A stretch of 64,000 nucleotides of DNA, taken from positions 58,985 to 122,984 of the forward strand of contig NZ_CADIJW010000013.1 of the NCBI RefSeq assembly GCF_902859745.1. Direction: 5' to 3'. The stretch comes from Achromobacter dolens. Lineage in GTDB: Bacteria; Pseudomonadota; Gammaproteobacteria; Burkholderiales; Burkholderiaceae_B. Position numbers and translations under genes: made by a program. The notes beneath the pieces are model-generated. The model ran no database searches. It was not told the DNA's origin and was given only the letters and a program-made list of their open reading frames with translations. Below, in pieces: positions 1 through 64,000 of the stretch (position 1 is its first letter; each line of letters begins with the position of its first letter).

Positions 1-147
1 GAAGAAGCCGCTGCCGCCTCCGCGTCACTGGACATGCAGGCCAAGAGCCTGACGCAAGCCGTCGCTGTCTTCAGGCTGCCGTCCGCCGCCGGTGGGCCAA
101 GCGCTACGATAGATCGCCCCATTCTGCTTGCAGGAGCCCAATCATGA
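1..147 (+). CDS. Methyl-accepting chemotaxis protein, C-terminal end only
   Basis: The window opens inside a gene. The frame starting at base 1 runs 48 codons to TGA at 145-147. It encodes an Ala/Glu-rich helix (EEAAAASASLDMQAKSLTQA) followed by VAVFRL, the usual end of the cytoplasmic signalling helix of chemoreceptors, and then a short Pro/Gly tail. The rest lies outside the window, so its ligand domain is unknown. No CheR-docking pentapeptide is seen at the C-terminus. The stop overlaps the start of the next gene as ATGA, so the two are probably translationally coupled. Confidence 0.72.
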   Translation, partial: EEAAAASASLDMQAKSLTQAVAVFRLPSAAGGPSATIDRPILLAGAQS

Positions 148-911
148 ATCACCGAAATCTGCTTCTCGGCCTGGTGCACTCGGCCCTCTTGTCCACCTGC
201 GCAATCATGCCGGCGATGTCCGCTGCGGCCGAGCCGGTACGCAACATCGTCCTGGTTCACGGTGCCTTCACCGATGGGTCGATATGGTCCGACGTCGTTG
301 TCCGCCTGCAAGCCAAGGGGTTTACCGTCACTTCGGTCCAGAACCCGCTCACTTCCCTGGCCGCCGACATCGAAGCCACCAAGCGCGTGCTGCGGCGTCA
401 GAAGAGCGACACGCTGATCGTGGGCCACTCGTGGGCAGGCGCGGTGGTGACTGCCGCCGCCAATGAGCCGAACGTCAGGGGAATTGCCTATGTGTCCGCG
501 TTGGTGCCGGGTTCCAACGAGTCAGTAGCCGAGATGTTCGAACGTCAGGCCGTGCCCATGGAAGCCTTGCATGCGGACCAGGACGGTTTGATCTGGCTGG
601 ACGAAGCCACATTCGGCCGCATCATGGCGGGCGACGTAGCTCCCGCGAAAGTGCGGCTATTGACAGCCATGCAGCAGCCCATCGCCGCCCAAGCATTCGG
701 CGAAAGAATAGGCCTTGCGGCGTGGCGCGACAAGCCCAGCTTTTATCTGCTGACGCAAGGCGATGCCGCCGTGCCCGAAGCGCTTCAGCGCAAGATGGCC
801 AAGGAGGCGAGATCGACCGTCACGACGTTGGCGTCGAGCCACCTGTCCATGGTCTCCAAGCCGCAAGCGGTCTCCGACTTCATTGAGCGGGCGGCACAAA
901 CGTTACCCTAA
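144..911 (+). CDS. Secreted alpha/beta hydrolase
   Basis: A 255-residue protein with an N-terminal signal peptide (hydrophobic stretch about residues 7-27, Ala-rich end near 29). The mature part has the alpha/beta-hydrolase pattern: an HGAF oxyanion-hole motif at 39-42, the nucleophile elbow GHSWAG at 94-99 with Ser96, a likely acid near TQGD, and a catalytic His in SSHLSM near the C-terminus. This matches the small esterase/EstC-like branch that carries GHSWAG. The natural substrate cannot be read from sequence. It overlaps the preceding chemoreceptor by ATGA. A candidate ribosome site (AGGAG, 132-136) lies upstream of ATG 144. It was probably acquired with the island, since its GC is lower than the backbone at the right of the window. 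Confidence 0.85.
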   Translation: MNHRNLLLGLVHSALLSTCAIMPAMSAAAEPVRNIVLVHGAFTDGSIWSDVVVRLQAKGFTVTSVQNPLTSLAADIEATKRVLRRQKSDTLIVGHSWAGAVVTAAANEPNVRGIAYVSALVPGSNESVAEMFERQAVPMEALHADQDGLIWLDEATFGRIMAGDVAPAKVRLLTAMQQPIAAQAFGERIGLAAWRDKPSFYLLTQGDAAVPEALQRKMAKEARSTVTTLASSHLSMVSKPQAVSDFIERAAQTLP

Positions 912-988
912 ACACTCTCCTTGTCGAGCACGTCCACTAACTGCCAAGAACGCTATTTGCAGATCAGCAAATAGCACTCAGAACTGGT

Positions 989-1021
989 GTCCGTTTCTGG
1001 CCGGGAGCCGTCAGCGAGTGA
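989..1021. repeat. Dispersed CTTCTGGCCGA-type repeat, copy 1
   Basis: The non-coding motif CCGTTTCTGGCCGGGAGC starts at 991. Related copies occur at 2131, 4511 and 11881 of this window, always between genes of the low-GC part of the island. No function is assigned. Confidence 0.5.
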
Positions 1022-1045
1022 TCTGCTCGAAAAAAATTGTCCAAA

Positions 1046-1104
1046 CCTGACGCCTGAGTTACGCCGACCCGCGGAGCGGGTTCGGCTTGAATGAATTGTT
1101 AGGC
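1046..1104 (-). other. Integron attC site (59-base element), second of a tandem pair
   Basis: On the minus strand this 59-bp stretch starts with the R'' core GCCTAAC, continues with AATTCATTCAAGCCGA, has a short GC-rich hairpin tip (CCGCTCCGCGG), then TCGGCGTAACTCA, and ends with GCGTCAGG. Length, imperfect palindrome and the ATTCAAGCCGA box match the attC sites of mobile integron cassettes such as aadA. The terminal core reads GTCAGG instead of GTTRRRY, so the cleavage triplet GTT is degenerate here. It lies 28 bp beyond another attC (1133-1190) with no gene between them. Confidence 0.75.
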
Positions 1105-1132
1105 CTTGGGTGAGGCCGAAGTATCCTCAGAA

Positions 1133-1190
1133 AGCTAACGTTGGAGCTCAACGGCGGCCGTAGACCGTCTGAGGGAACGACTAGTTAGAT
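1133..1190 (-). other. Integron attC site of the HNH cassette
   Basis: On the minus strand the 58-bp element runs from R'' ATCTAAC (1190-1184) to R' GTTAGCT (1139-1133). Both agree with the RYYYAAC/GTTRRRY consensus. Internal arms CTCAGACGG and CCGTTGAG pair imperfectly around a central TCTACGGCCG loop, as expected of a folded single-strand recombination site. It begins 22 bp after the stop codon of the HNH gene and in the same orientation, the normal place for the attC of a gene cassette. Confidence 0.8.
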
Positions 1191-1212
1191 TCCCGCGCGA
1201 CCGCCGCAATGA

Positions 1213-2019
1213 TCATCCCGTCTCCCAATCGATAAGCTTGTTGTGTTGCCGTATGTACTCGGGAAGTGGGCGATGCCGAGACAAACGCGGAACCTTCATG
1301 GGCTGGTTGTGTAGGTCGATGGATAGTGCAGCCTCCAGCTTGGAGTGCTCGCGCTCCTTGCCTTCTGGATCCCAATACATCATCCGATAGTCAGGCGTGA
1401 TGGTGAGGTATGCTTTGTCGAAGAGGCAATGATGCAGTGGATTCAATAGCAACCCGTTCCTCACATCCAAGCGCTGCTGGGGGGTTGCATACGCCCAGGG
1501 GATGATATGGCATGCTTGTAGCGCGTCTGGGAATCGAGTTCCGGAGAAAGCGCAACTCCAGGAATAGGCCTTCCGCACAGCGTCCCTAAACAAAATTTGC
1601 TGGACCCCTCGGGTTTTAACTTTTGCGTAGACTACTCCAGCGTCATCGGGGTTTTGCGTTAGGATCTTGAGGAGGCTCGGATATGACAGTCCTTCGGAAG
1701 CAAAGTCAAACGGGTTCTGTATGGTCTTCCACCCGAACGACCATACAGCTTCCAGCCCGCTCTCAAGGTCATTCGGATCGTGTGCAATAAACCCGGTGCC
1801 GGGCCGACCTGATCCATTGACAACAAGAATCGTAAGCGGCGGAAGCCTAGTCTCCAGACAATAGTCTTGAATCGGACCCAGAACATAGCGGATCGCCCGG
1901 TGATGCACGCCAATTCGAGCGCCCAGTCCACCATACGAGATAGTGTCTCTCGCTCTGGCGACATCGATTAGAACTTGCCAGGCAAGGCGCGCGCGTTCTA
2001 TTTGGTTAATAGATGACAT
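1213..2019 (-). CDS. HNH endonuclease with MGMT-like N-terminal domain, cassette gene
   Basis: A 268-residue protein. ATG 2019 is chosen over an upstream codon because GGAGAC sits 4-9 bases before it and the cassette boundary core GTTAGAT lies just upstream. Residues 10-80 (ISYGGLGARIG, RAIRYVLG, then a VVNGSGRPGTGF stretch) resemble the winged-helix core of O6-alkylguanine transferase-like proteins; I see no PCHR active site. Residues 155-205 form an HNH nuclease: CAFSG at 156, ACHIIPWA with His171, NGLLLNPLHH with Asn188 and His196/197. Cys156 and Cys170 could help bind a metal. Single-gene cassette with its own attC. The role is unknown; nucleases of this kind often serve defence or competition, which is inference. 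Confidence 0.75.
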   Translation of the reverse strand: MSSINQIERARLAWQVLIDVARARDTISYGGLGARIGVHHRAIRYVLGPIQDYCLETRLPPLTILVVNGSGRPGTGFIAHDPNDLESGLEAVWSFGWKTIQNPFDFASEGLSYPSLLKILTQNPDDAGVVYAKVKTRGVQQILFRDAVRKAYSWSCAFSGTRFPDALQACHIIPWAYATPQQRLDVRNGLLLNPLHHCLFDKAYLTITPDYRMMYWDPEGKEREHSKLEAALSIDLHNQPMKVPRLSRHRPLPEYIRQHNKLIDWETG

Positions 2020-2031
2020 CGTGTCTCCAGA

Positions 2032-2055
2032 ATCTAACGTTATTGTTAAGCCAAA
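2032..2055 (-). other. Partial attC / cassette boundary upstream of HNH gene
   Basis: On the minus strand TGGCTTAACAATAAC is followed by GTTAGAT (2038-2032). This equals the L'-R' half of an attC site and marks where the HNH cassette joins the preceding one. I could not find a convincing R''/L'' half within the usual 140 bp, so the upstream site appears degenerate or interrupted. Confidence 0.5.
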
Positions 2056-2100
2056 TGGCAATGGCCGTCATGCTGAGCCCCAAGGGTCCATAATTTCTCC

Positions 2101-2250
2101 ACGCGCTAGATTATTGCCCAGTTGGCGACAGACCGCTTCTGGCCGAGAGCCCTCCTTGTCGACCGGCCGATGACGACCCCTTTGCGTCACTCGCACATGC
2201 TTGTGCGAATGACCGCTTTGAATGTCAGCGCGGTCATCGCGAAGAATCTG
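2101..2250. repeat. Structured intergenic DNA with small inverted repeats (repeat copy 2)
   Basis: Between the deaminase and HNH genes there is no credible ORF. The stretch holds the motif ACCGCTTCTGGCCGAGAGC (2132-2150), a perfect hairpin CGCACA-TGCT-TGTGCG (2192-2207), and the inverted pair ATGACCGC (2209-2216) / GCGGTCAT (2230-2237). A minus-strand GTCTAAC at 2379-2373 may be a remnant R'' core of the deaminase cassette's attC. It looks like an intercassette relic or a small insertion. Confidence 0.5.
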
Positions 2251-2431
2251 AAGTCGGTCACGTTCTGGCATAGACACGAAGAGCAACCGGAAAGGTGCTT
2301 CTCTCTGGAAGCGACGACTCGGTGGGGGAGCAGCGGCGGGGGATGAGATTGCTTAGGCTAGCGCACGGTCCGTTAGACGCGAACGTAGGGAGTCGCATGG
2401 ACTCTTAGAACGTCGAATTCGGAGTCTTCTT

Positions 2432-3256
2432 TCACGTGCTGGTTACCTCTCGAACCTGCCATTTGAAAGTTAGGTCATACTCTGTCAATTCCTTCAGCTT
2501 TATGAGTACAGCAAACTTCGAATTCTTTGGATAGACGACCGCGATCTGCCCGACCCTCATCCTTGCAGCATGAGCAGTCTCACGAAATACAAGCGGATCA
2601 GAAATATCGTCAAAGTCGCGGGCGCCCAGCGCTTCGCGCACCGCATCATCGCCGTAATCTGCGTGAAGATCGACTATCCCCGAAGAGAACTGAATCAATC
2701 GCCATCGAATGTCAATGCTCGACGGATCAGTGCGGGACCGTTGAATCGCAAATCGCTTCCCGGCCGTGCCAACGACCCCGACGCGACGCGTACCTTCCGG
2801 CCCATACCCCTTATTTACGTCTCCATCCTTAAACGAGTTCTTCTCTACCTGTTCCCTCAGACTTGACTCGAAAAAGCTCACTTGGATACCGGCATTGAGG
2901 AGGGCGCTGTACCCTTGGCTGTACACCTTTCCGTTAGGATCCAATACGCCAATGATGACTTCGCTAACGGCATGTTGCGTGATGAGTTCGGCACAGGGTC
3001 GCTCAGGTTGTTCAGCATGAAACTCTACGCACGGTTCCAGCGTCGTCACGACTATCGCGCCATCCAGTTGACTCGCATGCAGTTTGCCGATGGCCACACG
3101 TTCCGCGTGCAACTTAGGGACTTCGCCGCGAAACCCTGTGGCCAATATCTCGCCGCCCTTCGCTATCACGACTCCCACTTTCGGAAACGTGTCGCAGTTA
3201 TTTTGCTCTTCGATGGCTTTCGCCATTAGTTCGTCTCTGGTGTAATTTCTGCTCAT
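2432..3256 (-). CDS. RibD-type cytidine deaminase with unknown C-terminal domain, cassette-like gene
   Basis: A 274-residue protein if ATG 3256 is used; an upstream TTG at 3313 is possible but has no better ribosome site. Residues 8-130 are a cytidine/deoxycytidylate deaminase fold: HAE at 50-52 supplies the zinc His and catalytic Glu, and EPC...RPC with Cys76 and Cys88 supplies the zinc cysteines; the spacing is closest to the RibD pyrimidine deaminase. There is no RibD reductase. Residues about 140-274 form a second, beta-rich domain that I do not recognise. The gene lies in the same direction as the HNH cassette and is followed by a possible R'' core at 2379-2373. A modified-nucleotide or toxin/defence role is speculative. 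Confidence 0.7.
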   Translation of the reverse strand: MSRNYTRDELMAKAIEEQNNCDTFPKVGVVIAKGGEILATGFRGEVPKLHAERVAIGKLHASQLDGAIVVTTLEPCVEFHAEQPERPCAELITQHAVSEVIIGVLDPNGKVYSQGYSALLNAGIQVSFFESSLREQVEKNSFKDGDVNKGYGPEGTRRVGVVGTAGKRFAIQRSRTDPSSIDIRWRLIQFSSGIVDLHADYGDDAVREALGARDFDDISDPLVFRETAHAARMRVGQIAVVYPKNSKFAVLIKLKELTEYDLTFKWQVREVTST

Positions 3257-3356
3257 AGAAAATCGATACAAAACGAAGTTGACGCCGATTTGCCGACACG
3301 ACGGTGCAAACAAATGGCGCTTATCGGCCGATTAGTCAATCATAGGCTTGACGTTT

Positions 3357-3412
3357 GACTAACAACTCATCGGCGCCCTGCGGCGCTGCAAGCCGGGTCC
3401 GGCATGTCAAAG
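3357..3412. other. Candidate degenerate attC site
   Basis: The plus strand reads GACTAACAACTCAT, a typical attC opening, then a GGCGCC/GGCGC-rich core, GCAAGCCGGG, and ends ATGTCAAAG. On the minus strand the end core is GTTAGTC, correctly placed 100 bp upstream of the deaminase start. One core (GTCAAAG) deviates from GTTRRRY, so this is weaker than the sites at 1046 and 1133. Confidence 0.45.
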
Positions 3413-3556
3413 TGGTCCTTACGGATGAACCCCGTACTGTTCGACATTCGGCCAAGTGGCACGTATGTGATCGCGAAGCGCTGGATAATCGCGGGCAATA
3501 AGAGCTACGTGATTGCCAACCAAGGACACGCGCGAAAACCTGTGCCGCAACCCGTC

Positions 3557-4332
3557 TTAAGTCTCCATCTCTTTGCTCGATCCAACGTGTGTACCGATGA
3601 GTTTCATGTCCGTCGACTTCCATGCCGGACGCTTCAAATGCGTACTCCACCAACCACCGCCGCTTGCGCCACGGAATGTGCATAGTGTTGCCGGTGTCGG
3701 ATCGTCGGCAAGAGTATCGACGTTGCCTTGCTGTGGAATCCAGACGTGAATTTCAAGGTGAGCGCCACAGAGGGCGGGGGCCAGGCTACTGGCAGGCGCA
3801 TGCTCATCGCCAGCCATTGTCGTTGAATACACAAGCAGTTTGACCCCGGTACCGCCGTCGTGATTTAGCATCAATTGCAGTGGGTATCCAGCAAGTGCCA
3901 GGAAATCGCGAGATGCGTCGATCGCCGAGGGAGAAAGAACTTCGATAGATCGTTCGCTCAAGAAAATCCGGTTGCCCGCCTCGATAGACGAGGCCGCATC
4001 TTTTTTAACCTCGTAATAGCCGAAATCCCTCCCACCGGAACATACGTAGCCAGATCTAATCGGGTCGAACAGGAACCGATGACGATATTCGCGGACGCCC
4101 AGCGCTATTGACTCGAAGGTGCCGTGCACGCAATGTCCAGCCGTCAGCACAAAAAAAAATCCCCTATTTTCACTAGCACTCCCGACCCACAATCCTGAGG
4201 CTCGGGGGCGCTTCCGAACCTGAAGATAGGAACAGTGAACGGTTTAAGGCGCTCCTGCAACTCGAGGCCGTGTTCTATTGGACCTTCCTGAGCGTGAATT
4301 AGGCTGTCCGCGCTCTGGTCGTTTGATTTCAA
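3557..4332 (-). pseudogene. Trypsin-like serine protease, split by a frameshift in a T9 tract
   Basis: Two overlapping minus-strand frames make one protease. The first (ATG 4332) ends soon after GSGVLVKIGDFFLC. The second resumes with FFFVLTAGHCVHG. They join at nine T's (4158-4150, read on the minus strand); one more T would restore a single frame. The restored protein has the catalytic His in TAGHC, a likely Asp in GGRDFGYYEV, and Ser in GASGGGWW, the chymotrypsin-fold triad. It ends soon after the Ser motif, about 255 residues in all. It could be a pseudogene, a phase-variable gene, or a sequencing error in the homopolymer. It lies in the cassette direction, upstream of the candidate attC at 3357. 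Confidence 0.7.
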
Positions 4333-5107
4333 GATTCAGCCATCCTGTTTCTGAAGTTACGGGCAATTTACCAAATCATGGTCGAGCTTGTGCTTCGTCA
4401 CCACAGCCTCACGCGAACGGGTGGAGCGCTAGTAGCGGAAAGAACAGCATCGACGAGTGGTGTGGTCCGTCATGAGCGGTTTAACGGACGTCAGAACCTA
4501 GCAACGAAGGTACGCTTCTGGCCGATAGTGGTCTCACAATGGCGGCGGCAGGTGTATTGACCCAGCAGAACCTGCTCAGGTTAAGCGCCTAGTACAAATG
4601 CTTCAGCCGGGGTCTTCATGCCTCGCGGCAGGTGCGGGCGCCGGTGGCTGTTAATGCGTATTAGTCCCCTACAACGCGGCAGGTGGGCTTGATAGTTTCA
4701 AAGCGATGCCGATGCGCGCATCGCCTTCAAACTTACGGATCACGCGTTCGACCATGCCGTTTTGTTGCGGGCGTCGAACTCCTGGCGCAGTCCGCACGCA
4801 CTCAACATCACGATCGCCGAATGAACGCGTTCAATCAAGAGGAGCGCCATTTTGGCCTCATGTCTCTGCCCGATCGTGATTTGCTCTGCTCAGACATATT
4901 AGGGCGCCGTCGACCTCCGCGGCGAGATAATGCACCGTCCACTCCAGTTTGGCGTGCCTAAGGCGCAGCTTATACGCTCGTTGAGCTGTGTACGAGGCGA
5001 TCGGTGGAGTACCCCGGGTCCTATGCGCCAACTACGCATGCAGGATTGGCCAAATTGATCGGAACGCCTCTTTTTACGGTAGGCGCTCCATGACGCTTCA
5101 ACTGTGC
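4333..5107. other. Gene-poor remnant DNA
   Basis: No intact gene is seen here. It contains repeat copy 3 (GCTTCTGGCCGATAGTGG, 4514-4531) and the IS3 transposase relic described separately. From 4840 to 5107 only short, broken frames occur; this part may be further decayed insertion-sequence DNA. Confidence 0.5.
4581..4830 (-). pseudogene. IS3-family transposase remnant (end of DDE integrase core)
   Basis: On the minus strand at about 4771-4725 the frame reads RPQQNGMVERVIRKFE, the conserved segment around the last catalytic Glu of IS3-type rve integrases. About 110 bases on, after stops and a frame change, NSHRRPHLPRGMKTPAEAFVLGA* ends at 4581, matching the family ending YNHRRPHQALGMKTPAEAF. 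The beginning of the transposase and the inverted repeats are gone. It is a dead relic that marks past rearrangement next to the cassette region. Confidence 0.75.
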
Positions 5108-5566
5108 CTATTGCTTCAGCGGCGTTGTCAACACGACGTCATCGCTATCGACGACAAACACCGCCAGTAGCTTTGCCGGTTCCGTCTTGCTCGCGTTGGC
5201 ACTTACATCGTGCCGGTCGCCGGGCATCTCGGTGAAATTCTGTCCTTCGGTATAGGTACGTAGCGGCCCGCCGTTGAGCTGGTTCAATACCGCACCTTCC
5301 AGCACGGTTGCATAAATGATCGCCGACTTTGCATGCATATGCGCTGCGTTGACACCCCCCGGCTCGTACTCGACCAGCACGCCTTTGATGCTCTTGCCAG
5401 GCATGTCGGGGATCGCTTGCTGATACACCTGGGTGACTTTGACTCCGACGGTTTGTTTGGCAAATGCGGCTGGCGCGACCGGCGCCTGGTTTGTCGAGTG
5501 ATCGTGTGCAAAAACTGCCTGCATGGGCAGAGCTGCGAGTAGCAGCGAAGCAATGAGTTTCTTCAT
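5108..5566 (-). CDS. Secreted cupin-domain protein
   Basis: ATG 5566 is preferred (GGAG ribosome site 7 bases upstream), giving 152 residues. Residues 1-20 (MKKLIASLLLAALPMQAVFA) are a classic signal peptide with an AxA-like cleavage site, so the protein is exported to the periplasm. The rest is a single small cupin barrel with the metal-ligand-like pattern GGVNAAHMHAKS and a later PGDRHDV. Small periplasmic cupins are often sensor- or detoxification-associated; the exact role is unknown. It sits 43 bp downstream of the NmrA-like gene on the same strand and probably shares its transcript. Confidence 0.8.
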   Translation of the reverse strand: MKKLIASLLLAALPMQAVFAHDHSTNQAPVAPAAFAKQTVGVKVTQVYQQAIPDMPGKSIKGVLVEYEPGGVNAAHMHAKSAIIYATVLEGAVLNQLNGGPLRTYTEGQNFTEMPGDRHDVSANASKTEPAKLLAVFVVDSDDVVLTTPLKQ

Positions 5567-5608
5567 GGTGGAACTCCGGTTGGACAATCTGGATGTGATT
5601 CGCCAAAT

Positions 5609-6376
5609 TCAGTGCACTGCCTTCTGGCGTTGCAGCCAGCTGCCGCGCGTGGTGGTGCCCAGACGAGCTTGACCGAGCGGGACCAGAGACTCTTCGGTCA
5701 CAGTGCCACCAAAGTACTTCGCTTGCGGGTCGCGCTCGACCACGCGTGCGTCGTTGGTCAAAGCCAGATGGCGCCCGACGATGTCGGCCAATGGCGCGCG
5801 CTGCGGGCCCGCAACCTCCACGACTCCGTTTGCCGGCGCGCCAGTGGCAATGTCCGCCAGGAATGCCGCGACATCGTCGGCAGCGATCGGCTGGAAGAGG
5901 CCAGGGGAGAGGCGGATCTTTCCTTCTACGACGCTAGAGTCGGCGATACCCGTCAGAAACTCCATGAACTGTGTGGCACGCACGATCGTGTACGGGGTGC
6001 CGGCGTTGGTGACGATCGCTTCCTGCGCGAGCTTGCCTTGGAAGTAACCGTTGTCAGGCATGCGATCCACACCAACGATGGAGAGCATTACATGGTGCTT
6101 TACCTTGACAACCGCTTCAGCGGCGGCGATGTTACGGCCTGAGGTCTCGAAGAACGACTTCACGACGGCCGGATCGTAGGACGGGGCGTTGCTGACGTCT
6201 ATCACGGCATGAGCGCCGTTCAACGCCTGTGCAAGGCCTTCTCCGGTAATGCTGTTGACGCCTGTCGCAGGCGCTGCGACCACAACGTCGTGGCCGGACG
6301 TTTGCAACAAGGCCACAACCTTGCTGCCGATGAGACCGGTACCACCCACAACTACGATTTTCTGACTCGCTTGCAT
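5609..6376 (-). CDS. NmrA-like NAD(P)-binding atypical SDR
   Basis: A 255-residue Rossmann protein starting at ATG 6376, with AGGAGAG eight bases upstream. The dinucleotide-binding GGTGLIGSKVV loop lies at residues 10-20, after KIVVVGG. It lacks the SDR YxxxK pair, so it belongs to the atypical NmrA/YwnB-like group of redox-sensing or NAD(P)H-dependent proteins. The typical hydrophobic PYTIVRATQFMEF segment is present. It is divergent from the SDR at 6607, and the 230-bp space between them carries a 27-bp perfect inverted repeat that probably controls both. Confidence 0.82.
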   Translation of the reverse strand: MQASQKIVVVGGTGLIGSKVVALLQTSGHDVVVAAPATGVNSITGEGLAQALNGAHAVIDVSNAPSYDPAVVKSFFETSGRNIAAAEAVVKVKHHVMLSIVGVDRMPDNGYFQGKLAQEAIVTNAGTPYTIVRATQFMEFLTGIADSSVVEGKIRLSPGLFQPIAADDVAAFLADIATGAPANGVVEVAGPQRAPLADIVGRHLALTNDARVVERDPQAKYFGGTVTEESLVPLGQARLGTTTRGSWLQRQKAVH

Positions 6377-6464
6377 GATGACTCTCCTGGTTATTCGCTG
6401 GCCTGCGGTTGTTGCAGGACTGGATGAATAGTAGGCAGCGGCGGAGCGTTGTGCCGTTCCAGTA

Positions 6465-6537
6465 TTGCGCGGACTGTTCAGATCTTGCGGTGATCGTCGG
6501 AAAACTGGCGACCGCAAGATCTGAACAGTCCGCGCAA
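6465..6537. promoter_or_regulatory. Perfect 27-bp inverted repeat between divergent genes
   Basis: The left arm at 6465-6491 (TTGCGCGGACTGTTCAGATC continuing TTGCGGT) and the right arm at 6511-6537 are exact reverse complements, separated by 19 nt. It lies 88 bp from the NmrA-like start and 69 bp from the SDR start, so each gene sees the same sequence in the same relative orientation. A duplicated operator for an AraC-type regulator is the simplest reading; an invertible or hairpin-borne insertion is possible. It is not followed by a T tract on either side. Confidence 0.7.
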
Positions 6538-6606
6538 CCTTGGGAAAGCCCAGTGACCGGCCCAGGCATATAAAGGTGCGGTGTATATCCTCACATCAAG
6601 GTCGGC

Positions 6607-7518
6607 ATGTCACAAGCAAAGAACATCCTGGTTACCCACGCAGCGGAAGGCGTGGGGCCGCTTACCGTCAGCGCCTTGGCGCATGGCGGCCATACAGTTC
6701 ATGCAGCGTTGGACTACAGCCGGGGGCGGGATCGGGCGTGCGCCCGGCGTCTGCAAGCCCAAGCGCACGAGCAAGGCATCGATATCAGGACGCTGGACTT
6801 CAGGCCCCAATCCTCGGAAAAGGTATCGATGGCGGTCGAGCAGATTGTCCGCGCACATGGGGACCTGGACGTCCTGGTGCACGGAGGCGTTCCGGCGATG
6901 GTCGGGCCCACGGAAGGGTTCAAGAGTGAACAAGTGAGCAGCGCGCTGGACCGGTATCTCACGGGCGCCCAACGGACCATGCGCGCGATCCTGCCACATA
7001 TGCGCCAACATCGTTCGGGATTGATCGTCTGGATCGTCAGCACCGCCGCTGGGGGCGGTGCCGCCCCTCATCTCGGCTGGTATTGCGCCATCCAGTCCGG
7101 CCTTGAAGCACTAGCGGTGCAATATGCGCGTGAGCTGCGCGCCTCCGGTATCGAAAGTGCAATCGTCATGCCCGGCATGTTCGGGACCTTATCGAGCCCG
7201 TTCCAGCACCCTGAGGCGCCGGGCGATGAAAGCGCTTGCAAGCCTTACGAGCAAAGGCTCGGAAAAGGTTTTCGCCAGCGGCTGAAGAATGCGGCCGGCG
7301 GTCTCAAGCATCGGGAAGAGATTCCCGGCGCTGCGGCAGGCGCTGTTGCAATGATTGTCGAGACCCCAGCGGGAGAGCGCCCGTTCCGGACCATCGTGGA
7401 CCCCGTGCACGATGGGGCGGACGTTGTATTTCCAGTGCTGGATCGTGTCCGGGCGGAGATGATGCGGGAACTTGGCTTTGGCGAGCTTTTGAGGAAAGTC
7501 CTATCGCCCGCGGCGTAG
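6607..7518 (+). CDS. SDR-family protein with altered active site
   Basis: A 303-residue protein; AAGG lies 7 bases before ATG 6607. Fold and order follow classical SDRs: a beta-alpha-beta start (ILVTHAAEGVG at 7-17 instead of TGxxxGIG), an NNAG-equivalent VHGG at 91-94, Ser145 and Tyr159. The essential Lys four residues after Tyr is Gln163 (YCAIQ), so normal SDR chemistry is doubtful. It could be a non-catalytic binder or use a changed mechanism. The last 18 bases overlap the end of the convergent AraC gene. It probably responds to the palindrome upstream. Confidence 0.8.
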   Translation: MSQAKNILVTHAAEGVGPLTVSALAHGGHTVHAALDYSRGRDRACARRLQAQAHEQGIDIRTLDFRPQSSEKVSMAVEQIVRAHGDLDVLVHGGVPAMVGPTEGFKSEQVSSALDRYLTGAQRTMRAILPHMRQHRSGLIVWIVSTAAGGGAAPHLGWYCAIQSGLEALAVQYARELRASGIESAIVMPGMFGTLSSPFQHPEAPGDESACKPYEQRLGKGFRQRLKNAAGGLKHREEIPGAAAGAVAMIVETPAGERPFRTIVDPVHDGADVVFPVLDRVRAEMMRELGFGELLRKVLSPAA

Positions 7519-8388
7519 CGATGAAGGTGCAACGCCTGTGACCTTGCGAAACGCGGCGGCAAAGGACGAGGGCGTCTGGTAGCCCACTGCCAGGCCCACG
7601 CTTGTCACGGGCAGCTCGGTTGTCATCAGCAGGTGCCTCGCTTGGCCGATACGCAGCGCCGTCAGCCATTCATGGGGTGTCTGCCCGGTAGCAAGCCGGA
7701 AAGCGGTGCAGAAGTGAAATCGGCTCATCTGAAGCAAACCGGCCAGGTCGTCCAGCCGGATTTCCTGGTCAAGGGCGTCCTTCATGTAGTCAGTGACACG
7801 ACGGACCTGCCAGTCGACCAGACCCTTGCGGGCGGGCGGCGTGGAAATCGCCGACTGCGATGAGTGGCCCCGAATCAGCTGCGCACAAAGCAGGTCTAGC
7901 GCATGGTCGGCAAACAGCGAGGAACTTGCATCCCCGCTAGCGGCCTCGTGGCTCAGGATTTCAAGAATGCGCGAGGCAACGGGATCGTCAAAACAGATTC
8001 GACCAATGAGTTCCACACCGCTGATTCCAGAGGACAGCGACCTCGCCGCTTCCTGCAAGCGCTGGCTGCTGAGATAGACGTGCGATACCTCAATGGGTCC
8101 GGCCACGTCCCACCTTCCGTCCTGGCCTTCGGGAATGATGGTTACGCTGCCTGGCCGCGTTCGCCCACTGCCTCGCTTGCCATCAACGTGGCAACTCGAG
8201 TTTTGTGCGGCGCCGTAATACGTCATGATGACATGCGTGTCCATCGCGGGAAGCGATGCGTGAAACTCGCCGTGTCGCCAACGTTGGGTCAGGCGGGTGC
8301 CGCCTCGCAGGACATTGGCCAGCGTCGGCGGCTGATCGAGGATGCCGCCAATTGCAACCGCTGCATCGGATCCGGTTGTTGTCGTCAT
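7501..8388 (-). CDS. AraC-family transcriptional regulator
   Basis: A 295-residue protein with an N-terminal cupin-like sensor region (about 1-160) and two helix-turn-helix motifs at the C-terminus (IRLDDLAGLLQMSRFHFCTAF and PVTSVGLAVGYQTPSSFAAAF, ending VTGVAPSSLRR). The start overlaps the stop of the upstream AraC gene as ATGA, so the two regulators are coupled. Likely targets are the SDR/NmrA/cupin genes next to it; the inducer is unknown. Confidence 0.88.
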   Translation of the reverse strand: MTTTTGSDAAVAIGGILDQPPTLANVLRGGTRLTQRWRHGEFHASLPAMDTHVIMTYYGAAQNSSCHVDGKRGSGRTRPGSVTIIPEGQDGRWDVAGPIEVSHVYLSSQRLQEAARSLSSGISGVELIGRICFDDPVASRILEILSHEAASGDASSSLFADHALDLLCAQLIRGHSSQSAISTPPARKGLVDWQVRRVTDYMKDALDQEIRLDDLAGLLQMSRFHFCTAFRLATGQTPHEWLTALRIGQARHLLMTTELPVTSVGLAVGYQTPSSFAAAFRKVTGVAPSSLRRGR

Positions 8389-9308
8389 TCGCCCACTGCC
8401 AGATTGCGCCGGTACGACGAGGGCGCCATGCCATAGATGCGCTTGAAGGCCAGGCTAAAAGCGCTGTCGGATTGATAGCCGATCGATTCCGCGATCCGGC
8501 TGATTGGCTGTGTTCCTTCTCGTAGCGCATGAGCTGCCAGCCTCATGCGCCACCGCATAATGTACTCGAGGGGAGCCAACCCCGTGAGTGCTTTGAAACG
8601 CGCCGCGAATGCCGACCGGGACATGGCAACAAGTTTGGCCAAGTCTTCGACTTTCCATTGCCGGCCTGGGTCGTTATGCACGGCGTGCAGGCAGGCCGCG
8701 AGGCGGTTGTCGATAAGCGCGGTCAGCAGGCCGTACCGCGAGGAATGCCGCGCCCAATAGCGCATGAATTCCACGCACAGCATGCGGGCGAGGAGTTCCT
8801 GGCTTGCGTTCGTGCCGGGCGCAAGTGAGTCCAACTCGTCGCGAAGACGCATGATGAGCCAACGAATGGCGTCGGCGCTCGACTGGGCACCTGGAACGAC
8901 GAGCGCGGTCGGCAGCCTGGATATCAGCAATTGGACATCCAAGGTGTCCAGTGTGACGGCGCAGCCAACCATATGACATTGCGGACCAGCCTTGGGACCT
9001 GGCGTTCCAGTAATGACACCGCTGCTATCCGAGAACACTTCGGAAGCGTGCACGGGCTTTAGCGAAGGATGGCTGCATAGTACGTACGTTCCCGGTCTGG
9101 TCAGCATGAACGCATCGCCACCATGAAGCTTGATCGGTCCCCCGAGGTCATCATGCAACAGCCATGTTTCCCCATGAGTGATCACATTAATCTTCGGTGT
9201 GGTTGTCTCTATCGTCACGGACCACTCGCCGCTAGCCTGGAGCGACCCGCTGAGCGTGCAACGTACGGCCAGCAGGGACAACCATTGGGAAAGGGGGTCG
9301 TAAGGCAT
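8385..9308 (-). CDS. AraC-family regulator with AraC-binding-like N-terminal domain
   Basis: ATG 9308 (MPYDPLSQWLSLL) fits the usual start of this family; ATG 9344 is possible, and neither has a strong ribosome site. The protein has 307 residues. The N-terminal cupin_6-type sensor includes HGGDAFMLTRPGTYVL. The C-terminal double HTH includes VEDLAKLVAMSRSAFAARF and ISRIAESIGYQSDSAFSLAF. Members of this group usually repress or activate a divergent oxidoreductase, which fits the SDR starting 102 bp away at 9411. The ATGA overlap with the next AraC gene makes a two-regulator operon. Confidence 0.87.
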   Translation of the reverse strand: MPYDPLSQWLSLLAVRCTLSGSLQASGEWSVTIETTTPKINVITHGETWLLHDDLGGPIKLHGGDAFMLTRPGTYVLCSHPSLKPVHASEVFSDSSGVITGTPGPKAGPQCHMVGCAVTLDTLDVQLLISRLPTALVVPGAQSSADAIRWLIMRLRDELDSLAPGTNASQELLARMLCVEFMRYWARHSSRYGLLTALIDNRLAACLHAVHNDPGRQWKVEDLAKLVAMSRSAFAARFKALTGLAPLEYIMRWRMRLAAHALREGTQPISRIAESIGYQSDSAFSLAFKRIYGMAPSSYRRNLAVGE

Positions 9309-9410
9309 CTGTGGACGTTCTAATAGAAATCTTGGACGCTGCATTATGGGCAGAAGCCCACAGGTTGCCTAGAGTTTGAGCTTCGCAAACCAGGGGCTTT
9401 AATCAAACGT

Positions 9411-10385
9411 ATGCAGAACCAAAATAGGATAGGAAGCGGCTTTGGCGCCAGCACCACCGCAGCCCAAGTCATGGCGGGCGTCAACTTGCGCGGCCGCAAC
9501 GTGGTTGTCACAGGTGGGCACGCTGGTCTTGGCTTGGAAGTCGTCCGAGCACTGGCGGGGGCGGGTGCCTCGGTATGGGTCGGCGCCCGTAACCCAGCGC
9601 GCGCTCAACAGATTCTCGGGGGTACCGAGTCGGTGCAAGTGCTATGCCTTGATTTGGCGGATCCCACCAGCGTTGATGCATTCGCGCAACGCTTTACGGC
9701 CGAAAATTTGCCTTTGCATCTGCTCGTCAACAATGCCGGGATCATGGCCGTGCCGTTCCAACGCGATGCCCAAGGTCACGAACTTCAACTCTCGACGAAT
9801 TATCTGGGACATTTCCGGCTCACGGCACAGCTCTGGCCAGCGCTTGCCGCGGCGAAGGGGGCCCGTGTGGTCGCGTTGAGTTCCGGCGCCCACCGATTGT
9901 CTGGGGTCGATCTTGAAGACCCTGACTACCATCGTCGGCCGTACGATAAATGGCAGGCGTACGGGCAGTCCAAGACGGCTGCCGCACTATTTGCGGTCGA
10001 GCTGGATCGTCGCGGTGCAAAAGAAGGCGTCCGGGCTTTCTCGGTACACCCGGGCGCAATCAGGACGGGGCTCGGTGCACACCTTACGACAGAAGATCTT
10101 GTCCGAATTGGAGCTATTTTTGCTGATGGCAAGCCAAACCCGGCCTTCGAGGCATTGTTCAAGACTGTGGAACAGGGAGCCGCCACCACCGTATGGGCGG
10201 CGACCAGTAGTCGGTTGCAGGGACTGGGTGGGCTTTACTGCGAGGATTGCGACGTAGCCGATCTGGTCGCCACCACTTCAACCTCATTGCGAGGTGTCCT
10301 GCCGCACGCCTGCGACCCCCAGATGGCTCACAGGTGGTGGGAGAGAAGCGAGGGACTTGCCGGCATGCCGTTTCTGGCTGGCTAG
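9411..10385 (+). CDS. Short-chain dehydrogenase (retinol dehydrogenase/WW-oxidoreductase-like)
   Basis: A 324-residue classical SDR: TGGHAGLG cofactor loop near 35-42, LLVNNAGIMAVPF, SSGAHR with the catalytic Ser, and YGQSK with Tyr and Lys. The length and the SSGAH..DL pattern are those of the plant/retinol dehydrogenase-like SDRs, NADP-dependent enzymes acting on carbonyls. It is transcribed away from the AraC pair and probably controlled by the AraC gene at 9308. The physiological substrate is unknown. Confidence 0.88.
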   Translation: MQNQNRIGSGFGASTTAAQVMAGVNLRGRNVVVTGGHAGLGLEVVRALAGAGASVWVGARNPARAQQILGGTESVQVLCLDLADPTSVDAFAQRFTAENLPLHLLVNNAGIMAVPFQRDAQGHELQLSTNYLGHFRLTAQLWPALAAAKGARVVALSSGAHRLSGVDLEDPDYHRRPYDKWQAYGQSKTAAALFAVELDRRGAKEGVRAFSVHPGAIRTGLGAHLTTEDLVRIGAIFADGKPNPAFEALFKTVEQGAATTVWAATSSRLQGLGGLYCEDCDVADLVATTSTSLRGVLPHACDPQMAHRWWERSEGLAGMPFLAG

Positions 10386-10554
10386 CTAAATAGGGGCCGA
10401 CGTAAAAAGCCCCGCACAGGCGAGAGTAAATGAGTTTCCAAAGGGAACGATGACCGTAGCCTGGCCTATGCTAGGTTCCGACGGCGACGCAGACGCTCGC
10501 CGACGAAAATGGAAGCAATTGGCCGGCAAGCGACCGCTCGCCGGCCGGGATGCG

Positions 10555-11181
10555 TCAAACCTCGGTTTGCTCTGCCATCTCAAGAGCATCGTCGACCTCG
10601 ATGCCGAGATAGCGAACTGTGCTTTCCAGCTTCGTATGCCCGAGCAGCAGCTGTACAGCCCGAAGATTCTTCGTCCGGCGGTAGATCAGCGAGGCTTTTG
10701 TACGGCGCATAGTGTGGGTGCCATATGCGGTATCGTCGAGGCCAATCGATGCGACCCAGCGATGCACAATACGGGCGTACTGCCGCGTCGACAGATGCGG
10801 TGACGTATGCAAGCGGCTCGGAAACAGAAAATCCGCCGCCTTTAGTCCTCGCGCCTCGATCCATGCTTCAAGGCTCTCACGGGTTTGCTCCGTTATCTCG
10901 AATTGAACCGGACGCTGGGTCTTTTGTTGCATGACGGTGGCTCTCGCGGCCACATGGCTTCCGTGACGTATGTCCTGCACCTGCAATCGCGTGAGATCGC
11001 ACGCTCTAAGCTTGCTATCGATTGCGAGATTGAACATTGCGAGTTCCCGGACGTTGGACGCCATCTTCAGTCTCGTTCGGATTGCCCAAATTTCTCCTAG
11101 CTTTAGAGGTGGCTTCTGCCCGGTGAGTTTGCCCTTGTTCCATGGCGCAGGACGGCCAACGGTCACATTCGCGGATTCCAT
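10555..11181 (-). CDS. Stand-alone tyrosine recombinase (catalytic domain)
   Basis: A 208-residue protein consisting essentially of the catalytic domain of phage-type integrases. The RKHRY set is present: KLRACDLTRL (Arg), THTMRRTKA (His and second Arg), LLGHTK (His), and TVRYLGI (Tyr). The N-terminal core-binding SAM-like domain is reduced to about 25 residues (RPAPWNKGKLTGQKPPL). Such short integrase-like proteins are common orphans in Proteobacteria and in mobile DNA; their substrates are not known. It lies next to a P-loop kinase gene and two changes of GC content. It is intact, so it could still be active. Confidence 0.88.
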   Translation of the reverse strand: MESANVTVGRPAPWNKGKLTGQKPPLKLGEIWAIRTRLKMASNVRELAMFNLAIDSKLRACDLTRLQVQDIRHGSHVAARATVMQQKTQRPVQFEITEQTRESLEAWIEARGLKAADFLFPSRLHTSPHLSTRQYARIVHRWVASIGLDDTAYGTHTMRRTKASLIYRRTKNLRAVQLLLGHTKLESTVRYLGIEVDDALEMAEQTEV

Positions 11182-11303
11182 GACAATCTCCTTTCGCGTA
11201 AAGGGAGATTCAGTGTGCTCCTACGGAGGGTCGCTATCCGACCCTGAGCCGACCTTTCCCTGGCCCGATAGCTGTCTTTCAAGACGCGTGCTGGCTGGCT
11301 TGC

Positions 11304-11828
11304 TCAGACGTCAAACGACGCGTTCGCCCCCTCCGTGTCGAAGCTAATCTCGAACTCTTCGCATTCGAGTTCGTCGGGCGACTCCCAAAGCTTGCTCGCC
11401 ATCTCGAAGACATGATCCGGTACGACCATGGAAAACGTGGGACCTCGCTCTTCATTTCTGCGTCGAACTCGCGCACGACGGATTTCCAAGGGTGCGTCGA
11501 GGACATGGAGGTGAGGGGGAAATCCTTCGTTCGTGATCATTCGACAGAACTGGATTCTTGGTTGCTGCTGGATCAGACCAAGTTCGAGCACAACGTCTCG
11601 ACCCGACGCCAGTACTCTGCGGCTGTGGTTCCATATCAGACCCAGCAACCGTTCTTTTCGCTCAACATACCAAGGCACAAAATCGCCGCCTGGGCGGTCT
11701 GGGCTGAACAGCGTCGCAAACCACTCGTCGAGCGGGATGTGCACGCCGTTGCTGCTTGCAGCCAGAGCCGCGCCGAAGGTGGATTTTCCAGCCCCTACCG
11801 GGCCCTCGATCAAATGAACTTGAGACAT
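11304..11828 (-). CDS. P-loop kinase / AAA_33-type ATPase
   Basis: A 174-residue protein with Walker A GPVGAGKST at residues 9-17, a mid-protein DVVLELG segment, and an arginine-rich lid (RRARVRRRNEERG). The organisation is that of the small AAA_33/zeta-like and antibiotic phosphotransferase kinases that phosphorylate small molecules or nucleotides. The natural substrate is unknown. The ribosome site is weak. It lies 122 bp from the tyrosine recombinase, on the same strand. Similar small kinases are frequent cargo of integrons and islands, but I find no attC immediately after this one. Confidence 0.75.
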   Translation of the reverse strand: MSQVHLIEGPVGAGKSTFGAALAASSNGVHIPLDEWFATLFSPDRPGGDFVPWYVERKERLLGLIWNHSRRVLASGRDVVLELGLIQQQPRIQFCRMITNEGFPPHLHVLDAPLEIRRARVRRRNEERGPTFSMVVPDHVFEMASKLWESPDELECEEFEISFDTEGANASFDV

Positions 11829-12383
11829 GCTTGACAGTCACTGATTAAGAAACGGGCGAGATTATCACGCGACCTCCAACGCCCGCTTCTGGCCGAGACT
11901 GTGTGAAAACTCGTGATGGACTTGTTTTCGAGGGTGTTCAAACCCTTCCCTCAACTCCGATCGTCGATCCTGAGTTGATCTGAGAGGCCAACTTCCGACA
12001 TGACCCTCAGCACGGTGAGTTTTCACACAACCTCGGCCGGCAGCGGAAGTTCGATTGGATAGCCGAATGCAAGCTCAGAGTGCTTATCGGAGGCGAGTAT
12101 CCAATTGCCGAAGCCGCAAGGGCCCCCGTAGAGATGGCAAGCCGTTTCACCGTGGGCAAGCTGCTACTGCACATGGCTTGAAACTGAAGACGCTTCAGCG
12201 CGTGGGCGCATGAGTCAGATGTGGGCTGGTTTGAGCAACCGGGGAAATCCGGGTGAGTCCAGCCTGACCCCTGTTTTTCGCATCTGGCTATCAGCATGGC
12301 GCGAATTGCCGTGTATTCGACATTCCCGCCAACACGACATTGGCCTATTCTGCGCCCGCCCAGAACCGTCTTCGAGTGCCGTC
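11829..12383. other. Intergenic region without a gene
   Basis: It contains repeat copy 4 (CCCGCTTCTGGCCGAGAC, 11882-11899), overlapping the left end of the MITE-like element at 11891-12038. From 12039 to 12383 only broken frames occur. The MATE gene start is at the right edge. Confidence 0.5.
11891..12038. mobile_element. MITE-like element with 22-bp terminal inverted repeats
   Basis: Ends GGCCGAGACTGTGTGAAAAC+TC (11891-11912) and GAGTTTTCACACAACCTCGG+CC (12017-12038) are inverted repeats with 20 of 22 matches. The 104-bp interior has no ORF but contains end-like sequence on both sides. The TGTGTGAAAACTC termini resemble those of transposons found in Beta- and Gammaproteobacteria, so this is likely a non-autonomous or internally deleted element. 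I see no clear target-site duplication. Confidence 0.6.
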
Positions 12384-13742
12384 ATGACCGCGCAGACCGA
12401 TTCCCGCAGCCGTGACGTCCAGACCGAGCGCCTGCTGACCGCCCCGATTTTGCCTGTGATGTTGTCGCTTGCCGGCCCGACACTGCTGGTGATGCTCAGC
12501 CAAACGTTTGTTGGACTGATGGAGGTGTGGTTTCTCTCCCAGCTCGGTGAAGACGTGCTCGCTGGCGTGTCGGTTGTGTTTCCACTGCTGGCATTGACGA
12601 CGGCGCTTGCGACCGGCGCGGTCGGTGGGGGAATGCTTGGAGCGGTTGCGCGGGCGCTGGGGCGCAACGACCGCGTGCAAGCCAACGCGCTGGTTTGGCA
12701 TGCTGTCGCCATTGCGGTGGCGTTTGGGCTTGTCACGGCAGGGCTCGTCTTGGCTTTTGGCTCCGCGGCGTTCAGTGCCATGGGAGCTAGCGGCGAAGCG
12801 CTTGCGCACGCCGACCACTATGCCGCCGTCGTCTTTGGCGGCGCACCGCTGATATGGCTGTTCAATGCACTGCTGGCGCTCATTCGGGGCAGTGGCAATG
12901 TGCGCTTGCCGATGCGGGTGGTGTGCGGCGGCGGCGTCATCCTGATACCGGTATCGTGGCTGCTGATCTTTGGCGCGGCAGGCTTTCAGGGGCTGGGTGT
13001 GACAGGCGGCGCGTTGGCAATGGTTTTGTATTACGTCGTTGGTAGCCTGGTTTTCGCAATATATCTTTGGCGTGGCCAAGGAGTGCTGCAGCCGGTCGCC
13101 AGACCGGTGCGGCTGCAACGTCGGCTATTTGCCGAAATTCTCAAGGTCGGCGGCGTGTCGGCCGTTATCGCGACAAGTACCAATCTCACCATCGCCATCG
13201 TTACCGGCTACGTTGGGGCGTACGGTCTGGCGGCCGTGGCCGGATACGGGGCGGCTGCGCGATTGGAATTCTTGTTGGTGCCGCTCAGTTTCGGCATCGG
13301 CGGGCCTGCCGCGATCCTGATTGGCACCAACGCTGCGGCAGGCAGGATCGATCGCGCACGCCGCGCCGCGTTGATCGCAGCCTGTCTGGGGTTCGGCGTT
13401 GCCGAGACTATTGGGTTGGTGGTTGCGATATGGCCCGAATTATGGCTGGGCGCGTTTTTGACGGACCCCGAAAGTGTGGCGACGGGAAGCGTTTACCTGC
13501 GCCATGTTGGCCCCTTTTTTGGCTTCTTCGGGCTTGGATTCACCCAGTACTGCGCCGCGCAAGGCACCGGAAAGATGGCGGTACCGTTGGCGGGGGCCTT
13601 GGCGCGCACGGTGGTGGCGTTGGGTGGGGGGCTGATCGCCACCACGCAGACCGGGCTATTCGTCAGCGTGGGCCTGGGTATGGCGGCTTTTGGTGCGGCG
13701 GGGCTTTATGCGCTGCTGCGCGATTGCCGGAAACAGGAATAA
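12384..13742 (+). CDS. MATE-family multidrug efflux transporter
   Basis: ATG 12384 gives 452 residues; longer starts would add a non-membrane leader. Twelve hydrophobic segments follow in two pseudo-repeats, starting with PILPVMLSLAGPTLLVMLSQ, with the family's internal Gly/Ala-rich helices and an AAARLEFLLVPLSFGIGG segment typical of the seventh helix. It exports cationic or toxic compounds in exchange for Na+ or H+. It sits alone, in the same direction as the GlxA-SDR-MFS-AhpD cluster downstream, and could belong to the same detoxification block. Confidence 0.9.
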   Translation: MTAQTDSRSRDVQTERLLTAPILPVMLSLAGPTLLVMLSQTFVGLMEVWFLSQLGEDVLAGVSVVFPLLALTTALATGAVGGGMLGAVARALGRNDRVQANALVWHAVAIAVAFGLVTAGLVLAFGSAAFSAMGASGEALAHADHYAAVVFGGAPLIWLFNALLALIRGSGNVRLPMRVVCGGGVILIPVSWLLIFGAAGFQGLGVTGGALAMVLYYVVGSLVFAIYLWRGQGVLQPVARPVRLQRRLFAEILKVGGVSAVIATSTNLTIAIVTGYVGAYGLAAVAGYGAAARLEFLLVPLSFGIGGPAAILIGTNAAAGRIDRARRAALIAACLGFGVAETIGLVVAIWPELWLGAFLTDPESVATGSVYLRHVGPFFGFFGLGFTQYCAAQGTGKMAVPLAGALARTVVALGGGLIATTQTGLFVSVGLGMAAFGAAGLYALLRDCRKQE

Positions 13743-13859
13743 CGAAGGATGGCTTTCGACGTCCAAATGGCGCAACAAAGTGGGCCGATATTTTTCAACA
13801 ACGTGGATGCCGTTCCCCGTGCCGGATTAAGCTAATCTTTCATTGCCTGAAAAGGAAGC

Positions 13860-14813
13860 ATGATGCGGCACGTTGGTTTAATCCTGGAAGATGGCTTCCA
13901 GCTGATGGGTTTGGCGGCGCTCTCTGCCTTTGAGCTCGCCAATACTGAGCTGGGCGATAAGGGCTATCGGCTGACGGTGCTCTCTGAAAAAGGCGGCACG
14001 GTCAGGTCGTCCATGAACGCAGGTATCGAAACAACGCCGCTAGGTGTCATACCCGATACCCTGATAGTTGCCGGCCAATTGGCGCCCCAGGATATTTCGC
14101 CCGGGCTGCGTGCGTATCTCGCCCGTGCGGGGGAACAAGCCCGCCGGGTGGCTGGGGTATGCACAGGCGCTTTTGTACTAGCACACGCCGGTCTGCTTGA
14201 CGGCCGTACCGCCACCACGCACTGGGCGCATGCGCCGGCGCTTCGGGCGCGCTTTCCGAAGGTCAGGGTCGAAGAGGACCGAATTTTCATCCGTGACGGC
14301 AACATCTGGACGTCGGCGGGAATGTCATCGGCCATCGACCTGACGCTTGCGCTGATCGAGGACGACCATGGGGCTGCGCTTTCCCGGGCACTGGCTCGTA
14401 GGCTTGTCGTCTACCATCGTCGCCACGGCGGGCAATCGCAATTTTCGGCGATGCTTGCGCTGGAGCCTCGCTCTGACCGGGTAAAGCGCGCGCTGGCCTA
14501 CGCCCGTGAAAACCTGCGCAATCCCTTGTCTGTCGAAGAGCTTGCCGAGGCTGCCAGCCTGTCACCGCGTCAGTTCAGCCGGGTATTTCGCGAAGAAACC
14601 GGGCGGTCTCCGGCCAAAGCCGTGGAAATGCTGCGCTTGGAGGCTGCGCGCGTCATGTTGGAAGACGGTCGTCACCCTTTGGAAATCGTGGCGCGTGACA
14701 CGGGTTTTGCTGACCGTGACCGAATGCGGCGCGCCTTCCTGCGCAACCTTGGCCAGCCCCCGGCCAGCGTGAAGCGGAGCCTGATGTCGATGCAAGACCG
14801 CGACGCCGCCTAA
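13860..14813 (+). CDS. GlxA-type regulator (DJ-1/PfpI domain plus AraC HTH)
   Basis: A 317-residue protein; AAGGAAGC directly precedes ATG 13860. Residues 1-170 are a DJ-1/PfpI-like domain with the elbow GVCTGAF (Cys101). Residues 210-317 hold a double AraC HTH (VEELAEAASLSPRQFSRVF, then LEIVARDTGFADRDRMRRAF). Such regulators usually sense small metabolites with the DJ-1 part. The SDR, MFS and AhpD-like genes follow on the same strand at gaps of 128, 57 and 68 bp and are the likely targets. Confidence 0.9.
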   Translation: MMRHVGLILEDGFQLMGLAALSAFELANTELGDKGYRLTVLSEKGGTVRSSMNAGIETTPLGVIPDTLIVAGQLAPQDISPGLRAYLARAGEQARRVAGVCTGAFVLAHAGLLDGRTATTHWAHAPALRARFPKVRVEEDRIFIRDGNIWTSAGMSSAIDLTLALIEDDHGAALSRALARRLVVYHRRHGGQSQFSAMLALEPRSDRVKRALAYARENLRNPLSVEELAEAASLSPRQFSRVFREETGRSPAKAVEMLRLEAARVMLEDGRHPLEIVARDTGFADRDRMRRAFLRNLGQPPASVKRSLMSMQDRDAA

Positions 14814-14941
14814 GTGACCTTGGGCGGCCTGCTTATAACCGGTGTCTGTTTTTGCCGGATCTATGGCATTTGAGACTTCACCCGACCCGCGCATAGTACG
14901 TCCATCGAAGGCGCCATCCAGGCGCCACACAAGGACAAATC

Positions 14942-15700
14942 ATGCAGATGACGGGCAACACAATCTTTATCACGGGCGGCACCTCGGGCATTGGCCGCGC
15001 GCTTGCCGAACAGTTTCATTCCCTGGGTAACAAGGTCATCATCGCCGGGCGCCGTCAGGCCCTGCTGGATGAAGTGGCCGCCACCCATCCGGGGATCGAG
15101 GGCATCGCCCTGGACATCTCGGATGCGGCCGACATCGACCGCGTTGCCGCGCAACTGATCCGCGACTACCCGACGCTGAATGTACTGGTCAACAATGCGG
15201 GGATCATGCCGTTCGACGATCCCTCGGGCCGGATCGATGATGCCGTGTCGCGTCAGATTCTCGACACGAACCTGCTTGGCCCGATCCGGCTGACCTCTGC
15301 GCTGATCGAACATCTGAAGGCGCAGCCGCGCGCGACCATCATTCACAACACCTCGGTTCTGGCCTACGTGCCTATCGCCACCAATGCCGTCTATTCCGCT
15401 TCGAAGGCGGCGCTGCACTCGTATGCCTTGTCGCAACGCTTCATGCTCAAAGGCACGAGCGTGTCCGTCCAGGAAATCGCGCCTCCGTGGGTCGACACCG
15501 ACCTGATCAAAAAGAGCGGTGACCCTCGCGCCATGCCGCTGGACGCCTTTATCGCCGAAACGATGAAGGGGCTGGCGACCGACGCACCGGAAGTGTTTGT
15601 TGAGGCGATTCGTGCCCTGCGAGACAACCCCGGCATTGGTGAACATGCGCTGATTGACGGTTTCAACACTGAAATCGCCGCCAACCCCATCCCCGTCTAA
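14942..15700 (+). CDS. SDR-family oxidoreductase (DltE-like)
   Basis: A 252-residue classical SDR: GGTSGIG at 11-17, NNAGIMPFDD near 84, Ser in NTSVLAYVP, and YSASK with catalytic Tyr and Lys. The IRLTSALIEHL and VSVQEIAPPWVDTDL segments resemble DltE/YdfG-like enzymes of uncertain substrate. It has full catalytic residues, unlike the SDR at 6607. It lies between the GlxA regulator and the MFS pump in a likely operon. Confidence 0.88.
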   Translation: MQMTGNTIFITGGTSGIGRALAEQFHSLGNKVIIAGRRQALLDEVAATHPGIEGIALDISDAADIDRVAAQLIRDYPTLNVLVNNAGIMPFDDPSGRIDDAVSRQILDTNLLGPIRLTSALIEHLKAQPRATIIHNTSVLAYVPIATNAVYSASKAALHSYALSQRFMLKGTSVSVQEIAPPWVDTDLIKKSGDPRAMPLDAFIAETMKGLATDAPEVFVEAIRALRDNPGIGEHALIDGFNTEIAANPIPV

Positions 15701-15757
15701 GACGCCTGACAGGCGGGCTCGCGCCCGCACAGACTGCATTTTTTGGAGAGTTGAGTC

Positions 15758-16951
15758 ATGACCGGAACGCTTGCCGACGATTCGCGCACGGTGTTGCTGC
15801 CCGCGGGATTCCTGGCCTTGGGAACGTTCGCCATTGGCACAGAAGGCTTCATGATCGCGCCCTTGCTGCCGGTCATGGCAAAGGACTTTGCGCTGCCCGT
15901 GCCCACCATCGCGCTGTTGGTGATCGTGTTCACGCTGGTGCTGGCATTGTCGTCGCCGGTGACCACTGTGGTGACCGGCCGCATGGCCCGCAAGCAGGTG
16001 CTGCTGATCGCGATGGCCCTGTTCGCCATTGGCAACGTTGTGGCCGCGCTGTCTTCGTCGTTCACGGTGCTGATCGCCGCGCGCGTGCTGATGGCCATTG
16101 CGGCGGGGCTATATGTGCCCGCCGCCAATGGCCTGGCCGGCGTCATCGTCCCACCCACGATGCGTGGGCGTGCGCTTGCCATTGTCAGCGGGGGGCAGAC
16201 ATTGGCCATCGCACTGGGCCTGCCGCTTGGCGGACTGATCGGCCACGCCTTCGGCTGGCGGGCAACCTTTATGCTGGTCGGCGCGATGAGCCTGGTGGCC
16301 ATTGCAGGCATTTTCACTGGCATCGACCGTGACGCGGGGCAGGGCATCGCGGTGGCCAGTTTGCGCGAACGTGTCTCGGTGGTGGCGCAGCGTTCCGTGT
16401 TGCGCTTGCTGGCGGTCAGCCTGTTCTGGTCAATCGGTGCCTTTGCTGCCTACCCGTATATCGCCGAGTATCTGAGCGCCGTGTTGGCCTTCGGTCCATT
16501 GGAGATCACAGCATCTGTCTCGCTCTGGGGGCTTTGTGCAGCGGCGGGGGTCATGACCGGTGGGGTTCTCAACGATCGCTTCGGGGCTGGCACGGTGGTG
16601 CGCGGGTCACTCGTGCTGTTGGCGTTGTCGTTCCTGGCTTTGGCCGTTGCAACGGTGCTGCCACCGGGAGTTTCGTTGGGTCTGGTCATGAGCGCCGTGG
16701 CTGTGTGGGGCTTCACGGTGTGGTCATTCTTTCCCGCGCAGATGGCACGGCTTATCGGCGCGGGCGTCCCCTCGCAAGCGCCCGTTGCGCTAGCGCTTAA
16801 CACCTCGACGATGTATTTCGGATTTTCAATCGGCAGCGCCCTGGGTGCCACCGTGTTGGGCGCTGGCGCCATTTGGGCAATTGGCGTCGTGGCGGCCATG
16901 GCGGAACTGATCGCCTTGGGCCTGAACGCCGCCATTGCGCGTAGAACTTGA
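15758..16951 (+). CDS. MFS efflux transporter (DHA1/AraJ-like)
   Basis: A 397-residue protein with twelve hydrophobic helices. The N-terminal pattern GTFAIGTEGFMIAPLLPVM is the motif of the DHA1 drug/arabinose efflux group (AraJ, YdhP, PbuE). The signature motif A is modified to VTGRMARKQVLLI between helices 2 and 3. Ribosome site GGAGAG precedes ATG 15758. It probably exports the small molecule handled by the neighbouring SDR and AhpD-like proteins. Confidence 0.88.
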   Translation: MTGTLADDSRTVLLPAGFLALGTFAIGTEGFMIAPLLPVMAKDFALPVPTIALLVIVFTLVLALSSPVTTVVTGRMARKQVLLIAMALFAIGNVVAALSSSFTVLIAARVLMAIAAGLYVPAANGLAGVIVPPTMRGRALAIVSGGQTLAIALGLPLGGLIGHAFGWRATFMLVGAMSLVAIAGIFTGIDRDAGQGIAVASLRERVSVVAQRSVLRLLAVSLFWSIGAFAAYPYIAEYLSAVLAFGPLEITASVSLWGLCAAAGVMTGGVLNDRFGAGTVVRGSLVLLALSFLALAVATVLPPGVSLGLVMSAVAVWGFTVWSFFPAQMARLIGAGVPSQAPVALALNTSTMYFGFSIGSALGATVLGAGAIWAIGVVAAMAELIALGLNAAIARRT

Positions 16952-17019
16952 ATTTCTCTGTATCGGCGGGTTCACGGCTGCCGGTTTTCAGCAACACCAC
17001 TTTGAAAGGAACCAAGAAA

Positions 17020-17559
17020 ATGACTTCCCGTATCAACACGCCCGCCGCCGCTAGCGCCTCCGGCGAAACCGCCGACGTTTTCGCCGCTATCCGCAAAGCG
17101 GTGGGCATGGTCCCCAACGCCTATGCGGCCATTGGCGCCTTGAATACGCCCGCACTTAAGGCGATGCTGTCCGCCGACGCGGTGCTGGCGCAAGGCGTCC
17201 TGTCCGCGCAGGACCGCGAAACCATCAAGTTGGTGGTGAGCGCGATTGCCGGTTGTGACTACTGCGTCGCTGCACACAGCTTGGCGGGCAAGGCATCCGG
17301 CCTGCCCGTGGACACCGTGCGCGCCATCAGGGCGCTGCAGCCGACCGGCGATGCAAAGCGCGATGCGCTGATCCAATTTGTCCGGCACCTTCAAGAAGGC
17401 CGAGGCACCCTCGACGCCGAGCAATTCATGGCCTTGCGCGCGGCGGGTTATCCGGACGAGGCCGTCGTGGATATCGCATTGGCCATCGCCGTCATCACGT
17501 TTACGAACGTGTTCAATCGTGCGAATGACACCGTGGTGGAATTTCCAGAACTGAAGTAA
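17020..17559 (+). CDS. AhpD/carboxymuconolactone-decarboxylase-like peroxidase
   Basis: ATG 17020 follows GAAAGGAACCAAGAAA; 179 residues. The central CDYCVAAHS matches the CxxC...H redox site of AhpD-type alkylhydroperoxidases. The family reduces peroxides or keeps thiols reduced. It is the last gene of the GlxA-SDR-MFS cluster, which suggests the cluster answers an oxidising or electrophilic compound. Confidence 0.87.
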   Translation: MTSRINTPAAASASGETADVFAAIRKAVGMVPNAYAAIGALNTPALKAMLSADAVLAQGVLSAQDRETIKLVVSAIAGCDYCVAAHSLAGKASGLPVDTVRAIRALQPTGDAKRDALIQFVRHLQEGRGTLDAEQFMALRAAGYPDEAVVDIALAIAVITFTNVFNRANDTVVEFPELK

Positions 17560-17829
17560 TGGGAGTGACGGGGGAAGGGGAGCAGTAAGGAGGGGCGGTC
17601 GGGGCGGGTCGATGATCGTTCCCGACCCGAAGCGGCCAATCGGCAGTTCTTTATCTGGCAGGCACCCCGGCTTCAGGCTGCCTTTCAAACAGCCTCGCGT
17701 CCAGGCATGGCAAGCGGGCTGTTGACGCGCCCACAGACCCGACGGAGAATCCATATCAGGAGCGGGCCTCATGTGCCCAGAGAAGAAGCACCATAAGAAC
17801 CTGTGCGCTCACTTTCGAGGAGTGCCGAT

Positions 17830-18030
17830 ATGACCATCACCGACGATTGGCTGCTGCAGTGGCAAACCCCCAAAGGTGGCTATAAAAAGCGGCAGCTCGC
17901 ATTGATCGATGTGCCATGGCCGCCGAGGCGAGGGTGGAAATACGACGTGATCGGCATGGAAATACCCGACGAGACGGCGCGAGCGTTCGAGCAGGCGTCG
18001 GGGCAAGACAACGGCATTTATGCGATTTGA
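17830..18030 (+). CDS. Small hypothetical protein
   Basis: ATG 17830 has GAGGAG upstream, giving 66 residues rich in Trp, Lys and acidic residues (TITDDWLLQWQTPKGGYKKR, later DVIGMEIPDETARAFEQ). Similar short proteins occur in integrative-element gene sets, but I do not recognise a family. No membrane segment or signal. The function is unknown. Confidence 0.55.
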   Translation: MTITDDWLLQWQTPKGGYKKRQLALIDVPWPPRRGWKYDVIGMEIPDETARAFEQASGQDNGIYAI

Positions 18031-18179
18031 AGGCGACGCGCTGCTGCGTAAGGCAGGTTTCACTGTCCGGGTGGGTGCCGCAAATCCGGCCGCGCGGGGC
18101 CGCGAGAGCGCGATGCTTTGCTATACCGTCCGCGAACGGCGGCTCCTGGCCGAAACCGGCCTTCATTCCCAAGGTTGAT

Positions 18180-18234
18180 CAAAATCCCAAGTTAAGTGAC
18201 GCGTCCACAGCAAAATCCCAACTTGAGTGACGCG
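18180..18234. repeat. Pair of 24-bp direct repeats (third copy at 19236)
   Basis: CAAAATCCCAAGTTAAGTGACGCG (18180-18203) and a copy with two changes (18211-18234) start 31 bp apart. A diverged third copy, GGAAAATTCCAGGTTAAGTG, begins at 19238 exactly where a RadC gene is cut short. They look like relics of insertion-sequence ends. The rest of 18031-18436 has no gene. Confidence 0.55.
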
Positions 18235-18436
18235 ATGGAACCAAAGTCAAAGGCGCATTTCTCGTAATTCATTGATTTGACGGTAATGTCATTCCCAAGC
18301 GCGCTGAACGTCGACACTTGCCTGGCCGCAACCTGCCACCAGCCACAGATCCAACCACCTGACTTCTAACGGTCATGCCCGACCGCTGCGGATCGAGGGT
18401 AGACTCGTTCGTTTCTCACTACGCTGGAGCTTGTAT

Positions 18437-18901
18437 ATGCCCGTCGCCGACGTCGCCCTGCTGACCCCGCTGCACGTCCATTCCATCGCAGTCCCGACGC
18501 AGAAGAACGATACCGTCCAGATCACGCTGCTTTCGGACATCGACCTGAACCACTGCGTCGCGCGCCTGCTGCACAATCATTTCGACGTCGCCAAATTGAA
18601 TCACCTGGCTGATCTCAGCCCGTACAAGCTGGAGGTGTTGTTCGATGAAGACACGCTGGCCGGCGCCGGCGTCAAATACGGCCTGCGATCGGACCTGCAC
18701 ACCTGGGAGCCGATCCACAACGCGAACCAGTTCGCGTTTGCGATGAGCCTCGACCAGTCGATCAACACCACGCCGCCAGCGGCCGGCTTCCCGATCGAAA
18801 CCTGGCGCCGGACGCTGTTGCAGACTCTCGTACAAAACGCCGTCACCCGTGCCTTTGGCCCCAACGTCACCACCATCGACGTCCGCCGCCTTGTCTTCTG
18901 A
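18437..18901 (+). CDS. Hypothetical protein of island type
   Basis: ATG 18437 follows GGAGCTTGTAT; 154 residues. Mixed alpha/beta composition with no membrane segment (PLHVHSIAVPTQKNDTVQI, later IETWRRTLLQTLVQNAVTRA). No catalytic motif is recognised. It sits with RadC-like genes in an integrative-element setting and is probably element-borne; its function is unknown. Confidence 0.6.
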   Translation: MPVADVALLTPLHVHSIAVPTQKNDTVQITLLSDIDLNHCVARLLHNHFDVAKLNHLADLSPYKLEVLFDEDTLAGAGVKYGLRSDLHTWEPIHNANQFAFAMSLDQSINTTPPAAGFPIETWRRTLLQTLVQNAVTRAFGPNVTTIDVRRLVF

Positions 18902-19021
18902 TCGCCAGCACTCTTTTGCTGGTGGCCATCACCCATTCGAGACTTTCGCGTGCGAAAGTGGCCCGGGCCGCGCCCTGCGCCCGGACCCGCCGACGGCGGT
19001 TCCTCCTGGCGGTGCGCGGCC

Positions 19022-19230
19022 ATGGCCACTGCGCGCGAGGCCGCGGCGCGCTCCGTCCAGGCCGGCCGGCACATGTCACCTGCGGCCGCACGCCAATACA
19101 TCTGGGCCCAGCTCGCGGACCGAGACACCGAGGCTTTCGCGATGCTCTGCCTCAACTCGCAGATGGAACCGCTCGACTACTGCGAGCCGTTCCACGGCAC
19201 GCTCGATCATCCGCGATTGCCCAGAAGAGC
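19022..19230 (+). pseudogene. Truncated RadC/JAB-domain protein
   Basis: From ATG 19022 the frame gives MATAREAAARSV... then SPAAARQYIWAQLADRDTEA and LCLNSQMEPLDYCEPFHGTL, the first half of the RadC/MPN fold. After GTLD the match stops; the metal-binding HNHPSG block is missing. The break coincides with a copy of the insertion-like repeat at about 19236. The protein cannot be a functional JAB enzyme. An intact RadC follows at 19492. Confidence 0.7.
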
Positions 19231-19491
19231 TTTTTCGGAAAATTCCAGGTTAAGTGAGATTTCCTACTCCCAAGCCGATCGAACTTCGACATCGGCACCG
19301 GTGGCGGTAGTCGTGCTAGCCCGCAAGCGAATTCGCTTCTGGACGTCGTCGGCGATGTCAATGCGAAATGCCCTTTGGACAATGCACATGGGGCAAATGA
19401 ATGTCGGTACGCAAGCTCGATCTGACACCGAGGATTGTTGACGACCGAAGGGCAATGGGTTGATAGGCAACCCTCGCTTTTGGAGAGAGCA

Positions 19492-20031
19492 ATGCAACTA
19501 AGTTTCAGTAGTGCGTGGGCAGGAGAAAGGCAGGTGCCGGAGGTTGCGCAAGGCGCACCGGTTGTGCGCGAGGCGGGCGGCCTCTATCGAGCCGCAACCC
19601 CGGAAGAGCTGCTACGTGCAGCTGCGCAGCAATTGGAGGGGGCGCTGGGTAGCCGCCTGCCAGTGGCCAAGCCATCCGCTGCTATCGACTATATAGTGAC
19701 GCGGCTGGCGCTGTCGGACGTCGAAATATTCGGCGTTATGTTCCTTGATGCGCAGTTGAGGATGATCGCCTTCGAGGAAATGTTCAGAGGCACGCTGTCT
19801 GAGACGAGCGTGTATCCACGCGAGGTCGTCAAGGCGGCTATTCGGCACAACGCGCATTCCATCTTGATTGCCCACAACCATCCCTCGGGTTTGTCGCAGC
19901 CAAGCAGGGCGGACGTTGAGGCTACGCGGCGGTTGAAGGAAGCCGTGGCTCTGGTCAATGTGACATTGGTCGACCACGTGATCGTGGCGGCAGGTAGCGG
20001 CCATTCTATGGCCCAGAAGGGCTTGATCTAG
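19492..20031 (+). CDS. radC: RadC-family (JAB/MPN) protein of mobile elements
   Basis: ATG 19492 has GGAGAGAGCA before it; 179 residues. Residues about 60-179 form the JAB domain with VEIFGVMFLDAQLRMIAFEE, GTLSETSVYPREVVKAAI, and the full metalloprotease-like motif HNHPSG followed by PSRADVEATRRL. It lacks the N-terminal HhH domain of chromosomal RadC and so is the short form carried by islands. It is followed by a clean terminator. The biochemical role of this family is not settled. Confidence 0.88.
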   Translation: MQLSFSSAWAGERQVPEVAQGAPVVREAGGLYRAATPEELLRAAAQQLEGALGSRLPVAKPSAAIDYIVTRLALSDVEIFGVMFLDAQLRMIAFEEMFRGTLSETSVYPREVVKAAIRHNAHSILIAHNHPSGLSQPSRADVEATRRLKEAVALVNVTLVDHVIVAAGSGHSMAQKGLI

Positions 20032-20052
20032 GCTTGCCCGCCTGCGTCCAAC

Positions 20053-20084
20053 AGCCGAAGACCGAACGGTCTTCGGCTTTTTTT
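20053..20084 (+). terminator. Rho-independent terminator of radC
   Basis: Perfect 11-bp stem AGCCGAAGACC / GGTCTTCGGCT (20053-20078) with loop GAAC, followed by T's. It serves the plus-strand radC; on the minus strand there is no T tract. Confidence 0.9.
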
Positions 20085-21573
20085 ACGCCGCGAGTAGTTG
20101 CTTGGCGGTTAGCCGCTTTTGAAGCTCGGCTGGCGCCACGGCCCCCGACAGCAGTCTTTCCAAATAGTCGCCGAGCTTCGCCCATGCTGCTTGCTTCTCG
20201 TCGGCGTAGTCGTAGAGCTGGTAGTGCCGCCTGACACGGTTCTTGCCCGTGTGAATGACGTGATTTTGGCAGCGGTCGATGATGTTTGGATCGATTCCCA
20301 GTGATTCCATGATGGTCGACCCCGTTCGCCGTAAATCATGAGGCGTCCAATTACCGTTTTGGCCTTTGCCGAGCACCAGGGAGTTGTCCGAAGCGCGGCG
20401 TGCTTTGGGCTTTCCGTTGAACATGGCTTGCCGATCTTTGATTTGCTTAGTAAAGGCCTGCTTGTACATCGGTTGGTCTACCCCCGCGTCATCATTGTCG
20501 CGCGAAGGTAGGAGCCAGCGGGATGATCCTGCCAGGCTGACAAGGGTCTCGAAATGCTTGATTGCGAAGGGTGACAGAAAGACCAGGTGGTCGCGCTTCT
20601 GTGATTTTCTGCCCTTGACGTTCGCCTTGGGAATGAACCACGTACCTTCTCGGAGATCGAGATGCGTAATTTCGGTTAGGTGCAATTCCCCTATCCGGCA
20701 TAGCGTGCTCAAACAGATCCAGGAAACTGCCTGCAACGCCTTGGATGGAGGCTTCCTCTTTCGCTTGTCATCCGAAGCGAGATACTGGTCCTCCAACTCG
20801 CGGTATCGAGTCTGGAGCTCGACAATCTCAATAGGCGGGAGAACGCGTTCGCGCGCGTTATCCGGGTCGTAATCGTCCGCCAGGAGCACCCCGAGCTCAA
20901 CCAGCTCAACCGGATTTCCTTCCGAAAGCAGCTTTCGCCATGGTTGGCGCTTTTCTGCCCAATGGAACATCTGGCCCAGTATTTGGAAGGTCACCTCGGC
21001 AAGCCGATTGCAACCGCGGCCGACAATCGAGCGGATCACTCGCTCAATATCCTTCTCGCGAATTGATCGCACGGGAGTATCACCGATCAAGGGAAGCACG
21101 TCCTTTTCAACGATGCGCTTCACTTCGGTGTTGCCATCTGCTCGCTTCACTCCCGATTCCAGCCAGCTTTTATACATCTCTTGGAACGAAAGGGCGTCGG
21201 TCGTGGCCTCTTCTTCAGCGGCGGTTACAGCGGCAGATTCAGCTGCCATAGCCTCCCGCGCCTGGGCTTTCTCCAAGTCGCGGACGGCTGACGGATTGCG
21301 GCCCGCCTTAATGTCCGCCCGCGCTTTGTTCCTGGCGGAGCGGATCTCGTCGAGTGTGCGCTCCGGCCATGAGCCGCAGTAGAATCTCTTTACCTTGTCG
21401 CCCATGCGATAGGCGTATCGCCACACCACGGCCATCGTGCCGCGCTGAATGCGGATTTCCCCCGTCAGGCCGTCCCCATCGGCCAGGTGATCACCGACCC
21501 ATTCCGCCGGTACCGCTTCCAGTTCTTTGACGGTCCACCGCGCACCTTTTCCGCGTTTTGGGTATCTCGTCAT
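20083..21573 (-). CDS. Site-specific integrase, P4-like tyrosine recombinase
   Basis: A 496-residue protein. The N-terminal DUF4102-like arm-binding part (about 30-100: AYRMGDKVKRFYCGSWPERT) is followed by a core-binding helical region (150-240) and the catalytic domain. Catalytic residues: Arg in LCRIGELHL, His/Arg in HDLRRTG, and Tyr in HYQLYDY near the end. Length and layout match integrases that use tRNA 3' ends. It begins 194 bp from the tRNA-Pro fragment at 21767 and is transcribed away from it, into the island. Three 12-bp tandem repeats lie upstream of the start. Confidence 0.93.
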   Translation of the reverse strand: MTRYPKRGKGARWTVKELEAVPAEWVGDHLADGDGLTGEIRIQRGTMAVVWRYAYRMGDKVKRFYCGSWPERTLDEIRSARNKARADIKAGRNPSAVRDLEKAQAREAMAAESAAVTAAEEEATTDALSFQEMYKSWLESGVKRADGNTEVKRIVEKDVLPLIGDTPVRSIREKDIERVIRSIVGRGCNRLAEVTFQILGQMFHWAEKRQPWRKLLSEGNPVELVELGVLLADDYDPDNARERVLPPIEIVELQTRYRELEDQYLASDDKRKRKPPSKALQAVSWICLSTLCRIGELHLTEITHLDLREGTWFIPKANVKGRKSQKRDHLVFLSPFAIKHFETLVSLAGSSRWLLPSRDNDDAGVDQPMYKQAFTKQIKDRQAMFNGKPKARRASDNSLVLGKGQNGNWTPHDLRRTGSTIMESLGIDPNIIDRCQNHVIHTGKNRVRRHYQLYDYADEKQAAWAKLGDYLERLLSGAVAPAELQKRLTAKQLLAA

Positions 21574-21610
21574 ATTTCCTCAAATCTCTCCGTTCTTCTG
21601 CCTCATGCGC

Positions 21611-21646
21611 CATATGGGACAACATATGGGACAACATATGGGACAA
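21611..21646. repeat. Three tandem 12-bp repeats (CATATGGGACAA)
   Basis: CATATGGGACAA is repeated three times in exact register at 21611, 21623 and 21635, followed by a further CAT. It lies between the integrase start and the tRNA fragment, where arm-type integrase or excisionase sites are expected. Confidence 0.8.
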
Positions 21647-21766
21647 CATTTTTGCGGCTGTCAGCGTACATTAGCGAACGTCGACGAACAAGGAAATTTG
21701 TATAAAGCCTTATGAATCAGTTGGTTATTCGTTCGCTGACGTTCGCCGACGTTCGCGCGTTTCTAA

Positions 21767-21811
21767 TTTGGGAGCAGAGGGTCGCGAGTTCGAATCCCGC
21801 CGCCCCGACCA
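21767..21811 (+). other. Attachment site: 3' half of tRNA-Pro(TGG)
   Basis: The sequence equals a tRNA-Pro from its anticodon loop (TTTGGGA, anticodon TGG) through the T arm (GTTCGAATC) to CGCCCCGACCA. The bases upstream do not continue the tRNA, so the 5' half is missing. The T stem GCGAG/CCCGC carries an A-C mismatch, as in a decaying copy. This is the duplicated 3' end left by integration and marks the right boundary of the island; the complete tRNA gene is expected to the left of the window. Confidence 0.85.
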
Positions 21812-21891
21812 TATTCAAGTGATGCCAGCCGTCCGCGCATTTTTCCCCCCATGCAACGGGTGGGCCGGCGGAGGATCCACGGCAAAAATGC

Positions 21892-21923
21892 CCTCTCATG
21901 TGTCGCATGAGAGGGTTTTTTTG
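21892..21923 (+). terminator. Rho-independent terminator after the tRNA remnant
   Basis: 10-bp stem CCCTCTCATG / CATGAGAGGG (21892-21916) followed by seven T's. It is most likely the original terminator of the tRNA-Pro gene, now separated from its promoter. Confidence 0.88.
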
Positions 21924-22092
21924 CGCCATCTCATGGTGGGGATGATCCGGCATCGCGGCGCCGCGAATGGCCCGCGTCAGCCTGGCGTGCCGACCCATCT
22001 TCAAACCTGGATGCACAAGTCACATTTTGACGGGTGGCTAACGGTCAGGCGTCGGTAGAATTTCAGGGTCACATTGAATTCGCGGTGTTGCC

Positions 22093-23631
22093 ATGGCCGA
22101 ATCCACGTCCTCTTCTTCGCAGGAAACCGTGCGCCCCTGGCGCAGCGGCGATGTCACCGTCATCGATAACACCAAGCTGAAAAAGGCGGTGACGGCCGCG
22201 GCGCTGGGCAATGCGATGGAGTGGTTCGATTTCGGCGTCTATGGCTTTGTCGCCTTCGCGCTGGGCAAGGTGTTCTTCCCCGACGCCTCGCCGGCCGTGC
22301 AGACCATCGCGGCGCTGGGCACGTTCTCGGTGCCCTTTCTGGTGCGGCCGCTGGGCGGGGTGTTCTTCGGGGTGATGGGAGACAAGTTCGGACGGCAGAA
22401 GGTCCTGTCGCTGACGATCATCATCATGGCCATCAGCACATTCTGCATCGGCTTGATTCCGTCCTATGACTCCATTGGTCTCTGGGCCCCGTTGCTGTTG
22501 CTGCTGTGCAAGTTGGCGCAGGGTTTCTCGGTGGGCGGGGAATACACCGGCGCCGCGATTTTCGTCGCCGAGTATGCGCCCGATCGTCAACGAGGATTCC
22601 TGGGAAGCTGGCTCGACTTCGGATCGATTGCCGGTTTCGTGTTGGGGGCCGGCCTGGTGCTGCTGCTGCAGACCGCGATGTCCGAACAAGCCTTCCTGGA
22701 CTGGGGCTGGCGCGCGCCGTTCTTCATCGCCGGTCCGCTGGGCCTGCTGGGCCTGTATCTGCGCCACGCCGCCGAAGAAACGCCGGCCTTCACGCAACAG
22801 CTCGAGAAAATGGAGCAGGACGACCGTGATGCGGTGCAGGAACGGCCGAAGGTCTCGGTGCGCGAGATCTTCGCCAAATACCGCAAGGCACTCCTGGTCT
22901 GCATCGGCATGGTGCTGACGACCAACATCACCTATTACATGCTGCTGACCTACATGCCGACCTATCTGTCGGGCAGCCTGCACTATCCGGAGCAGCACGG
23001 CGTGTTGATCGTGGTCGTTGTGATGGTCGGCATGCTGTTCGTGCAGCCGGGCGTGGGCTTCGTCAGCGACAAGATCGGCCGCAAACCGTTCTTCATCACC
23101 GGCTGCCTGGGGTTGATGGTGGTGGCCATTCCGGCCTTCATGCTCCTGGGTAGCGACAATATCGGACTTATCTTCCTTGGCCTGCTGTTGATCGCGATCG
23201 TGCTGAACTGCATGATCGGCGTGATGGCCGCCACCCTGCCGGCGCTGTTTCCCACCCGCATCCGCTACAGCGCGCTGGCGGCCTCATTCAACGTGGCCAT
23301 CATCATCGCCGGCCTGACGCCGACCGCCGCCGCCTGGATCGTCGAGGAAACCGACAATCTCATGATGCCGGCGTATTACCTGATGGCGGCCGCGGTCGTG
23401 GGCCTGATCACGGCCGTATTCATGCCCGAGACGGCCAACCGGCCTTTGCGCGGGGACACGCCGAACGCCGCGAACAAGGGCGAGGTGAAGGCGCTGCTGC
23501 AACAGGCCTACGATCACATCGAACAGAGCGTGCAGGACATGGATGCCGAGATCGCCGACCTGGAAGAGAAACTGGAAGCGTTGAAGCAGAAGCGGCAGCG
23601 CCTGGCGGATCGGCATCCGCACATCGAATGA
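22093..23631 (+). CDS. proP: ProP-like osmoprotectant/proton symporter
   Basis: A 512-residue MFS protein. Twelve helices begin after NTKLKKAVTAAALGNAMEWF, the typical start of metabolite:H+ symporters, and GDKFGRQKVL is motif A. The C-terminal 60 residues (KALLQQAYDHIEQSVQDMDA, then EEKLEALKQKRQR) form a predicted coiled coil, the hallmark of the osmosensory ProP of E. coli. The role is import of proline and glycine betaine at high osmolarity. It is the first backbone gene right of the island, 281 bp from the attachment site. Confidence 0.85.
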   Translation: MAESTSSSSQETVRPWRSGDVTVIDNTKLKKAVTAAALGNAMEWFDFGVYGFVAFALGKVFFPDASPAVQTIAALGTFSVPFLVRPLGGVFFGVMGDKFGRQKVLSLTIIIMAISTFCIGLIPSYDSIGLWAPLLLLLCKLAQGFSVGGEYTGAAIFVAEYAPDRQRGFLGSWLDFGSIAGFVLGAGLVLLLQTAMSEQAFLDWGWRAPFFIAGPLGLLGLYLRHAAEETPAFTQQLEKMEQDDRDAVQERPKVSVREIFAKYRKALLVCIGMVLTTNITYYMLLTYMPTYLSGSLHYPEQHGVLIVVVVMVGMLFVQPGVGFVSDKIGRKPFFITGCLGLMVVAIPAFMLLGSDNIGLIFLGLLLIAIVLNCMIGVMAATLPALFPTRIRYSALAASFNVAIIIAGLTPTAAAWIVEETDNLMMPAYYLMAAAVVGLITAVFMPETANRPLRGDTPNAANKGEVKALLQQAYDHIEQSVQDMDAEIADLEEKLEALKQKRQRLADRHPHIE

Positions 23632-23746
23632 CCCGCGTGGCAGGCGCACATGGCCCAATCCGGAACCCGCTTCTTGGCCCTTCCGGAATAAACCGCGCCG
23701 GCGCAACATGGAGTCTTCGACAGCCATCTATCAGGACTCTTTCATC

Positions 23747-24208
23747 ATGAGTCAGCGCATCGACTATGCCCGCGCCGCGCCCGAAGGCTACAAGGCTTTT
23801 GGCGCCGTTCACGCCTACCTGCGCCAGTGCGGCCTGCCGGAGGCGCTAGTCAATCTCGTGTACTTGCGGGTTTCGCAGATCAACGGTTGCGCCTACTGTA
23901 TCGACATGCATTCACGCGACCTGCTCAAGCAGGGCGTGACGGTGGACAAGCTGGTGCTGGTGCCGGTGTGGCGCGAAGGCGGCGCGTTGTTCAGCGCCCG
24001 CGAGCAGGCCGCGCTCGCCTGGGCCGAGTGCGTGACGCGGGTGGCCGAAACGGGCGTGCCGGATGCCGATTATGCCGCCGCCGCGGCCGAGTTCAGCGAC
24101 AAGGAACTGGCGGACCTGACCTACGCGATCGGGCTGATGAACGCCTTCAACCGCTTGGGCGTCACGTTCCGCAATATGCCGGCCGCCGTCAGGGCCGGAG
24201 CAGCTTGA
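23747..24208 (+). CDS. Carboxymuconolactone decarboxylase-family (AhpD-like) protein
   Basis: ATG 23747 (MSQRIDYARAAPEG) gives 153 residues. The motif GCAYCIDMHSRD supplies the CxxC-x3-H site of alkylhydroperoxidase AhpD-like proteins. The C-terminal LTYAIGLMNAFNRLGVTFR is typical of the family. It probably acts as a small peroxidase in the cytoplasm. Its last 20 bases overlap the convergent transporter gene. Confidence 0.88.
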   Translation: MSQRIDYARAAPEGYKAFGAVHAYLRQCGLPEALVNLVYLRVSQINGCAYCIDMHSRDLLKQGVTVDKLVLVPVWREGGALFSAREQAALAWAECVTRVAETGVPDADYAAAAAEFSDKELADLTYAIGLMNAFNRLGVTFRNMPAAVRAGAA

Positions 24209-24791
24209 CCGCGATTGCCAGCATGACCAGCCCGACCAGTGCGTCCAGCACCCGCCAGGCGGCCTGACTGGCGAACACCGGCCGTAGCAGCCGGGCGCCG
24301 AAGCCCAGCGTGAAGAAGAAGACGAACGAGGCCGCCATGGCGCCGAGCGCGAAGGCGACCTTGCGGCCCTCGTACTGGCTGGAGATTGAGCCGAGCAGGA
24401 CCACGGTGTCCAGGTAGACGTGCGGATTGAGCCAGGTCAAGGCCAGGCAGGTCGCCAGCGTGGCGCCCAGCCCGGCGGCCTGGCGCGAGGACGGCGTCAG
24501 GCCGCCGTGGTTGCGCAACGCCGAGCGGAAACTGCGCGCCGCGTAAATCAGCAGGAACAGCGCGCCGCCGTAGCGCAGCACCGGCTCCAGCCAGGGCAGG
24601 GCGTTTGACGCCAGGCCGAATCCGGCAACCCCCGCGGCGATCAAAACGGCATCCGACAACGCGCACGTCATGCAGACGGCAAAGACGTGTTCCTGGCGCA
24701 GGCCTTGCCGCAGCACGAAGGCATTCTGCGCGCCGATCGCGAGGATCAGGCTGAGGCTGAGGAAAAAACCGGGGAAAAAGGCGCTGGTCAT
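24189..24791 (-). CDS. LysE/ArgO-family amino-acid exporter
   Basis: A 200-residue protein with six hydrophobic helices. The opening FFLSLSLILAIGAQNAFVLRQ and the central LTWLNPHVYLD are signatures of LysE/ArgO exporters of basic amino acids. A 9-bp perfect inverted repeat 54 bp upstream of the start could be the operator of an ArgP/LysG-like regulator, although no such gene is adjacent. Confidence 0.92.
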   Translation of the reverse strand: MTSAFFPGFFLSLSLILAIGAQNAFVLRQGLRQEHVFAVCMTCALSDAVLIAAGVAGFGLASNALPWLEPVLRYGGALFLLIYAARSFRSALRNHGGLTPSSRQAAGLGATLATCLALTWLNPHVYLDTVVLLGSISSQYEGRKVAFALGAMAASFVFFFTLGFGARLLRPVFASQAAWRVLDALVGLVMLAIAVKLLRP

Positions 24792-24844
24792 GTCGTACCC
24801 TGAAGCAAGGGCGACAGACTAGCGGTTGCAGCTTAATTAGAGAA

Positions 24845-24870
24845 TCTAAAGATCCTAATCCATCTTTAGA
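24845..24870. promoter_or_regulatory. Inverted repeat upstream of the LysE-like gene
   Basis: TCTAAAGAT-CCTAATCC-ATCTTTAGA is a perfect 9-bp inverted repeat with an 8-nt spacer, in an AT-rich stretch that contrasts with its GC-rich surroundings. Size and place fit an operator. Confidence 0.6.
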
Positions 24871-24912
24871 AATGCTGAATATTTTCCGGCGGCGTCATGG
24901 CGCCGCCCCGCA

Positions 24913-25164
24913 TCAATGGCGCGGACCGTCTTGGCCGGGTTGCAGCTTGGCCAACTGCGCCTGCAGCGAATCGAGCAGCAACTGCAGTTGCTCGGACGTC
25001 ACGGCATAGACGCGCCCTCGTTCGCTGCGCGTGGCCGCCGCGGGCGACGGGGCGGCCAGGAAGTCCAGCCGCAGCAGCAACGAATCGTGTTCCACCAACG
25101 GCATCATGGCCCAGCCTGTCACCGGCGAGACGGCCTCGCCGGCCTTGAAATCTCTGTCTTGCAC
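24913..25164 (-). CDS. BssS-like biofilm regulator family protein
   Basis: An 83-residue protein starting at GTG 25164 (AGGA nine bases upstream). The core PVTGWAMMPLVEHDSLLLRL and the later VYAVTSEQLQLLLDSLQAQL match the layout of E. coli BssS (PLVGWDISTVDSYDALMLRL), with a similar length and charged C-terminus. BssS affects biofilm formation through an unknown mechanism. The assignment is from remembered pattern similarity. Confidence 0.6.
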   Translation of the reverse strand: MQDRDFKAGEAVSPVTGWAMMPLVEHDSLLLRLDFLAAPSPAAATRSERGRVYAVTSEQLQLLLDSLQAQLAKLQPGQDGPRH

Positions 25165-25316
25165 CTTTGCATCCTGTTCACGCGGTCGGCAGGCGACCGT
25201 ATCCCGGGATTTTATTTATTCAGCTTATTGTCAGCAAGTGCGTTGAAAAGGAGACTTCCGCGGACTGGTGATCGAAACTCGGACCGAAAGATAGGCGCCT
25301 GTGCGGAAAGCGGGCA

Positions 25317-25344
25317 ACAAAAAGGCGCCCCGGAGAGGGCGCCT
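25317..25344 (-). terminator. Rho-independent terminator of the DUF465 gene
   Basis: 8-bp stem AGGCGCCC / GGGCGCCT with loop CGGAGA (25323-25344), followed on the minus strand by TTTTTGTTG. Confidence 0.85.
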
Positions 25345-25371
25345 GTTGTCAGGCGAGTGCGTGAAACCCGC

Positions 25372-25596
25372 CTAGCCGGCGTTCTGGTCCGCCGCGCGCA
25401 GCAGGCTGTACAGCTTGTCCTTGAGCAGCAGTTTTTCCTTTTTCAGGACTTCGACGCTGGTGTCCGAGGCCGGCACGATGCCCGCCTCCATATTCTTGAT
25501 TTCCTGGTCCAGGTCGTTGTGACGCTGGAACAGGGCGGAGAAATGTCCGTTTTCGGCTTTCAGGCGGGTAATCAGTTGGCGGTACTCAGGGAACAT
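25372..25596 (-). CDS. YdcH/DUF465 family small coiled-coil protein
   Basis: ATG 25596 gives 74 residues (MFPEYRQLITRLKAENGHFS). This is the standard DUF465 opening, followed by LFQRHNDLDQEIKN and the basic helix LKKEKLLLKDKLYSLLR. It is predicted to be two antiparallel helices. The function is unknown. A terminator follows at 25344. Confidence 0.88.
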   Translation of the reverse strand: MFPEYRQLITRLKAENGHFSALFQRHNDLDQEIKNMEAGIVPASDTSVEVLKKEKLLLKDKLYSLLRAADQNAG

Positions 25597-25867
25597 GACG
25601 GCCTCTTGCGTGATCCGGTTAAGGGGGGGCTGCGCGGGGCCGGCGGGCCGGCCCGTAAATGAGCTGTCGATTCCATGACAGCCCAATGGCCTGCCAAAGT
25701 CAACCCGCCAGGTGGCGCGCCGCAGGGCGGACTTGATGCCACGCAAAAGGCGCGTCAAGAGGAGCGCCGCGGGGGAGTTGCTTGGTCTTATCTTTTCACG
25801 TTTATTTACATGGACCGTTTCGGGCCGGGGATACACTCGCTTCCCCGTGGTCTGCCATAAAAGTGAC

Positions 25868-27013
25868 ATGAATCAGCGCGCGCCCATCTATCGCCGAGTC
25901 CTGGCGTTGTTCCAGCAGGAGGGCCGTATTCATCCGGGCACCGGAATGATCACCGGCGTGATTGCGCTATTCCTCGCGATCCTGTCGGTGCTCGGCGTAC
26001 TGGCATTTCACTTTCCGGCGTATCTGACGACGCCCGAACTGCGTACTTTCTACACCGTCGACGCGATGCGCACGTTGCTGTTCGCCGCCTTGCTGGCGTC
26101 CGGCACCATCGCCCTGACCAACATCGTGTTCGGCCGCCAGCGCTGGCTCAACATCGCCGCGTTCGTGCTGGTGTGCGGCGCGGTCGCCGCCGGCGGCAGC
26201 CAGGTGGTAGTGACGACTTCCAACACCGGCCATCATCCCTACCTGGGGCTGGACTGGTTCATCCTCGACCTGCTGGCCTCCAGCACCGTTTTCATCATCT
26301 TCGAAAAGCTGTTTCCGCTATACCCGGGCCAGCCGGTGTTCCGCGGCGAATGGCAGGTGGACATGAAGCACTTCCTCTTCAACCACCTGTCGGTGGGCGC
26401 GGTGCTGCTGTGCATCAACTTCTTCGTGCACCGCTTGTTCTCGTGGGCCGCGTACGAACCGCTGCAGCAGGCGATCCAGTCGCTGCCTTACCTGGTGGAG
26501 TTGTTCGTGGCGGTGCTGGTGGCGGACCTGGTGCAGTACGCCGCGCATCGGGCGTATCACGAGGTGCCCTTCCTGTGGCGCATCCACGCGGTGCACCACA
26601 GCACCCGCACGCTCGACTGGCTGGCCGGCTCGCGCCTGCACATCGTCGAACTGCTGATCACGCGGGTGGCGGTGCTGGGCGTGCTGTTCGCGCTGGGCTT
26701 TTCCAAGCCGGTGCTGGATGCCTACATCATCATCGTCGGCTTCCAGGCGGTGCTGATCCATTCCAACGTCAAGCTGCCATGGGGCTGGCTGCGCTATATC
26801 ATCGTGACGCCGGACTTCCACCACTGGCATCACTCGTCCGACACCGAGGCGATCGACAAGAACTATGCTGCGCACCTGTCGTTCATCGACTACCTGTTCG
26901 GCACGGCGGTGCGCGGCACGGGCAAGCGCCTGCCGGAAAACTACGGCATTCTCGATAACGACATGCCCGGCACGTTCCTGGCGCAGCAGGCCTACCCCTT
27001 CCGCAAGAAGTAG
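25868..27013 (+). CDS. Sterol desaturase / fatty-acid hydroxylase family membrane protein
   Basis: ATG 25868 (MNQRAPIYRRVLALFQQ) gives 381 residues. The N-terminal half has several membrane helices. The C-terminal half holds the histidine boxes of di-iron hydroxylases: HRAYHE, HAVHHS and HHWHHS. The enzyme should be a membrane oxygenase or hydroxylase of lipids; in bacteria the substrate is usually unknown. Confidence 0.9.
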   Translation: MNQRAPIYRRVLALFQQEGRIHPGTGMITGVIALFLAILSVLGVLAFHFPAYLTTPELRTFYTVDAMRTLLFAALLASGTIALTNIVFGRQRWLNIAAFVLVCGAVAAGGSQVVVTTSNTGHHPYLGLDWFILDLLASSTVFIIFEKLFPLYPGQPVFRGEWQVDMKHFLFNHLSVGAVLLCINFFVHRLFSWAAYEPLQQAIQSLPYLVELFVAVLVADLVQYAAHRAYHEVPFLWRIHAVHHSTRTLDWLAGSRLHIVELLITRVAVLGVLFALGFSKPVLDAYIIIVGFQAVLIHSNVKLPWGWLRYIIVTPDFHHWHHSSDTEAIDKNYAAHLSFIDYLFGTAVRGTGKRLPENYGILDNDMPGTFLAQQAYPFRKK

Positions 27014-27024
27014 GCCGTCCGGCG

Positions 27025-27753
27025 CTACATCATCTTGACCGCGCGGCCGATGAACTGGATCGGTCCGGTAGGCCTGCCGATGGGAGACCCGGTGGCGGGC
27101 TCCAGCGTCAGTTCGAACAACTGATTGGGCTCCAGCGGCGGCAAGGCATCCAGCGGGATGCGCACCGGTTCGCCGGGCTTGACCAGGCCCAGGGACACCG
27201 GAGCGGACCAGCCGTCGGCCTTGGTCCAGAATTCCAGGGCGCGGTCCGGCGGCACCTGTACCGCGGCAATCGGGACGAGCTGCACGTCGTGGCTTCCTGC
27301 CTGGGCCTGTATCACCCAACCGGGCGCCTGCGACTGCGGCGCCACCAGCACCACCATGTATTGCGTGGCCGCGGGCGTCGACACCGGACGCAGCGACAGG
27401 GCGACCGCCAGGGTCAGCGCCGCGGCCAGGCCGCAAGCGGCCGCGCCGCGCCAGAACGGCAGGCTATCCCAGAGCGTGGCGCGCGTTTGCCGGGGCTTGG
27501 GCGCGGGCGCGGCCTGGCCCGCGTCCAGCGTGGCCGCGATGCGCGGCCAGAGGCCGGGCGACGGGTCGATCGGGGTGGCCAGATCGGCCAGCGGCAGCAG
27601 TCGCGCTTCCCAGCGGTCGACGGCGGCGCGCAGCGCGGCGTCGTGCTCCAGGCGGGCCTCGACTTCGCGCCGGCGGGCGCCGGGCAAGATGCCCAGCACG
27701 TATTCGCCGGCCAGTTCGTCCAGGCCTTCCGGGGTCGTCGGCAGCGCGCTCAT
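27025..27753 (-). CDS. RskA-like anti-sigma factor
   Basis: ATG 27753 overlaps the sigma gene stop as ATGA; 242 residues. Residues 1-80 carry the zinc-less anti-sigma fold (LDELAGEYVLGILPGARRRE), one membrane helix lies near 95-120 (GAAACGLAAALTLAVALSL), and the C-terminal region is the RskA extracytoplasmic domain. It should hold the partner ECF sigma factor inactive until an envelope signal arrives. Confidence 0.9.
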   Translation of the reverse strand: MSALPTTPEGLDELAGEYVLGILPGARRREVEARLEHDAALRAAVDRWEARLLPLADLATPIDPSPGLWPRIAATLDAGQAAPAPKPRQTRATLWDSLPFWRGAAACGLAAALTLAVALSLRPVSTPAATQYMVVLVAPQSQAPGWVIQAQAGSHDVQLVPIAAVQVPPDRALEFWTKADGWSAPVSLGLVKPGEPVRIPLDALPPLEPNQLFELTLEPATGSPIGRPTGPIQFIGRAVKMM

Positions 27754-28319
27754 GCCAGACATTCCTTCAGCGCTTTGAGGCTGCGCTTGATCCAGGCTTT
27801 GACGGTGCCCAGGGGGGCGCCGATACGTTGCGCGATCTCGCTTTGCGACAGGCCCTCGACGTAAGCGTGCAGCAGGCAGTTGCGACGCACCGGCTCCAGT
27901 TGTTCGAGGCACGGGCCGATGCGGCCGGCGCTGTCACGCCATTCGAAAGCGTCGCGGGTGTCGTGCCAGGCCTGCATCGAGTCACGGATATCCAGGGCCG
28001 CGGCGGTGTCTTCGTCCATGCCGGTTTCGTGGCGGCTGTCGCGCACGGCGTTCAGGGCGAGGTTGCGGGCGATGCGGTAGAGCCAGCCGCGCGCCGAGCC
28101 CCGCGTGGCGTCGAAGCCGCCGGCCTGCTTCCAGATATTGACGAAGGCGTCGTGCACGATGTCTTCGGCGCGGGCGCGGTCGCGCAGGATGCGCTGGGCC
28201 ACGCCCAGCAGGCGTGGCCCTTCTTGCCGATACAGCGCCTCGAGCGCCGCGCGGCGGCCCGCCGCGCACTCCTTGAGAGCCGCTTCGTAATCGAAATCCG
28301 GGGCGGGGCGTTGCGGCAT
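27750..28319 (-). CDS. ECF RNA polymerase sigma factor
   Basis: ATG 28319 (MPQRPAPDFDYEAALKEC) gives 189 residues; a longer start at 28379 is possible. Region 2 contains LRDRARAEDIVHDAFVNIWK and GWLYRIARNLALNAVRD; region 4 contains LSQSEIAQRIGAPLGTVKAW. It is the SigK/RpoE-like partner of the RskA-type protein encoded next. The DUF3455 gene upstream on the same strand is a plausible target. Confidence 0.92.
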   Translation of the reverse strand: MPQRPAPDFDYEAALKECAAGRRAALEALYRQEGPRLLGVAQRILRDRARAEDIVHDAFVNIWKQAGGFDATRGSARGWLYRIARNLALNAVRDSRHETGMDEDTAAALDIRDSMQAWHDTRDAFEWRDSAGRIGPCLEQLEPVRRNCLLHAYVEGLSQSEIAQRIGAPLGTVKAWIKRSLKALKECLA

Positions 28320-28416
28320 GTGCGCGGGCCTGGCGACGGTGGGTGCGGACCCGGGCCGGGCCCGGGCGGGTGACAGCATATTACCGGAGTCCGCCCGCCC
28401 GCCAAGCCCCGCCGTG

Positions 28417-28980
28417 TCAGTCCGCCTTCCAGAAAATGTAGTCGGCCTGGTAGGCGACCTGGCTGCGCTGGCCCAGGGTCGCGGTCGTGCACGGCGTCTG
28501 TGGCGCCACGCCGCCCTTGAGCGCCGTGCGCTGGATATAGGCCACGCCCGTCAAGGCGCCCGCGCCCATGGCGGGATTGGCCTTGACCAATTGATAGGGC
28601 AGGTTGCCCGCCCCGGCCGGCGCCACGGCGACCTGGGTGCCGGTCAGCTTGGAGCCGTCCGCCGCTTCCCAGGTGGCGGGAGGCCCGTAGTACGTGCCGA
28701 CCTGCTTGCCCTGGCGGTCGTTCAGGACGGCCTTGGGACCGGCGAAGACCCATTCAGCCTGGTCTTTCGCGTCGGCCTTGGCGCGGCACTCGTAGGTGAT
28801 TTCACCCTTGCCCACGGTTTCCCAGGCCACTTTGTGGCCGCCGGGCACGCGGACGTCGGCGGGCAGCGCGTCTTGCGAGTACGCCATGGCCTGGAAGGCG
28901 CCAAGCGTGCCGCACGCGGCCAGCATGGCGGTGGCGAACAGGCCGGCGCCAGGGCGGCGGAGGGGGAAGCGAGTATTCAT
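28417..28980 (-). CDS. DUF3455 exported protein
   Basis: ATG 28980 follows a GGAG site; 187 residues. Residues 1-33 form a signal peptide with a basic start and a hydrophobic core ending CGTLGAFQAMA. The mature part includes GGHKVAWETVGKGEITYECR and ends VAYQADYIFWKAD, the DUF3455 layout. The function is unknown. It precedes the sigma/anti-sigma pair by 97 bp. Confidence 0.87.
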   Translation of the reverse strand: MNTRFPLRRPGAGLFATAMLAACGTLGAFQAMAYSQDALPADVRVPGGHKVAWETVGKGEITYECRAKADAKDQAEWVFAGPKAVLNDRQGKQVGTYYGPPATWEAADGSKLTGTQVAVAPAGAGNLPYQLVKANPAMGAGALTGVAYIQRTALKGGVAPQTPCTTATLGQRSQVAYQADYIFWKAD

Positions 28981-29118
28981 GAGCGGTCTCCTGCGGGTAG
29001 AGGGGATCTGTCTGCAACGACACACGGAATGCGCGCCGTTGCAGGTACTACACGCGAGAGACGGATTTGGATGCAGGGCGAACTGGCGCCGCAATGGCGG
29101 CGGCCGCGCGTCGGAGGA

Positions 29119-30054
29119 TCAGGCAGTTGCCAGCGCCTCGTCCTTCCAGCGTCGCTTGTCGCGCAGGGGCGGGGTGCCGAACAGGCGGCTGTATTCGCGG
29201 CTGAACTGCGACGAGCTTTCGTAGCCCACGGCATGGGCCGCCAGCGCCACGCCTGCATCGTCGGTCAGCATCAGCCGCCGCGCCTCCTGCAACCGCAGGT
29301 GCTTCTGGTATTGCAGCGGGCTCATGGCCGTGGCCTGTTTGAAGTGATGGTGCAGCGACGATACGCTCATGTGGACGTCGCGGGCGATTTCCTCGACCCG
29401 CAGCGGCTGGGCGTAGTTGTCGCGCAGGATGCGGATGGCCTTGGCGACGCGGTTGAGCTGGCTGTCCTGCAGCACGGTCTGGCGCAGCACCACGCCCTGG
29501 CCGTTCATCAGCAGGCGGTACAGCAGCTCACGCTTGATCATGGGCGCCAGGATCGGGATATCGCGCGGCGTGTCCAGCAGCCGCAGCAGGCGCAGCATCA
29601 CGTCCAGCAGCGTGCCGCCCAGCGGGTTGATGCACAGCGCGCGCGAAGATTCGGCCGGCACCAACGGCGGCAGGTTCTCGTCGCTGATCAGCTCGGTGAT
29701 CTCCTCCGGGTTCAGGTCCAGCCGCAGGCCCAGGTAGGGCAGGGTCGGGCTGGCCACGGACACCTTGGCCACCACCGGCAGGTCGACCGACGAGATCAGG
29801 TAGTGGAAGGGATCGTACTCGTAGGTCTCCTCGCCGATCAGCAGCCGCTTGGAGCCTTGGGCGATGACCGCCAGCGCGGCCTTCTGCAGGCCGGGCTTGG
29901 GGCCGGTCGGCTGTGACAGGCGATGCAGGTACAGGCCCTCGACGGGGGTGTCGATGGATCCTTCCTGCGTGCCGGTCATGCGTTCCAGCAGGCACAGCAG
30001 TTCGTGCCGGGCGGGCTCGAAGACGGGGTTGGGGGTGTGGTCGGCGGGAGGCAT
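29119..30054 (-). CDS. AraC-family regulator (YqhC-like)
   Basis: A 311-residue protein with the AraC_N (PF06719-type) sensor: GLYLHRLSQPTGPKPGLQKA and IGEETYEYDPFHYLISSVDL. The C-terminal double HTH reads VEEIARDVHMSVSSLHHHF and VALAAHAVGYESSSQFSREY. This branch includes E. coli YqhC, which senses aldehydes and activates aldehyde reductase genes. It is divergent from an aldo-keto reductase, with a direct-repeat operator between them. Confidence 0.9.
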   Translation of the reverse strand: MPPADHTPNPVFEPARHELLCLLERMTGTQEGSIDTPVEGLYLHRLSQPTGPKPGLQKAALAVIAQGSKRLLIGEETYEYDPFHYLISSVDLPVVAKVSVASPTLPYLGLRLDLNPEEITELISDENLPPLVPAESSRALCINPLGGTLLDVMLRLLRLLDTPRDIPILAPMIKRELLYRLLMNGQGVVLRQTVLQDSQLNRVAKAIRILRDNYAQPLRVEEIARDVHMSVSSLHHHFKQATAMSPLQYQKHLRLQEARRLMLTDDAGVALAAHAVGYESSSQFSREYSRLFGTPPLRDKRRWKDEALATA

Positions 30055-30179
30055 GGACGGGCTCCGGGCAAGGCGGCCTTGCGCGCGCGTGGCGCGGGCC
30101 GCTGGAGAATCAGGCGATGTCCAGTGTAGACCCAGTCAGCACACGTTCGGGGGCATGCCGGAGGGGGTGCGGAGAAATA

Positions 30180-30264
30180 GGCAAAAAATGCGGAGGATCG
30201 GGCGCGTCTCCCACTGTCGGGTGCGATGGCCAGAGAATCGGGCAAAAAAAGGGCAGGATCGAGC
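30180..30264. promoter_or_regulatory. Two 24-bp direct repeats, likely AraC operator
   Basis: Copies at 30180-30203 and 30241-30264 share 20 of 24 bases (GGCAAAAAA-x-G-x-G-x-AGGATCG-x-GC), 61 bp apart centre to centre, close to six helical turns. They lie between the divergent AraC and aldo-keto reductase genes, where this regulator class binds direct repeats. Confidence 0.7.
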
Positions 30265-30365
30265 ATCCATCCCCCGGCGCTGGCGACGCATACTGTTTTC
30301 ACCCCGGCCATGCCGGCGCCGTCCATCCCGGGACGGCCGCCGCGCCGCGCCCAGGAAGGAGTGCA

Positions 30366-31415
30366 ATGATGCGGTACAAGAAATTCGGTAGCACCGGCCT
30401 GTTCGTCTCGGAACTGTGCCTGGGCACAATGACCTTCGGTGGCGAAGGCGAGCTGTGGAGCAAGATCGGCGCCTTGCAGCAGGAAGACGCCAACCGCCTG
30501 GTGGGACGCGCGCTTGAAGCGGGCGTCAACTTCATCGACACGGCGGACGTGTATTCGGAGGGCCGTTCCGAGGTCATCACTGGCCAGGCGCTGCGCGACC
30601 TCAAGGTGGCGCGCGACGACGTCGTCATCGCCACCAAGGTGTTCGGCCAGACCGGCGCCGGCGTCAACGCCCGGGGCAATTCGCGGGTCCACATCATGGA
30701 GGGCGTCAAGAAGAGCCTGGCGCGCCTGCAACTGGACCATATCGACCTCTACCAGATCCACGGCTTCGATCCGGCCACGCCGATCGAGGAAACCGTTCGC
30801 GCGCTCGACAACCTGGTGCAGCATGGCCACGTGCGCTACGTCGGCGTGTCCAATTGGGCGGCCTGGCAGATCATGAAGGCGCTGGGCATCGCCGAGCGGC
30901 TGGGCCTGGCCCGCTTCGAATCGCTGCAGGCCTACTACACCATCGCCGGGCGCGACCTGGAGCGCGAGCTCGTGCCCATGCTGCAAAGCGAGGGCGTAGG
31001 CCTGATGGTGTGGAGCCCGCTGGCGGGCGGCCTGCTCAGCGGCAAGTACAGCCGCGATGGCCAGGCCGCCGCGGGTGATCGTCGCGCCCAATTCGACTTT
31101 CCGCCGGTCAACCGCGAGCGCGCCTTCGACAGCATTGACGCCTTGCGCCAGGTGGCCGACGCGCGCGGCGTCTCCGTGGCGCAGGTGGCATTGGCCTGGC
31201 TGCTGCACCAGAAGGCGGTCACCAGCGTCATCATCGGCGCCAAGCGCGTCGATCAGCTTGACGACAACCTGGCGGCCACGGATATCCGCCTGACGGCCGA
31301 AGAGCTGGCGGCGTTGGACCAGGTCAGCGCCCTGCCGCCCGAGTACCCGGGCTGGATGTTCACGCGCCAGGGCGAGTTTCGCCGCAAGCAGTTGAGCGAG
31401 TCCGACGCCGCGTGA
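30366..31415 (+). CDS. Aldo/keto reductase
   Basis: ATG 30366 has AGGAAGGAG upstream; 349 residues. TIM-barrel aldo-keto reductase motifs: FIDTADVYSEGRSE (Asp and Tyr of the tetrad), VIATKVF (Lys), IDLYQIHG (His), and SVIIGAKRVDQLDDNLAA (phosphate clamp). NADPH-dependent carbonyl reduction, probably of aldehydes given the YqhC-like regulator opposite. Confidence 0.92.
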   Translation: MMRYKKFGSTGLFVSELCLGTMTFGGEGELWSKIGALQQEDANRLVGRALEAGVNFIDTADVYSEGRSEVITGQALRDLKVARDDVVIATKVFGQTGAGVNARGNSRVHIMEGVKKSLARLQLDHIDLYQIHGFDPATPIEETVRALDNLVQHGHVRYVGVSNWAAWQIMKALGIAERLGLARFESLQAYYTIAGRDLERELVPMLQSEGVGLMVWSPLAGGLLSGKYSRDGQAAAGDRRAQFDFPPVNRERAFDSIDALRQVADARGVSVAQVALAWLLHQKAVTSVIIGAKRVDQLDDNLAATDIRLTAEELAALDQVSALPPEYPGWMFTRQGEFRRKQLSESDAA

Positions 31416-31552
31416 GCGGGCAGGGACTTGGACCGGGAATGGACGGCGGTGGCGGCAAACCCCGCCGGCCAGGGCGATGAGGCGGGTAGAATCCAGGAAC
31501 CGGGCGCGGCCCGTTCGCCGGCCGCGCTGCCCTTTTTCCGGGAGTTCCCGCT

Positions 31553-31942
31553 ATGAAGCGCTATGCGCGCGCCGCCGGCCTGGCGGTCGTCATGCTGGTT
31601 GCAGGCGTTGGCGCCGCCTCCGCGGCGGCCCGGCCCTCTTTCGATAGCGCCCGCGCCAAGAGCGGCGCCGAGAAAGCCATTTGCGGCGATCCAACGCTGG
31701 CCTTGGCGGCGGAGCCCTACAACGCCCGCTGGCTGTGCGATATGTCGGGCAAGGCCGAGGCGCGCGGCGCTACCCTGGTGGTCCAAGAAAAGGATGCGCC
31801 CGGCTGGACGCTGGTGCTGCGCCGCAACGGCGCGGGCCTGGTCGCCCAGGAGGCGCGGCCGCCGGGCGGCAAAAGCGGTGACTCTACGCCCAACTGTGGC
31901 TCGGGCGGCTCCATGGACGGCACCTGTTTCGCCGTACACTAG
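31553..31942 (+). CDS. Exported hypothetical protein
   Basis: A 129-residue protein with signal peptide MKRYARAAGLAVVMLVAGVG ending ASA. The mature part has paired cysteines (AICGDP, RWLCDM, PNCGSG, GTCFAVH), suggesting two disulfides in the periplasm. It resembles the lysozyme-inhibitor-like/LprI-type layout only loosely. It ends 9 bp before the DUF1275 gene, so they may share a transcript. The function is unknown. Confidence 0.72.
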   Translation: MKRYARAAGLAVVMLVAGVGAASAAARPSFDSARAKSGAEKAICGDPTLALAAEPYNARWLCDMSGKAEARGATLVVQEKDAPGWTLVLRRNGAGLVAQEARPPGGKSGDSTPNCGSGGSMDGTCFAVH

Positions 31943-31951
31943 CGCGCCGCC

Positions 31952-32710
31952 ATGACCATTCCCTTCCTGCGCCAGCTCACCGCGGTCAGCCGCACGCCGC
32001 AGGCCAACCGGCGGCTGGCGTATTTCCTGACTTTCATCGCGGGGGCCGTCAACGCGGGCGGTTTCCTGGCCGTGCAGCAGTACACCTCGCACATGTCGGG
32101 CATTGTCTCGATGATCGCCGACCACATGGTGCTGGGCGGCCTGGCCGTGGTGGTGCAGGGGCTGGCCGCGCTGCTGTCGTTCGTGGCGGGGGCGGCCACC
32201 TCGGCCTCGCTGATCAATTTCGGCCGGCGCACGCACCTGGCCAGCGAGTTCGCCCTGCCGCTGATGGTCGAGGCGGTATTGCTGCTGGCCTTCGGCCTGC
32301 TGGGGGCGAACCTCGAGAACCTGCGCTGGTTCTACGTGCCCGGCACCGTGATGCTGCTGTGCTACATCATGGGCCTGCAGAACGCGATGATCACCAAGGT
32401 GTCCAAGTCCGAGATCCGCACGACCCACGTGACCGGCATGGTCACCGACATCGGCATCGAACTGGGCAAGCTGTTCTACTGGAACCTGGCGCACGAGGAC
32501 AGGGCCGGCGCGGCCCCGGTGCGGGCAGACCGCGGCAAGCTGATCGTGCTGAGCACGATGGTCACGCTGTTTTTCGCCGGCGGCGTGACGGGCGCCTATT
32601 CCTTTTTCCACTACGGCTTCGGTTCGACCGTGCCGCTGGCGCTGTTCCTGATGGTGCTGGCGGCGGTGCCGGTGGCCGACGACATCCGCCATTTCTTCGC
32701 GCGTCCTTAG
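31952..32710 (+). CDS. YoaK family (DUF1275) membrane protein
   Basis: A 252-residue protein with six to seven hydrophobic helices. The conserved blocks TFIAGAVNAGGFLAVQQYTS-HMSG near the start, YIMGLQNAMITKVSKSEIRT in the centre and HVTGMVTDIGIELGK are the DUF1275 signature. A transporter function has been suggested for the family but not shown. Confidence 0.9.
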   Translation: MTIPFLRQLTAVSRTPQANRRLAYFLTFIAGAVNAGGFLAVQQYTSHMSGIVSMIADHMVLGGLAVVVQGLAALLSFVAGAATSASLINFGRRTHLASEFALPLMVEAVLLLAFGLLGANLENLRWFYVPGTVMLLCYIMGLQNAMITKVSKSEIRTTHVTGMVTDIGIELGKLFYWNLAHEDRAGAAPVRADRGKLIVLSTMVTLFFAGGVTGAYSFFHYGFGSTVPLALFLMVLAAVPVADDIRHFFARP

Positions 32711-32732
32711 TGCGCCCGCTTCGGCGCGCGGT

Positions 32733-33548
32733 TCAGGTCTTGGCGTGCGCCAGCACGACCTGCAACGCCGCCGCCGTCTGCCAGTGCAGTTTTTCCAGGC
32801 GGGAATCCGTGGCGGGATCGGTGATGGCACGGCCATTGGCGCCCACTGGATAGGGTTTGCCTAGCAGTTGCGCCATGTCGATCTGGTAGTGGCTGCTGTC
32901 GCCATACGGGCGCTTGCCGTCGATGAAGGGCATCGGCCAGAAGGCGTCGCCTTCGCGCAGCACGGCTTCCAACTCGCCCTTGCCGGCCTCGCGCCAGTTC
33001 GCCGCGCGCAGCAGGGTCAGGTGTTCGGGGCGAAGCTGGAAAACCCCCTGCGCATCCACCCCGCTGTCGGGAAAATCGAACGCCTCGCGCCGCGGCGCCG
33101 GCAGGGCGTAGCGGCCGGGCGCCAGGCGTGCGATGTCGCGCACGTAGGTCGGCACCAACCGGCATGTCTCGGCCAGTCGTCGCGTCGCCAGCGGCCTGTC
33201 TGACGTGCCCAGCAACGTCATCGCCGCCGCAACGGTGTCCCTGCCGCCCAGCGGATGTTCGAACTCGATGCCCGGCGCGCCGGACTCCACCGGAATCCAG
33301 ATCACTCCCAGCCCGCCCATCAATTTGGCGTGGTCCTTGCCATAGCGAATGCCCGCCAGGTCCGTCTGGAAGACCTGGCGGATGATGGCGTTCCGGTCCG
33401 TCGGCGCCGTGGCGTTGGCGGCCGCCGCAAGGCACAGCGGCGCGCAGGCCAGGGCCGTCAGGCCCAGCGCCAACGCCCGCCGGGGCGGCGATGCGAGAGG
33501 CGCTTGCATGTCGGGCGGCAGAATCGGTTCGGACGGCATGCGGGGCAT
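32733..33548 (-). CDS. Exported hypothetical protein
   Basis: ATG 33548 with AGAGGAG nearby gives 271 residues. A signal-like segment PPRRALALGLTALACAPLCL ends AAAANA; the paired arginines might allow Tat export. The mature protein has no recognised domain; conserved-looking blocks are FDFPDSGVDAQGVFQLRPEH and FIDGKRPYGDSSHYQIDMAQ. Unknown function, monocistronic. Confidence 0.7.
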   Translation of the reverse strand: MPRMPSEPILPPDMQAPLASPPRRALALGLTALACAPLCLAAAANATAPTDRNAIIRQVFQTDLAGIRYGKDHAKLMGGLGVIWIPVESGAPGIEFEHPLGGRDTVAAAMTLLGTSDRPLATRRLAETCRLVPTYVRDIARLAPGRYALPAPRREAFDFPDSGVDAQGVFQLRPEHLTLLRAANWREAGKGELEAVLREGDAFWPMPFIDGKRPYGDSSHYQIDMAQLLGKPYPVGANGRAITDPATDSRLEKLHWQTAAALQVVLAHAKT

Positions 33549-33617
33549 GGGGGGGGCTCCTCTGGTGGATTTCCTTGTCGGGGCAGAGCCGGGCGACAAG
33601 CATAGGAAAGAACGCCG

Positions 33618-34424
33618 CTATCGCGGTAACGATGCCAGTTCGGCCTGCGCTCGGGAGTAGCCGGGCTGCAGTCGCAGTGCCGCCTCGTAGCTGGCGCGGG
33701 CCTCGGCCTGGCGCCCGAGCCGACGCAGCAGCATGCCGTGGTTGGTCAGGATCTGGGCGCTGGGCGGCGTTGCCGCCGCCGCCCGTTCATAGGCCTTGAG
33801 GGCCTCCTGGGGGCGCTCCAGGCCGTCCAGCAGGGCGGCTTCCAGGTTCCAGCCGATGCTCCATTGCGGATAGCGCTGGGTCAGGGCGCGCGCCGTGGCC
33901 AGCGCATTGGGCAGGTCCCGCTGTTCGGCCTGGATGCCGGCCTTGTTCACATAGAACCAGGGATTGTCCGGATTCAGCGCGATCGCTTCGTCGAACAGCT
34001 TGGCGGCCGCCGCCGGCTGGCCGTTGACGGATTGCAGCTTGCCCAGGAAGTTCTTGACGTCGGCATTGCCGGGATCGCGTTGCGACAGGGCCTCGGCGAT
34101 GCGCTGCGCCTGCGCCGGATCGTTGGCGCGCAGCGCGGCGGATATCTGCTGGTTCATCTCCCGCAGCGGCGCCGGCCATTGCTGGATGCGGGCGCGCAGG
34201 GCCGCGCTTTCAGTGGCCAACTCGGCCTTGTAGGCGTTGTCGAACTCCAGCGGCGCCTGCGCTTGCGCGCTTGCGGCGGGGCCCGTCAGCAGCAGAACGG
34301 CAAGCAGGCCGCGGGACAGGGTGCCGGAGAGCCCTGCGTGTTGGCGCTGACCGGGCGCGGCGCCGGCAGTGGGGGCGCGCAAGCCGAACATCACTCGAAC
34401 AAGGCGGGATAGCGTTGCGGTCAT
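33618..34424 (-). CDS. TPR-repeat protein, exported
   Basis: A 268-residue protein. A hydrophobic segment at about 37-55 (LSRGLLAVLLLTGPAASAQA) is a late signal sequence, so a shorter start (MFGLRAPT) is possible. Four TPR-like helix pairs follow, for example AAAAKLFDEAIALNPDNPWF and AEARASYEAALRLQPGYSRA. It is a protein-protein interaction scaffold in the periplasm; the partner is unknown. Confidence 0.85.
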   Translation of the reverse strand: MTATLSRLVRVMFGLRAPTAGAAPGQRQHAGLSGTLSRGLLAVLLLTGPAASAQAQAPLEFDNAYKAELATESAALRARIQQWPAPLREMNQQISAALRANDPAQAQRIAEALSQRDPGNADVKNFLGKLQSVNGQPAAAAKLFDEAIALNPDNPWFYVNKAGIQAEQRDLPNALATARALTQRYPQWSIGWNLEAALLDGLERPQEALKAYERAAAATPPSAQILTNHGMLLRRLGRQAEARASYEAALRLQPGYSRAQAELASLPR

Positions 34425-34558
34425 GAGGGGGGGACGCAGGGGCTGGAGCCCCTACGATATCCCGAAACCGCGCCGGCGGCCCTTAGATGGAAAGAGCTCG
34501 CCGGCGCCGGGCCGTTCCAGGCCTCCAGGTGCACGGGCGGCACGCGCAGCGGCTGGAA

Positions 34559-35104
34559 CTACTTGGGCATCAGCACGCTGTCGATCACGTGGATCACGCC
34601 ATTGGACTGGTAGACGTCGTAGGTGCTGATGTTGGCGACGCCGCCTTTCTCGTCCTTGACGATGAGGTTGTGCTTGCCATTCATCATCACCCACAATTTG
34701 CCGCCGCTGGCGGTGGCCAGCTCGGTGACCCCGCCTTTCCTGGCCTTGGCCGCCAGCGCATCGAAGTCCAGCTTGCCCGGCACGACGTGGTACGTCAGGA
34801 TCTTGGTCAGGGTGGCCTTGTTCTCGGGCTTGACCAGGGTGTCGACCGTGCCCGCCGGCAGCTTGGCGAAGGCGGCATTGGTGGGGGCGAACACCGTGAA
34901 CGGACCCTTGCCCTGCAGCGTGTCCACCAGGCCGGCGGCCTTGACCGCGGCCACCAGGGTGGTGTGGTCGGCGGAGTTGACCGCGTTTGCGACGATGGTC
35001 TTGGCGGGCATCATCGGTTGGCCCCCGACCATCACGTCGGCCGCATAGGTGGGCGCCAGGGTCAAGGCGGAGCTGGCGATGGCAATCGAAGCTAGCAATT
35101 TCAT
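34559..35104 (-). CDS. Secreted fasciclin (FAS1) domain protein
   Basis: A 181-residue protein with signal peptide MKLLASIAIASSALTLAPTYA. One FAS1 domain shows both conserved blocks: FTVFAPTNAAFAKLP (H1) and ILTYHVVPGKLD, ending NGVIHVIDSVLMPK (H2). FAS1 proteins mediate adhesion or surface interaction. AGGAGATCGTC precedes the start. Upstream (35105-35250) is a plausible promoter region shared back to back with the methyltransferase. Confidence 0.93.
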   Translation of the reverse strand: MKLLASIAIASSALTLAPTYAADVMVGGQPMMPAKTIVANAVNSADHTTLVAAVKAAGLVDTLQGKGPFTVFAPTNAAFAKLPAGTVDTLVKPENKATLTKILTYHVVPGKLDFDALAAKARKGGVTELATASGGKLWVMMNGKHNLIVKDEKGGVANISTYDVYQSNGVIHVIDSVLMPK

Positions 35105-35407
35105 GACGATCTCCTTTTTGGTTGGCCGTCGCTAGCAGATACGGGACGGGGCGGCGGTTGGATGCAGCCTGCGCGCTGGGATAAACCCTGAGAGGCAGTC
35201 GTCGACGCCTCGGGTATGCCGCGCCGCCCGGGGCCCATGGCGGCCGCATCACTACAATGGACCCAGCCGAGTCAGGCGGTGGCGTTGACGCAGCCCGACG
35301 CCGGTATGCATGCCTTTCGGGCGCTTGTTCGCAACGTTGGTCCGGCAGCGCACGAGTAGTATCGGAAGGCGTGATCAGCAGGCCGCGCACCGGCGCGCGG
35401 CTTCCCC

Positions 35408-35425
35408 GCGAATCACGCGATTCGC
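35408..35425. promoter_or_regulatory. Small palindrome upstream of tpm
   Basis: GCGAATC-ACGC-GATTCGC is a perfect 7-bp inverted repeat 26 bp before the methyltransferase start. It could be an operator or a short leader hairpin. Confidence 0.45.
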
Positions 35426-35450
35426 TATTTTCCGGAGGACAAGAACAAAC

Positions 35451-36110
35451 ATGGACGCGGAATTCTGGTTGGAACGCTGGCGCGACGGGCGCACGCATTT
35501 TCATCAAACACGAGTGACGCCGCTGCTGCAGAAATACTGGCCGACACTCTCGGTGCCCGCGGGCGGCAAGGTGCTGGTGCCGCTGTGCGGCAAATCCCTC
35601 GACATGGTCTGGCTGGCGGCGCAAGGCTTCCAGGTGCTGGGCGTGGAACTGTCGCAACTGGCGGTCGAGCAGTTCTTCGTCGAGAACGAGCTCAAGCCGG
35701 TGCTCCAGGAAAGCGTTTATGGCAGGCACTACGTGGCCGGCAACATCGAGATCATCTGCGGCGACATCTTCAAGCTGGACTCGCCGCTGCTGTCGCACTG
35801 CGTCGGCGCGTATGACCGCGCGGCCCTGGTCGCCCTGCCGGCGCAGATGCGCGGCGAGTACGTGCGCCACGTCTACGGGCAACTGTCGCCCCGCTATCGT
35901 GGTCTGCTGATCACGCTGGACTATCCGCAGGAAGAGATGGACGGACCGCCGTTCGCGGTGGTGGATGCCGAGATGCGGACGTTGTTCAGCGGCGTCTCGC
36001 CGGCGGTCATCATCGACCGGCGCGATATCCTGTCCAAGGAGCCCAAGTTCGCGGAGCGCGGCGTGAGCCGGCTCGACACGGTCGTCTACCGGCTGGGCGC
36101 GCAGGGCTGA
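35451..36110 (+). CDS. tpm: Thiopurine S-methyltransferase
   Basis: ATG 35451 ([19 protein letters not shown]) gives 219 residues, the normal size. SAM-binding motif I is [19 protein letters not shown], followed by [25 protein letters not shown] and [17 protein letters not shown], all typical of bacterial TPMT. In Pseudomonas and relatives this enzyme methylates thiopurines and selenium/tellurium compounds, giving metalloid resistance. Confidence 0.94.
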
Positions 36111-36163
36111 GACGGGGGCGGGCCGCGCGTCGATCCCGCCGGGGCCGCTTCCGGGACACCGGT

Positions 36164-36763
36164 TCAGAAGAACCAGCCGCCGCGGGTCAGGTCCTTTTCG
36201 CAGCTCTTGTACTGGCTGGCGAATTTGTCGGCGCGCGCCTGCACCTTCTTTGACACCGTCTTGAGCCACGCCTTGCGGTCATAGCTGCGGTTGCGGTAGC
36301 CGGTCCAGCCCTCATGGTAGTTCAGGTACTGGCCGTAGGCGTCGGACTTGGAGATGCCGTTCAGGCGCTGGGTCTTGTTCATGTACCAGCCCATGAAATC
36401 CAGTGCGTCGGCGAAGTTGTCGCGGCTGGAGCCCCAGCCGCCGGCGTCCTTCTTGTAGTCGGCCCAGGTCTCGTCCTTGGCCTGCGCGTAGCCGTAGGCG
36501 GAGCTGACGCGGCCCCACGGGATGATGCCCAGGAAGTAATAGCGCGGCGGCACCGCGTCCTGCTTGAAGCTGGACTCCTGGTACATCATCGCCATCGGCA
36601 CTGGCACCGGGGCGCCCCATTTTTTTTGCACCTTGAGCGCGGCATCGTGCCAGTCCGGCTTTTCGCGGAAGATGGCGCAGATGTTTTCCGGGTTCGAGGG
36701 CGGGGCGGTGGCGCAGCCGGCAAGCGCGGCCAGCAGCGGCAGCGGCAGCAAGAGCCGTGTCAT
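36164..36763 (-). CDS. Transglycosylase SLT-like lipoprotein
   Basis: A 199-residue lipoprotein (LAALAGC lipobox, Cys17). The lysozyme-like domain contains MMYQESSFKQDAVPPRYYFL with a catalytic Glu in ESSF, SAYGYAQAKDETWADYK, and LNYHEGWTGYRN. It matches a family of small outer-membrane-anchored transglycosylases that cut peptidoglycan. ATG 36763 has AGGAGA upstream. Confidence 0.9.
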   Translation of the reverse strand: MTRLLLPLPLLAALAGCATAPPSNPENICAIFREKPDWHDAALKVQKKWGAPVPVPMAMMYQESSFKQDAVPPRYYFLGIIPWGRVSSAYGYAQAKDETWADYKKDAGGWGSSRDNFADALDFMGWYMNKTQRLNGISKSDAYGQYLNYHEGWTGYRNRSYDRKAWLKTVSKKVQARADKFASQYKSCEKDLTRGGWFF

Positions 36764-36929
36764 GGGCGGTCTTCTCCTGGTGCCGGCGGGCGGCGGTTAC
36801 GTTTTGCATGTCACGATTTGCGGTGATTGTATGAAAACGTATCGATGGAAAAGTTCCGCCCCCGATTTTTCCCCGGCGTCGCGCCGGTCACGCCCGGGCG
36901 CGCTGGCGGCTTGCCGCCATGGCGCCACA

Positions 36930-36962
36930 AATGAAAACGGCCCCGGATCGCTCCGGGGCCGT
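36930..36962 (-). terminator. Rho-independent terminator of acnB
   Basis: Perfect 11-bp stem ACGGCCCCGGA / TCCGGGGCCGT with loop TCGC (36937-36962); on the minus strand TTTTCAT follows. It lies 28 bp after the acnB stop. Confidence 0.92.
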
Positions 36963-36989
36963 GTCGCAGGCGAGCCTACGTGGCGAGGT

Positions 36990-39581
36990 TTACACCTCGA
37001 TCACGTCCGCCACGTCCTTGTAGTCGGCGATCTTGTCGAAGTTCAGGTACTGGTAGATCTGGTCGCCGCTCTTGTTGATGACGCCCATGTCGGCCATGTA
37101 CTCGTCCTTGGTCGGGATGCGGCCCAGCTTCGAGCAGATCGCGGCCAGTTCGGCCGAACCCAGGTACACGTTGGTGTTCTTGCCCAGGCGGTTCGGGAAG
37201 TTGCGGGTGCTGGTGGACATCACCGTCGCGCCTTCGCGGACCTGGGCCTGGTTGCCCATGCACAGCGAGCAGCCCGGCATTTCGGTGCGGGCGCCGGCGG
37301 TGCCGAACACGCCGTAGTGGCCTTCCTCGGTCAGTTGCGTGGCATCCATCTTGGTGGGCGGGGCCACCCACAGCTTGACGGGGATGTCGCGCTTGCCCTC
37401 GAGCAGCTTGGACGCCGCGCGGAAGTGGCCGATGTTGGTCATGCAGCTACCGATGAACACTTCGTCGATCTTGGCGCCGGCGACTTCCGACAGCGTCTTG
37501 ACGTCGTCCGGGTCGTTCGGGCAGGCCACGATGGGCTCGTGCACGTCGGCCAGGTCGATTTCAATGACGGCGGCGTACTCGGCGTCGGCGTCCGGCTCCA
37601 GCAGTTGAGGATTGGCCAGCCAGGCTTCCATTGCCTTGATGCGGCGGCCCAGCGTGCGCTCGTCTTCGTAGCCGTTGGCGATCATCCACTTGAGCATCAC
37701 GATGTTGCTGTTGATGTACTCGATGATCGGTTCCTTGTTCAGGCGCACCGAGCAGCCGGCGGCCGAACGTTCGGCCGAGGCGTCCGACAGTTCGAAGGCT
37801 TGTTCGACCTTCAGGTCGGGCAGGCCTTCGATTTCGAGGATGCGGCCGGAGAAGATGTTCTTCTTGCCTTGCTTGGCGACCGTCAGCAGGCCCTGCTTGA
37901 TGGCGTACAGCGGGATCGCGTTGACCAGGTCACGCAGGGTGACGCCGGGCTGCAGCTTGCCCTTGAAGCGGACCAGCACCGATTCCGGCATGTCCAGCGG
38001 CATCACGCCGGTGGCGGCGGCGAAGGCGACCAGGCCCGAGCCGGCCGGGAACGAGATGCCGATGGGGAAGCGGGTGTGCGAGTCGCCGCCGGTGCCGACG
38101 GTGTCGGGCAGCAGCATGCGGTTCAGCCACGAGTGGATCACGCCGTCGCCCGGACGCAGCGAGACGCCGCCGCGGGTGCTGATGAACTCGGGCAGCGTGT
38201 GGTGCGTCTTGACGTCCACGGGCTTGGGGTAGGCCGCGGTGTGGCAGAACGACTGCATCACCAGGTCGGCCGAGAAGCCCAGGCAGGCCAGGTCCTTGAG
38301 TTCGTCGCGGGTCATGGGGCCGGTGGTGTCCTGGCTGCCGACCGAGGTCATCTTCGGTTCGCAGTAGGTGCCCGGGCGGATGCCGCGGCCTTCCGGCAGG
38401 CCGCAGGCGCGGCCGACCATCTTCTGGGCCAGCGAGAAGCCCTTGCCGGTGTCGGCCGGGTCCTTGGGCAGGCGGAACAGCGTCGACGGCGCCAGGCCCA
38501 GCGCTTCGCGCGCCTTGGCGGTCAGGCCGCGGCCGATGATTAGCGGAATGCGGCCGCCGGCGCGCACTTCGTCGAACAGCACGTCGGACTTCACTTCGAA
38601 TTCGGCGATGACTTCGCCATTCTTGATGGCCTTGCCTTCATAGGGGCGCAGTTCGACCACGTCGCCCATTTCCATCTTGGAAACGTCGAGTTCGATCGGC
38701 AGGGCGCCGGCGTCTTCCATGGTGTTGTAGAAGATCGGGGCAATCTTGTTGCCCAGGCACACGCCGCCGAAACGCTTGTTCGGGACGAAGGGGATGTCTT
38801 CGCCGGTGAACCACAGCACCGAGTTGGTGGCCGACTTGCGCGAGGAGCCGGTGCCGACGACGTCGCCGACGTAGGCGACCAGGTGACCCTTTTCCTTGAG
38901 CGACTCGATGAACTTCACGGGACCGCGCTTGCCGTCTTCTTCCGGTTGGAAGGCGGCGCCGTCGCGCTTGTTCTTGAGCATCGCCAGGGCGTGCATCGGG
39001 ATGTCGGGGCGGGTGGTGGCGTCCGGGGCCGGCGACAGGTCGTCGGTGTTGGTTTCGCCGGGCACCTTGAAGACCGTGATGGTCAGGCTTTCGGGCAGTT
39101 CGGGGCGGCTGGTGAACCATTCGGCGTCGGCCCAGCTCTGCATCACGGCCTTGGCGTTGGCGTTGCCCTTGTCGGCCTTTTCCTTCACGTCGTGGAAGGC
39201 GTCGAACATCAGCAGGGTCTTTTTCAGGGCGTCGGCGGCGATCGTGCCGATTTCCTTGTCGTCGAGCAGTTGGACCAGCGGGCCAATGTTGTAGCCGCCC
39301 AGCATGGTGCCGAGCAGTTCGGTCGCCTTGGCGCGGCTGATCAGGGCACAAGCTTCGGTGCCCAGGGCCACGGCGGCCAGATACGAGGCCTTGACCTTGG
39401 CGGCATCGTCCACGCCGGCCGGAACACGGTGGGTCAGCAGATCGACCAGGTTCTGCTCTTCGCCCGCGGGCGGGTTCTTCAGCAGTTCGATCAGTTCAGC
39501 GGTTTGTTTTGCCGTCAGGGGCAGCGGGGGAATCCCCAGGGCCGCGCGTTCGGCAACGTGTTGGCGGTAAGTATCCAGCAT
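36990..39581 (-). CDS. acnB: Bifunctional aconitate hydratase 2 / 2-methylisocitrate dehydratase
   Basis: ATG 39581 ([20 protein letters not shown]) gives 863 residues, standard for AcnB. The N-terminal HEAT-like domain is followed by a swivel and the aconitase core. Fe-S ligands are visible in [11 protein letters not shown] and [12 protein letters not shown], and active-site blocks in [16 protein letters not shown] and [15 protein letters not shown]. It interconverts citrate and isocitrate in the TCA cycle and can act in the methylcitrate cycle. Codon bias is strong, as expected of a highly expressed gene. A terminator follows and a palindromic operator-like site precedes it. Confidence 0.98.
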
Positions 39582-39658
39582 GTGAGGCCTGCTCAAAGTC
39601 GGGTTGGAAGAAGGGTTGTCGCCGGAATTGTAGAGGGAAGAGGGGGGCGCAAGCAAAT

Positions 39659-39679
39659 GTCTTATATCTTATATAAGAC
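39659..39679. promoter_or_regulatory. Palindrome upstream of acnB
   Basis: The stretch around 39659-39679 contains the perfect 12-bp palindrome TCTTATATAAGA (39667-39678), preceded by a second half site GTCTTATA. It lies 78 bp upstream of the acnB start. CTTATATAAG-type sites are used by GntR-family regulators of TCA-cycle genes in Betaproteobacteria, so this may be the operator. No gene is seen in the remaining 39582-39925. Confidence 0.65.
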
Positions 39680-39925
39680 TTGGGTCGATAGCCGTTGCCT
39701 GCGGGCCACGCCGGGTGCGGGCGGCGAGGAGCGGGGCGGCCCATCACGGCAGAAAACGGGGGCGATTCAGGGATGGGCACGCCGAAGCGAGACTGCGGCG
39801 GCGGCAGCCGCGAGCGCGACTGCCAGCCCCAAGTCTGTGCTTGCGCTTGCGCTCGGGTGGCGCAAGCCCGTGCTGATAAATGAGGAGGGTCTGGCGGGCG
39901 GTCGGGCGGACCGCCGGGCGCGCGA

Positions 39926-40825
39926 TCAGTTGGCCTTGGCGTCGTACACCACGCCCACCCGGGCGAAGTTGGCGCCGTACTGCTTGACGTCCAACTGGAA
40001 CGGGGCGCTTTCACCCGGCTTGAGCTTGGGCAGCCGCAGCTCCGAATAGCGCGCGCCGGTCAGCTTGTCCTGGGCGTCGTAGAGGCTGAGCCAGACCTTG
40101 ACGTTGTCGATTTCGGCGCTGTCGTTGTTGCGCACCCGGCCATGCACCGTGACGTACTTGTAGCGATAGCGATAGGTGAAGTTCAGGGTGCCGGTGCCGA
40201 TGCCGGCCTCGGTGTTCTCGACGCTGATGTCCAGCGCCGGGCGCGAGCCAGGCAGGGCCGCGCGCTTGGCCGGCTTCCAGTGGGTCTTGACCTCGGAATA
40301 GCGCTCGAAATTCTCGCCGTTCAACAGTACCGGAATGCGCTCGCCGGGATAGAGCATGGCCGGCAGCGACCATTCCTGGCGCAGACGCAGGGGGCGCGAT
40401 CCGTCGAACACCGAGATCTCCATACCCGGCGACAACGCTACGTACTTGTCGCTGCGGTTGACCACCTCGGCCAGCAGCAGCGGGCGTTCGATCTCGTCGA
40501 GCAGGCGGCGCGGCGGCGACAAGGTCAGCGCCGCCGGATCAAAGAGGGCGAAGTCAGGATCGAGCAGTTCGGCCGTGGTCAATCGCACGTCGTCGATGAT
40601 GCGCGGGTTGGCGGGGCTGACACGCACGATGCGGCTGGCGGGGCCTGCGGGAACCGGCTCCGAGGCGGCAGGCGCCGGCGCGGCCTGGGCGGATTTGGGC
40701 GCGTCCCAGGGCAGCAGGCCGTTGTATTTGGCCAGGGCATAACCGCCGGCGGCGAGGATGATCAGCACCAGGCCGGCCCGGGCGGGCCGCGACAGGGGCC
40801 GCGCGGGAGAACGGTCAGCCTTCAC
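39926..40825 (-). CDS. Membrane-anchored hypothetical protein with FxLYD-like domain
   Basis: A 299-residue protein, starting at GTG 40825 inside the end of the upstream gene (11-bp overlap). One membrane helix at about 17-36 (AGLVLIILAAGGYALAKYNG), an Ala/Pro linker, then a large extracytoplasmic part. The end (VTVHGRVRNNDSAEIDNVKV, then SLYDAQDKLTGARYSEL and LKPGESAPFQLDV) has the pattern of an FxLYD beta-sandwich. Its partner is the zinc-ribbon protein at 40815. Function unknown. Confidence 0.65.
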   Translation of the reverse strand: MKADRSPARPLSRPARAGLVLIILAAGGYALAKYNGLLPWDAPKSAQAAPAPAASEPVPAGPASRIVRVSPANPRIIDDVRLTTAELLDPDFALFDPAALTLSPPRRLLDEIERPLLLAEVVNRSDKYVALSPGMEISVFDGSRPLRLRQEWSLPAMLYPGERIPVLLNGENFERYSEVKTHWKPAKRAALPGSRPALDISVENTEAGIGTGTLNFTYRYRYKYVTVHGRVRNNDSAEIDNVKVWLSLYDAQDKLTGARYSELRLPKLKPGESAPFQLDVKQYGANFARVGVVYDAKAN

Positions 40826-41699
40826 TTTGCACCATGTAATCGTAGGATCCGACCTTGCCTTCGGCCAGCATGTCGCAGCGCACGTCGAACGAGGTCAGCG
40901 CGCCGGGGGCGAGCGGACTGGCCGAGCCGTAACCGTTGCCCGTGCCGATCAGCTTGCCATCCTCGCCGTACAGCATCACCGTGACCTGCGTGCTGCTGGC
41001 AGCGACCGCGCCCTTGTTGCGCAGCAGGCCGACCAGCCGGTAGGCGCCGTCGTTGCGCACCAGTTGCACCTTGTCCGCGGCCACGTCGCGGGCGGCGCTG
41101 TGCGCCAGCGACGGCGTGGCCGGCTTCAGGACGTAGCGGCTGTAGGCGGTGTCGGGCAGCGAAATCGTCACCGGCGTGTATTCGCCCGGCAGCAGCGTGC
41201 GAGCCATCGGCGAGCCCGAGCTGGACGACAGTGTCAGTTCGCCCTGGTAGAAGGTGGCGGTGACCCGCGGCGCATCGATCTTCTTGCCGGTCTCGTTGCG
41301 CATCAGCATCACCAGTTGGCTGCGGCCGCGCGAACGCACTTCCTGCACGTCGGTCAGCTTGACCAATGCCGCGTCGATGGGAGGAGGCGCGGGGCGCGAA
41401 GGCGAGCGCGTCGAGGAGCCACTCGTGAACAGCGAGGCGGTGATCGGCACCAGGATGGCGGCAAGCACCACCAGGACGATTGCGACGACCGCGCCCGGCT
41501 GCAGCTTGGCGGCGGGAGCCGGCTGCTGCATGCCGCGCAGAATCTTCTCCAGGCGCTGGGCGACGTTGTCCTCGACCAGCGTGACGGCGTGGCAATGGCT
41601 GCACTGGTACTCGTTGGTGTCCAGCTTGGTGAACTGCGCGCTGCCGCAGGTCGAGCAGGTCAGCGTCACCGTGTTGATCGTGGTCTGTTTGGGCGTCAT
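40815..41699 (-). CDS. Zinc-ribbon membrane protein with FxLYD-like repeats
   Basis: A 294-residue protein. An N-terminal zinc ribbon (LTCSTCGSAQF, then YQCSHCHAVT) faces the cytoplasm, a single membrane helix lies at about 69-90 (GAVVAIVLVVLAAILVPITA), and two outer beta-rich repeats share the pattern LVMLMRNETGKKIDAPRVTA and LVGLLRNKGAVAASSTQVTV, resembling FxLYD domains. It overlaps the next gene by 11 bp, so the two are coupled. The layout suggests a signal or scaffold across the membrane; no known function. Confidence 0.68.
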   Translation of the reverse strand: MTPKQTTINTVTLTCSTCGSAQFTKLDTNEYQCSHCHAVTLVEDNVAQRLEKILRGMQQPAPAAKLQPGAVVAIVLVVLAAILVPITASLFTSGSSTRSPSRPAPPPIDAALVKLTDVQEVRSRGRSQLVMLMRNETGKKIDAPRVTATFYQGELTLSSSSGSPMARTLLPGEYTPVTISLPDTAYSRYVLKPATPSLAHSAARDVAADKVQLVRNDGAYRLVGLLRNKGAVAASSTQVTVMLYGEDGKLIGTGNGYGSASPLAPGALTSFDVRCDMLAEGKVGSYDYMVQSEG

Positions 41700-41989
41700 G
41701 CGAGGGGACGGTGCCGCTTTCGGGTGGGGCGCCGGGATGGCGCTGCCTGGCCGGGCGCGGCGGGCATACTGGGCGGCAAGGATAGCGGCCGGGCGCGGGC
41801 GCCGGGGTGCATGAGCGCATCTGATTATTACAAAATGTAGACGAAAGCCCCGGCCCCTCCCGAGCCCGGTGCTATGATCGCCGCCGTCGAACGCCTCTCT
41901 TGATACGCCGTTTCCCCCAGTCGTTCCGCTCCAGGCCCGCGAGACTTCGCGGCGGGGCCGAGCCGAGGCAGGTCAGGCTCTCCCCCAGC

Positions 41990-42754
41990 ATGAGCATTCT
42001 CCAACACCTGTTGTTTCTCGCCTGCGTGGCGCTGGCAACCTACGCCCAGACCATGACCGGCTTCGCCTTCGGACTGGTGCTGCTGGGCCTGTCGGGCGTG
42101 TTCCAACTGGCGTCCGTGCCGGAGGTGGCCAATGTGGTCAGCGTCCTGTCGCTGGTGAACGCCGCCGTGACGCTGGCCCGCGCCAAGCCGCAGGTCAACT
42201 GGCCGTTGATGGCGCCGGCGCTGGTCAGCAGCCTTGCCGGCGTGGCCGTCGGCGTGACCGCACTCGCCTGGATCAGCGGCGCCATGGCGGTGTTGCTGCA
42301 ATTGCTGCTGGGGGTCACCATCATGGCCTGCGCCGTGTTGCTGGTGGCGCGTACCCAGCCCCTGGCGCGCCTGTCGTCGCGCGCGTCGTTCCTGTTCTTC
42401 GGCGGGGTTTCGGGCGTGCTGGGCGGCTTGTTTTCGAGCGCCGGTCCCCCCATGGTCTATCACCTGTACCGTCAGCCGCTGCCGCTGGCTTCCATCCGCA
42501 ACAGCCTGTTGGTGCTGTTTTCGCTGAATGCCGTGGTGCGCCTGGCGCTCGTGACGGGCCAGGGCGCCTTCATGGCGAGCTCGTTCTGGCTGAGCCTGCA
42601 GGCGCTGCCCGTGGTGATCGGGGTGACGTGGGTGGCGCGCCGCTATGCCACCGCCGGGTCGATGAAGACTGTCAAGCGGATGGTGTTCGTGCTGCTGCTG
42701 GCGGCCGGGCTGGGCCTGGTGGTGCCGGCGTCGCGGCTCCTCGCGGCGGGTTAG
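41990..42754 (+). CDS. Sulfite exporter TauE/SafE family protein
   Basis: ATG 41990 (MSILQHLLFLACVALATYA) gives 254 residues with about eight hydrophobic helices. Typical blocks: QTMTGFAFGLVLLGLSGVFQ and GGVSGVLGGLFSSAGPPMVY, the paired glycine-rich repeats of TauE/SafE. The family exports sulfonates or other organic anions. It stands alone. Confidence 0.9.
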   Translation: MSILQHLLFLACVALATYAQTMTGFAFGLVLLGLSGVFQLASVPEVANVVSVLSLVNAAVTLARAKPQVNWPLMAPALVSSLAGVAVGVTALAWISGAMAVLLQLLLGVTIMACAVLLVARTQPLARLSSRASFLFFGGVSGVLGGLFSSAGPPMVYHLYRQPLPLASIRNSLLVLFSLNAVVRLALVTGQGAFMASSFWLSLQALPVVIGVTWVARRYATAGSMKTVKRMVFVLLLAAGLGLVVPASRLLAAG

Positions 42755-42787
42755 CCGCGAGGGATCCTCCGCCGCTGCCGCGGGCGC

Positions 42788-43228
42788 TCAGCCGTGTTCG
42801 CCCGAGATGTAGCGCTCGAGTTCGGTGATGATGAACTTCTGTTCGCTCATGACGTCCTTGACCAGGTCGCCGATGGACACCAGGCCGACCAGTTTCTTGT
42901 CCTGGATGACGGGCAGGTGGCGGAAGTGGCGCTCGGTCATCAGCGCCATGCAGTGTTCGCGCGTGTCTTCCGGACGCACGTAGAAGACCGAATCGGTCAT
43001 GATCTCGCGGACCTTGGTGGTGCGCGACGAGCGATCCTGCAGCACGATCTTGCGGGCGTAGTCGCGCTCGGTGAGCATGCCCAGCACCTCGTCGCCGTCC
43101 GCCACCACCACGGCGCCGATACTGCGCTCGGCCATGGTCTTGATGGCGTCGTACACGGACGAGTCCGGCGAGACGGTCACGACGGGCGGGTTGGCCTTTT
43201 CCCTCAGAATCTCAGCAACTTTCTTCAC
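42788..43228 (-). CDS. CBS-domain protein
   Basis: GTG 43228 is preferred because GGGAG lies seven bases upstream; 146 residues (VKKVAEILREKANP). Two CBS domains: TVSPDSSVYDAIKTMAERSI to MLTERDYARKI, and IMTDSVFYVRPEDTREHCMA to LVGLVSIGDLVKDVM. They bind adenine nucleotides. The 5' end overlaps the extended end of the ParE-like gene. Confidence 0.92.
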   Translation of the reverse strand: MKKVAEILREKANPPVVTVSPDSSVYDAIKTMAERSIGAVVVADGDEVLGMLTERDYARKIVLQDRSSRTTKVREIMTDSVFYVRPEDTREHCMALMTERHFRHLPVIQDKKLVGLVSIGDLVKDVMSEQKFIITELERYISGEHG

Positions 43229-43685
43229 GATGTGCTCCCGAATCGCTGGCAAGGTTCAAGCGCCGGCTAGAGCCCGCGCCCGACGCCTGGCGCCGGCGCA
43301 CGGTCTGGCCGTGACTCCATCCTAAGCCCGGCGGCGGGATTGCCGCAAGTTTCCGGTGGGTTCTCAGGCGGTATGGCCTGGCAGGTTCGTGGAGCAGGTG
43401 GCTATAGTCGCGGCCGCCATAGAACACGCCCATAATGGTCACGGACCCGTCATCGTTCACGGAGTAGGCGATGGTGCATCGCTTCTGATGATGGAGGAAG
43501 CGAAGATTGGGGTTGGCGGCATGGCGCCGCGCTCCGCGTCTTGGAAAATGGGCCAAATCCAGGCAGGCTTGGATCACGCCGTCGACATAGCCGTCCGCTC
43601 TTGCGGAAGTTCCGGCCGGGCTGAAATACCGTTGCATGTTGACGATGTCGCGGAGCGCGTCCGGCGTGAACACGACGCGGAACAT
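43212..43685 (-). CDS. ParE/RelE-type toxin with long C-terminal extension
   Basis: The first 95 residues follow the ParE fold (MFRVVFTPDALRDIVNMQRY, then NLRFLHHQKRCTIAYSVNDD and TIMGVFYGGRDY), after which ParE proteins normally stop. Here the frame continues about 60 residues (HLLHEPARPYRLRTHRKL...) and overlaps the CBS gene start. The tail has no recognisable domain and probably arose by loss of the stop codon. An antitoxin gene precedes it by one base. Confidence 0.78.
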   Translation of the reverse strand: MFRVVFTPDALRDIVNMQRYFSPAGTSARADGYVDGVIQACLDLAHFPRRGARRHAANPNLRFLHHQKRCTIAYSVNDDGSVTIMGVFYGGRDYSHLLHEPARPYRLRTHRKLAAIPPPGLGWSHGQTVRRRQASGAGSSRRLNLASDSGAHREESC

Positions 43686-43686
43686 G

Positions 43687-43929
43687 TCAGCGGCCTGAAG
43701 GTCGTCTGGCGCGCTCCGCGGCGAGCGCGGCCAGAACCTCGCCAGGGGTGAGCAGGCGGGATGGATCCGCCTTGCTGGCCCGGCTTATCGCTTCGAGCCG
43801 CTTGAGCCAGGCGTTTTCGTCCCGCTGATCGACGCTGGGTAGATAGGGAGGCGGCAGCTCCGGGGCAGGATCCGATTGGCAGTGTTCCCGTATGGCGGGC
43901 CGTTGGGGTGGCGTTGGACGGCGTGGCAT
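43687..43929 (-). CDS. Antitoxin of the ParE-like module
   Basis: An 80-residue protein. The N-terminal half is Pro-rich and probably flexible; the C-terminal helix DENAWLKRLEAISRASKADP continues RLLTPGEVLAALAAERARR. Size and the position directly before a ParE-like toxin identify it as antitoxin. The DNA-binding fold type is not clear. Confidence 0.7.
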   Translation of the reverse strand: MPRRPTPPQRPAIREHCQSDPAPELPPPYLPSVDQRDENAWLKRLEAISRASKADPSRLLTPGEVLAALAAERARRPSGR

Positions 43930-44077
43930 GTAGAGGATTCCAAAGACGTGGGCGACCTGGATAGCCTATGTGCGGCACGACGACGCGACAAGTCCTTTAG
44001 GCCATTCCTCTCGTCCTATCTTTCGCCAAGCGCGCGCCGGTGGTCGGCGGCCAGCCCACGCCGGCCGCCGCACCTTC

Positions 44078-45091
44078 TCAGCGGATCAGGAACCCGGCGC
44101 CCACCGGATCGTTCTTGTCGATCACCCAGCGCGCTGTGCCCAGGATGCTGGCCGTGCCCTTCACCGTCGGCCGCACCGCGCGGGTGCCGTTCAGGTCGAC
44201 CTCGCCCAGCAGGCAGCCCTCGAAGGTGCCGCTGCCCAGCAGGCCCTCGGACTTGATCGGCTGGTTCAGCCCCATCTTGCCGCGGGCTTCGAACATCGCC
44301 ATCATCGCGCTGGTGCCGGTGCCGCCGGGCGAGCGGTCGAGCTGGCCGGCGCTGAACACGTGCACGTTCTTGTAGAACGCGCCCTCGATCGTCGGCTGGT
44401 GCCAGAACGTGATGAAGTTCAGGTTGTTGATGTGCGCTTCGGTCGGGTGCTGGATACGCTGGCGCGCGTTGAGCTGATCGCGCACGATCAGGCCCATGCG
44501 CGACAGCTCGGTGCCGTTGTCCGGCGAGATGCGCAGGTCGCAGTTCGACAGATCGACGATGCCGAAGTAGTTGCCGCCCCAGACGATGTCGGCCGACAGC
44601 TTGCCGTAGCCAGGCAGCTCCACCGGGATGTCCTGCGCCGCGACATACGCCGGCACGTTCTCGAAGCGCGTCCACAGCACGTTGTCGCCTTCCGAGGCCA
44701 CTTCCGACACCACCAGGCCGGCGGTGGTCTCGAAGCGGATGCGGGTGATGCCGTCCTTGCCGCGCGGCACCAGGCCGTTGGCCACCATGGCCATGCTGAC
44801 CGCGATGGTGCCGTGGCCGCACATGTGCGAATACTCGGTGCCGTCGATGTAGATCAGGCCGGCGTCGTACTCGGGGCTGGACGGCGGCGTCAGGAACACG
44901 CCGAACATGTCCTTGTGGCCGCGCGGCTCGCGCATCAGTGCCTTGCGCAGCCAGTCGTAGTGCTGCTCCAGGAACGCGCGCTTTTCCAGGATGGTGGAAC
45001 CGGCGGGGTACGGAATGCCGCTGTGGACGATACACAGGGGCTCGCCTTCCGTATGGGTATAGATGACATCGAACGCGTCTTGCTTGCGCAT
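44078..45091 (-). CDS. Proline racemase-family protein, second catalytic Cys replaced
   Basis: A 337-residue member of the proline racemase/hydroxyproline epimerase family: MCGHGT supplies the first catalytic Cys91, and DRSPGGTGTSA stands where racemases and epimerases have SPCGTGTS and trans-3-hydroxyproline dehydratases have Thr. The second acid/base is thus Gly256, so the reaction is unlikely to be a two-base racemisation; dehydration or another one-base reaction is more likely. It is the last gene of an ABC-transporter operon, so its substrate is probably an imported cyclic amino acid. Confidence 0.85.
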   Translation of the reverse strand: MRKQDAFDVIYTHTEGEPLCIVHSGIPYPAGSTILEKRAFLEQHYDWLRKALMREPRGHKDMFGVFLTPPSSPEYDAGLIYIDGTEYSHMCGHGTIAVSMAMVANGLVPRGKDGITRIRFETTAGLVVSEVASEGDNVLWTRFENVPAYVAAQDIPVELPGYGKLSADIVWGGNYFGIVDLSNCDLRISPDNGTELSRMGLIVRDQLNARQRIQHPTEAHINNLNFITFWHQPTIEGAFYKNVHVFSAGQLDRSPGGTGTSAMMAMFEARGKMGLNQPIKSEGLLGSGTFEGCLLGEVDLNGTRAVRPTVKGTASILGTARWVIDKNDPVGAGFLIR

Positions 45092-45130
45092 GACAGTGAC
45101 TCCAGGCGGTAGATAGGGGGAAGAGGAAAG

Positions 45131-45922
45131 TTATTTGCCGCGTTCGGACAGCATGTCCAGCCCGACGGTCAAATCCAGGATCACGATGGCGACGACCGCA
45201 GCCACGATCGTGGCGCCCGATACGGCTGCGATGGTCGGATCAATCGTGTATTGCACGTAATTGAAAAGCTTCACGGGGATGGTGTTCAGGTCCGCCGTGG
45301 TGTTGAAAATCGACAGCTCCACGTTGATCCATGACGAGATGAAGGCGAAGATCGAACCGGTCACGATGCCCGGACGGATCTGCGGCAGCACCACCAGGAA
45401 GAACGTGGTCCAGGGGTTGGCGCCCAGGTCGGCCGAGGCTTCCTCCAGCGCGCGCTGTTCCGGCGTCAGCAGCGTCAGGGTGGAGCGCAGCACGAACGGC
45501 GCGATGATCACGACGTGGCCGATCAGGAGCGAGAGGAAGCTGCGGGTCAGGCCGAAGTACGCGCCGAATTGCAGCAGCGCCGCGCCCAGCACGATGTGCG
45601 GCAGCACCAGCGGCGACATCAGTACCGAGGTCAGCGCGGCCTTGCCCGGAAACGCGTAGCGCGCCAGCGCCAGCGCCGCCGGCACCGTCAGCAGCACCGC
45701 GGCCACCGTGGCGGCCAGCGCCAGCACCGTGCTGGTGGTGAACGCGGCCACATAGCCGGCCTCGACCAGCAAGGTGCGGTACCACTCCAGCGTCCAGCCT
45801 TGCGGCGGGAACGCGAGATACGGCGTGGCGGTGAACGACGCGCCCAGGATCACCACGAGCGGCAGCGCCAGGTAGGCCAGCACGGCCAGCGCGGTCAGGC
45901 GGATCAGGTGGCGGGCGATCAT
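45131..45922 (-). CDS. ABC transporter permease (PotC-like)
   Basis: A 263-residue protein with six membrane helices. The inner-loop EAA motif is EEASADLGANPWTTFFLVVL. The start overlaps the preceding permease stop as ATGA. Polyamine/opine-type (PotC) permease, paired with the protein encoded at 45919. Confidence 0.92.
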   Translation of the reverse strand: MIARHLIRLTALAVLAYLALPLVVILGASFTATPYLAFPPQGWTLEWYRTLLVEAGYVAAFTTSTVLALAATVAAVLLTVPAALALARYAFPGKAALTSVLMSPLVLPHIVLGAALLQFGAYFGLTRSFLSLLIGHVVIIAPFVLRSTLTLLTPEQRALEEASADLGANPWTTFFLVVLPQIRPGIVTGSIFAFISSWINVELSIFNTTADLNTIPVKLFNYVQYTIDPTIAAVSGATIVAAVVAIVILDLTVGLDMLSERGK

Positions 45923-46767
45923 CGCACGGCTCCCGGCAAGGTGGCGGCGCGGTTGGCCAGCGCCACCAGGATCAGGGTGAAGACCAGCAGCACCATGCTC
46001 AGCGCGCCGCCGTAGTGGAAATCGAACACCGTGCTGTACTGCTGGAAGATCAGCATCGACAGCACCGTGACGCGGCCGCCCGACAGCAGCGCCGGCGTCA
46101 CATAGGCGCTGACCGCCAGCGTGAAGACGATGATGGCGCCCGACACCACGCCGGGCAGCGTCAGCGGCCAAGTCACGTGCAGGAAGGTCGCCGCCGGGCT
46201 CGCGCCCAGGTCGGCCGAAGCCTGCTCGCAGGCCGGATCGACCCGCGCCAGCGCATTGCCCACCGCCAGCACCACGAACGGCAGCAGCACGTAGACCATG
46301 CCGATCAGGATGCCGAGTTCGGTGCCGATGAAGCGCATCGGCCGGTCCACCGCGCCGGTCGCCATCAGGCCCTGGTTGACCAGGCCGTTGCGGCCCAGCA
46401 GCACCATCCAGCCGAAGGCGCGCACGATGTTGCTGGTGAACAGCGGCACCACCAGCAGGATCACGCAGGCGCGGCGCCAGGCCTGCCAGCGCACCACGCG
46501 CACCAGGTACCAGGCCAGCGGATAGCCCAGCACCAGGCAAGCAAGGGTGGTGAACAGGGCCAGCCGGAATGTCACCAGGATCACGTCCCAGTGGTACTGG
46601 TCGGCCAGCACCTTGGTGTACTGCGCGAGCGTCGGCGTCAGGCCGTCCGGCCCGCCGGTGGCGCTGGCCAGCGCCACCACCGCCAGCGGCGCCAGGAAGA
46701 AGGCCGCGAAGAACAGCACCGGGGCCGCCAGCAGCAGGCCGGGGGAGAGCCAGGCGCGCCGCGTCAT
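45919..46767 (-). CDS. ABC transporter permease (PotB-like)
   Basis: ATG 46767 (MTRRAWLSPGLLLAAPVLFF) gives 282 residues with six helices and the EAA-like loop EQASADLGASPAATFLHVTW. ATGA overlaps on both sides couple it to the ATPase and to the second permease. It forms the membrane channel with the PotC-like protein. Confidence 0.92.
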   Translation of the reverse strand: MTRRAWLSPGLLLAAPVLFFAAFFLAPLAVVALASATGGPDGLTPTLAQYTKVLADQYHWDVILVTFRLALFTTLACLVLGYPLAWYLVRVVRWQAWRRACVILLVVPLFTSNIVRAFGWMVLLGRNGLVNQGLMATGAVDRPMRFIGTELGILIGMVYVLLPFVVLAVGNALARVDPACEQASADLGASPAATFLHVTWPLTLPGVVSGAIIVFTLAVSAYVTPALLSGGRVTVLSMLIFQQYSTVFDFHYGGALSMVLLVFTLILVALANRAATLPGAVR

Positions 46768-47813
46768 GGCTGGCCGCCGATCAGGTGCAGGTGCTCGGGT
46801 GCAAACGCCAGCGTCACCTCGCCGCCGGCATGCAGGCCGCCGGGCGCGAGGCCGCCGTGGCGCGCCACCAGCGTCTGGCCGCCGATGTCGACGTGGATCA
46901 TGCTGTGGCTGCCCACATTGATCACGTCGCTCACGGTGCCGGTCAGCATGGCGTCGGCGCGCTCGCACAGCTTCAGGTCCTCGGGCCGCAGCACGGCCAG
47001 GCCGCGCGCCGTCGCCGGACGTTGGGCGAGCGGCACGCGCAGGCCCTGGGCATCCAGCATCAAGGCGCCGTCATCGGCCACCGTATAGGCGATGAAGTTG
47101 GCATCGCCGATGAACTCGGCGACGAAGCGCGTGGCCGGCTGGCGGTAGATGTCGGCGCCAGCGCCGACCTGCTCGATGCGACCGGCGTGCATGACCACGA
47201 CGCGGTCCGCCATGGTCATCGCTTCTTCCTGGTCGTGGGTGACGAAGATGAAGGCGATGCCGAGGCGGGCCTGCAGATGCTTGAGTTCGAGCTGCATGCG
47301 CTTGCGCAGCTTCAGGTCCAGCGCCGACAGCGGCTCGTCCAGCAACAGCAGCTTGGGCTGGTTGACGATGGCGCGCGCCAGCGCCACGCGCTGCTGCTGG
47401 CCGCCCGACATTTCGCGGGGATAGCGCGGGCCGAAGTCGGCCAGGCCGACCATGTCCAGCGCATCCCGGGCGCGTTCCGCCGCCTGCGCCTTCGAGGCGC
47501 CCTGGCGCCGCGGACCATAGGCGACGTTCTCCAGCACCGTCATGTGCGGGAACAGCGCATAGTTCTGGAACACGGTATTGAGCGGGCGGCGATGCGCCGG
47601 CAACCGGCTGACGTCCTGGCCGTCGATCAGGATGCGGCCAGATTCCGGCTGCAGGAAACCGGCGATCGACTTGAGCAGCGTGGTCTTGCCGCAGCCGCTG
47701 GGGCCCAGCAGCGCCACGAACTCTCCCTGCTGGATCGCCAGGTCGATGCGATCCAGCGCCTGGTAGGCGCCGAAGCGCATCGACACGCCTTCGATGGTGA
47801 GCAAAGCGGACAT
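46764..47813 (-). CDS. ABC transporter ATP-binding protein (PotA-like)
   Basis: A 349-residue protein: Walker A GPSGCGKTT, Q-loop VFQNYALFPHMTV, signature MSGGQQQRVALARA, Walker B LLLLDEPLSALD, H-loop VTHDQEEAM. A C-terminal TOBE domain follows (GLAVLRPEDLKLCERADAML). It belongs to the polyamine/iron-type importers. It lies 16 bp after the binding-protein gene. Confidence 0.95.
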   Translation of the reverse strand: MSALLTIEGVSMRFGAYQALDRIDLAIQQGEFVALLGPSGCGKTTLLKSIAGFLQPESGRILIDGQDVSRLPAHRRPLNTVFQNYALFPHMTVLENVAYGPRRQGASKAQAAERARDALDMVGLADFGPRYPREMSGGQQQRVALARAIVNQPKLLLLDEPLSALDLKLRKRMQLELKHLQARLGIAFIFVTHDQEEAMTMADRVVVMHAGRIEQVGAGADIYRQPATRFVAEFIGDANFIAYTVADDGALMLDAQGLRVPLAQRPATARGLAVLRPEDLKLCERADAMLTGTVSDVINVGSHSMIHVDIGGQTLVARHGGLAPGGLHAGGEVTLAFAPEHLHLIGGQP

Positions 47814-47829
47814 GGGGAACGGACCTTGC

Positions 47830-48885
47830 TCAGCGCTTGCGGGCGACCTGCCGGTTCCACGCGTCGGTGACCTCGGCGCGGCGGGCGTTGATGATGTTCC
47901 AGTCGAACAGGCTCAGGTTCTTGACCGAGCCTTCCGCGCCCCAGGGCAGCTTGCGGGCCACGTCCTTGGAGACCTGCACGTCCTTGACCGCCGGGCCCAG
48001 GTACAGCTTGGTCGCCAGGCAGGCGGCCGCGTCCGGCGTCAATGCGGTGTCGATGAACTTCTGCGCCGCGGCCTTGTTGGGCGCGCCCTTGACCAGGTGC
48101 AGGCGGGCGTCGGTGGCCCACACGCCTTCCTTGGGCACGCTGAAGCCGATGGGCAGGCCCTTGTCGATCAGGTCCCAGGCGCCGACGTTGAAGTGCGCCC
48201 CGATCACCGCTTCGCCGCTCTGGAAGGCGTTGGTGGCCGCGCCCGAGCTGTCGAAGAACAGCGCGGTGTCCAGCGAGGCCAGCTTGGCATAGAGCGGGGC
48301 CAGGTTCGACGGATCGATCGCCCAGACCCGCGCCAGGAAGAAGATGAACGGCACACCCGACGAGTTGGCGGGCGAGGGCACCGCCACCGCGCCGGCATAC
48401 TCGGGCTTCCACAGGTCCTTCCAACTGGTCGGCGGCTGCGTCACTTCCTTGGTGCTGTAGGTGATGCCGAGCGAGTAATAGCCGGTGCTGACCGCGAAGG
48501 CGGCATTGCCGTCGCGGTACACGCCCTGCTCGATGACGTTCTTCAGGTTGGGAATGGCGCCGCCGTCCAGCGCATCCAGCACGCCGGCCTGCTGCGCCAG
48601 CTCGCTGATGCCGCCGTCCATCCAGGCCACGTCAATGGTGGGCGCGCCCTTCTGCTGCTGCAGCTTGGCCAGCGTGGTGGTGGAGGTGCCGACTTCCGGC
48701 ACCACGGTGACGCCGGTGGCTTTGGTGAAGGGCTCGGCCACGCAGGCGCGGAACGCGTCGCCCCAGTTGCCGCCGTACCAGGCGACGGTGATTTTCTGCT
48801 GTTGCGCCAGCGCCGCGTGCGAAGCCAGGAGCAGCCCCGCGCCGAGCGCAGCCGCGCCCAGCGCGCTGCGGGTGTTTGTTGCCAT
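47830..48885 (-). CDS. ABC transporter solute-binding protein (PotD-like)
   Basis: ATG 48885 with GGGGAA upstream gives 351 residues. Signal peptide MATNTRSALGAAALGAGLLL ends AALA. The mature part begins QQKITVAWYGGNWGDAFRAC, the opening of polyamine/opine-type binding proteins. It feeds the importer encoded downstream. The operon order binding protein-ATPase-permeases-proline-racemase-like suggests uptake of a proline- or hydroxyproline-like compound. Confidence 0.93.
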   Translation of the reverse strand: MATNTRSALGAAALGAGLLLASHAALAQQQKITVAWYGGNWGDAFRACVAEPFTKATGVTVVPEVGTSTTTLAKLQQQKGAPTIDVAWMDGGISELAQQAGVLDALDGGAIPNLKNVIEQGVYRDGNAAFAVSTGYYSLGITYSTKEVTQPPTSWKDLWKPEYAGAVAVPSPANSSGVPFIFFLARVWAIDPSNLAPLYAKLASLDTALFFDSSGAATNAFQSGEAVIGAHFNVGAWDLIDKGLPIGFSVPKEGVWATDARLHLVKGAPNKAAAQKFIDTALTPDAAACLATKLYLGPAVKDVQVSKDVARKLPWGAEGSVKNLSLFDWNIINARRAEVTDAWNRQVARKR

Positions 48886-49009
48886 GTCGGATTCCCCTTG
48901 TAGATTTGTCGATCCGCGATTCATTGACTCAAGTACCACAGGCGCATCTTGGGCGATGCTCGGGAAAACGAGCTTGAAGGCGCGGGACATAAACTTGAAT
49001 AATTGCGTC

Positions 49010-50092
49010 ATGTCCGCCGTCGCGCCACCCTTGTCCTCGCCGCTCTCCTATGAAGACGGCGACGCGCTCCTGCCTCAGGGAAAACCCGCCCTGACTGTCG
49101 GCATCGTGCTGCTGGACCAGTTCACGCTTGCGGCGTTCGCCGGTTTCGTCGACGTGTTGCGGCTGGCTGGCGACCATGGTGGCCGCAGCCGCCAGATCCA
49201 CACCGCGTGGCGGGTGATGAGCTGGGACGGCAAACCGCGCTGCTCCAGCGCCGGCCTGACGATCGAGGTGGAGGCCGGGCTACCCGACGACCCGGCGCAG
49301 TTCGACTACATCGCCATCTGCGGCGGCAACGACTATTCCAGCGGGCGCATGCCCGAACCGCTGCGCGATTGGCTGCGGCGGGCGGCGGCGCTGCGGGTGC
49401 GGCTGCTCGGCATCTGCACGGGCACCTTCGCGCTGGCGCAGGCCGACGTGATCGGACCGCGCACGGTGTGCGTGCACTGGAATGTGCTGGAAACCTTCCG
49501 CGAGCGCTTTCCCGCGACCCGCGCGGTGGTCGACCGCCTGTTCGTCGACGAAGGCGACCTGATTTCGTGCGCCGGTTCCACCGCCGCCATCGACCTGGGA
49601 CTGTATCTGGTGGCGCGCCATTGCGGCCGCGACAAGGCGCAGCAGGCCATGCGCCACATGATGCTGCAGGGCGCGCGGCCGGGGCGCGTGCCGCAGGCGC
49701 ATTTCCGCACCGACCTGTCTGGCATCCAGGATTTGCGGGTAAGGCAGGCGGCACATTTCATCGAGCAGCGCATCGATAACCCGCCGCCACTGGATGCCAT
49801 CGCGCGTTATGTCGGCGTCGGTCGGCGCCAACTCGAAAGGGCTTTCCGTGTGGCCACGGGCATGTCGCCAATGGCGTTCCAGCGGCAATTGCGGCTGGAA
49901 TATGGCAGTTGGTTGTTGCTTAATAATGCCTGCAGCATCACGCAAATCGCGCTGGATTGCGGATTTGCCGACGGCGCGCATTTTTCACGCGACTTCCGCG
50001 CGCATTTCGGACTATCTCCGCGCCAGTATCAGCAGAGCCATGGGCAGCAAGCCGCGCGGCATGAGGGCGAGATCAGCGTCTTTCCCGCCTAG
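49010..50092 (+). CDS. GlxA-type regulator (DJ-1/PfpI plus AraC HTH)
   Basis: ATG 49010 (MSAVAPPLSSPLSYEDGDAL) gives 360 residues. DJ-1-like domain with elbow LLGICTGTFALAQA and WNVLETFRERFP; C-terminal AraC domain with LDAIARYVGVGRRQLERAF and ITQIALDCGFADGAHFSRDF. It is divergent from the ABC operon (124 bp between starts) and is its likely regulator. Confidence 0.92.
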   Translation: MSAVAPPLSSPLSYEDGDALLPQGKPALTVGIVLLDQFTLAAFAGFVDVLRLAGDHGGRSRQIHTAWRVMSWDGKPRCSSAGLTIEVEAGLPDDPAQFDYIAICGGNDYSSGRMPEPLRDWLRRAAALRVRLLGICTGTFALAQADVIGPRTVCVHWNVLETFRERFPATRAVVDRLFVDEGDLISCAGSTAAIDLGLYLVARHCGRDKAQQAMRHMMLQGARPGRVPQAHFRTDLSGIQDLRVRQAAHFIEQRIDNPPPLDAIARYVGVGRRQLERAFRVATGMSPMAFQRQLRLEYGSWLLLNNACSITQIALDCGFADGAHFSRDFRAHFGLSPRQYQQSHGQQAARHEGEISVFPA

Positions 50093-50115
50093 CTTTGCCC
50101 CGGCAAGGAGAACGC

Positions 50116-50826
50116 ATGACATACGACCTTTGGTATTGGGACGGCATCCCCGGCCGCGGAGAATTCGTGCGCCTGGCCCTGGAAGCGGGCGGCATTGCCT
50201 ACCGCGAGCGTGCCCGCGAGCCGGGCGTCGGCGAAGACGCGCTGATCCAGGACATGCTTTCGGACCGCAAGCAGCCGCCCTTCGCGCCGCCTTATCTCGT
50301 GGCCGGGAAAATGACCCTGGCGCAGACCGCCAACATCCTGCTGTTCCTCGGAGAAAAACATGGCCTGGCGCCCGCCACGGTATCGGGACGCCTGTGGGTG
50401 AACCAATTGCAGTTGACCATCGCCGACATGGTGGCCGAGGCGCACGATACCCATCACCCGATTTCGGCCAGTGATTATTACGAGGACCAGAAGGAAGAGG
50501 CGGCGCGGCGCGCCCGCAGTTTTCGCGAGGAACGCATTCCGAAATTCCTGGGATATTTCGAGCGGGTGCTGGCAGGGCCCGATGCGTGGCTGGCCGGTGG
50601 CAAACGCTGGAGTTATGCCGACCTGTCTTTGTTCCATCTGGTCGACGGGCTGCTGTTCGCCTTTCCCCGGCGCATGGGCACACAAGCCGTGAAATTCCCC
50701 AAGGTCATGGCCTTGCACCGGCGCGTCGCGGAACTGCCGGCATTGCAACCGTATTTCGCCAGCGGCAGGCGCCTGCCGTTCGGCCAGGGCATATTCCGCC
50801 ATTATCGCGAGCTCGACGCGGAATAG
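50116..50826 (+). CDS. Glutathione S-transferase family protein
   Basis: ATG 50116 follows AAGGAGAACGC; 236 residues. Thioredoxin-like N-terminus (MTYDLWYWDGIPGRGEFVRL) with PYLVAGKMTLAQTANIL as the cis-Pro/SNAIL-equivalent site. The C-terminal helical domain includes WLAGGKRWSYADLSLFHLVD, the usual GST end. Substrate unknown. It lies 23 bp after the GlxA-type regulator. Confidence 0.88.
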   Translation: MTYDLWYWDGIPGRGEFVRLALEAGGIAYRERAREPGVGEDALIQDMLSDRKQPPFAPPYLVAGKMTLAQTANILLFLGEKHGLAPATVSGRLWVNQLQLTIADMVAEAHDTHHPISASDYYEDQKEEAARRARSFREERIPKFLGYFERVLAGPDAWLAGGKRWSYADLSLFHLVDGLLFAFPRRMGTQAVKFPKVMALHRRVAELPALQPYFASGRRLPFGQGIFRHYRELDAE

Positions 50827-51303
50827 AGGCCACGCGGAGAAGAGGTTGGCGCATCGGATGCTCGGGATCCGGTACGCATTTTTCGTCTTGTTAAATAAAT
50901 TGGGGTCGTCGCCAATGCGGGCCCATTATCGCTTCGCCTCATTTATGAAAATAAGGGGCGGATTCGTATTAACCCTGATTAATAACGAAATTCACGCTCG
51001 CGTTATTCCTGGAGCGCGCTGAGGTATCCGTCGCCGCGTTTTTTTTATGGGTTTCCTCAATGAATATATTGAGCGCGGTTCATTTTTAGGATTAAATATT
51101 TTCGAATGGATACATTCTTCCGTTTTTCTTATTCCTGACCTGCCGTCGCTACCCGGGCGACGGAACTGCAGGCAAGCGTGTGCATGCGGCGCGGCATGCG
51201 ACGTTTGATTCCTGGGGCGCGCCAAAGCAACTGCTTCAGACAAGCCAAGGTTTCTCCATCGGTTTTCAGCACACTCGTCCCAATCCCTGCGGGAGACGTC
51301 AAC
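50827..51303. other. AT-rich intergenic region upstream of the chemoreceptor
   Basis: No convincing gene. The stretch about 50890-51125 is far richer in A+T than its surroundings (runs such as AAATAAATT and TTTTTTTT). Near 51140 there is a short hairpin around CCGTCGCTACCCGGGCGACGG. It probably holds the chemoreceptor promoter and could be a nucleoid-protein (H-NS/MvaT-like) target. Confidence 0.5.
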
Positions 51304-52773
51304 ATGCAATGGCTTACCCTCAAACGCCTGCTGCGCGGCGAGCGCGGCATGCAGAAAGCGGATCTATACGGACAGATCGCGGCCATCCATAAAGCGCAGG
51401 CGGTTATCGAGTTCGATCTCGAAGGCCATGTGCTGATGGCCAATCAGAATTTCCTCGACACCATGGGTTATGAACTGGACGAGGTGCTGGGGCAGCATCA
51501 CCGCATGTTCGTGGTGCCCGAGGACCGGGAATCGGCCGAATATCTCGCCTTCTGGGACAAACTGGGCCAGGGCGCGCACGATGCGGGCCGCTACCGCCGC
51601 ATTCGCAGGGATGGCGGCGACGTCTGGCTGCAGGCCAGCTACAACCCCATCTTTGATAAACACGGCCGTCCCTTCAAGGTGGTCAAGTACGCCATCGACA
51701 TTACCGAGCAGCAGCGGCGCCAGGCGGATACCGAGGGCCAGCTCGAGGCCATTTCCAAAGTGCAGGCCATTATCGAGTTCGAGCTGGACGGCACCATCAT
51801 CCGCGCCAACGACCTGTTCCTGAATGCGGTCGGTTATCGCGAGGACGAAGTGCGCGGCCGCCATCACAGCATGTTCGTGCTGCCCGAAGAGGCGCGCAGC
51901 GGCGCCTATGCGGAATTCTGGCGCAAACTGCGCGGCGGCCAGCACGACACCGGCCAATACCTGCGCATCGGCAAGAATGGCCGGCATGTCTGGATCGAGG
52001 CCAGCTATAACCCGATCTTCGATGCCGAGGGCCGGCCCTTCAAGGTGGTGAAGTTCGCCACCGACATCACCAAGCGGTTTACCGCGGCGCAGACGCTGCG
52101 GGTGGCGGTGCAGGGCCTGACCGAGAACGCCGAGCGCGCCAGCCAGGCCAATTCCCTGGCGCAGGACGCCTGCCGCGTGGCCGAAGAGGGTGGCAAGACC
52201 GTCGCGGGCGTGGTCCGCACCATGGGCGCCATCACCGACAGCTCCAAGCGCATTTCGGAGATCATCGGCGTGATGGACGGCATCGCGTTCCAGACCAATA
52301 TCCTGGCGCTCAATGCCGCGGTGGAGGCGGCGCGCGCCGGCGCGCATGGCAAGGGCTTCGCCGTGGTGGCGGCGGAAGTGCGCAGCCTGGCGCAGAACAG
52401 CGCCGCCGCGGCCAAGGAGATCAAGGGGCTGATCACCACGTCGGTCGAGCAGATCGGCAGCGGCGCCCGCCAGGTGCAGTCGGCCGGGACCACCATGGAA
52501 GACATCGTCGCGTCGTCGCGGCGGGTCACCGAGATCATGGGCGAAGTGGTGGAGGTCTCGCTGGCCCAGTCGGCCAAGCTGGGCGAAGTCACCGAGGACA
52601 TCACCCAGATGACGGCCGAGGCGGCGTCCGCGCTGCAGGCCGCGCATGAATTGCACGGGGGCAGCCCCACGCTCAGGCCGGCGCTCAAGCCGGTGGCGCC
52701 GTCGGTGCGGACCCGCCCAGCCGCCAATACGCCGTTGCCGCCCAAGCCGGTGCTGGAGTACGTGCGCTATTGA
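51304..52773 (+). CDS. Soluble PAS-PAS methyl-accepting chemotaxis protein
   Basis: ATG 51304 (GGGAGACGTCAAC upstream) gives 489 residues. Two consecutive PAS domains (about 20-135 and 142-257) share the repeat [20 protein letters not shown] / [20 protein letters not shown] and both end [15 protein letters not shown]. The signalling domain (270-450) contains the hairpin tip [20 protein letters not shown]. No membrane helix is seen, so it is a cytoplasmic sensor, probably for redox or an internal ligand (Aer-like). The PAS pair looks like a recent duplication. No C-terminal CheR tether. Confidence 0.93.
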
Positions 52774-52889
52774 GGCTCGGGCGGCGACGCGCCCGCCGCC
52801 CGAGTGCGCTATAAATACGGTCTTGTACGAACCCGTCGGCCCTGGCAGGAAGTTTCCGGCCCGGGCCGTGTTTTTTGCGGCAATTCTCC

Positions 52890-53114
52890 ATGACCGAATC
52901 CGAAGCCCTGGCCCTGGCCACCCATCGCCATTACAAGGGCGGCCTGTATCGCTACATTGATACCGCCCGCCATTCCGAGACCGAGGAATCCATGGTGGTC
53001 TACGAGCACCTGTGGCCGCATGCGCGCGGCCTGTGGGTGCGCCCGGCCGACCTGTTCTTCGGCCAACTGGCCGACGGCTCGCCGCGGTTCGCACCGCTGC
53101 CTGCGGCGCGGTAA
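52890..53114 (+). CDS. DUF1653 family protein
   Basis: ATG 52890 (MTESEALALATHRHYKGGLY) gives 74 residues. The RHYKGGLYRYIDTARHSET block and VVYEHLWPHARGLWVRPADL are the DUF1653 signature. Function unknown. It is separated by 4 bp from the exonuclease gene. Confidence 0.88.
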   Translation: MTESEALALATHRHYKGGLYRYIDTARHSETEESMVVYEHLWPHARGLWVRPADLFFGQLADGSPRFAPLPAAR

Positions 53115-53118
53115 GGCC

Positions 53119-53730
53119 ATGGCCTTCTACTATCGACGTGCGCGGCCGGCCAGCGCGGCGCCACGCGCTGCTTCCGCCCGGCCGTCCGCGGCCGTTTCCG
53201 CCGCCCTGAACGCCCTGCGCGGCCCGTTCGTCGTGGCCGACCTGGAAACCACCGGGCTGTCGACCGCGTCGTGCGAGATCCTGGAATTCGCCGCGGTGCG
53301 CGTTGGCGAGGGTGGCGCGGCCGAGCAGGAGTACGCGCAGGTGGTGCGCACCCGCGCCTCGGTGCCGCCCTTCATCACTCGCCTCACCGGCATCACCCAG
53401 TCCGAGGTCGACCGCCAGGGCGTGCCCGTGGCGCAGGCCTTCGCGGCGTTCCTGGCGTTCGTCGGGGACCTGCCGGTGTTTTTCCACAATGCCTCGTTCG
53501 ACCGCCGCTTCCTGGACGCCGCCGCGCTTCAGACCGGCCTGCCGTTCGCCAACGCCACGCATTGCACGCTGGTCCTGGCGCGACGCGCCTGGCCCGAGTT
53601 GCCCTCGCACAAGCTGGATGTGCTGGCGCGGCACGTGGGCGCATCGGAGCCCACCCACCGCGCGCTGGCCGACGTGCGCACCACGGTGGCCGTCGCGTTG
53701 GCGGCCAGTTCGAGGTTGGCCGCGGTCTGA
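53119..53730 (+). CDS. DnaQ-like 3'-5' exonuclease
   Basis: ATG 53119 gives 203 residues after a basic leader. DEDDh nuclease motifs: VVADLETTGLSTASCEILEF (ExoI, Asp-Glu), HNASFDRRFL (ExoII), HRALADVRTT (ExoIII, His and Asp). It is close to the epsilon subunit of DNA polymerase III but has no Pol III-binding tail, so it probably acts alone in repair or RNA trimming. Confidence 0.9.
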   Translation: MAFYYRRARPASAAPRAASARPSAAVSAALNALRGPFVVADLETTGLSTASCEILEFAAVRVGEGGAAEQEYAQVVRTRASVPPFITRLTGITQSEVDRQGVPVAQAFAAFLAFVGDLPVFFHNASFDRRFLDAAALQTGLPFANATHCTLVLARRAWPELPSHKLDVLARHVGASEPTHRALADVRTTVAVALAASSRLAAV

Positions 53731-53760
53731 GGGCCGCGCCACATTTCAACGGAGCCCTCA

Positions 53761-54013
53761 TGTCCGACCTGGAGCATATCCGGCAGGTGGTGCGGGCCTT
53801 CGCCGCCGAACGCGAGTGGCAGCGGTTCCATTCGCCCCGGAACCTGGCGATGTCGCCGACGTGCACAGGTACCTGGTGGCGCTGGCGGATCAATTGGGCC
53901 TGGACATCGCGGCCGCGGTCCAGGCCAAGATGGCATGGAACGCGGCGAGATATCCCGCGGATCGCTTTCGCGGCGGGGCGCGCAAGTATGACGACCCGCC
54001 GGATGCGGCCTGA
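53761..54013 (+). pseudogene. MazG-like nucleotide pyrophosphohydrolase, internally deleted
   Basis: The first 31 codons (MSDLEHIRQVVRAFAAEREW, then RFHSPRNLAM) match the start of the dCTPase/MazG-like family. About 30 codons later in the normal protein the match resumes in another frame with GDVADVHRYLVALADQLGLD, later AKMAWNAARYPADRF. The missing block is the metal-binding centre (VEAGELLEHFQW type). The deletion plus frameshift makes the gene non-functional. Confidence 0.78.
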
Positions 54014-54016
54014 ACC

Positions 54017-54307
54017 TCAGACCACCTTTTGCTCGTGGTGCACCTGGGGCGGCTCGACGAAGAAGCCCGCCACGAGTTTGCGCCACTCCTGAAAATCGGA
54101 AGATTCCCGGAAATCCACCATATGGTTTTCGACGGTTTCCCAATCCACCACAAGCGTATAGCGCTGCGGCTGCTCGATGCTGCGGTACAGTTCCATGCCG
54201 TGGCAGCCGCGGGCCCGCAGGAACAGCGGCCTGGCTTGCGCCACGCCGGCCTCGAACAGGGCTTCCTGTCCTTCGCGGACATGGATGCTGGCAATCTCCT
54301 GGATCAT
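54017..54307 (-). CDS. Antibiotic biosynthesis monooxygenase (ABM) family protein
   Basis: ATG 54307 (MIQEIASIHVREGQEALFEA) gives 96 residues, a single ferredoxin-like ABM domain with GCHGMELYRSIEQPQRYTLV and VENHMVDFRESSDFQEWR. Such small proteins include quinone monooxygenases and autoinducer-degrading enzymes; the substrate cannot be assigned. It is convergent with the MazG-like relic. Confidence 0.88.
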   Translation of the reverse strand: MIQEIASIHVREGQEALFEAGVAQARPLFLRARGCHGMELYRSIEQPQRYTLVVDWETVENHMVDFRESSDFQEWRKLVAGFFVEPPQVHHEQKVV

Positions 54308-54359
54308 GATGGTGTCTCCGGATAAAGAGGCCGGGCAGGGGCCGGCCGGGCGGAGTAGT

Positions 54360-54794
54360 ATGGCCCAAAACTCAGCCCCGATGAACCGCCCCGTCCTTTC
54401 GCTGCCGCGCCTCGTCGCCGCCCGCCTGCTCTGGTACATCGGCGTTGCCGCGCTCGCCCTCATGGCGCTGGCCTCGCCGACCCAGTTCAGCGTGGTTGCG
54501 GTGCTGTCGGCCATTGCGATCTACATTCCGCTGTCCATGCTGGGCCTGCCGCTCATCGCCTGGCTGGTGCTGCGCCAGGCCAGCGTCGCCGCGCCCGCCG
54601 CCTTGCCGCCAGCCTGGCCCTGCTTGCTGGCGGGCGCGGCCGGCATCGCGCTGTTGGCCTGCTATCACCTGTGGGCCGAGATGGAGCTGGCCGAACTCGG
54701 CGTGCTGCTGCTGCTCGTCGCGGTGGATCTGGCGCTGGCGCGCTGGGAGTCGGCGCGTCTGCTCGAACGTATCGTCGCGCATCGTCCGCGTTGA
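54360..54794 (+). CDS. Small integral membrane protein
   Basis: ATG 54360 (GGAG seven bases upstream) gives 144 residues with four predicted helices, for example LLWYIGVAALALMALASPTQ and LPLIAWLVLRQAS, and a charged cytoplasmic end. No family is recognised. It overlaps no other gene. Confidence 0.65.
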   Translation: MAQNSAPMNRPVLSLPRLVAARLLWYIGVAALALMALASPTQFSVVAVLSAIAIYIPLSMLGLPLIAWLVLRQASVAAPAALPPAWPCLLAGAAGIALLACYHLWAEMELAELGVLLLLVAVDLALARWESARLLERIVAHRPR

Positions 54795-55222
54795 ACCCGC
54801 GCCGCGCGCGTCGACCGCCACGCTCTCCTGACAGTCAGCCTAAAGGTTGCCTCCCTGTCGCCCGCCGCCGTGCGCGCTAGGTAAATCGCGCGAGAGCGGG
54901 CCTCGCCGCCCCATCCTATGAGCTGAGATGCGGCGCAGCAATTCCCCCCGACGCGCGTGGCGTCTCCCCCATACGCATGGCCCGCGCGGCGGTGCTCGCA
55001 GATTCCACGCCAACTTTTACGTCTTCGCGCTCCCACTCTGGGAGGCGGTCGCCCGTTTAACCGATATCGACGTCCGTAGTCCGGAGCAATCATTCCGTAC
55101 CAATACGAAAGTCCCAAACGCCACGTTGCCGTATGGGCGTACTGCGTCGGGGTGGTAAAGGTCCGCGCCGGTCGGCCACCGGCACCTGTCCATCCGCATC
55201 GAGCGGATCAGGAGGAGCTCAA
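54795..55222. other. Intergenic region upstream of secreted-protein genes
   Basis: No credible gene. It should contain the promoter and a long leader for the gene at 55223; the stretch from 55060 to 55130 is relatively AT-rich. A strong ribosome site GGAGGAGCTC sits at the right end. Confidence 0.45.
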
Positions 55223-55693
55223 ATGAAAAAGCTCGCAGCAGTCGCAACGTTGTCCCTCGTCGCGGTTTCGGCCGCTTACGCGAGCGGACCCGGCCAGCCC
55301 AGCATTTCCGCGTCTGGCCATGTCGGCACCATCACCGGGACGGTGTCCTCGGTCTCCACGGGCACTTCCGTGGTCTCGACTCAGATCAACGGCTATGGCT
55401 CGTCGAGCCAGACGTCGTTCGGTGAAACGGGGGGCGTCGCCACCGCCGGCGGATCGTTCAGCCGGGATGGCACCACGGTGGTCACGAGCACGCGTCAATA
55501 CGCCACCAGCGAAACCTACGGCCATATCCATGGCAACGCGCCGATCATGGTGGGCGACAGCATCGCCAACGGCGGCGCCACGTTCGGCAGCACCACCACC
55601 AACGCGACGGCCACCGGCACGTTCAACGCCGGTGCGATCGGCGCGACCGCGTCGATCCATGGCATCGGCCCGGTGGGCGGTTTTGGTCACTGA
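55223..55693 (+). CDS. Secreted Ser/Thr/Gly-rich protein
   Basis: ATG 55223 (GGAGGAGCTCAAA upstream) gives 156 residues. Signal peptide MKKLAAVATLSLVAVSAAYA. The mature part is dominated by Gly, Ser, Thr and Val (HVGTITGTVSSVSTGTSVVS, later NATATGTFNAGAIGATASIH), with no Cys, compatible with a beta-solenoid or amyloid-like surface protein. No family recognised. The next gene, 47 bp on, also has a signal peptide and a similar leader. Confidence 0.68.
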   Translation: MKKLAAVATLSLVAVSAAYASGPGQPSISASGHVGTITGTVSSVSTGTSVVSTQINGYGSSSQTSFGETGGVATAGGSFSRDGTTVVTSTRQYATSETYGHIHGNAPIMVGDSIANGGATFGSTTTNATATGTFNAGAIGATASIHGIGPVGGFGH

Positions 55694-55740
55694 GCAGCAC
55701 GCAATCCGGACGGCTTCGGCCGTCCGGTCGAGAGGACATC

Positions 55741-56454
55741 ATGAAAACCCTTGCGCTTGCCTTATCCCTGTCGCTGGTGGCCTTTTCCGCGGGCGCCCAG
55801 ACCAGTTCTTCCGCCGCGACCACCTCTGCGTCGTCGGGGTCCACCAACGCCGGCAACAACCAGGGCATCACGCTCAATTCCAATAACAGTGGATCGAGCA
55901 CCCTGCGGACCGCGCCGCCGATCGGCGCACAGAGCTTCTACGGTTCGTTCTCCTCCGACAGTTGCATGGTGTCGGCGGGCGGGGGCGGCTCGGTGGTCGG
56001 CTTCGGCATGAACGTGGCGTTTCCGGTCGAGGACCAGAAGTGCAGCCTGCGGCGCAATTTCGAGCGCACCATGCAGGCAGCCGCCTCCACCAAGGATCCG
56101 GACCGGTCGCGCCGGCTGGAAACGGCCGCCGTGGACATCCTGTGCCAGACCGATGATCGGACCAAGGCGGCGCTCACCGCGCAGGGCCTGTGCACCAATC
56201 CCTCGCTGACCACGGCGGATCACCGCTTCGAGAATCCCTCGCAGAATGTCGCCCAGACCGCGCCAGTCGCGCCACCGCAAGCGCAGTACGCGCCCGCCCA
56301 GCCGCAGTCGCCCAGCGCCCAGTACATGGCGCCGGCGCCGGTCGCGCAGGCCTACCCGGTGATGTCGGGGCAGAACGCCATGGTCAACGCGCCGACGCTG
56401 CGTAATCCGCGCATGGACCGGCAGGGCCTGGCCGATTTCTATTCGCCGGGCTGA
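55741..56454 (+). CDS. Secreted protein with Ser-rich head and Pro/Gln-rich tail
   Basis: A 237-residue protein: signal peptide MKTLALALSLSLVAFSAGAQ, a Ser/Thr/Asn-rich stretch, a more ordered centre with Cys pairs (SFSSDSCMVSAGGGGSVVGF, EDQKCSLRRNFERT, DILCQTDDRTKA), and a Gln/Pro-rich tail (PPQAQYAPAQPQSPSAQYMA). It probably works with the protein encoded at 55223. No known family. Confidence 0.65.
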   Translation: MKTLALALSLSLVAFSAGAQTSSSAATTSASSGSTNAGNNQGITLNSNNSGSSTLRTAPPIGAQSFYGSFSSDSCMVSAGGGGSVVGFGMNVAFPVEDQKCSLRRNFERTMQAAASTKDPDRSRRLETAAVDILCQTDDRTKAALTAQGLCTNPSLTTADHRFENPSQNVAQTAPVAPPQAQYAPAQPQSPSAQYMAPAPVAQAYPVMSGQNAMVNAPTLRNPRMDRQGLADFYSPG

Positions 56455-56487
56455 CGGATCGTGCGCGGCGATCGCGGTTGCTGGCGT

Positions 56488-58914
56488 TCAGGGCGTTGTG
56501 GGGGGCGAGGCCGCGGCGCTCGGCCCCTCGGCCGCGCCAGGCTGCTGCAAGGCGGAGGCCTGAGGCGCGGATGCCAGCAGCATCGTGGGCGGCGACGACA
56601 CCTCCAGCCCGGCGTCGTGCAGCCTCTGCAGCAGCGTGAACAACAACGCGCTGCGCACGCCGTACGCCGAGCGCGGCGACGAGACATAGCCCTTGGCGTT
56701 GAACATCAGGTTGCCGCCTTCGATGCCGTCCAGGAACACATTCGGCGCCGGCGTGTCCAGCACATCCTCATGGTCGGCGAAGGCCTGCAGGATCAGCTCG
56801 CGCACCCGCTGCGCATCGGTTGACAGCGGCAACGGCAACTTGATCTGCACCAGCCCCAGCGGGTTGGAGCGCGTGACGTTGCGCACCGTCTTGGTCACGA
56901 ACTCCGAATTCGGCACGATCACCGTGGAGCGGTCGCCCATCTGGATTTCGGTGGCGCGCACGTTGATGCGCAGGATGTCTCCTTCGACGCCGCCCAGCGA
57001 CACCCAGTCGCCCACCTTGACCGGTCGCTCGGCCAGCAGGATCAGGCCCGAGACGAAGTTCTGCACCACCGCCTGCAGGCCGAAACCGATACCCACGGAC
57101 AACGCGCTGGCGATCCATGCCACCCGTTCCAGTCCGATGCCGGCGGCCGACAGCGACAGCGCCACCGCCAGCACGAAGCCGGCATAGCCGAACAGCGTCG
57201 CGGCCGAGAGCTGCATGCCCGGATCCAGTTCCGTCGTCGGCAGATAACGGTTCGCCAGCCAGCGCTTGAGCATCTTCACGCCCAGCAGCGACAGGCCCAG
57301 CACCAGCAGCGCCTGCAGCACCGCGCCCGGCCGGATCTGCGCCTCGCCGATGGCCAGGCCCTTGCGCAACTGGTCGAAGCGCTGAAGCAGGTCCATCGGT
57401 CCTTCGCCGAACGGCGCCAGCAGCAGGATCAGTGCCAGCAGGCCCACCGCCACGCGGCCCACGCCGGACAGCAGCACGGCGGCCTGGTCGCGCAGGCTGG
57501 GGCCTTCGCTGTCTTCGCGGTGCGACGTGCCCAGCAAGGTGCTGAAGCCGTCCTCGATCAGCACGGCCAGCAGATAGGCCGATGCCAGGATGATCACGAC
57601 CCACAGTATTTGCTTGGTCAGGAAACTGCCGAAAGCCACATAGCCCGCCAGCAGGCTGGCCAGGCTGATCACCAGGACCGTGCCGGTCGCGGTCAGCAGC
57701 AGCGAGGTCCAGAAGGGCGGGGGCGGGCCGTCTTCCCGCAGCGCGCGGCGCCGCAGCCGACGGCCGATCGACAACGCCACCGCCATCGTCACCATCACAA
57801 ACACGGCCACGATGCCGGTCAGGGTGATGGTGGTGGTCAGGCTGGCGTTCAGCAGCACCGGCAGCCGCTCGGCCAGCCAGATCAGCACGACGATCACGCC
57901 CAGCACGCCGGGCAGCCAGCGCAGGCGGTGCGCCACCTTATCGGACACTGGTGGCAGGCGCCAGGACGGCCGGTTGGCCGACAGCAGTGCGTAGCCCAGG
58001 CCCGACACGTAGCCGCCGAAACAGACCGTGGCCACCAGATTGGCCAGCAGGGCGCTGGTGTTCTCCGACAACTGGGAATTCCAGTCCAGGCCGATGTGGA
58101 TCAGCAGGGCGATGACGCCGGGCGTGGCGACCGCCAGCGTCAACAACGCCACCGCCAGGAACGAGCGGCGCAGTCGTCCGGGCGGCACGCGCGTGGCCGT
58201 GAGCCGCAGCAGCACCCGGCCGATCCAGACGCGCAGCGCGATCGCCAGCGCCGCCGCCGCGGCCAGCAGCAGCCAGCCCCATGTCGGCGTCTGGCCGACC
58301 GCGGTGACCAGATCGTCACGAAGCGCCACCAGGCGCTCCAGGTCGCCCGGGAATTCCTCGCGGAATTCGGCCCAGAATTGGCCGGACAGGAATGAGTCGC
58401 GCCGTTCGCCCAGCCGCGCCTGGAATTGTGTGCGGCGCAATCCCGATATCTGCTCCGCGGTCTGCGCGGCGTCGACCGACAGCAGCCGCGCCAGCTTGAT
58501 CTGCGCATCCAGCGCGCGGCTGTTCTTTTCCAGTTGCATGCGTTGCGCCGCCACGTCGGGCGCTTCCTTGACGCCCTCGGGCGGCGCGCCCAGTTCGCTC
58601 AGGCGCGCCGTCACGCTGGTCAATTGCGGCGTCAGGGCATCGGCGGTGGCGTCTGCCTTGGCCTGGATGTCGAGGGCATCGCCGCGCTGCTTGAGCAGAT
58701 CGGCGTCGTCCGTCTCGTCCGGGACGCGTTTGCGGATGTCGTCGAGCTGCTTGCGGGCGCTGGCCAGCATGGCATCGGTTTCGGCGGGCGAAGCGGGCGC
58801 GGCGGCGAACGCGGGCGCCAGGCACAGCGCCAGCAGCAGGCCGGCGATCAGCGCGACAAAAGAGCGGCGGCGCGGCAGGGCGCGCAAAAGCGGATGTTGC
58901 GGGTTCGGGATCAT
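56488..58914 (-). CDS. Large MscS-family mechanosensitive channel with DUF3772
   Basis: ATG 58914 gives 808 residues. Signal peptide PRRRSFVALIAGLLLALCLA. A periplasmic coiled region (DUF3772, about 60-200) is followed by ten or more membrane helices and the MscS core: SAAGIGLERVAWIASALSVG, then GLQAVVQNFVSGLILLAERP, and VKVGDWVSLGGVEGDI. The Gly/Ala pore helix is intact. It releases solutes on osmotic downshift. Confidence 0.92.
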   Translation of the reverse strand: MIPNPQHPLLRALPRRRSFVALIAGLLLALCLAPAFAAAPASPAETDAMLASARKQLDDIRKRVPDETDDADLLKQRGDALDIQAKADATADALTPQLTSVTARLSELGAPPEGVKEAPDVAAQRMQLEKNSRALDAQIKLARLLSVDAAQTAEQISGLRRTQFQARLGERRDSFLSGQFWAEFREEFPGDLERLVALRDDLVTAVGQTPTWGWLLLAAAAALAIALRVWIGRVLLRLTATRVPPGRLRRSFLAVALLTLAVATPGVIALLIHIGLDWNSQLSENTSALLANLVATVCFGGYVSGLGYALLSANRPSWRLPPVSDKVAHRLRWLPGVLGVIVVLIWLAERLPVLLNASLTTTITLTGIVAVFVMVTMAVALSIGRRLRRRALREDGPPPPFWTSLLLTATGTVLVISLASLLAGYVAFGSFLTKQILWVVIILASAYLLAVLIEDGFSTLLGTSHREDSEGPSLRDQAAVLLSGVGRVAVGLLALILLLAPFGEGPMDLLQRFDQLRKGLAIGEAQIRPGAVLQALLVLGLSLLGVKMLKRWLANRYLPTTELDPGMQLSAATLFGYAGFVLAVALSLSAAGIGLERVAWIASALSVGIGFGLQAVVQNFVSGLILLAERPVKVGDWVSLGGVEGDILRINVRATEIQMGDRSTVIVPNSEFVTKTVRNVTRSNPLGLVQIKLPLPLSTDAQRVRELILQAFADHEDVLDTPAPNVFLDGIEGGNLMFNAKGYVSSPRSAYGVRSALLFTLLQRLHDAGLEVSSPPTMLLASAPQASALQQPGAAEGPSAAASPPTTP

Positions 58915-59119
58915 GAGTCTTGGGGCGATGGAATCGCGTCGAGGCGGCAGCATAACAAGCCGCGGCCCGGTCCGTTGCAACAAAAACTCAGCTATGTCCC
59001 CCGTTAGATTCCGGCTGTCGCTGGAGGCGATCGAGGGGCGCCAGAAACAAAAATGGGGGCGGATTTGATCCGGAATTCCGGCCACGGTCGTCGGACGGGC
59101 GGCGCCCGCGGCCGAGGCT

Positions 59120-60043
59120 TCAGGGCTGTTGCGCGCGTTTCTCAGCCCGGGCTCGCCGGGGGACGCCCAGCACCGCGTCGCAGACCTCCAGCCATGCGCG
59201 GGCGGCGTACGACAGATAACCCGATTGCTGCCAGATGTGGCCGACCTCCCATTGCAAGCCGGATTTGGCCAGCTTGGCAGTGCTGAGTCCGCGCGTCTTC
59301 ATCCGCTGCATCAGCGGTTCGGGCAGCAGCGCCACGCCGAGCCCGGCCGATGCCATCGCCACCAGGAAATCCCAGTGCGCGCTCTGCGCCGCGATCCCGG
59401 GTTGCAGCCCGGCATCGGCAAACGCCTGGCGCAGCCGCCGCGTCATGGCGAAGTCGTCCGTGGGAATCAGCAGACGGGTGTCGCGCAGCGCACTCAAGGG
59501 CAGCGAGGTCTTGCCCGCCCAGGCCGCGTCGGGCGGCCCGATCACCCAGATGGGATAGCTGCCGAAGGCCTGCGTCGCCAGGCCGCTGTCGGGCGCGATC
59601 GGCAGGATGGTTGCGCCCACCTCCAGTTCGCCGCCCGCCACCAGGTCCTCGACCGCGCGGCCGGTGCCCTCCTTCAGGGTCAGGTGGATGCCGGGGTGCA
59701 GTTCGCGAAAGCGCTTCACCACTGGCGTGAACAGCAGGTTGATCATGGGCGGGATGCCCACCTCCAGCGAACCGCGTTGCAGTTCTGCCGTCTGGCGCAT
59801 TTCCTCGCTCAACTGGCGCATGGTCTCCAGCACCTGCAGGCCGCGCTGATACATCACGCGGCCGGTATCGGTGGGGCGGGCCGTGTGGCCGTCGCGCACC
59901 AGCAGCGGCGTGCCGGCTTCCTCTTCCAACTGGCGGATCATCTTGCTGACGGTGGACTGCGTCACGAACAGCGCCCTGGCCGCCTGCGTAAAGCTGGCAT
60001 GGCGGACCGTTTCGACGAAGTACCGCAAGGCGCGCACGTCCAA
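59120..60043 (-). CDS. LysR-family transcriptional regulator
   Basis: A 307-residue protein with the LysR N-terminal HTH (MDVRALRYFVETVRHASFTQ, then ALFVTQSTVSKMIRQLEEEA) and a PBP2-like effector domain. Its start faces the CoA-transferase gene 240 bp away, so it is the likely regulator. Its C-terminus is basic. Confidence 0.93.
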   Translation of the reverse strand: MDVRALRYFVETVRHASFTQAARALFVTQSTVSKMIRQLEEEAGTPLLVRDGHTARPTDTGRVMYQRGLQVLETMRQLSEEMRQTAELQRGSLEVGIPPMINLLFTPVVKRFRELHPGIHLTLKEGTGRAVEDLVAGGELEVGATILPIAPDSGLATQAFGSYPIWVIGPPDAAWAGKTSLPLSALRDTRLLIPTDDFAMTRRLRQAFADAGLQPGIAAQSAHWDFLVAMASAGLGVALLPEPLMQRMKTRGLSTAKLAKSGLQWEVGHIWQQSGYLSYAARAWLEVCDAVLGVPRRARAEKRAQQP

Positions 60044-60282
60044 GGCTCATCTCCTGCGCAAGGCGCGGAACATTCAAATAATGAAAAAAACGAATTGATT
60101 GGATGATTTTAAGTCATTACGAGATTTTGCTCGCGCTTCCTATACTGCGGAAAATTCGTCCCGAGGCCGGCCTGCCAGGCCTCTCGGGCGTAAGGAAACG
60201 CCGCGCTAGACGGCGCCTGGATGCGAGCGGCGGCGCCGCCACGTCCGGCCGCGAGCCGCCGGCTTTTGAATCTGGAGACACC

Positions 60283-61800
60283 ATGCATACCGACCGTATC
60301 CGCCATCCCGGGCTACGCGCCAAGATTACGTCCGCTGAACAGGCGGCCCTGCTGGTGCAGGACGGCATGACCGTCGGCATGAGCGGCTTCACCCGCGCCG
60401 GCGACTGTAAGTCGGTGCCTGCCGCGCTGGCCGAGCGGGCCGGGCGCGAACCGCTCGCCATCACCCTCATCACGGGCGCCTCGCTGGGCCACGACACCGA
60501 CAAGATGCTGGCGCAGGCCAACGCGCTGGCGCGCCGCATGCCGTTTCAGGTCGACACGACCTTGCGGCGCAAGATCAACCAGGGCGAGATCGCCTTCATC
60601 GACCAGCATCTGTCGGAGACGGCAGAGCAATTGCGCGCCGGCCACATCGGCCCGGTCGACGTGGCCATCATCGAAGCCGCCGCCATCACGGAGACCGGCG
60701 CGATCGTCCCGACCATGTCGGTGGGCAACTCGGCCTCGTTCGCGCAACAGGCGCGCTGCGTCATCATCGAGCTGAACCTGGGCGTGCCGGCCGCGATCGA
60801 AGGCCTGCACGACATCTACGTGCCGGCCGATCGCCCCAACCGCGAGCCCATGGGCCTGGTGTCGCCCGACCAGCGAATCGGCCAGCCGTTCATCGAGGTG
60901 GATCCGGACAAGATCGCCGCCATCGTTATCACGCATGAGCCCGACAGCCCCTCGAACGCCTTGCCCCCGGACGCCGAGACCAACGCCATCGCCGCGCACA
61001 TCAATGCGTTCCTGCGCCGCGAAGTGGACGCCGGCCGCCTGACCAATTCGCTGCTGCCGCTGCAGGCCGGTATCGGCACCATTGCCAACGCCGTGCTGCA
61101 TGGTTTTGAATCGTCCGATTTCGACGGGTTGACGATGTACTCCGAGGTGCTCCAGGACAGCGCCATCGAGCTGCTCGACCAGGGCAAGCTGGCCTTCGCC
61201 TCGGCCTCGTCCATCACGGTATCCAAGCCGGTGTACGAGAAGATCCTCGCCAACATCGATCACTACCGCGAACGCATCCTGCTGCGTCCGCAGGAAATCA
61301 GCAACGCCCCGGAGATCGTGCGCCGCCTTGGCATCATCGCCATCAATACCGCGCTGGAGTTCGACATCTATGGCAACGTCAATTCCACCCATGTCGGCGG
61401 CACGCACATGATGAACGGCATCGGGGGCTCCGGCGACTTCGCCCGCAATGCGCACCTGGCGATCTTCGTGTCGAAGTCCATGGCCAAGAACGGCGACATC
61501 TCCAGCGTCGTGCCGATGGTGTCCCACGTGGACCACACCGAGCATGACGTGGACGTGCTCGTCACCGAGTGCGGGCTGGCCGACTTGCGCGGTCTGGCGC
61601 CGCGCGAACGCGCCCGCGCCATCATCCAGCATTGTGTGCACCCGTCCTATCGCCAGGCCTTGCAGGACTATTTTGACCGGGCCTGCGAGCGCGGCGGCCA
61701 GACCCCCCATCTGCTGGAAGAGGCGTTCGCGTGGCACCAGCGCTTCAACGAGACCGACACCATGCGCGCGGTTTCCCCCGCGACCCGCAAGGTCGCCTGA
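60283..61800 (+). CDS. Acetyl-CoA hydrolase/CoA-transferase family protein
   Basis: ATG 60283 with GGAG upstream gives 505 residues. Motifs: QDGMTVGMSGFTRAGDCKSV at the start, TMYSEVLQDSAIELLDQGKL with the catalytic Glu, and GIGGSGDFARNAHLAIF near the end. It is the length and pattern of succinyl-CoA:acetate CoA-transferases (AarC/Ach1 group). It should move CoA between acetate and dicarboxylic acids. Regulated by the divergent LysR gene. Confidence 0.93.
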   Translation: MHTDRIRHPGLRAKITSAEQAALLVQDGMTVGMSGFTRAGDCKSVPAALAERAGREPLAITLITGASLGHDTDKMLAQANALARRMPFQVDTTLRRKINQGEIAFIDQHLSETAEQLRAGHIGPVDVAIIEAAAITETGAIVPTMSVGNSASFAQQARCVIIELNLGVPAAIEGLHDIYVPADRPNREPMGLVSPDQRIGQPFIEVDPDKIAAIVITHEPDSPSNALPPDAETNAIAAHINAFLRREVDAGRLTNSLLPLQAGIGTIANAVLHGFESSDFDGLTMYSEVLQDSAIELLDQGKLAFASASSITVSKPVYEKILANIDHYRERILLRPQEISNAPEIVRRLGIIAINTALEFDIYGNVNSTHVGGTHMMNGIGGSGDFARNAHLAIFVSKSMAKNGDISSVVPMVSHVDHTEHDVDVLVTECGLADLRGLAPRERARAIIQHCVHPSYRQALQDYFDRACERGGQTPHLLEEAFAWHQRFNETDTMRAVSPATRKVA

Positions 61801-61842
61801 CCTTGCGCCTGTCCGCCGCCGGACGCTCAGGCCGGCGGCAGC

Positions 61843-62790
61843 CTATGCCCGCTCGTCCCGCGCCGCCTTGACCGCGTCATGGCGCGCGGCGGTCACCAGG
61901 CCCTTGCTGGAGCGTTCCAATTCGTCGCGCAGCCATTGTTTCAGCGCCACCAGTGGCGCCCAGTCGCGCAGGCTCGGCCGGTAGACCAGGTGATAGGTCT
62001 GGGCCTGCTCATAATGGACCGTTACGGGCGAAACCTGCACCAGCCGTCCGGCACAGATCGCGTCCGCGGCCAGCAACTCGCGGCCGAGGGTGATGCCCAG
62101 GCCCTGCTCGGCCGCCTGCAGCATCATCCCCGCATCATTGAACGTGGCGACTGGCGTCACCGGCACGCTCAGTCCGGCCGCGTTGAACCAGTGTTGCCAC
62201 ATATCGCGTTCGCCCAGCAGGGGCTGCCGCGCCAGCGTCTCGGGCGTGTTGTCGGGCAATGCAGCCGCCGTTTCCGGCGAGGCCAGTGCGATCAGCGGCA
62301 ACGGCATGTCGAACAGCGGCTCGGACTCGACGCCCGGCCACGGGCCGCGGCCGAATCGCAGCGCCGCGTGGAAGCCGTCGCGCAGCAGGTCCACGACCTG
62401 TTGCGAGGTCTCGATCTGCAGCGACAGGTCCGGGTGGCGCTTGTGCCAGCGCGTCATGCGCGGCAATAGCCAGCGCTGCGCGAACGAGGGCAGCACCGAT
62501 ACGCGCAGCCGCTGCGCGCTGCCGGTCGCGGCGGCCGACGCCGCCATCAGGCCCTCGTCCAGCAACGCCATGGCGCTCTGCACACTGCACAACAGCGCGG
62601 CGCCGGCGGGGTTCAGCACGATGCCCCGCCCGCTGCGCTCGAACAAGGCGAAGCCCAGTTGTTCTTCCAATCCCTTGATCTGTTGGCTGACCGCGCTGTG
62701 GGTCAGGTGCAGGCGCTCGGCCGCGGCGCGCAGATTCTGTAGTTCGGCGACGGCGCGGAAGGCGGGCAGGGTATTCAGGGGCAGGCGCAT
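61843..62790 (-). CDS. LysR-family regulator (GcvA-like)
   Basis: ATG 62790 (MRLPLNTLPAFRAVAELQNL) gives 315 residues. HTH: RAAAERLHLTHSAVSQQIKG. The PBP2 domain is of the GcvA/AmpR branch (SAQRLRVSVLPSFAQRWLLP). It is convergent with the CoA-transferase gene. Target unknown. Confidence 0.92.
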   Translation of the reverse strand: MRLPLNTLPAFRAVAELQNLRAAAERLHLTHSAVSQQIKGLEEQLGFALFERSGRGIVLNPAGAALLCSVQSAMALLDEGLMAASAAATGSAQRLRVSVLPSFAQRWLLPRMTRWHKRHPDLSLQIETSQQVVDLLRDGFHAALRFGRGPWPGVESEPLFDMPLPLIALASPETAAALPDNTPETLARQPLLGERDMWQHWFNAAGLSVPVTPVATFNDAGMMLQAAEQGLGITLGRELLAADAICAGRLVQVSPVTVHYEQAQTYHLVYRPSLRDWAPLVALKQWLRDELERSSKGLVTAARHDAVKAARDERA

Positions 62791-62973
62791 GGGAAAGGGG
62801 GCGGGACGCCAGGGAGTTTCACGGGCACTCCGTCCAGGAAGGCGAGTCCGCCCCACGGAGGGAATGATTCGATTGGTTAGCTTAGCTGACCGTCCTGGGT
62901 AAAACAATTCGATTTTCAGCGCCGGTTTGGGCGAATACGCTTACCAAAACGGACTGAATCGAGGAGCCAAGCC

Positions 62974-63342
62974 ATGTCCGCCCAAACCTGCATCCAGACC
63001 TCTCCCGCTTTCGGCGCCGCTTGCCCGGCGCCTACGCGGACTCACGCGCCCGAGATCACGCCGTCCGTGGCGCCGGCTATCCCGGTTCCCCAACCGGTGG
63101 CGCGCAACCTGCAACCCCCCGTCGCCGCCCTCAACGGCGCGACCGCGCCGTCGAGCGGCTTCATTGCCCGCCTCTGGCACGCCTATCGCGCACGGCGCGC
63201 CGACCGGATCCTGCGCAATCTCGCGGACGAGATGGACGTCCACATGCTGAAGGACGTGGGCGCGCCGGAATGGCTGGTGAATCAGGCCACGGTTGAGCAA
63301 TCGCTCAAGCGGATCACGCGCATCGACAGCCTGCGCTGGTGA
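62974..63342 (+). CDS. DUF1127-like small protein with Pro-rich N-terminus
   Basis: ATG 62974 follows GAGGAGCCAAGCC; 122 residues. The first 65 are Ala/Pro-rich and probably disordered. The rest (GFIARLWHAYRARRADRILR, then DEMDVHMLKDVGAPEWLVNQ) follows the DUF1127/YjiS pattern of basic helix plus D(I/V)G motif. Small DUF1127 proteins may bind RNA or influence phosphate and carbon metabolism in other bacteria; here the function is unknown. Confidence 0.75.
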   Translation: MSAQTCIQTSPAFGAACPAPTRTHAPEITPSVAPAIPVPQPVARNLQPPVAALNGATAPSSGFIARLWHAYRARRADRILRNLADEMDVHMLKDVGAPEWLVNQATVEQSLKRITRIDSLRW

Positions 63343-63353
63343 TGTGGACGCCT

Positions 63354-63397
63354 GGCCGGGAAGGGGGCGATGAGACCATCAGCCCCGATTCCCGGCC
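63354..63397 (+). terminator. Terminator-like hairpin after the DUF1127-like gene
   Basis: GGCCGGGAA (63354-63362) and TTCCCGGCC (63389-63397) form a 9-bp stem with an inner GGGG/CCCC pair, followed by TTATATCTATA. It starts 12 bp after the stop codon. The U tract is poor, so it may be a weak terminator. Confidence 0.5.
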
Positions 63398-63398
63398 T

Positions 63399-63640
63399 TA
63401 TATCTATATAGAGAGGCGGTCCCCATGGCGGATGGCCGCCGCCAAGAGATGAAGCATGAGTGAGACACCCACAAAGAGCGCGCAGGTGTCTTCGAAGGGA
63501 GCGAGACGTCTGTCTCCGGGCGCAATTGCCCCGCCCCAGCCATCTGAACGTATCGCGCCCTTCCCTATATAGAGAGAAGAGAGCTTTCTCTAGAGAGGAG
63601 ATAGCTCGCTCCATATATATAGAGGAAGGCGAGGGGGGAG
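63399..63640. repeat. CTATATAGAGAG-type repeats in non-coding DNA
   Basis: TATCTATATAGAGAGGCGG (about 63401), CCCTATATAGAGAGAAGAG (about 63564) and CCATATATATAGAGGAAGG (about 63612) are three related AT-rich copies, with a partly palindromic CTCTAGAGAG between the last two. No gene is seen in 63343-63790. Confidence 0.5.
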
Positions 63641-63791
63641 CCGTTCCCCTCCAGGCTGCCGTGGCCGGCAACCCTTTCGCATTCTCGTAGGAGAGGGAGG
63701 GGATCAGGGCCATACCCCTTCGCCACGGGGGATCCCCGGGCCTTGCCGCGTGGAAATCATCATCTTTCTGCAAAACGAGTGTCATGCCGGC

Positions 63792-63819
63792 GTGACAAGC
63801 CAAAATTCTGTGCTATAGT
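63792..63819 (+). promoter_or_regulatory. Sigma70-type promoter
   Basis: -35 GTGACA (63792-63797) and -10 TATAGT (63814-63819) are separated by 16 bp and close to consensus. Transcription would start near 63826, directly before a stable hairpin. Confidence 0.65.
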
Positions 63820-63826
63820 CTCGCTC

Positions 63827-64000
63827 CTTCGCAGTTCACGCAGTTTTGTGAGCCGCGAAGCCAGGCAAGTGCAACGGATTTGACGCCACGGCGACGAATC
63901 TGCCGCAGGGCAGCAAGGCGGTGAGTCAGCGATGATTCTCTCGAACCGGCGGTCAGCGAATTTTGCGTAAGTCGGTGCAAATCAGGCAGAAGCCAGTTGC
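63827..64000 (+). other. Structured leader or small RNA, truncated by the window end
   Basis: Directly after the promoter, CTTCGCAGTTCAC (63827-63839) and GTGAGCCGCGAAG (63848-63860) form a 13-bp hairpin with one mismatch and one G-U pair. No ORF follows to the window end. It may be the 5' leader or riboswitch of the next gene, or a small RNA. I could not match it to a known class. Confidence 0.4.

Follow-up and report, generated by a model that had tools for sequence, protein, structure and literature searches.

A minimal attC array without an integron integrase, probably a CALIN, inside a tRNA-Pro island of Achromobacter dolens

Close to the left end of a 64 kb stretch of contig C13 (122,984 bases; assembly of 6.29 Mb in 114 contigs) of Achromobacter dolens, in the following termed the window, three genes on the minus strand are accompanied by sequences resembling the attC sites of integron cassettes. 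The initial annotation described these genes as a split protease, a deaminase and an HNH nuclease, separated by two good and two weaker attC sites within a tRNA-borne island and with no integron integrase (IntI) in view. It proposed a cluster of attC sites lacking an integrase (CALIN) with a cargo for defence or conflict. The locus raises the question which of its parts belong to a cassette array and how such an array could have come to lie there without an integrase.

We assessed the sites with covariance models of attC. Training sequences were obtained from 17 array stretches of IntI-bearing genomes of the family, using a box scan that demands AAC and GTT. The first model, R1, comprises 32 attC sites (up to 78 bp, hand-picked, in array orientation) from 11 of these stretches; the remaining stretches, longer sites and two stretches from the genus itself (L085, L086) were excluded from its training. 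R1 pairs the R and the L boxes, with paired cells amounting to 85.7% in the alignment versus 26–47% when it is slid. The box scan alone is unspecific: at scores of 19.2 and 17.0, block-shuffled sequence yielded about 10 and 100 hits per Mb, respectively, and the 32 training sites may therefore include a few wrong ones. The second model, R2, contains 64 sites, none of which was taken from the window.

When both strands of the 64 kb were searched, either model gave just two matches at E ≤ 10, and these correspond to the two good sites that had been placed at 1046 and 1133 (sites A and B, Table 1). Both are called on the minus strand, on which the genes also lie; they share one orientation and are separated by 28 nt, forming a unit that does not contain a gene. 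Under R1 and R2 as built here, A and B thus represent two neighboring attC sites, the least number of which a CALIN consists. The two weaker sites found no such backing: neither model called them. With filters off, the next-best match between 900 and 5000 was located at 2032–2051, where the first of them had been suspected; it reached 11.4 bits with R1 and 11.7 bits with R2, has a 6-nt loop and is too short for an attC. The second one, near 3305–3401, scored at most 8.4 bits. An additional attC-like pair at 4479–4586, which came from the box scan, was rejected since neither model calls it.

Table 1. Features of the locus, with positions given in window coordinates
Feature	Position	Strand	Evidence
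attC site A	1045..1104	-	R'' GCCTAAC (1104-1098), R' GTCAGGT (1051-1045)
attC site B, following the HNH gene	1133..1190	-	R'' ATCTAAC (1190-1184), R' GTTAGCT (1139-1133)
HNH cassette gene, 268 aa	1213..2019	-	PF13391, E 2.8e-14
GTTAGAT resembling a core, 12 nt before the HNH start codon	2032..2038	-	read from sequence
RibD-like zinc deaminase gene, beta-rich C-terminal domain	2432..3256	-	PF00383, E 4.8e-13; RibD fold matches
Split gene, two overlapping frames (3557-4192 and 4144-4332)	3557..4332	-	nine-A run at 4151-4159
Decayed insertion-sequence remnant, upstream side of the gene set	4551..4793		IS3-type by eye
Island integrase (tyrosine recombinase of 496 aa), distinct from IntI	20083..21573	-	PF00589, 44.6 bits, over cut-off
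Island right end, perfect 45-nt copy of the tRNA-Pro 3' end	21767..21811	+	sequence repeat, adjoins the tyrosine recombinase

Site A is the stronger of the two. It scores 51.6 bits (E 2.1e-9) with R1 over the 64 kb and 51.8 bits (E 1.7e-9) with R2. When folded, its bottom strand forms R and L helices with one extrahelical base and does better than 197 of 200 shuffles; the z score is -2.48, and -2.50 for the top strand, which folds equally well. At the sequence level no second copy is found in the same genome. Searching 72,556 plasmid records with an 81-bp query, we obtained site A-like stretches in 2659 of them, at 80–90% identity in 2624 and at 90–95% in 33, with no record spanning 80% of the query. 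Two of these matches were inspected. In pKPN5 the site lies between a gene of the YciI family and cmlA5 in an IntI1 integron and is 92.9% identical to site A over 56 bp; the other is the aacA34/aadA2 junction upstream of qacEdelta1 and sul1.

The core of site A reads GTC, compared to GTT in 62 of the 64 reference sites, a set that was itself seeded by a scan requiring GTT. The GTC may be the joint with a target other than attI, or a decayed core. In the former case the array would have been inserted directly into an attG-like genomic site by an integrase acting in trans and would not be what is left of a decayed integron. Insertion at attG is described in the available text of PMC12901181. A non-canonical terminal core (G|TCAGGT) is what would be expected if the bases following the G belong to the target, and an assembly in which no intI was found is likewise in line with this route. 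A point change would explain the GTC equally well, however, and when positions 1–6600 of the window were compared with 43 genomes of the genus, none had both flanks adjacent, so that no empty site is known. We regard direct insertion as a serious candidate that falls somewhat short of probable; being a special case of a CALIN, it is compatible with our preferred reading.

For site B the scores are lower (21.6 bits, E 0.012, with R1; 23.4 bits, E 0.0044, with R2, whose training was free of window sequence). Both R boxes and the L helix are retained, the L box partially. Bottom-strand folding, which had been put forward as a check and speaks for site A, gave no such signal here (z -0.09), as 82 of 200 shuffles fold as well. 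Since the fold is no better than that of shuffled sequence, the call of site B depends on its R boxes, the partial L box and its position. One may thus ask whether site A is a single remnant, with B a chance pair of R'' and R' boxes and the HNH gene acquired by some other way. Besides the low score and the fold, the frequency of such boxes is in favor of this view: a simple search for R''/R' pairs returned five on the two strands of the window, and site B, read on either strand, accounts for two of the five. On the other hand, B ranks second among the hits in 128 kb of strand, it is a close neighbor of A with matching orientation, it follows the stop codon of the HNH gene by 22 nt, and relatives of this gene are cassettes elsewhere. 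Taking these points together we consider a single remnant rather improbable, and site B likely, if not certainly, a genuine attC.

The relatives just mentioned were retrieved with an alignment as query, whereas the HNH protein as single query gave no match against genome contigs. We scanned the best 15 of the 75 loci returned. Four of them carry an attC beside the gene, on the same strand and with a gap of 8–54 nt from the gene match; in the other 11 no attC was called. Since relatives adjoin attC sites in these 4 of 15 loci, the HNH gene is counted as a cassette, and it is the sole one of the three genes for which the sequence offers such evidence. Its surroundings have the corresponding layout: a GTTAGAT core is followed by a ribosome-binding site (GGAG) and the ATG, and the other end is formed by site B in the same orientation. 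The GTTAGAT is probably the left recombination point of the cassette; a full attC was not called there.

The other two genes stand differently, and the proposal of a three-gene cassette array holds for the HNH gene while the deaminase gene and the split gene lack a called attC of their own with R1 as with R2. The deaminase is recognizable as such by its Pfam match, as is the HNH nuclease, and both gene assignments were correct. Among 399 genomes of the order (E ≤ 1e-40) and 398 genomes of the phylum (E ≤ 1e-30), two overlapping samples, only its own copy was found; in the protein database relatives are up to 96% identical. Past its stop codon an R''-like GTCTAAC is located on the minus strand (2372–2378), more than 300 bp from the core at 2032–2038 and with repeats in between. 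It is possible that the attC of the deaminase gene was broken by an insertion. As for the supposed split protease, the split is real and occurs at a run of nine A (4151–4159), where the frames break. Its identity as a protease had been based on motifs seen by eye and was not borne out: neither piece matches Pfam or NCBIfam at E ≤ 0.01, and a PDB search with the larger piece gave a single row at chance level (E 0.25). A relative with 58% identity is found on Burkholderia contaminans plasmids (2 records), and in the 6.5 kb stretch around it no attC was called at E ≤ 1.

We next consider the integrase. The absence of an IntI gene, noted initially for the part in view, extends to the genome: in the 114 contigs no match to TIGR02249 exceeds the cut-off, the best reaching 78 bits compared to a cut-off of 265, and the assembly thus lacks the intI that a complete integron has. 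Because all 14 control genomes show sub-threshold matches at comparable levels, these would represent ordinary chromosomal recombinases. The integrase could still be hidden in an assembly gap and the locus be a fragment of a complete integron. The fragmentation of the assembly would permit this, and an insertion sequence next to the array has relatives at contig ends: four copies of 4550–4661 are present in the same genome at 87% identity, two of the four at the end of a contig. Stretches of the remnant itself (4551–4793) match other genomes of the genus at 69–87%. However, the array is situated centrally in its 123 kb contig, with about 60 kb on each side, and the assembled sequence is without an IntI over the cut-off, which makes a hidden integrase very improbable.

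The same picture emerges for the genus. None of 43 genomes contains an IntI at E ≤ 1e-30 or over the cut-off; the controls of this search were silent as well, and a search of the family, in which 16 of 250 genomes have an IntI over the cut-off, serves as its positive control. Under stricter filters, 7 of the 43 genomes gave attC matches at E ≤ 0.1, namely the genome studied here and six others, one of which has three attC sites flanking two ORFs, of 99 and 288 aa. Our own genome has one other weak match, on contig C45 (26.8 bits, E 0.077). As attC occurs in 7 of 43 genomes and IntI over the cut-off in none, cassettes seem to reach the genus from outside. A literature search combining Achromobacter with integron, genomic island or attC gave no paper with Achromobacter in its title, and one on a small recombinase unit gave nothing fitting by title among the matches listed.

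The array lies inside an island of about 35.6 kb which is bounded by a tRNA-Pro gene and by a 45-nt repeat of the 3' end of that gene. The tRNA-Pro gene (C13:45091-45167) is located 13.8 kb to the left of the window. The repeat adjoins a tyrosine recombinase whose match to the NCBIfam integrase model stays far below the model cut-off. Collinear sequence (85% identity) begins at window position 21766 in one of 15 other genomes of the genus that were searched, which matches the expectation for the right edge of the island. A tRNA-borne island had thus been rightly proposed, with the anchor being tRNA-Pro. The sole tRNA call in the window, a tRNA-Ser at 13231–13306, was rejected as an anchor as it sits within an ORF of 510 aa, and tRNA-Pro fits instead. 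GC content is 53–54% in the HNH, deaminase and split genes compared to 64% for the window.

We conclude that the locus is very probably a minimal CALIN inside a tRNA-Pro integrative island. The reading is supported by a pair of like-oriented attC calls together with a genome without an IntI over the cut-off; the proposed array shrinks to minimum size, with one gene supported as a cassette. An integrase acting in trans, either in an ancestor of this cell or in a bacterium that carried the island before, would have inserted cassette DNA through attC, and the HNH gene would have arrived as a cassette that brought along a ribosome-binding site. Lacking IntI, the array would be frozen, yet it could be mobilized in trans, as is stated for CALINs in the available text of PMC12444791.

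The interesting part of this locus is its cargo, the array itself being an ordinary, further example, and CALINs are common. The HNH proteins form a family of widespread, uncharacterized nucleases. In the protein encoded here an N-terminal winged-helix domain (residues ~5–94) precedes an HNH_2 nuclease domain (~132–266). The N-terminal domain may be alkyltransferase-like, as weakly suggested by fold matches in which unrelated winged-helix rows score nearly level with alkyltransferases. Alkyltransferase-like (ATL) domains retain the base-flipping Tyr and Arg and have lost the catalytic Cys. In the N-terminal domain Y29 and R44 are invariant in 21 of 21 sequences, and position 62, where the Cys would be expected, is Leu in 19 of 21, the residues having been matched to ATL by eye. 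The nuclease domain is related to that of the modification-dependent HNH endonucleases TagI and VcaM4I, which are described as SRA-HNH and EVE-HNH fusions, respectively (available text of PMC6212794 and PMC7897488). PADLOC assigned the HNH protein to two HNH families, one of them labelled type II restriction enzyme, and gave no match for the other four proteins submitted, including the product of the larger frame of the split gene. With NCBIfam, the HNH part matched a model for a phosphorothioated-DNA restriction enzyme at 43.9 bits, the cut-off being 180.

The protein is probably a stand-alone modification-dependent nuclease, which would cut DNA containing a modified base sensed by the N-terminal domain. 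A role of the cargo in defence or conflict, as suggested initially, would follow from the HNH nuclease domain; the deaminase and the supposed protease lend it no backing. More speculatively, integrons may spread a restriction enzyme so far undescribed in the literature searched, in which a Cys-less ATL base-flipping domain is joined to an HNH domain of the McrA/TagI type. Such an enzyme would cut phage or damaged DNA with bulky O6-type guanine modifications, would move by attC between unrelated proteobacteria and would be parked here in an integrase-less array within an integrative island. We hold this scenario to be doubtful, because unrelated winged-helix rows score nearly like alkyltransferases. 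No description of an ATL-HNH fusion was found among the literature matches listed, and neither "alkyltransferase" nor "MGMT" occurs in PMC11037411; one listed match, PMC4619093, which deals with GmrSD, contains both "methylguanine" and "HNH". If the N-terminal domain is indeed an ATL-like sensor, modification-dependent restriction would come to include a type of base-flipping domain that is familiar from DNA repair.

Three known systems can be compared to this locus. In IntegronFinder 2, according to the available text of PMC9024848, a CALIN is defined by at least two attC sites without an integrase and has a mean of almost 6 sites. The array presented here shares the integrase-less state and the number of at least two attC, but with two sites it has the minimum size, one of them is weak, and a supposed further attC could not be called. 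With the class 1 integron of pKPN5 it has in common the closely similar attC A, which points the same way with respect to the genes; in contrast, this genome is without IntI, and none of the three genes is resistance-like in Pfam and NCBIfam searches. The Xanthomonas CALINs (available text of PMC12444791) are likewise attC clusters without an integrase, some of them with two cassettes. In Xanthomonas, however, these go along with an ancestral integron, whereas no genome of the 43 from the genus studied here has an IntI over the cut-off.

The integrative island is approximately 35.6 kb long and is bounded by the tRNA-Pro gene located to the left of the window (L016:6107-6183, in a stretch fetched from the same contig) and a 45-nt direct repeat (window 21767-21811). 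The right end of the island carries a tyrosine recombinase. A tRNA-Ser call at 13231-13306 is probably false, since it is placed inside a 510-aa ORF that appears MATE-like by eye.

For the insertion-sequence remnant, one end has four relatives in the same genome, two of which lie at contig ends. The pattern CGYTTCTGGCCGRNAG occurs three times genome-wide, in all cases around the cassette region and in a single orientation, and its control read backward gave 0 occurrences. Stretches similar to window 2131-2182 are present in other genomes of the genus.

Features in the window
Feature	Position	Remark
Decayed insertion sequence, IS3-type by eye	4551-4793	beside the cassette set
Repeat with pattern CGYTTCTGGCCGRNAG	992-1007, 2134-2149, 4513-4528	one orientation
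Unit with a single tyrosine recombinase gene (208 aa)	10520-11245	~726 bp

With regard to attC sites elsewhere, another genome of the genus carries three (L085:5975-7390; 38.6, 25.6 and 50.9 bits) flanking ORFs of 99 and 288 aa, and no IntI over the cut-off was found in that genome. The A. dolens genome itself has a second attC-like match, a weak one, on another contig (G000:C45:28547-28615, stretch L105; 26.8 bits, E 0.077).

Copies of the small recombinase unit are located at unrelated places in other genomes of the genus, with 89.8-95.4% identity for the 10 copies compared. The unit has sharp ends near TGGCCGGC...GCCGGCC and GGGTCGCTATCCGACCC, and is adjoined by an AAA_33 kinase-like gene (11304-11828, E 5.9e-18; zeta-toxin match sub-threshold). 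The left flank of one copy reads GACCGCTTC|TGGCCGA and those of the other copies are similar. Because these left flanks resemble the repeat surrounding the cassette region, the unit may target intergenic hairpin repeats. Its recombinase belongs to a large protein family with at least 8000 matches (8000 of the 8000 scored candidates).
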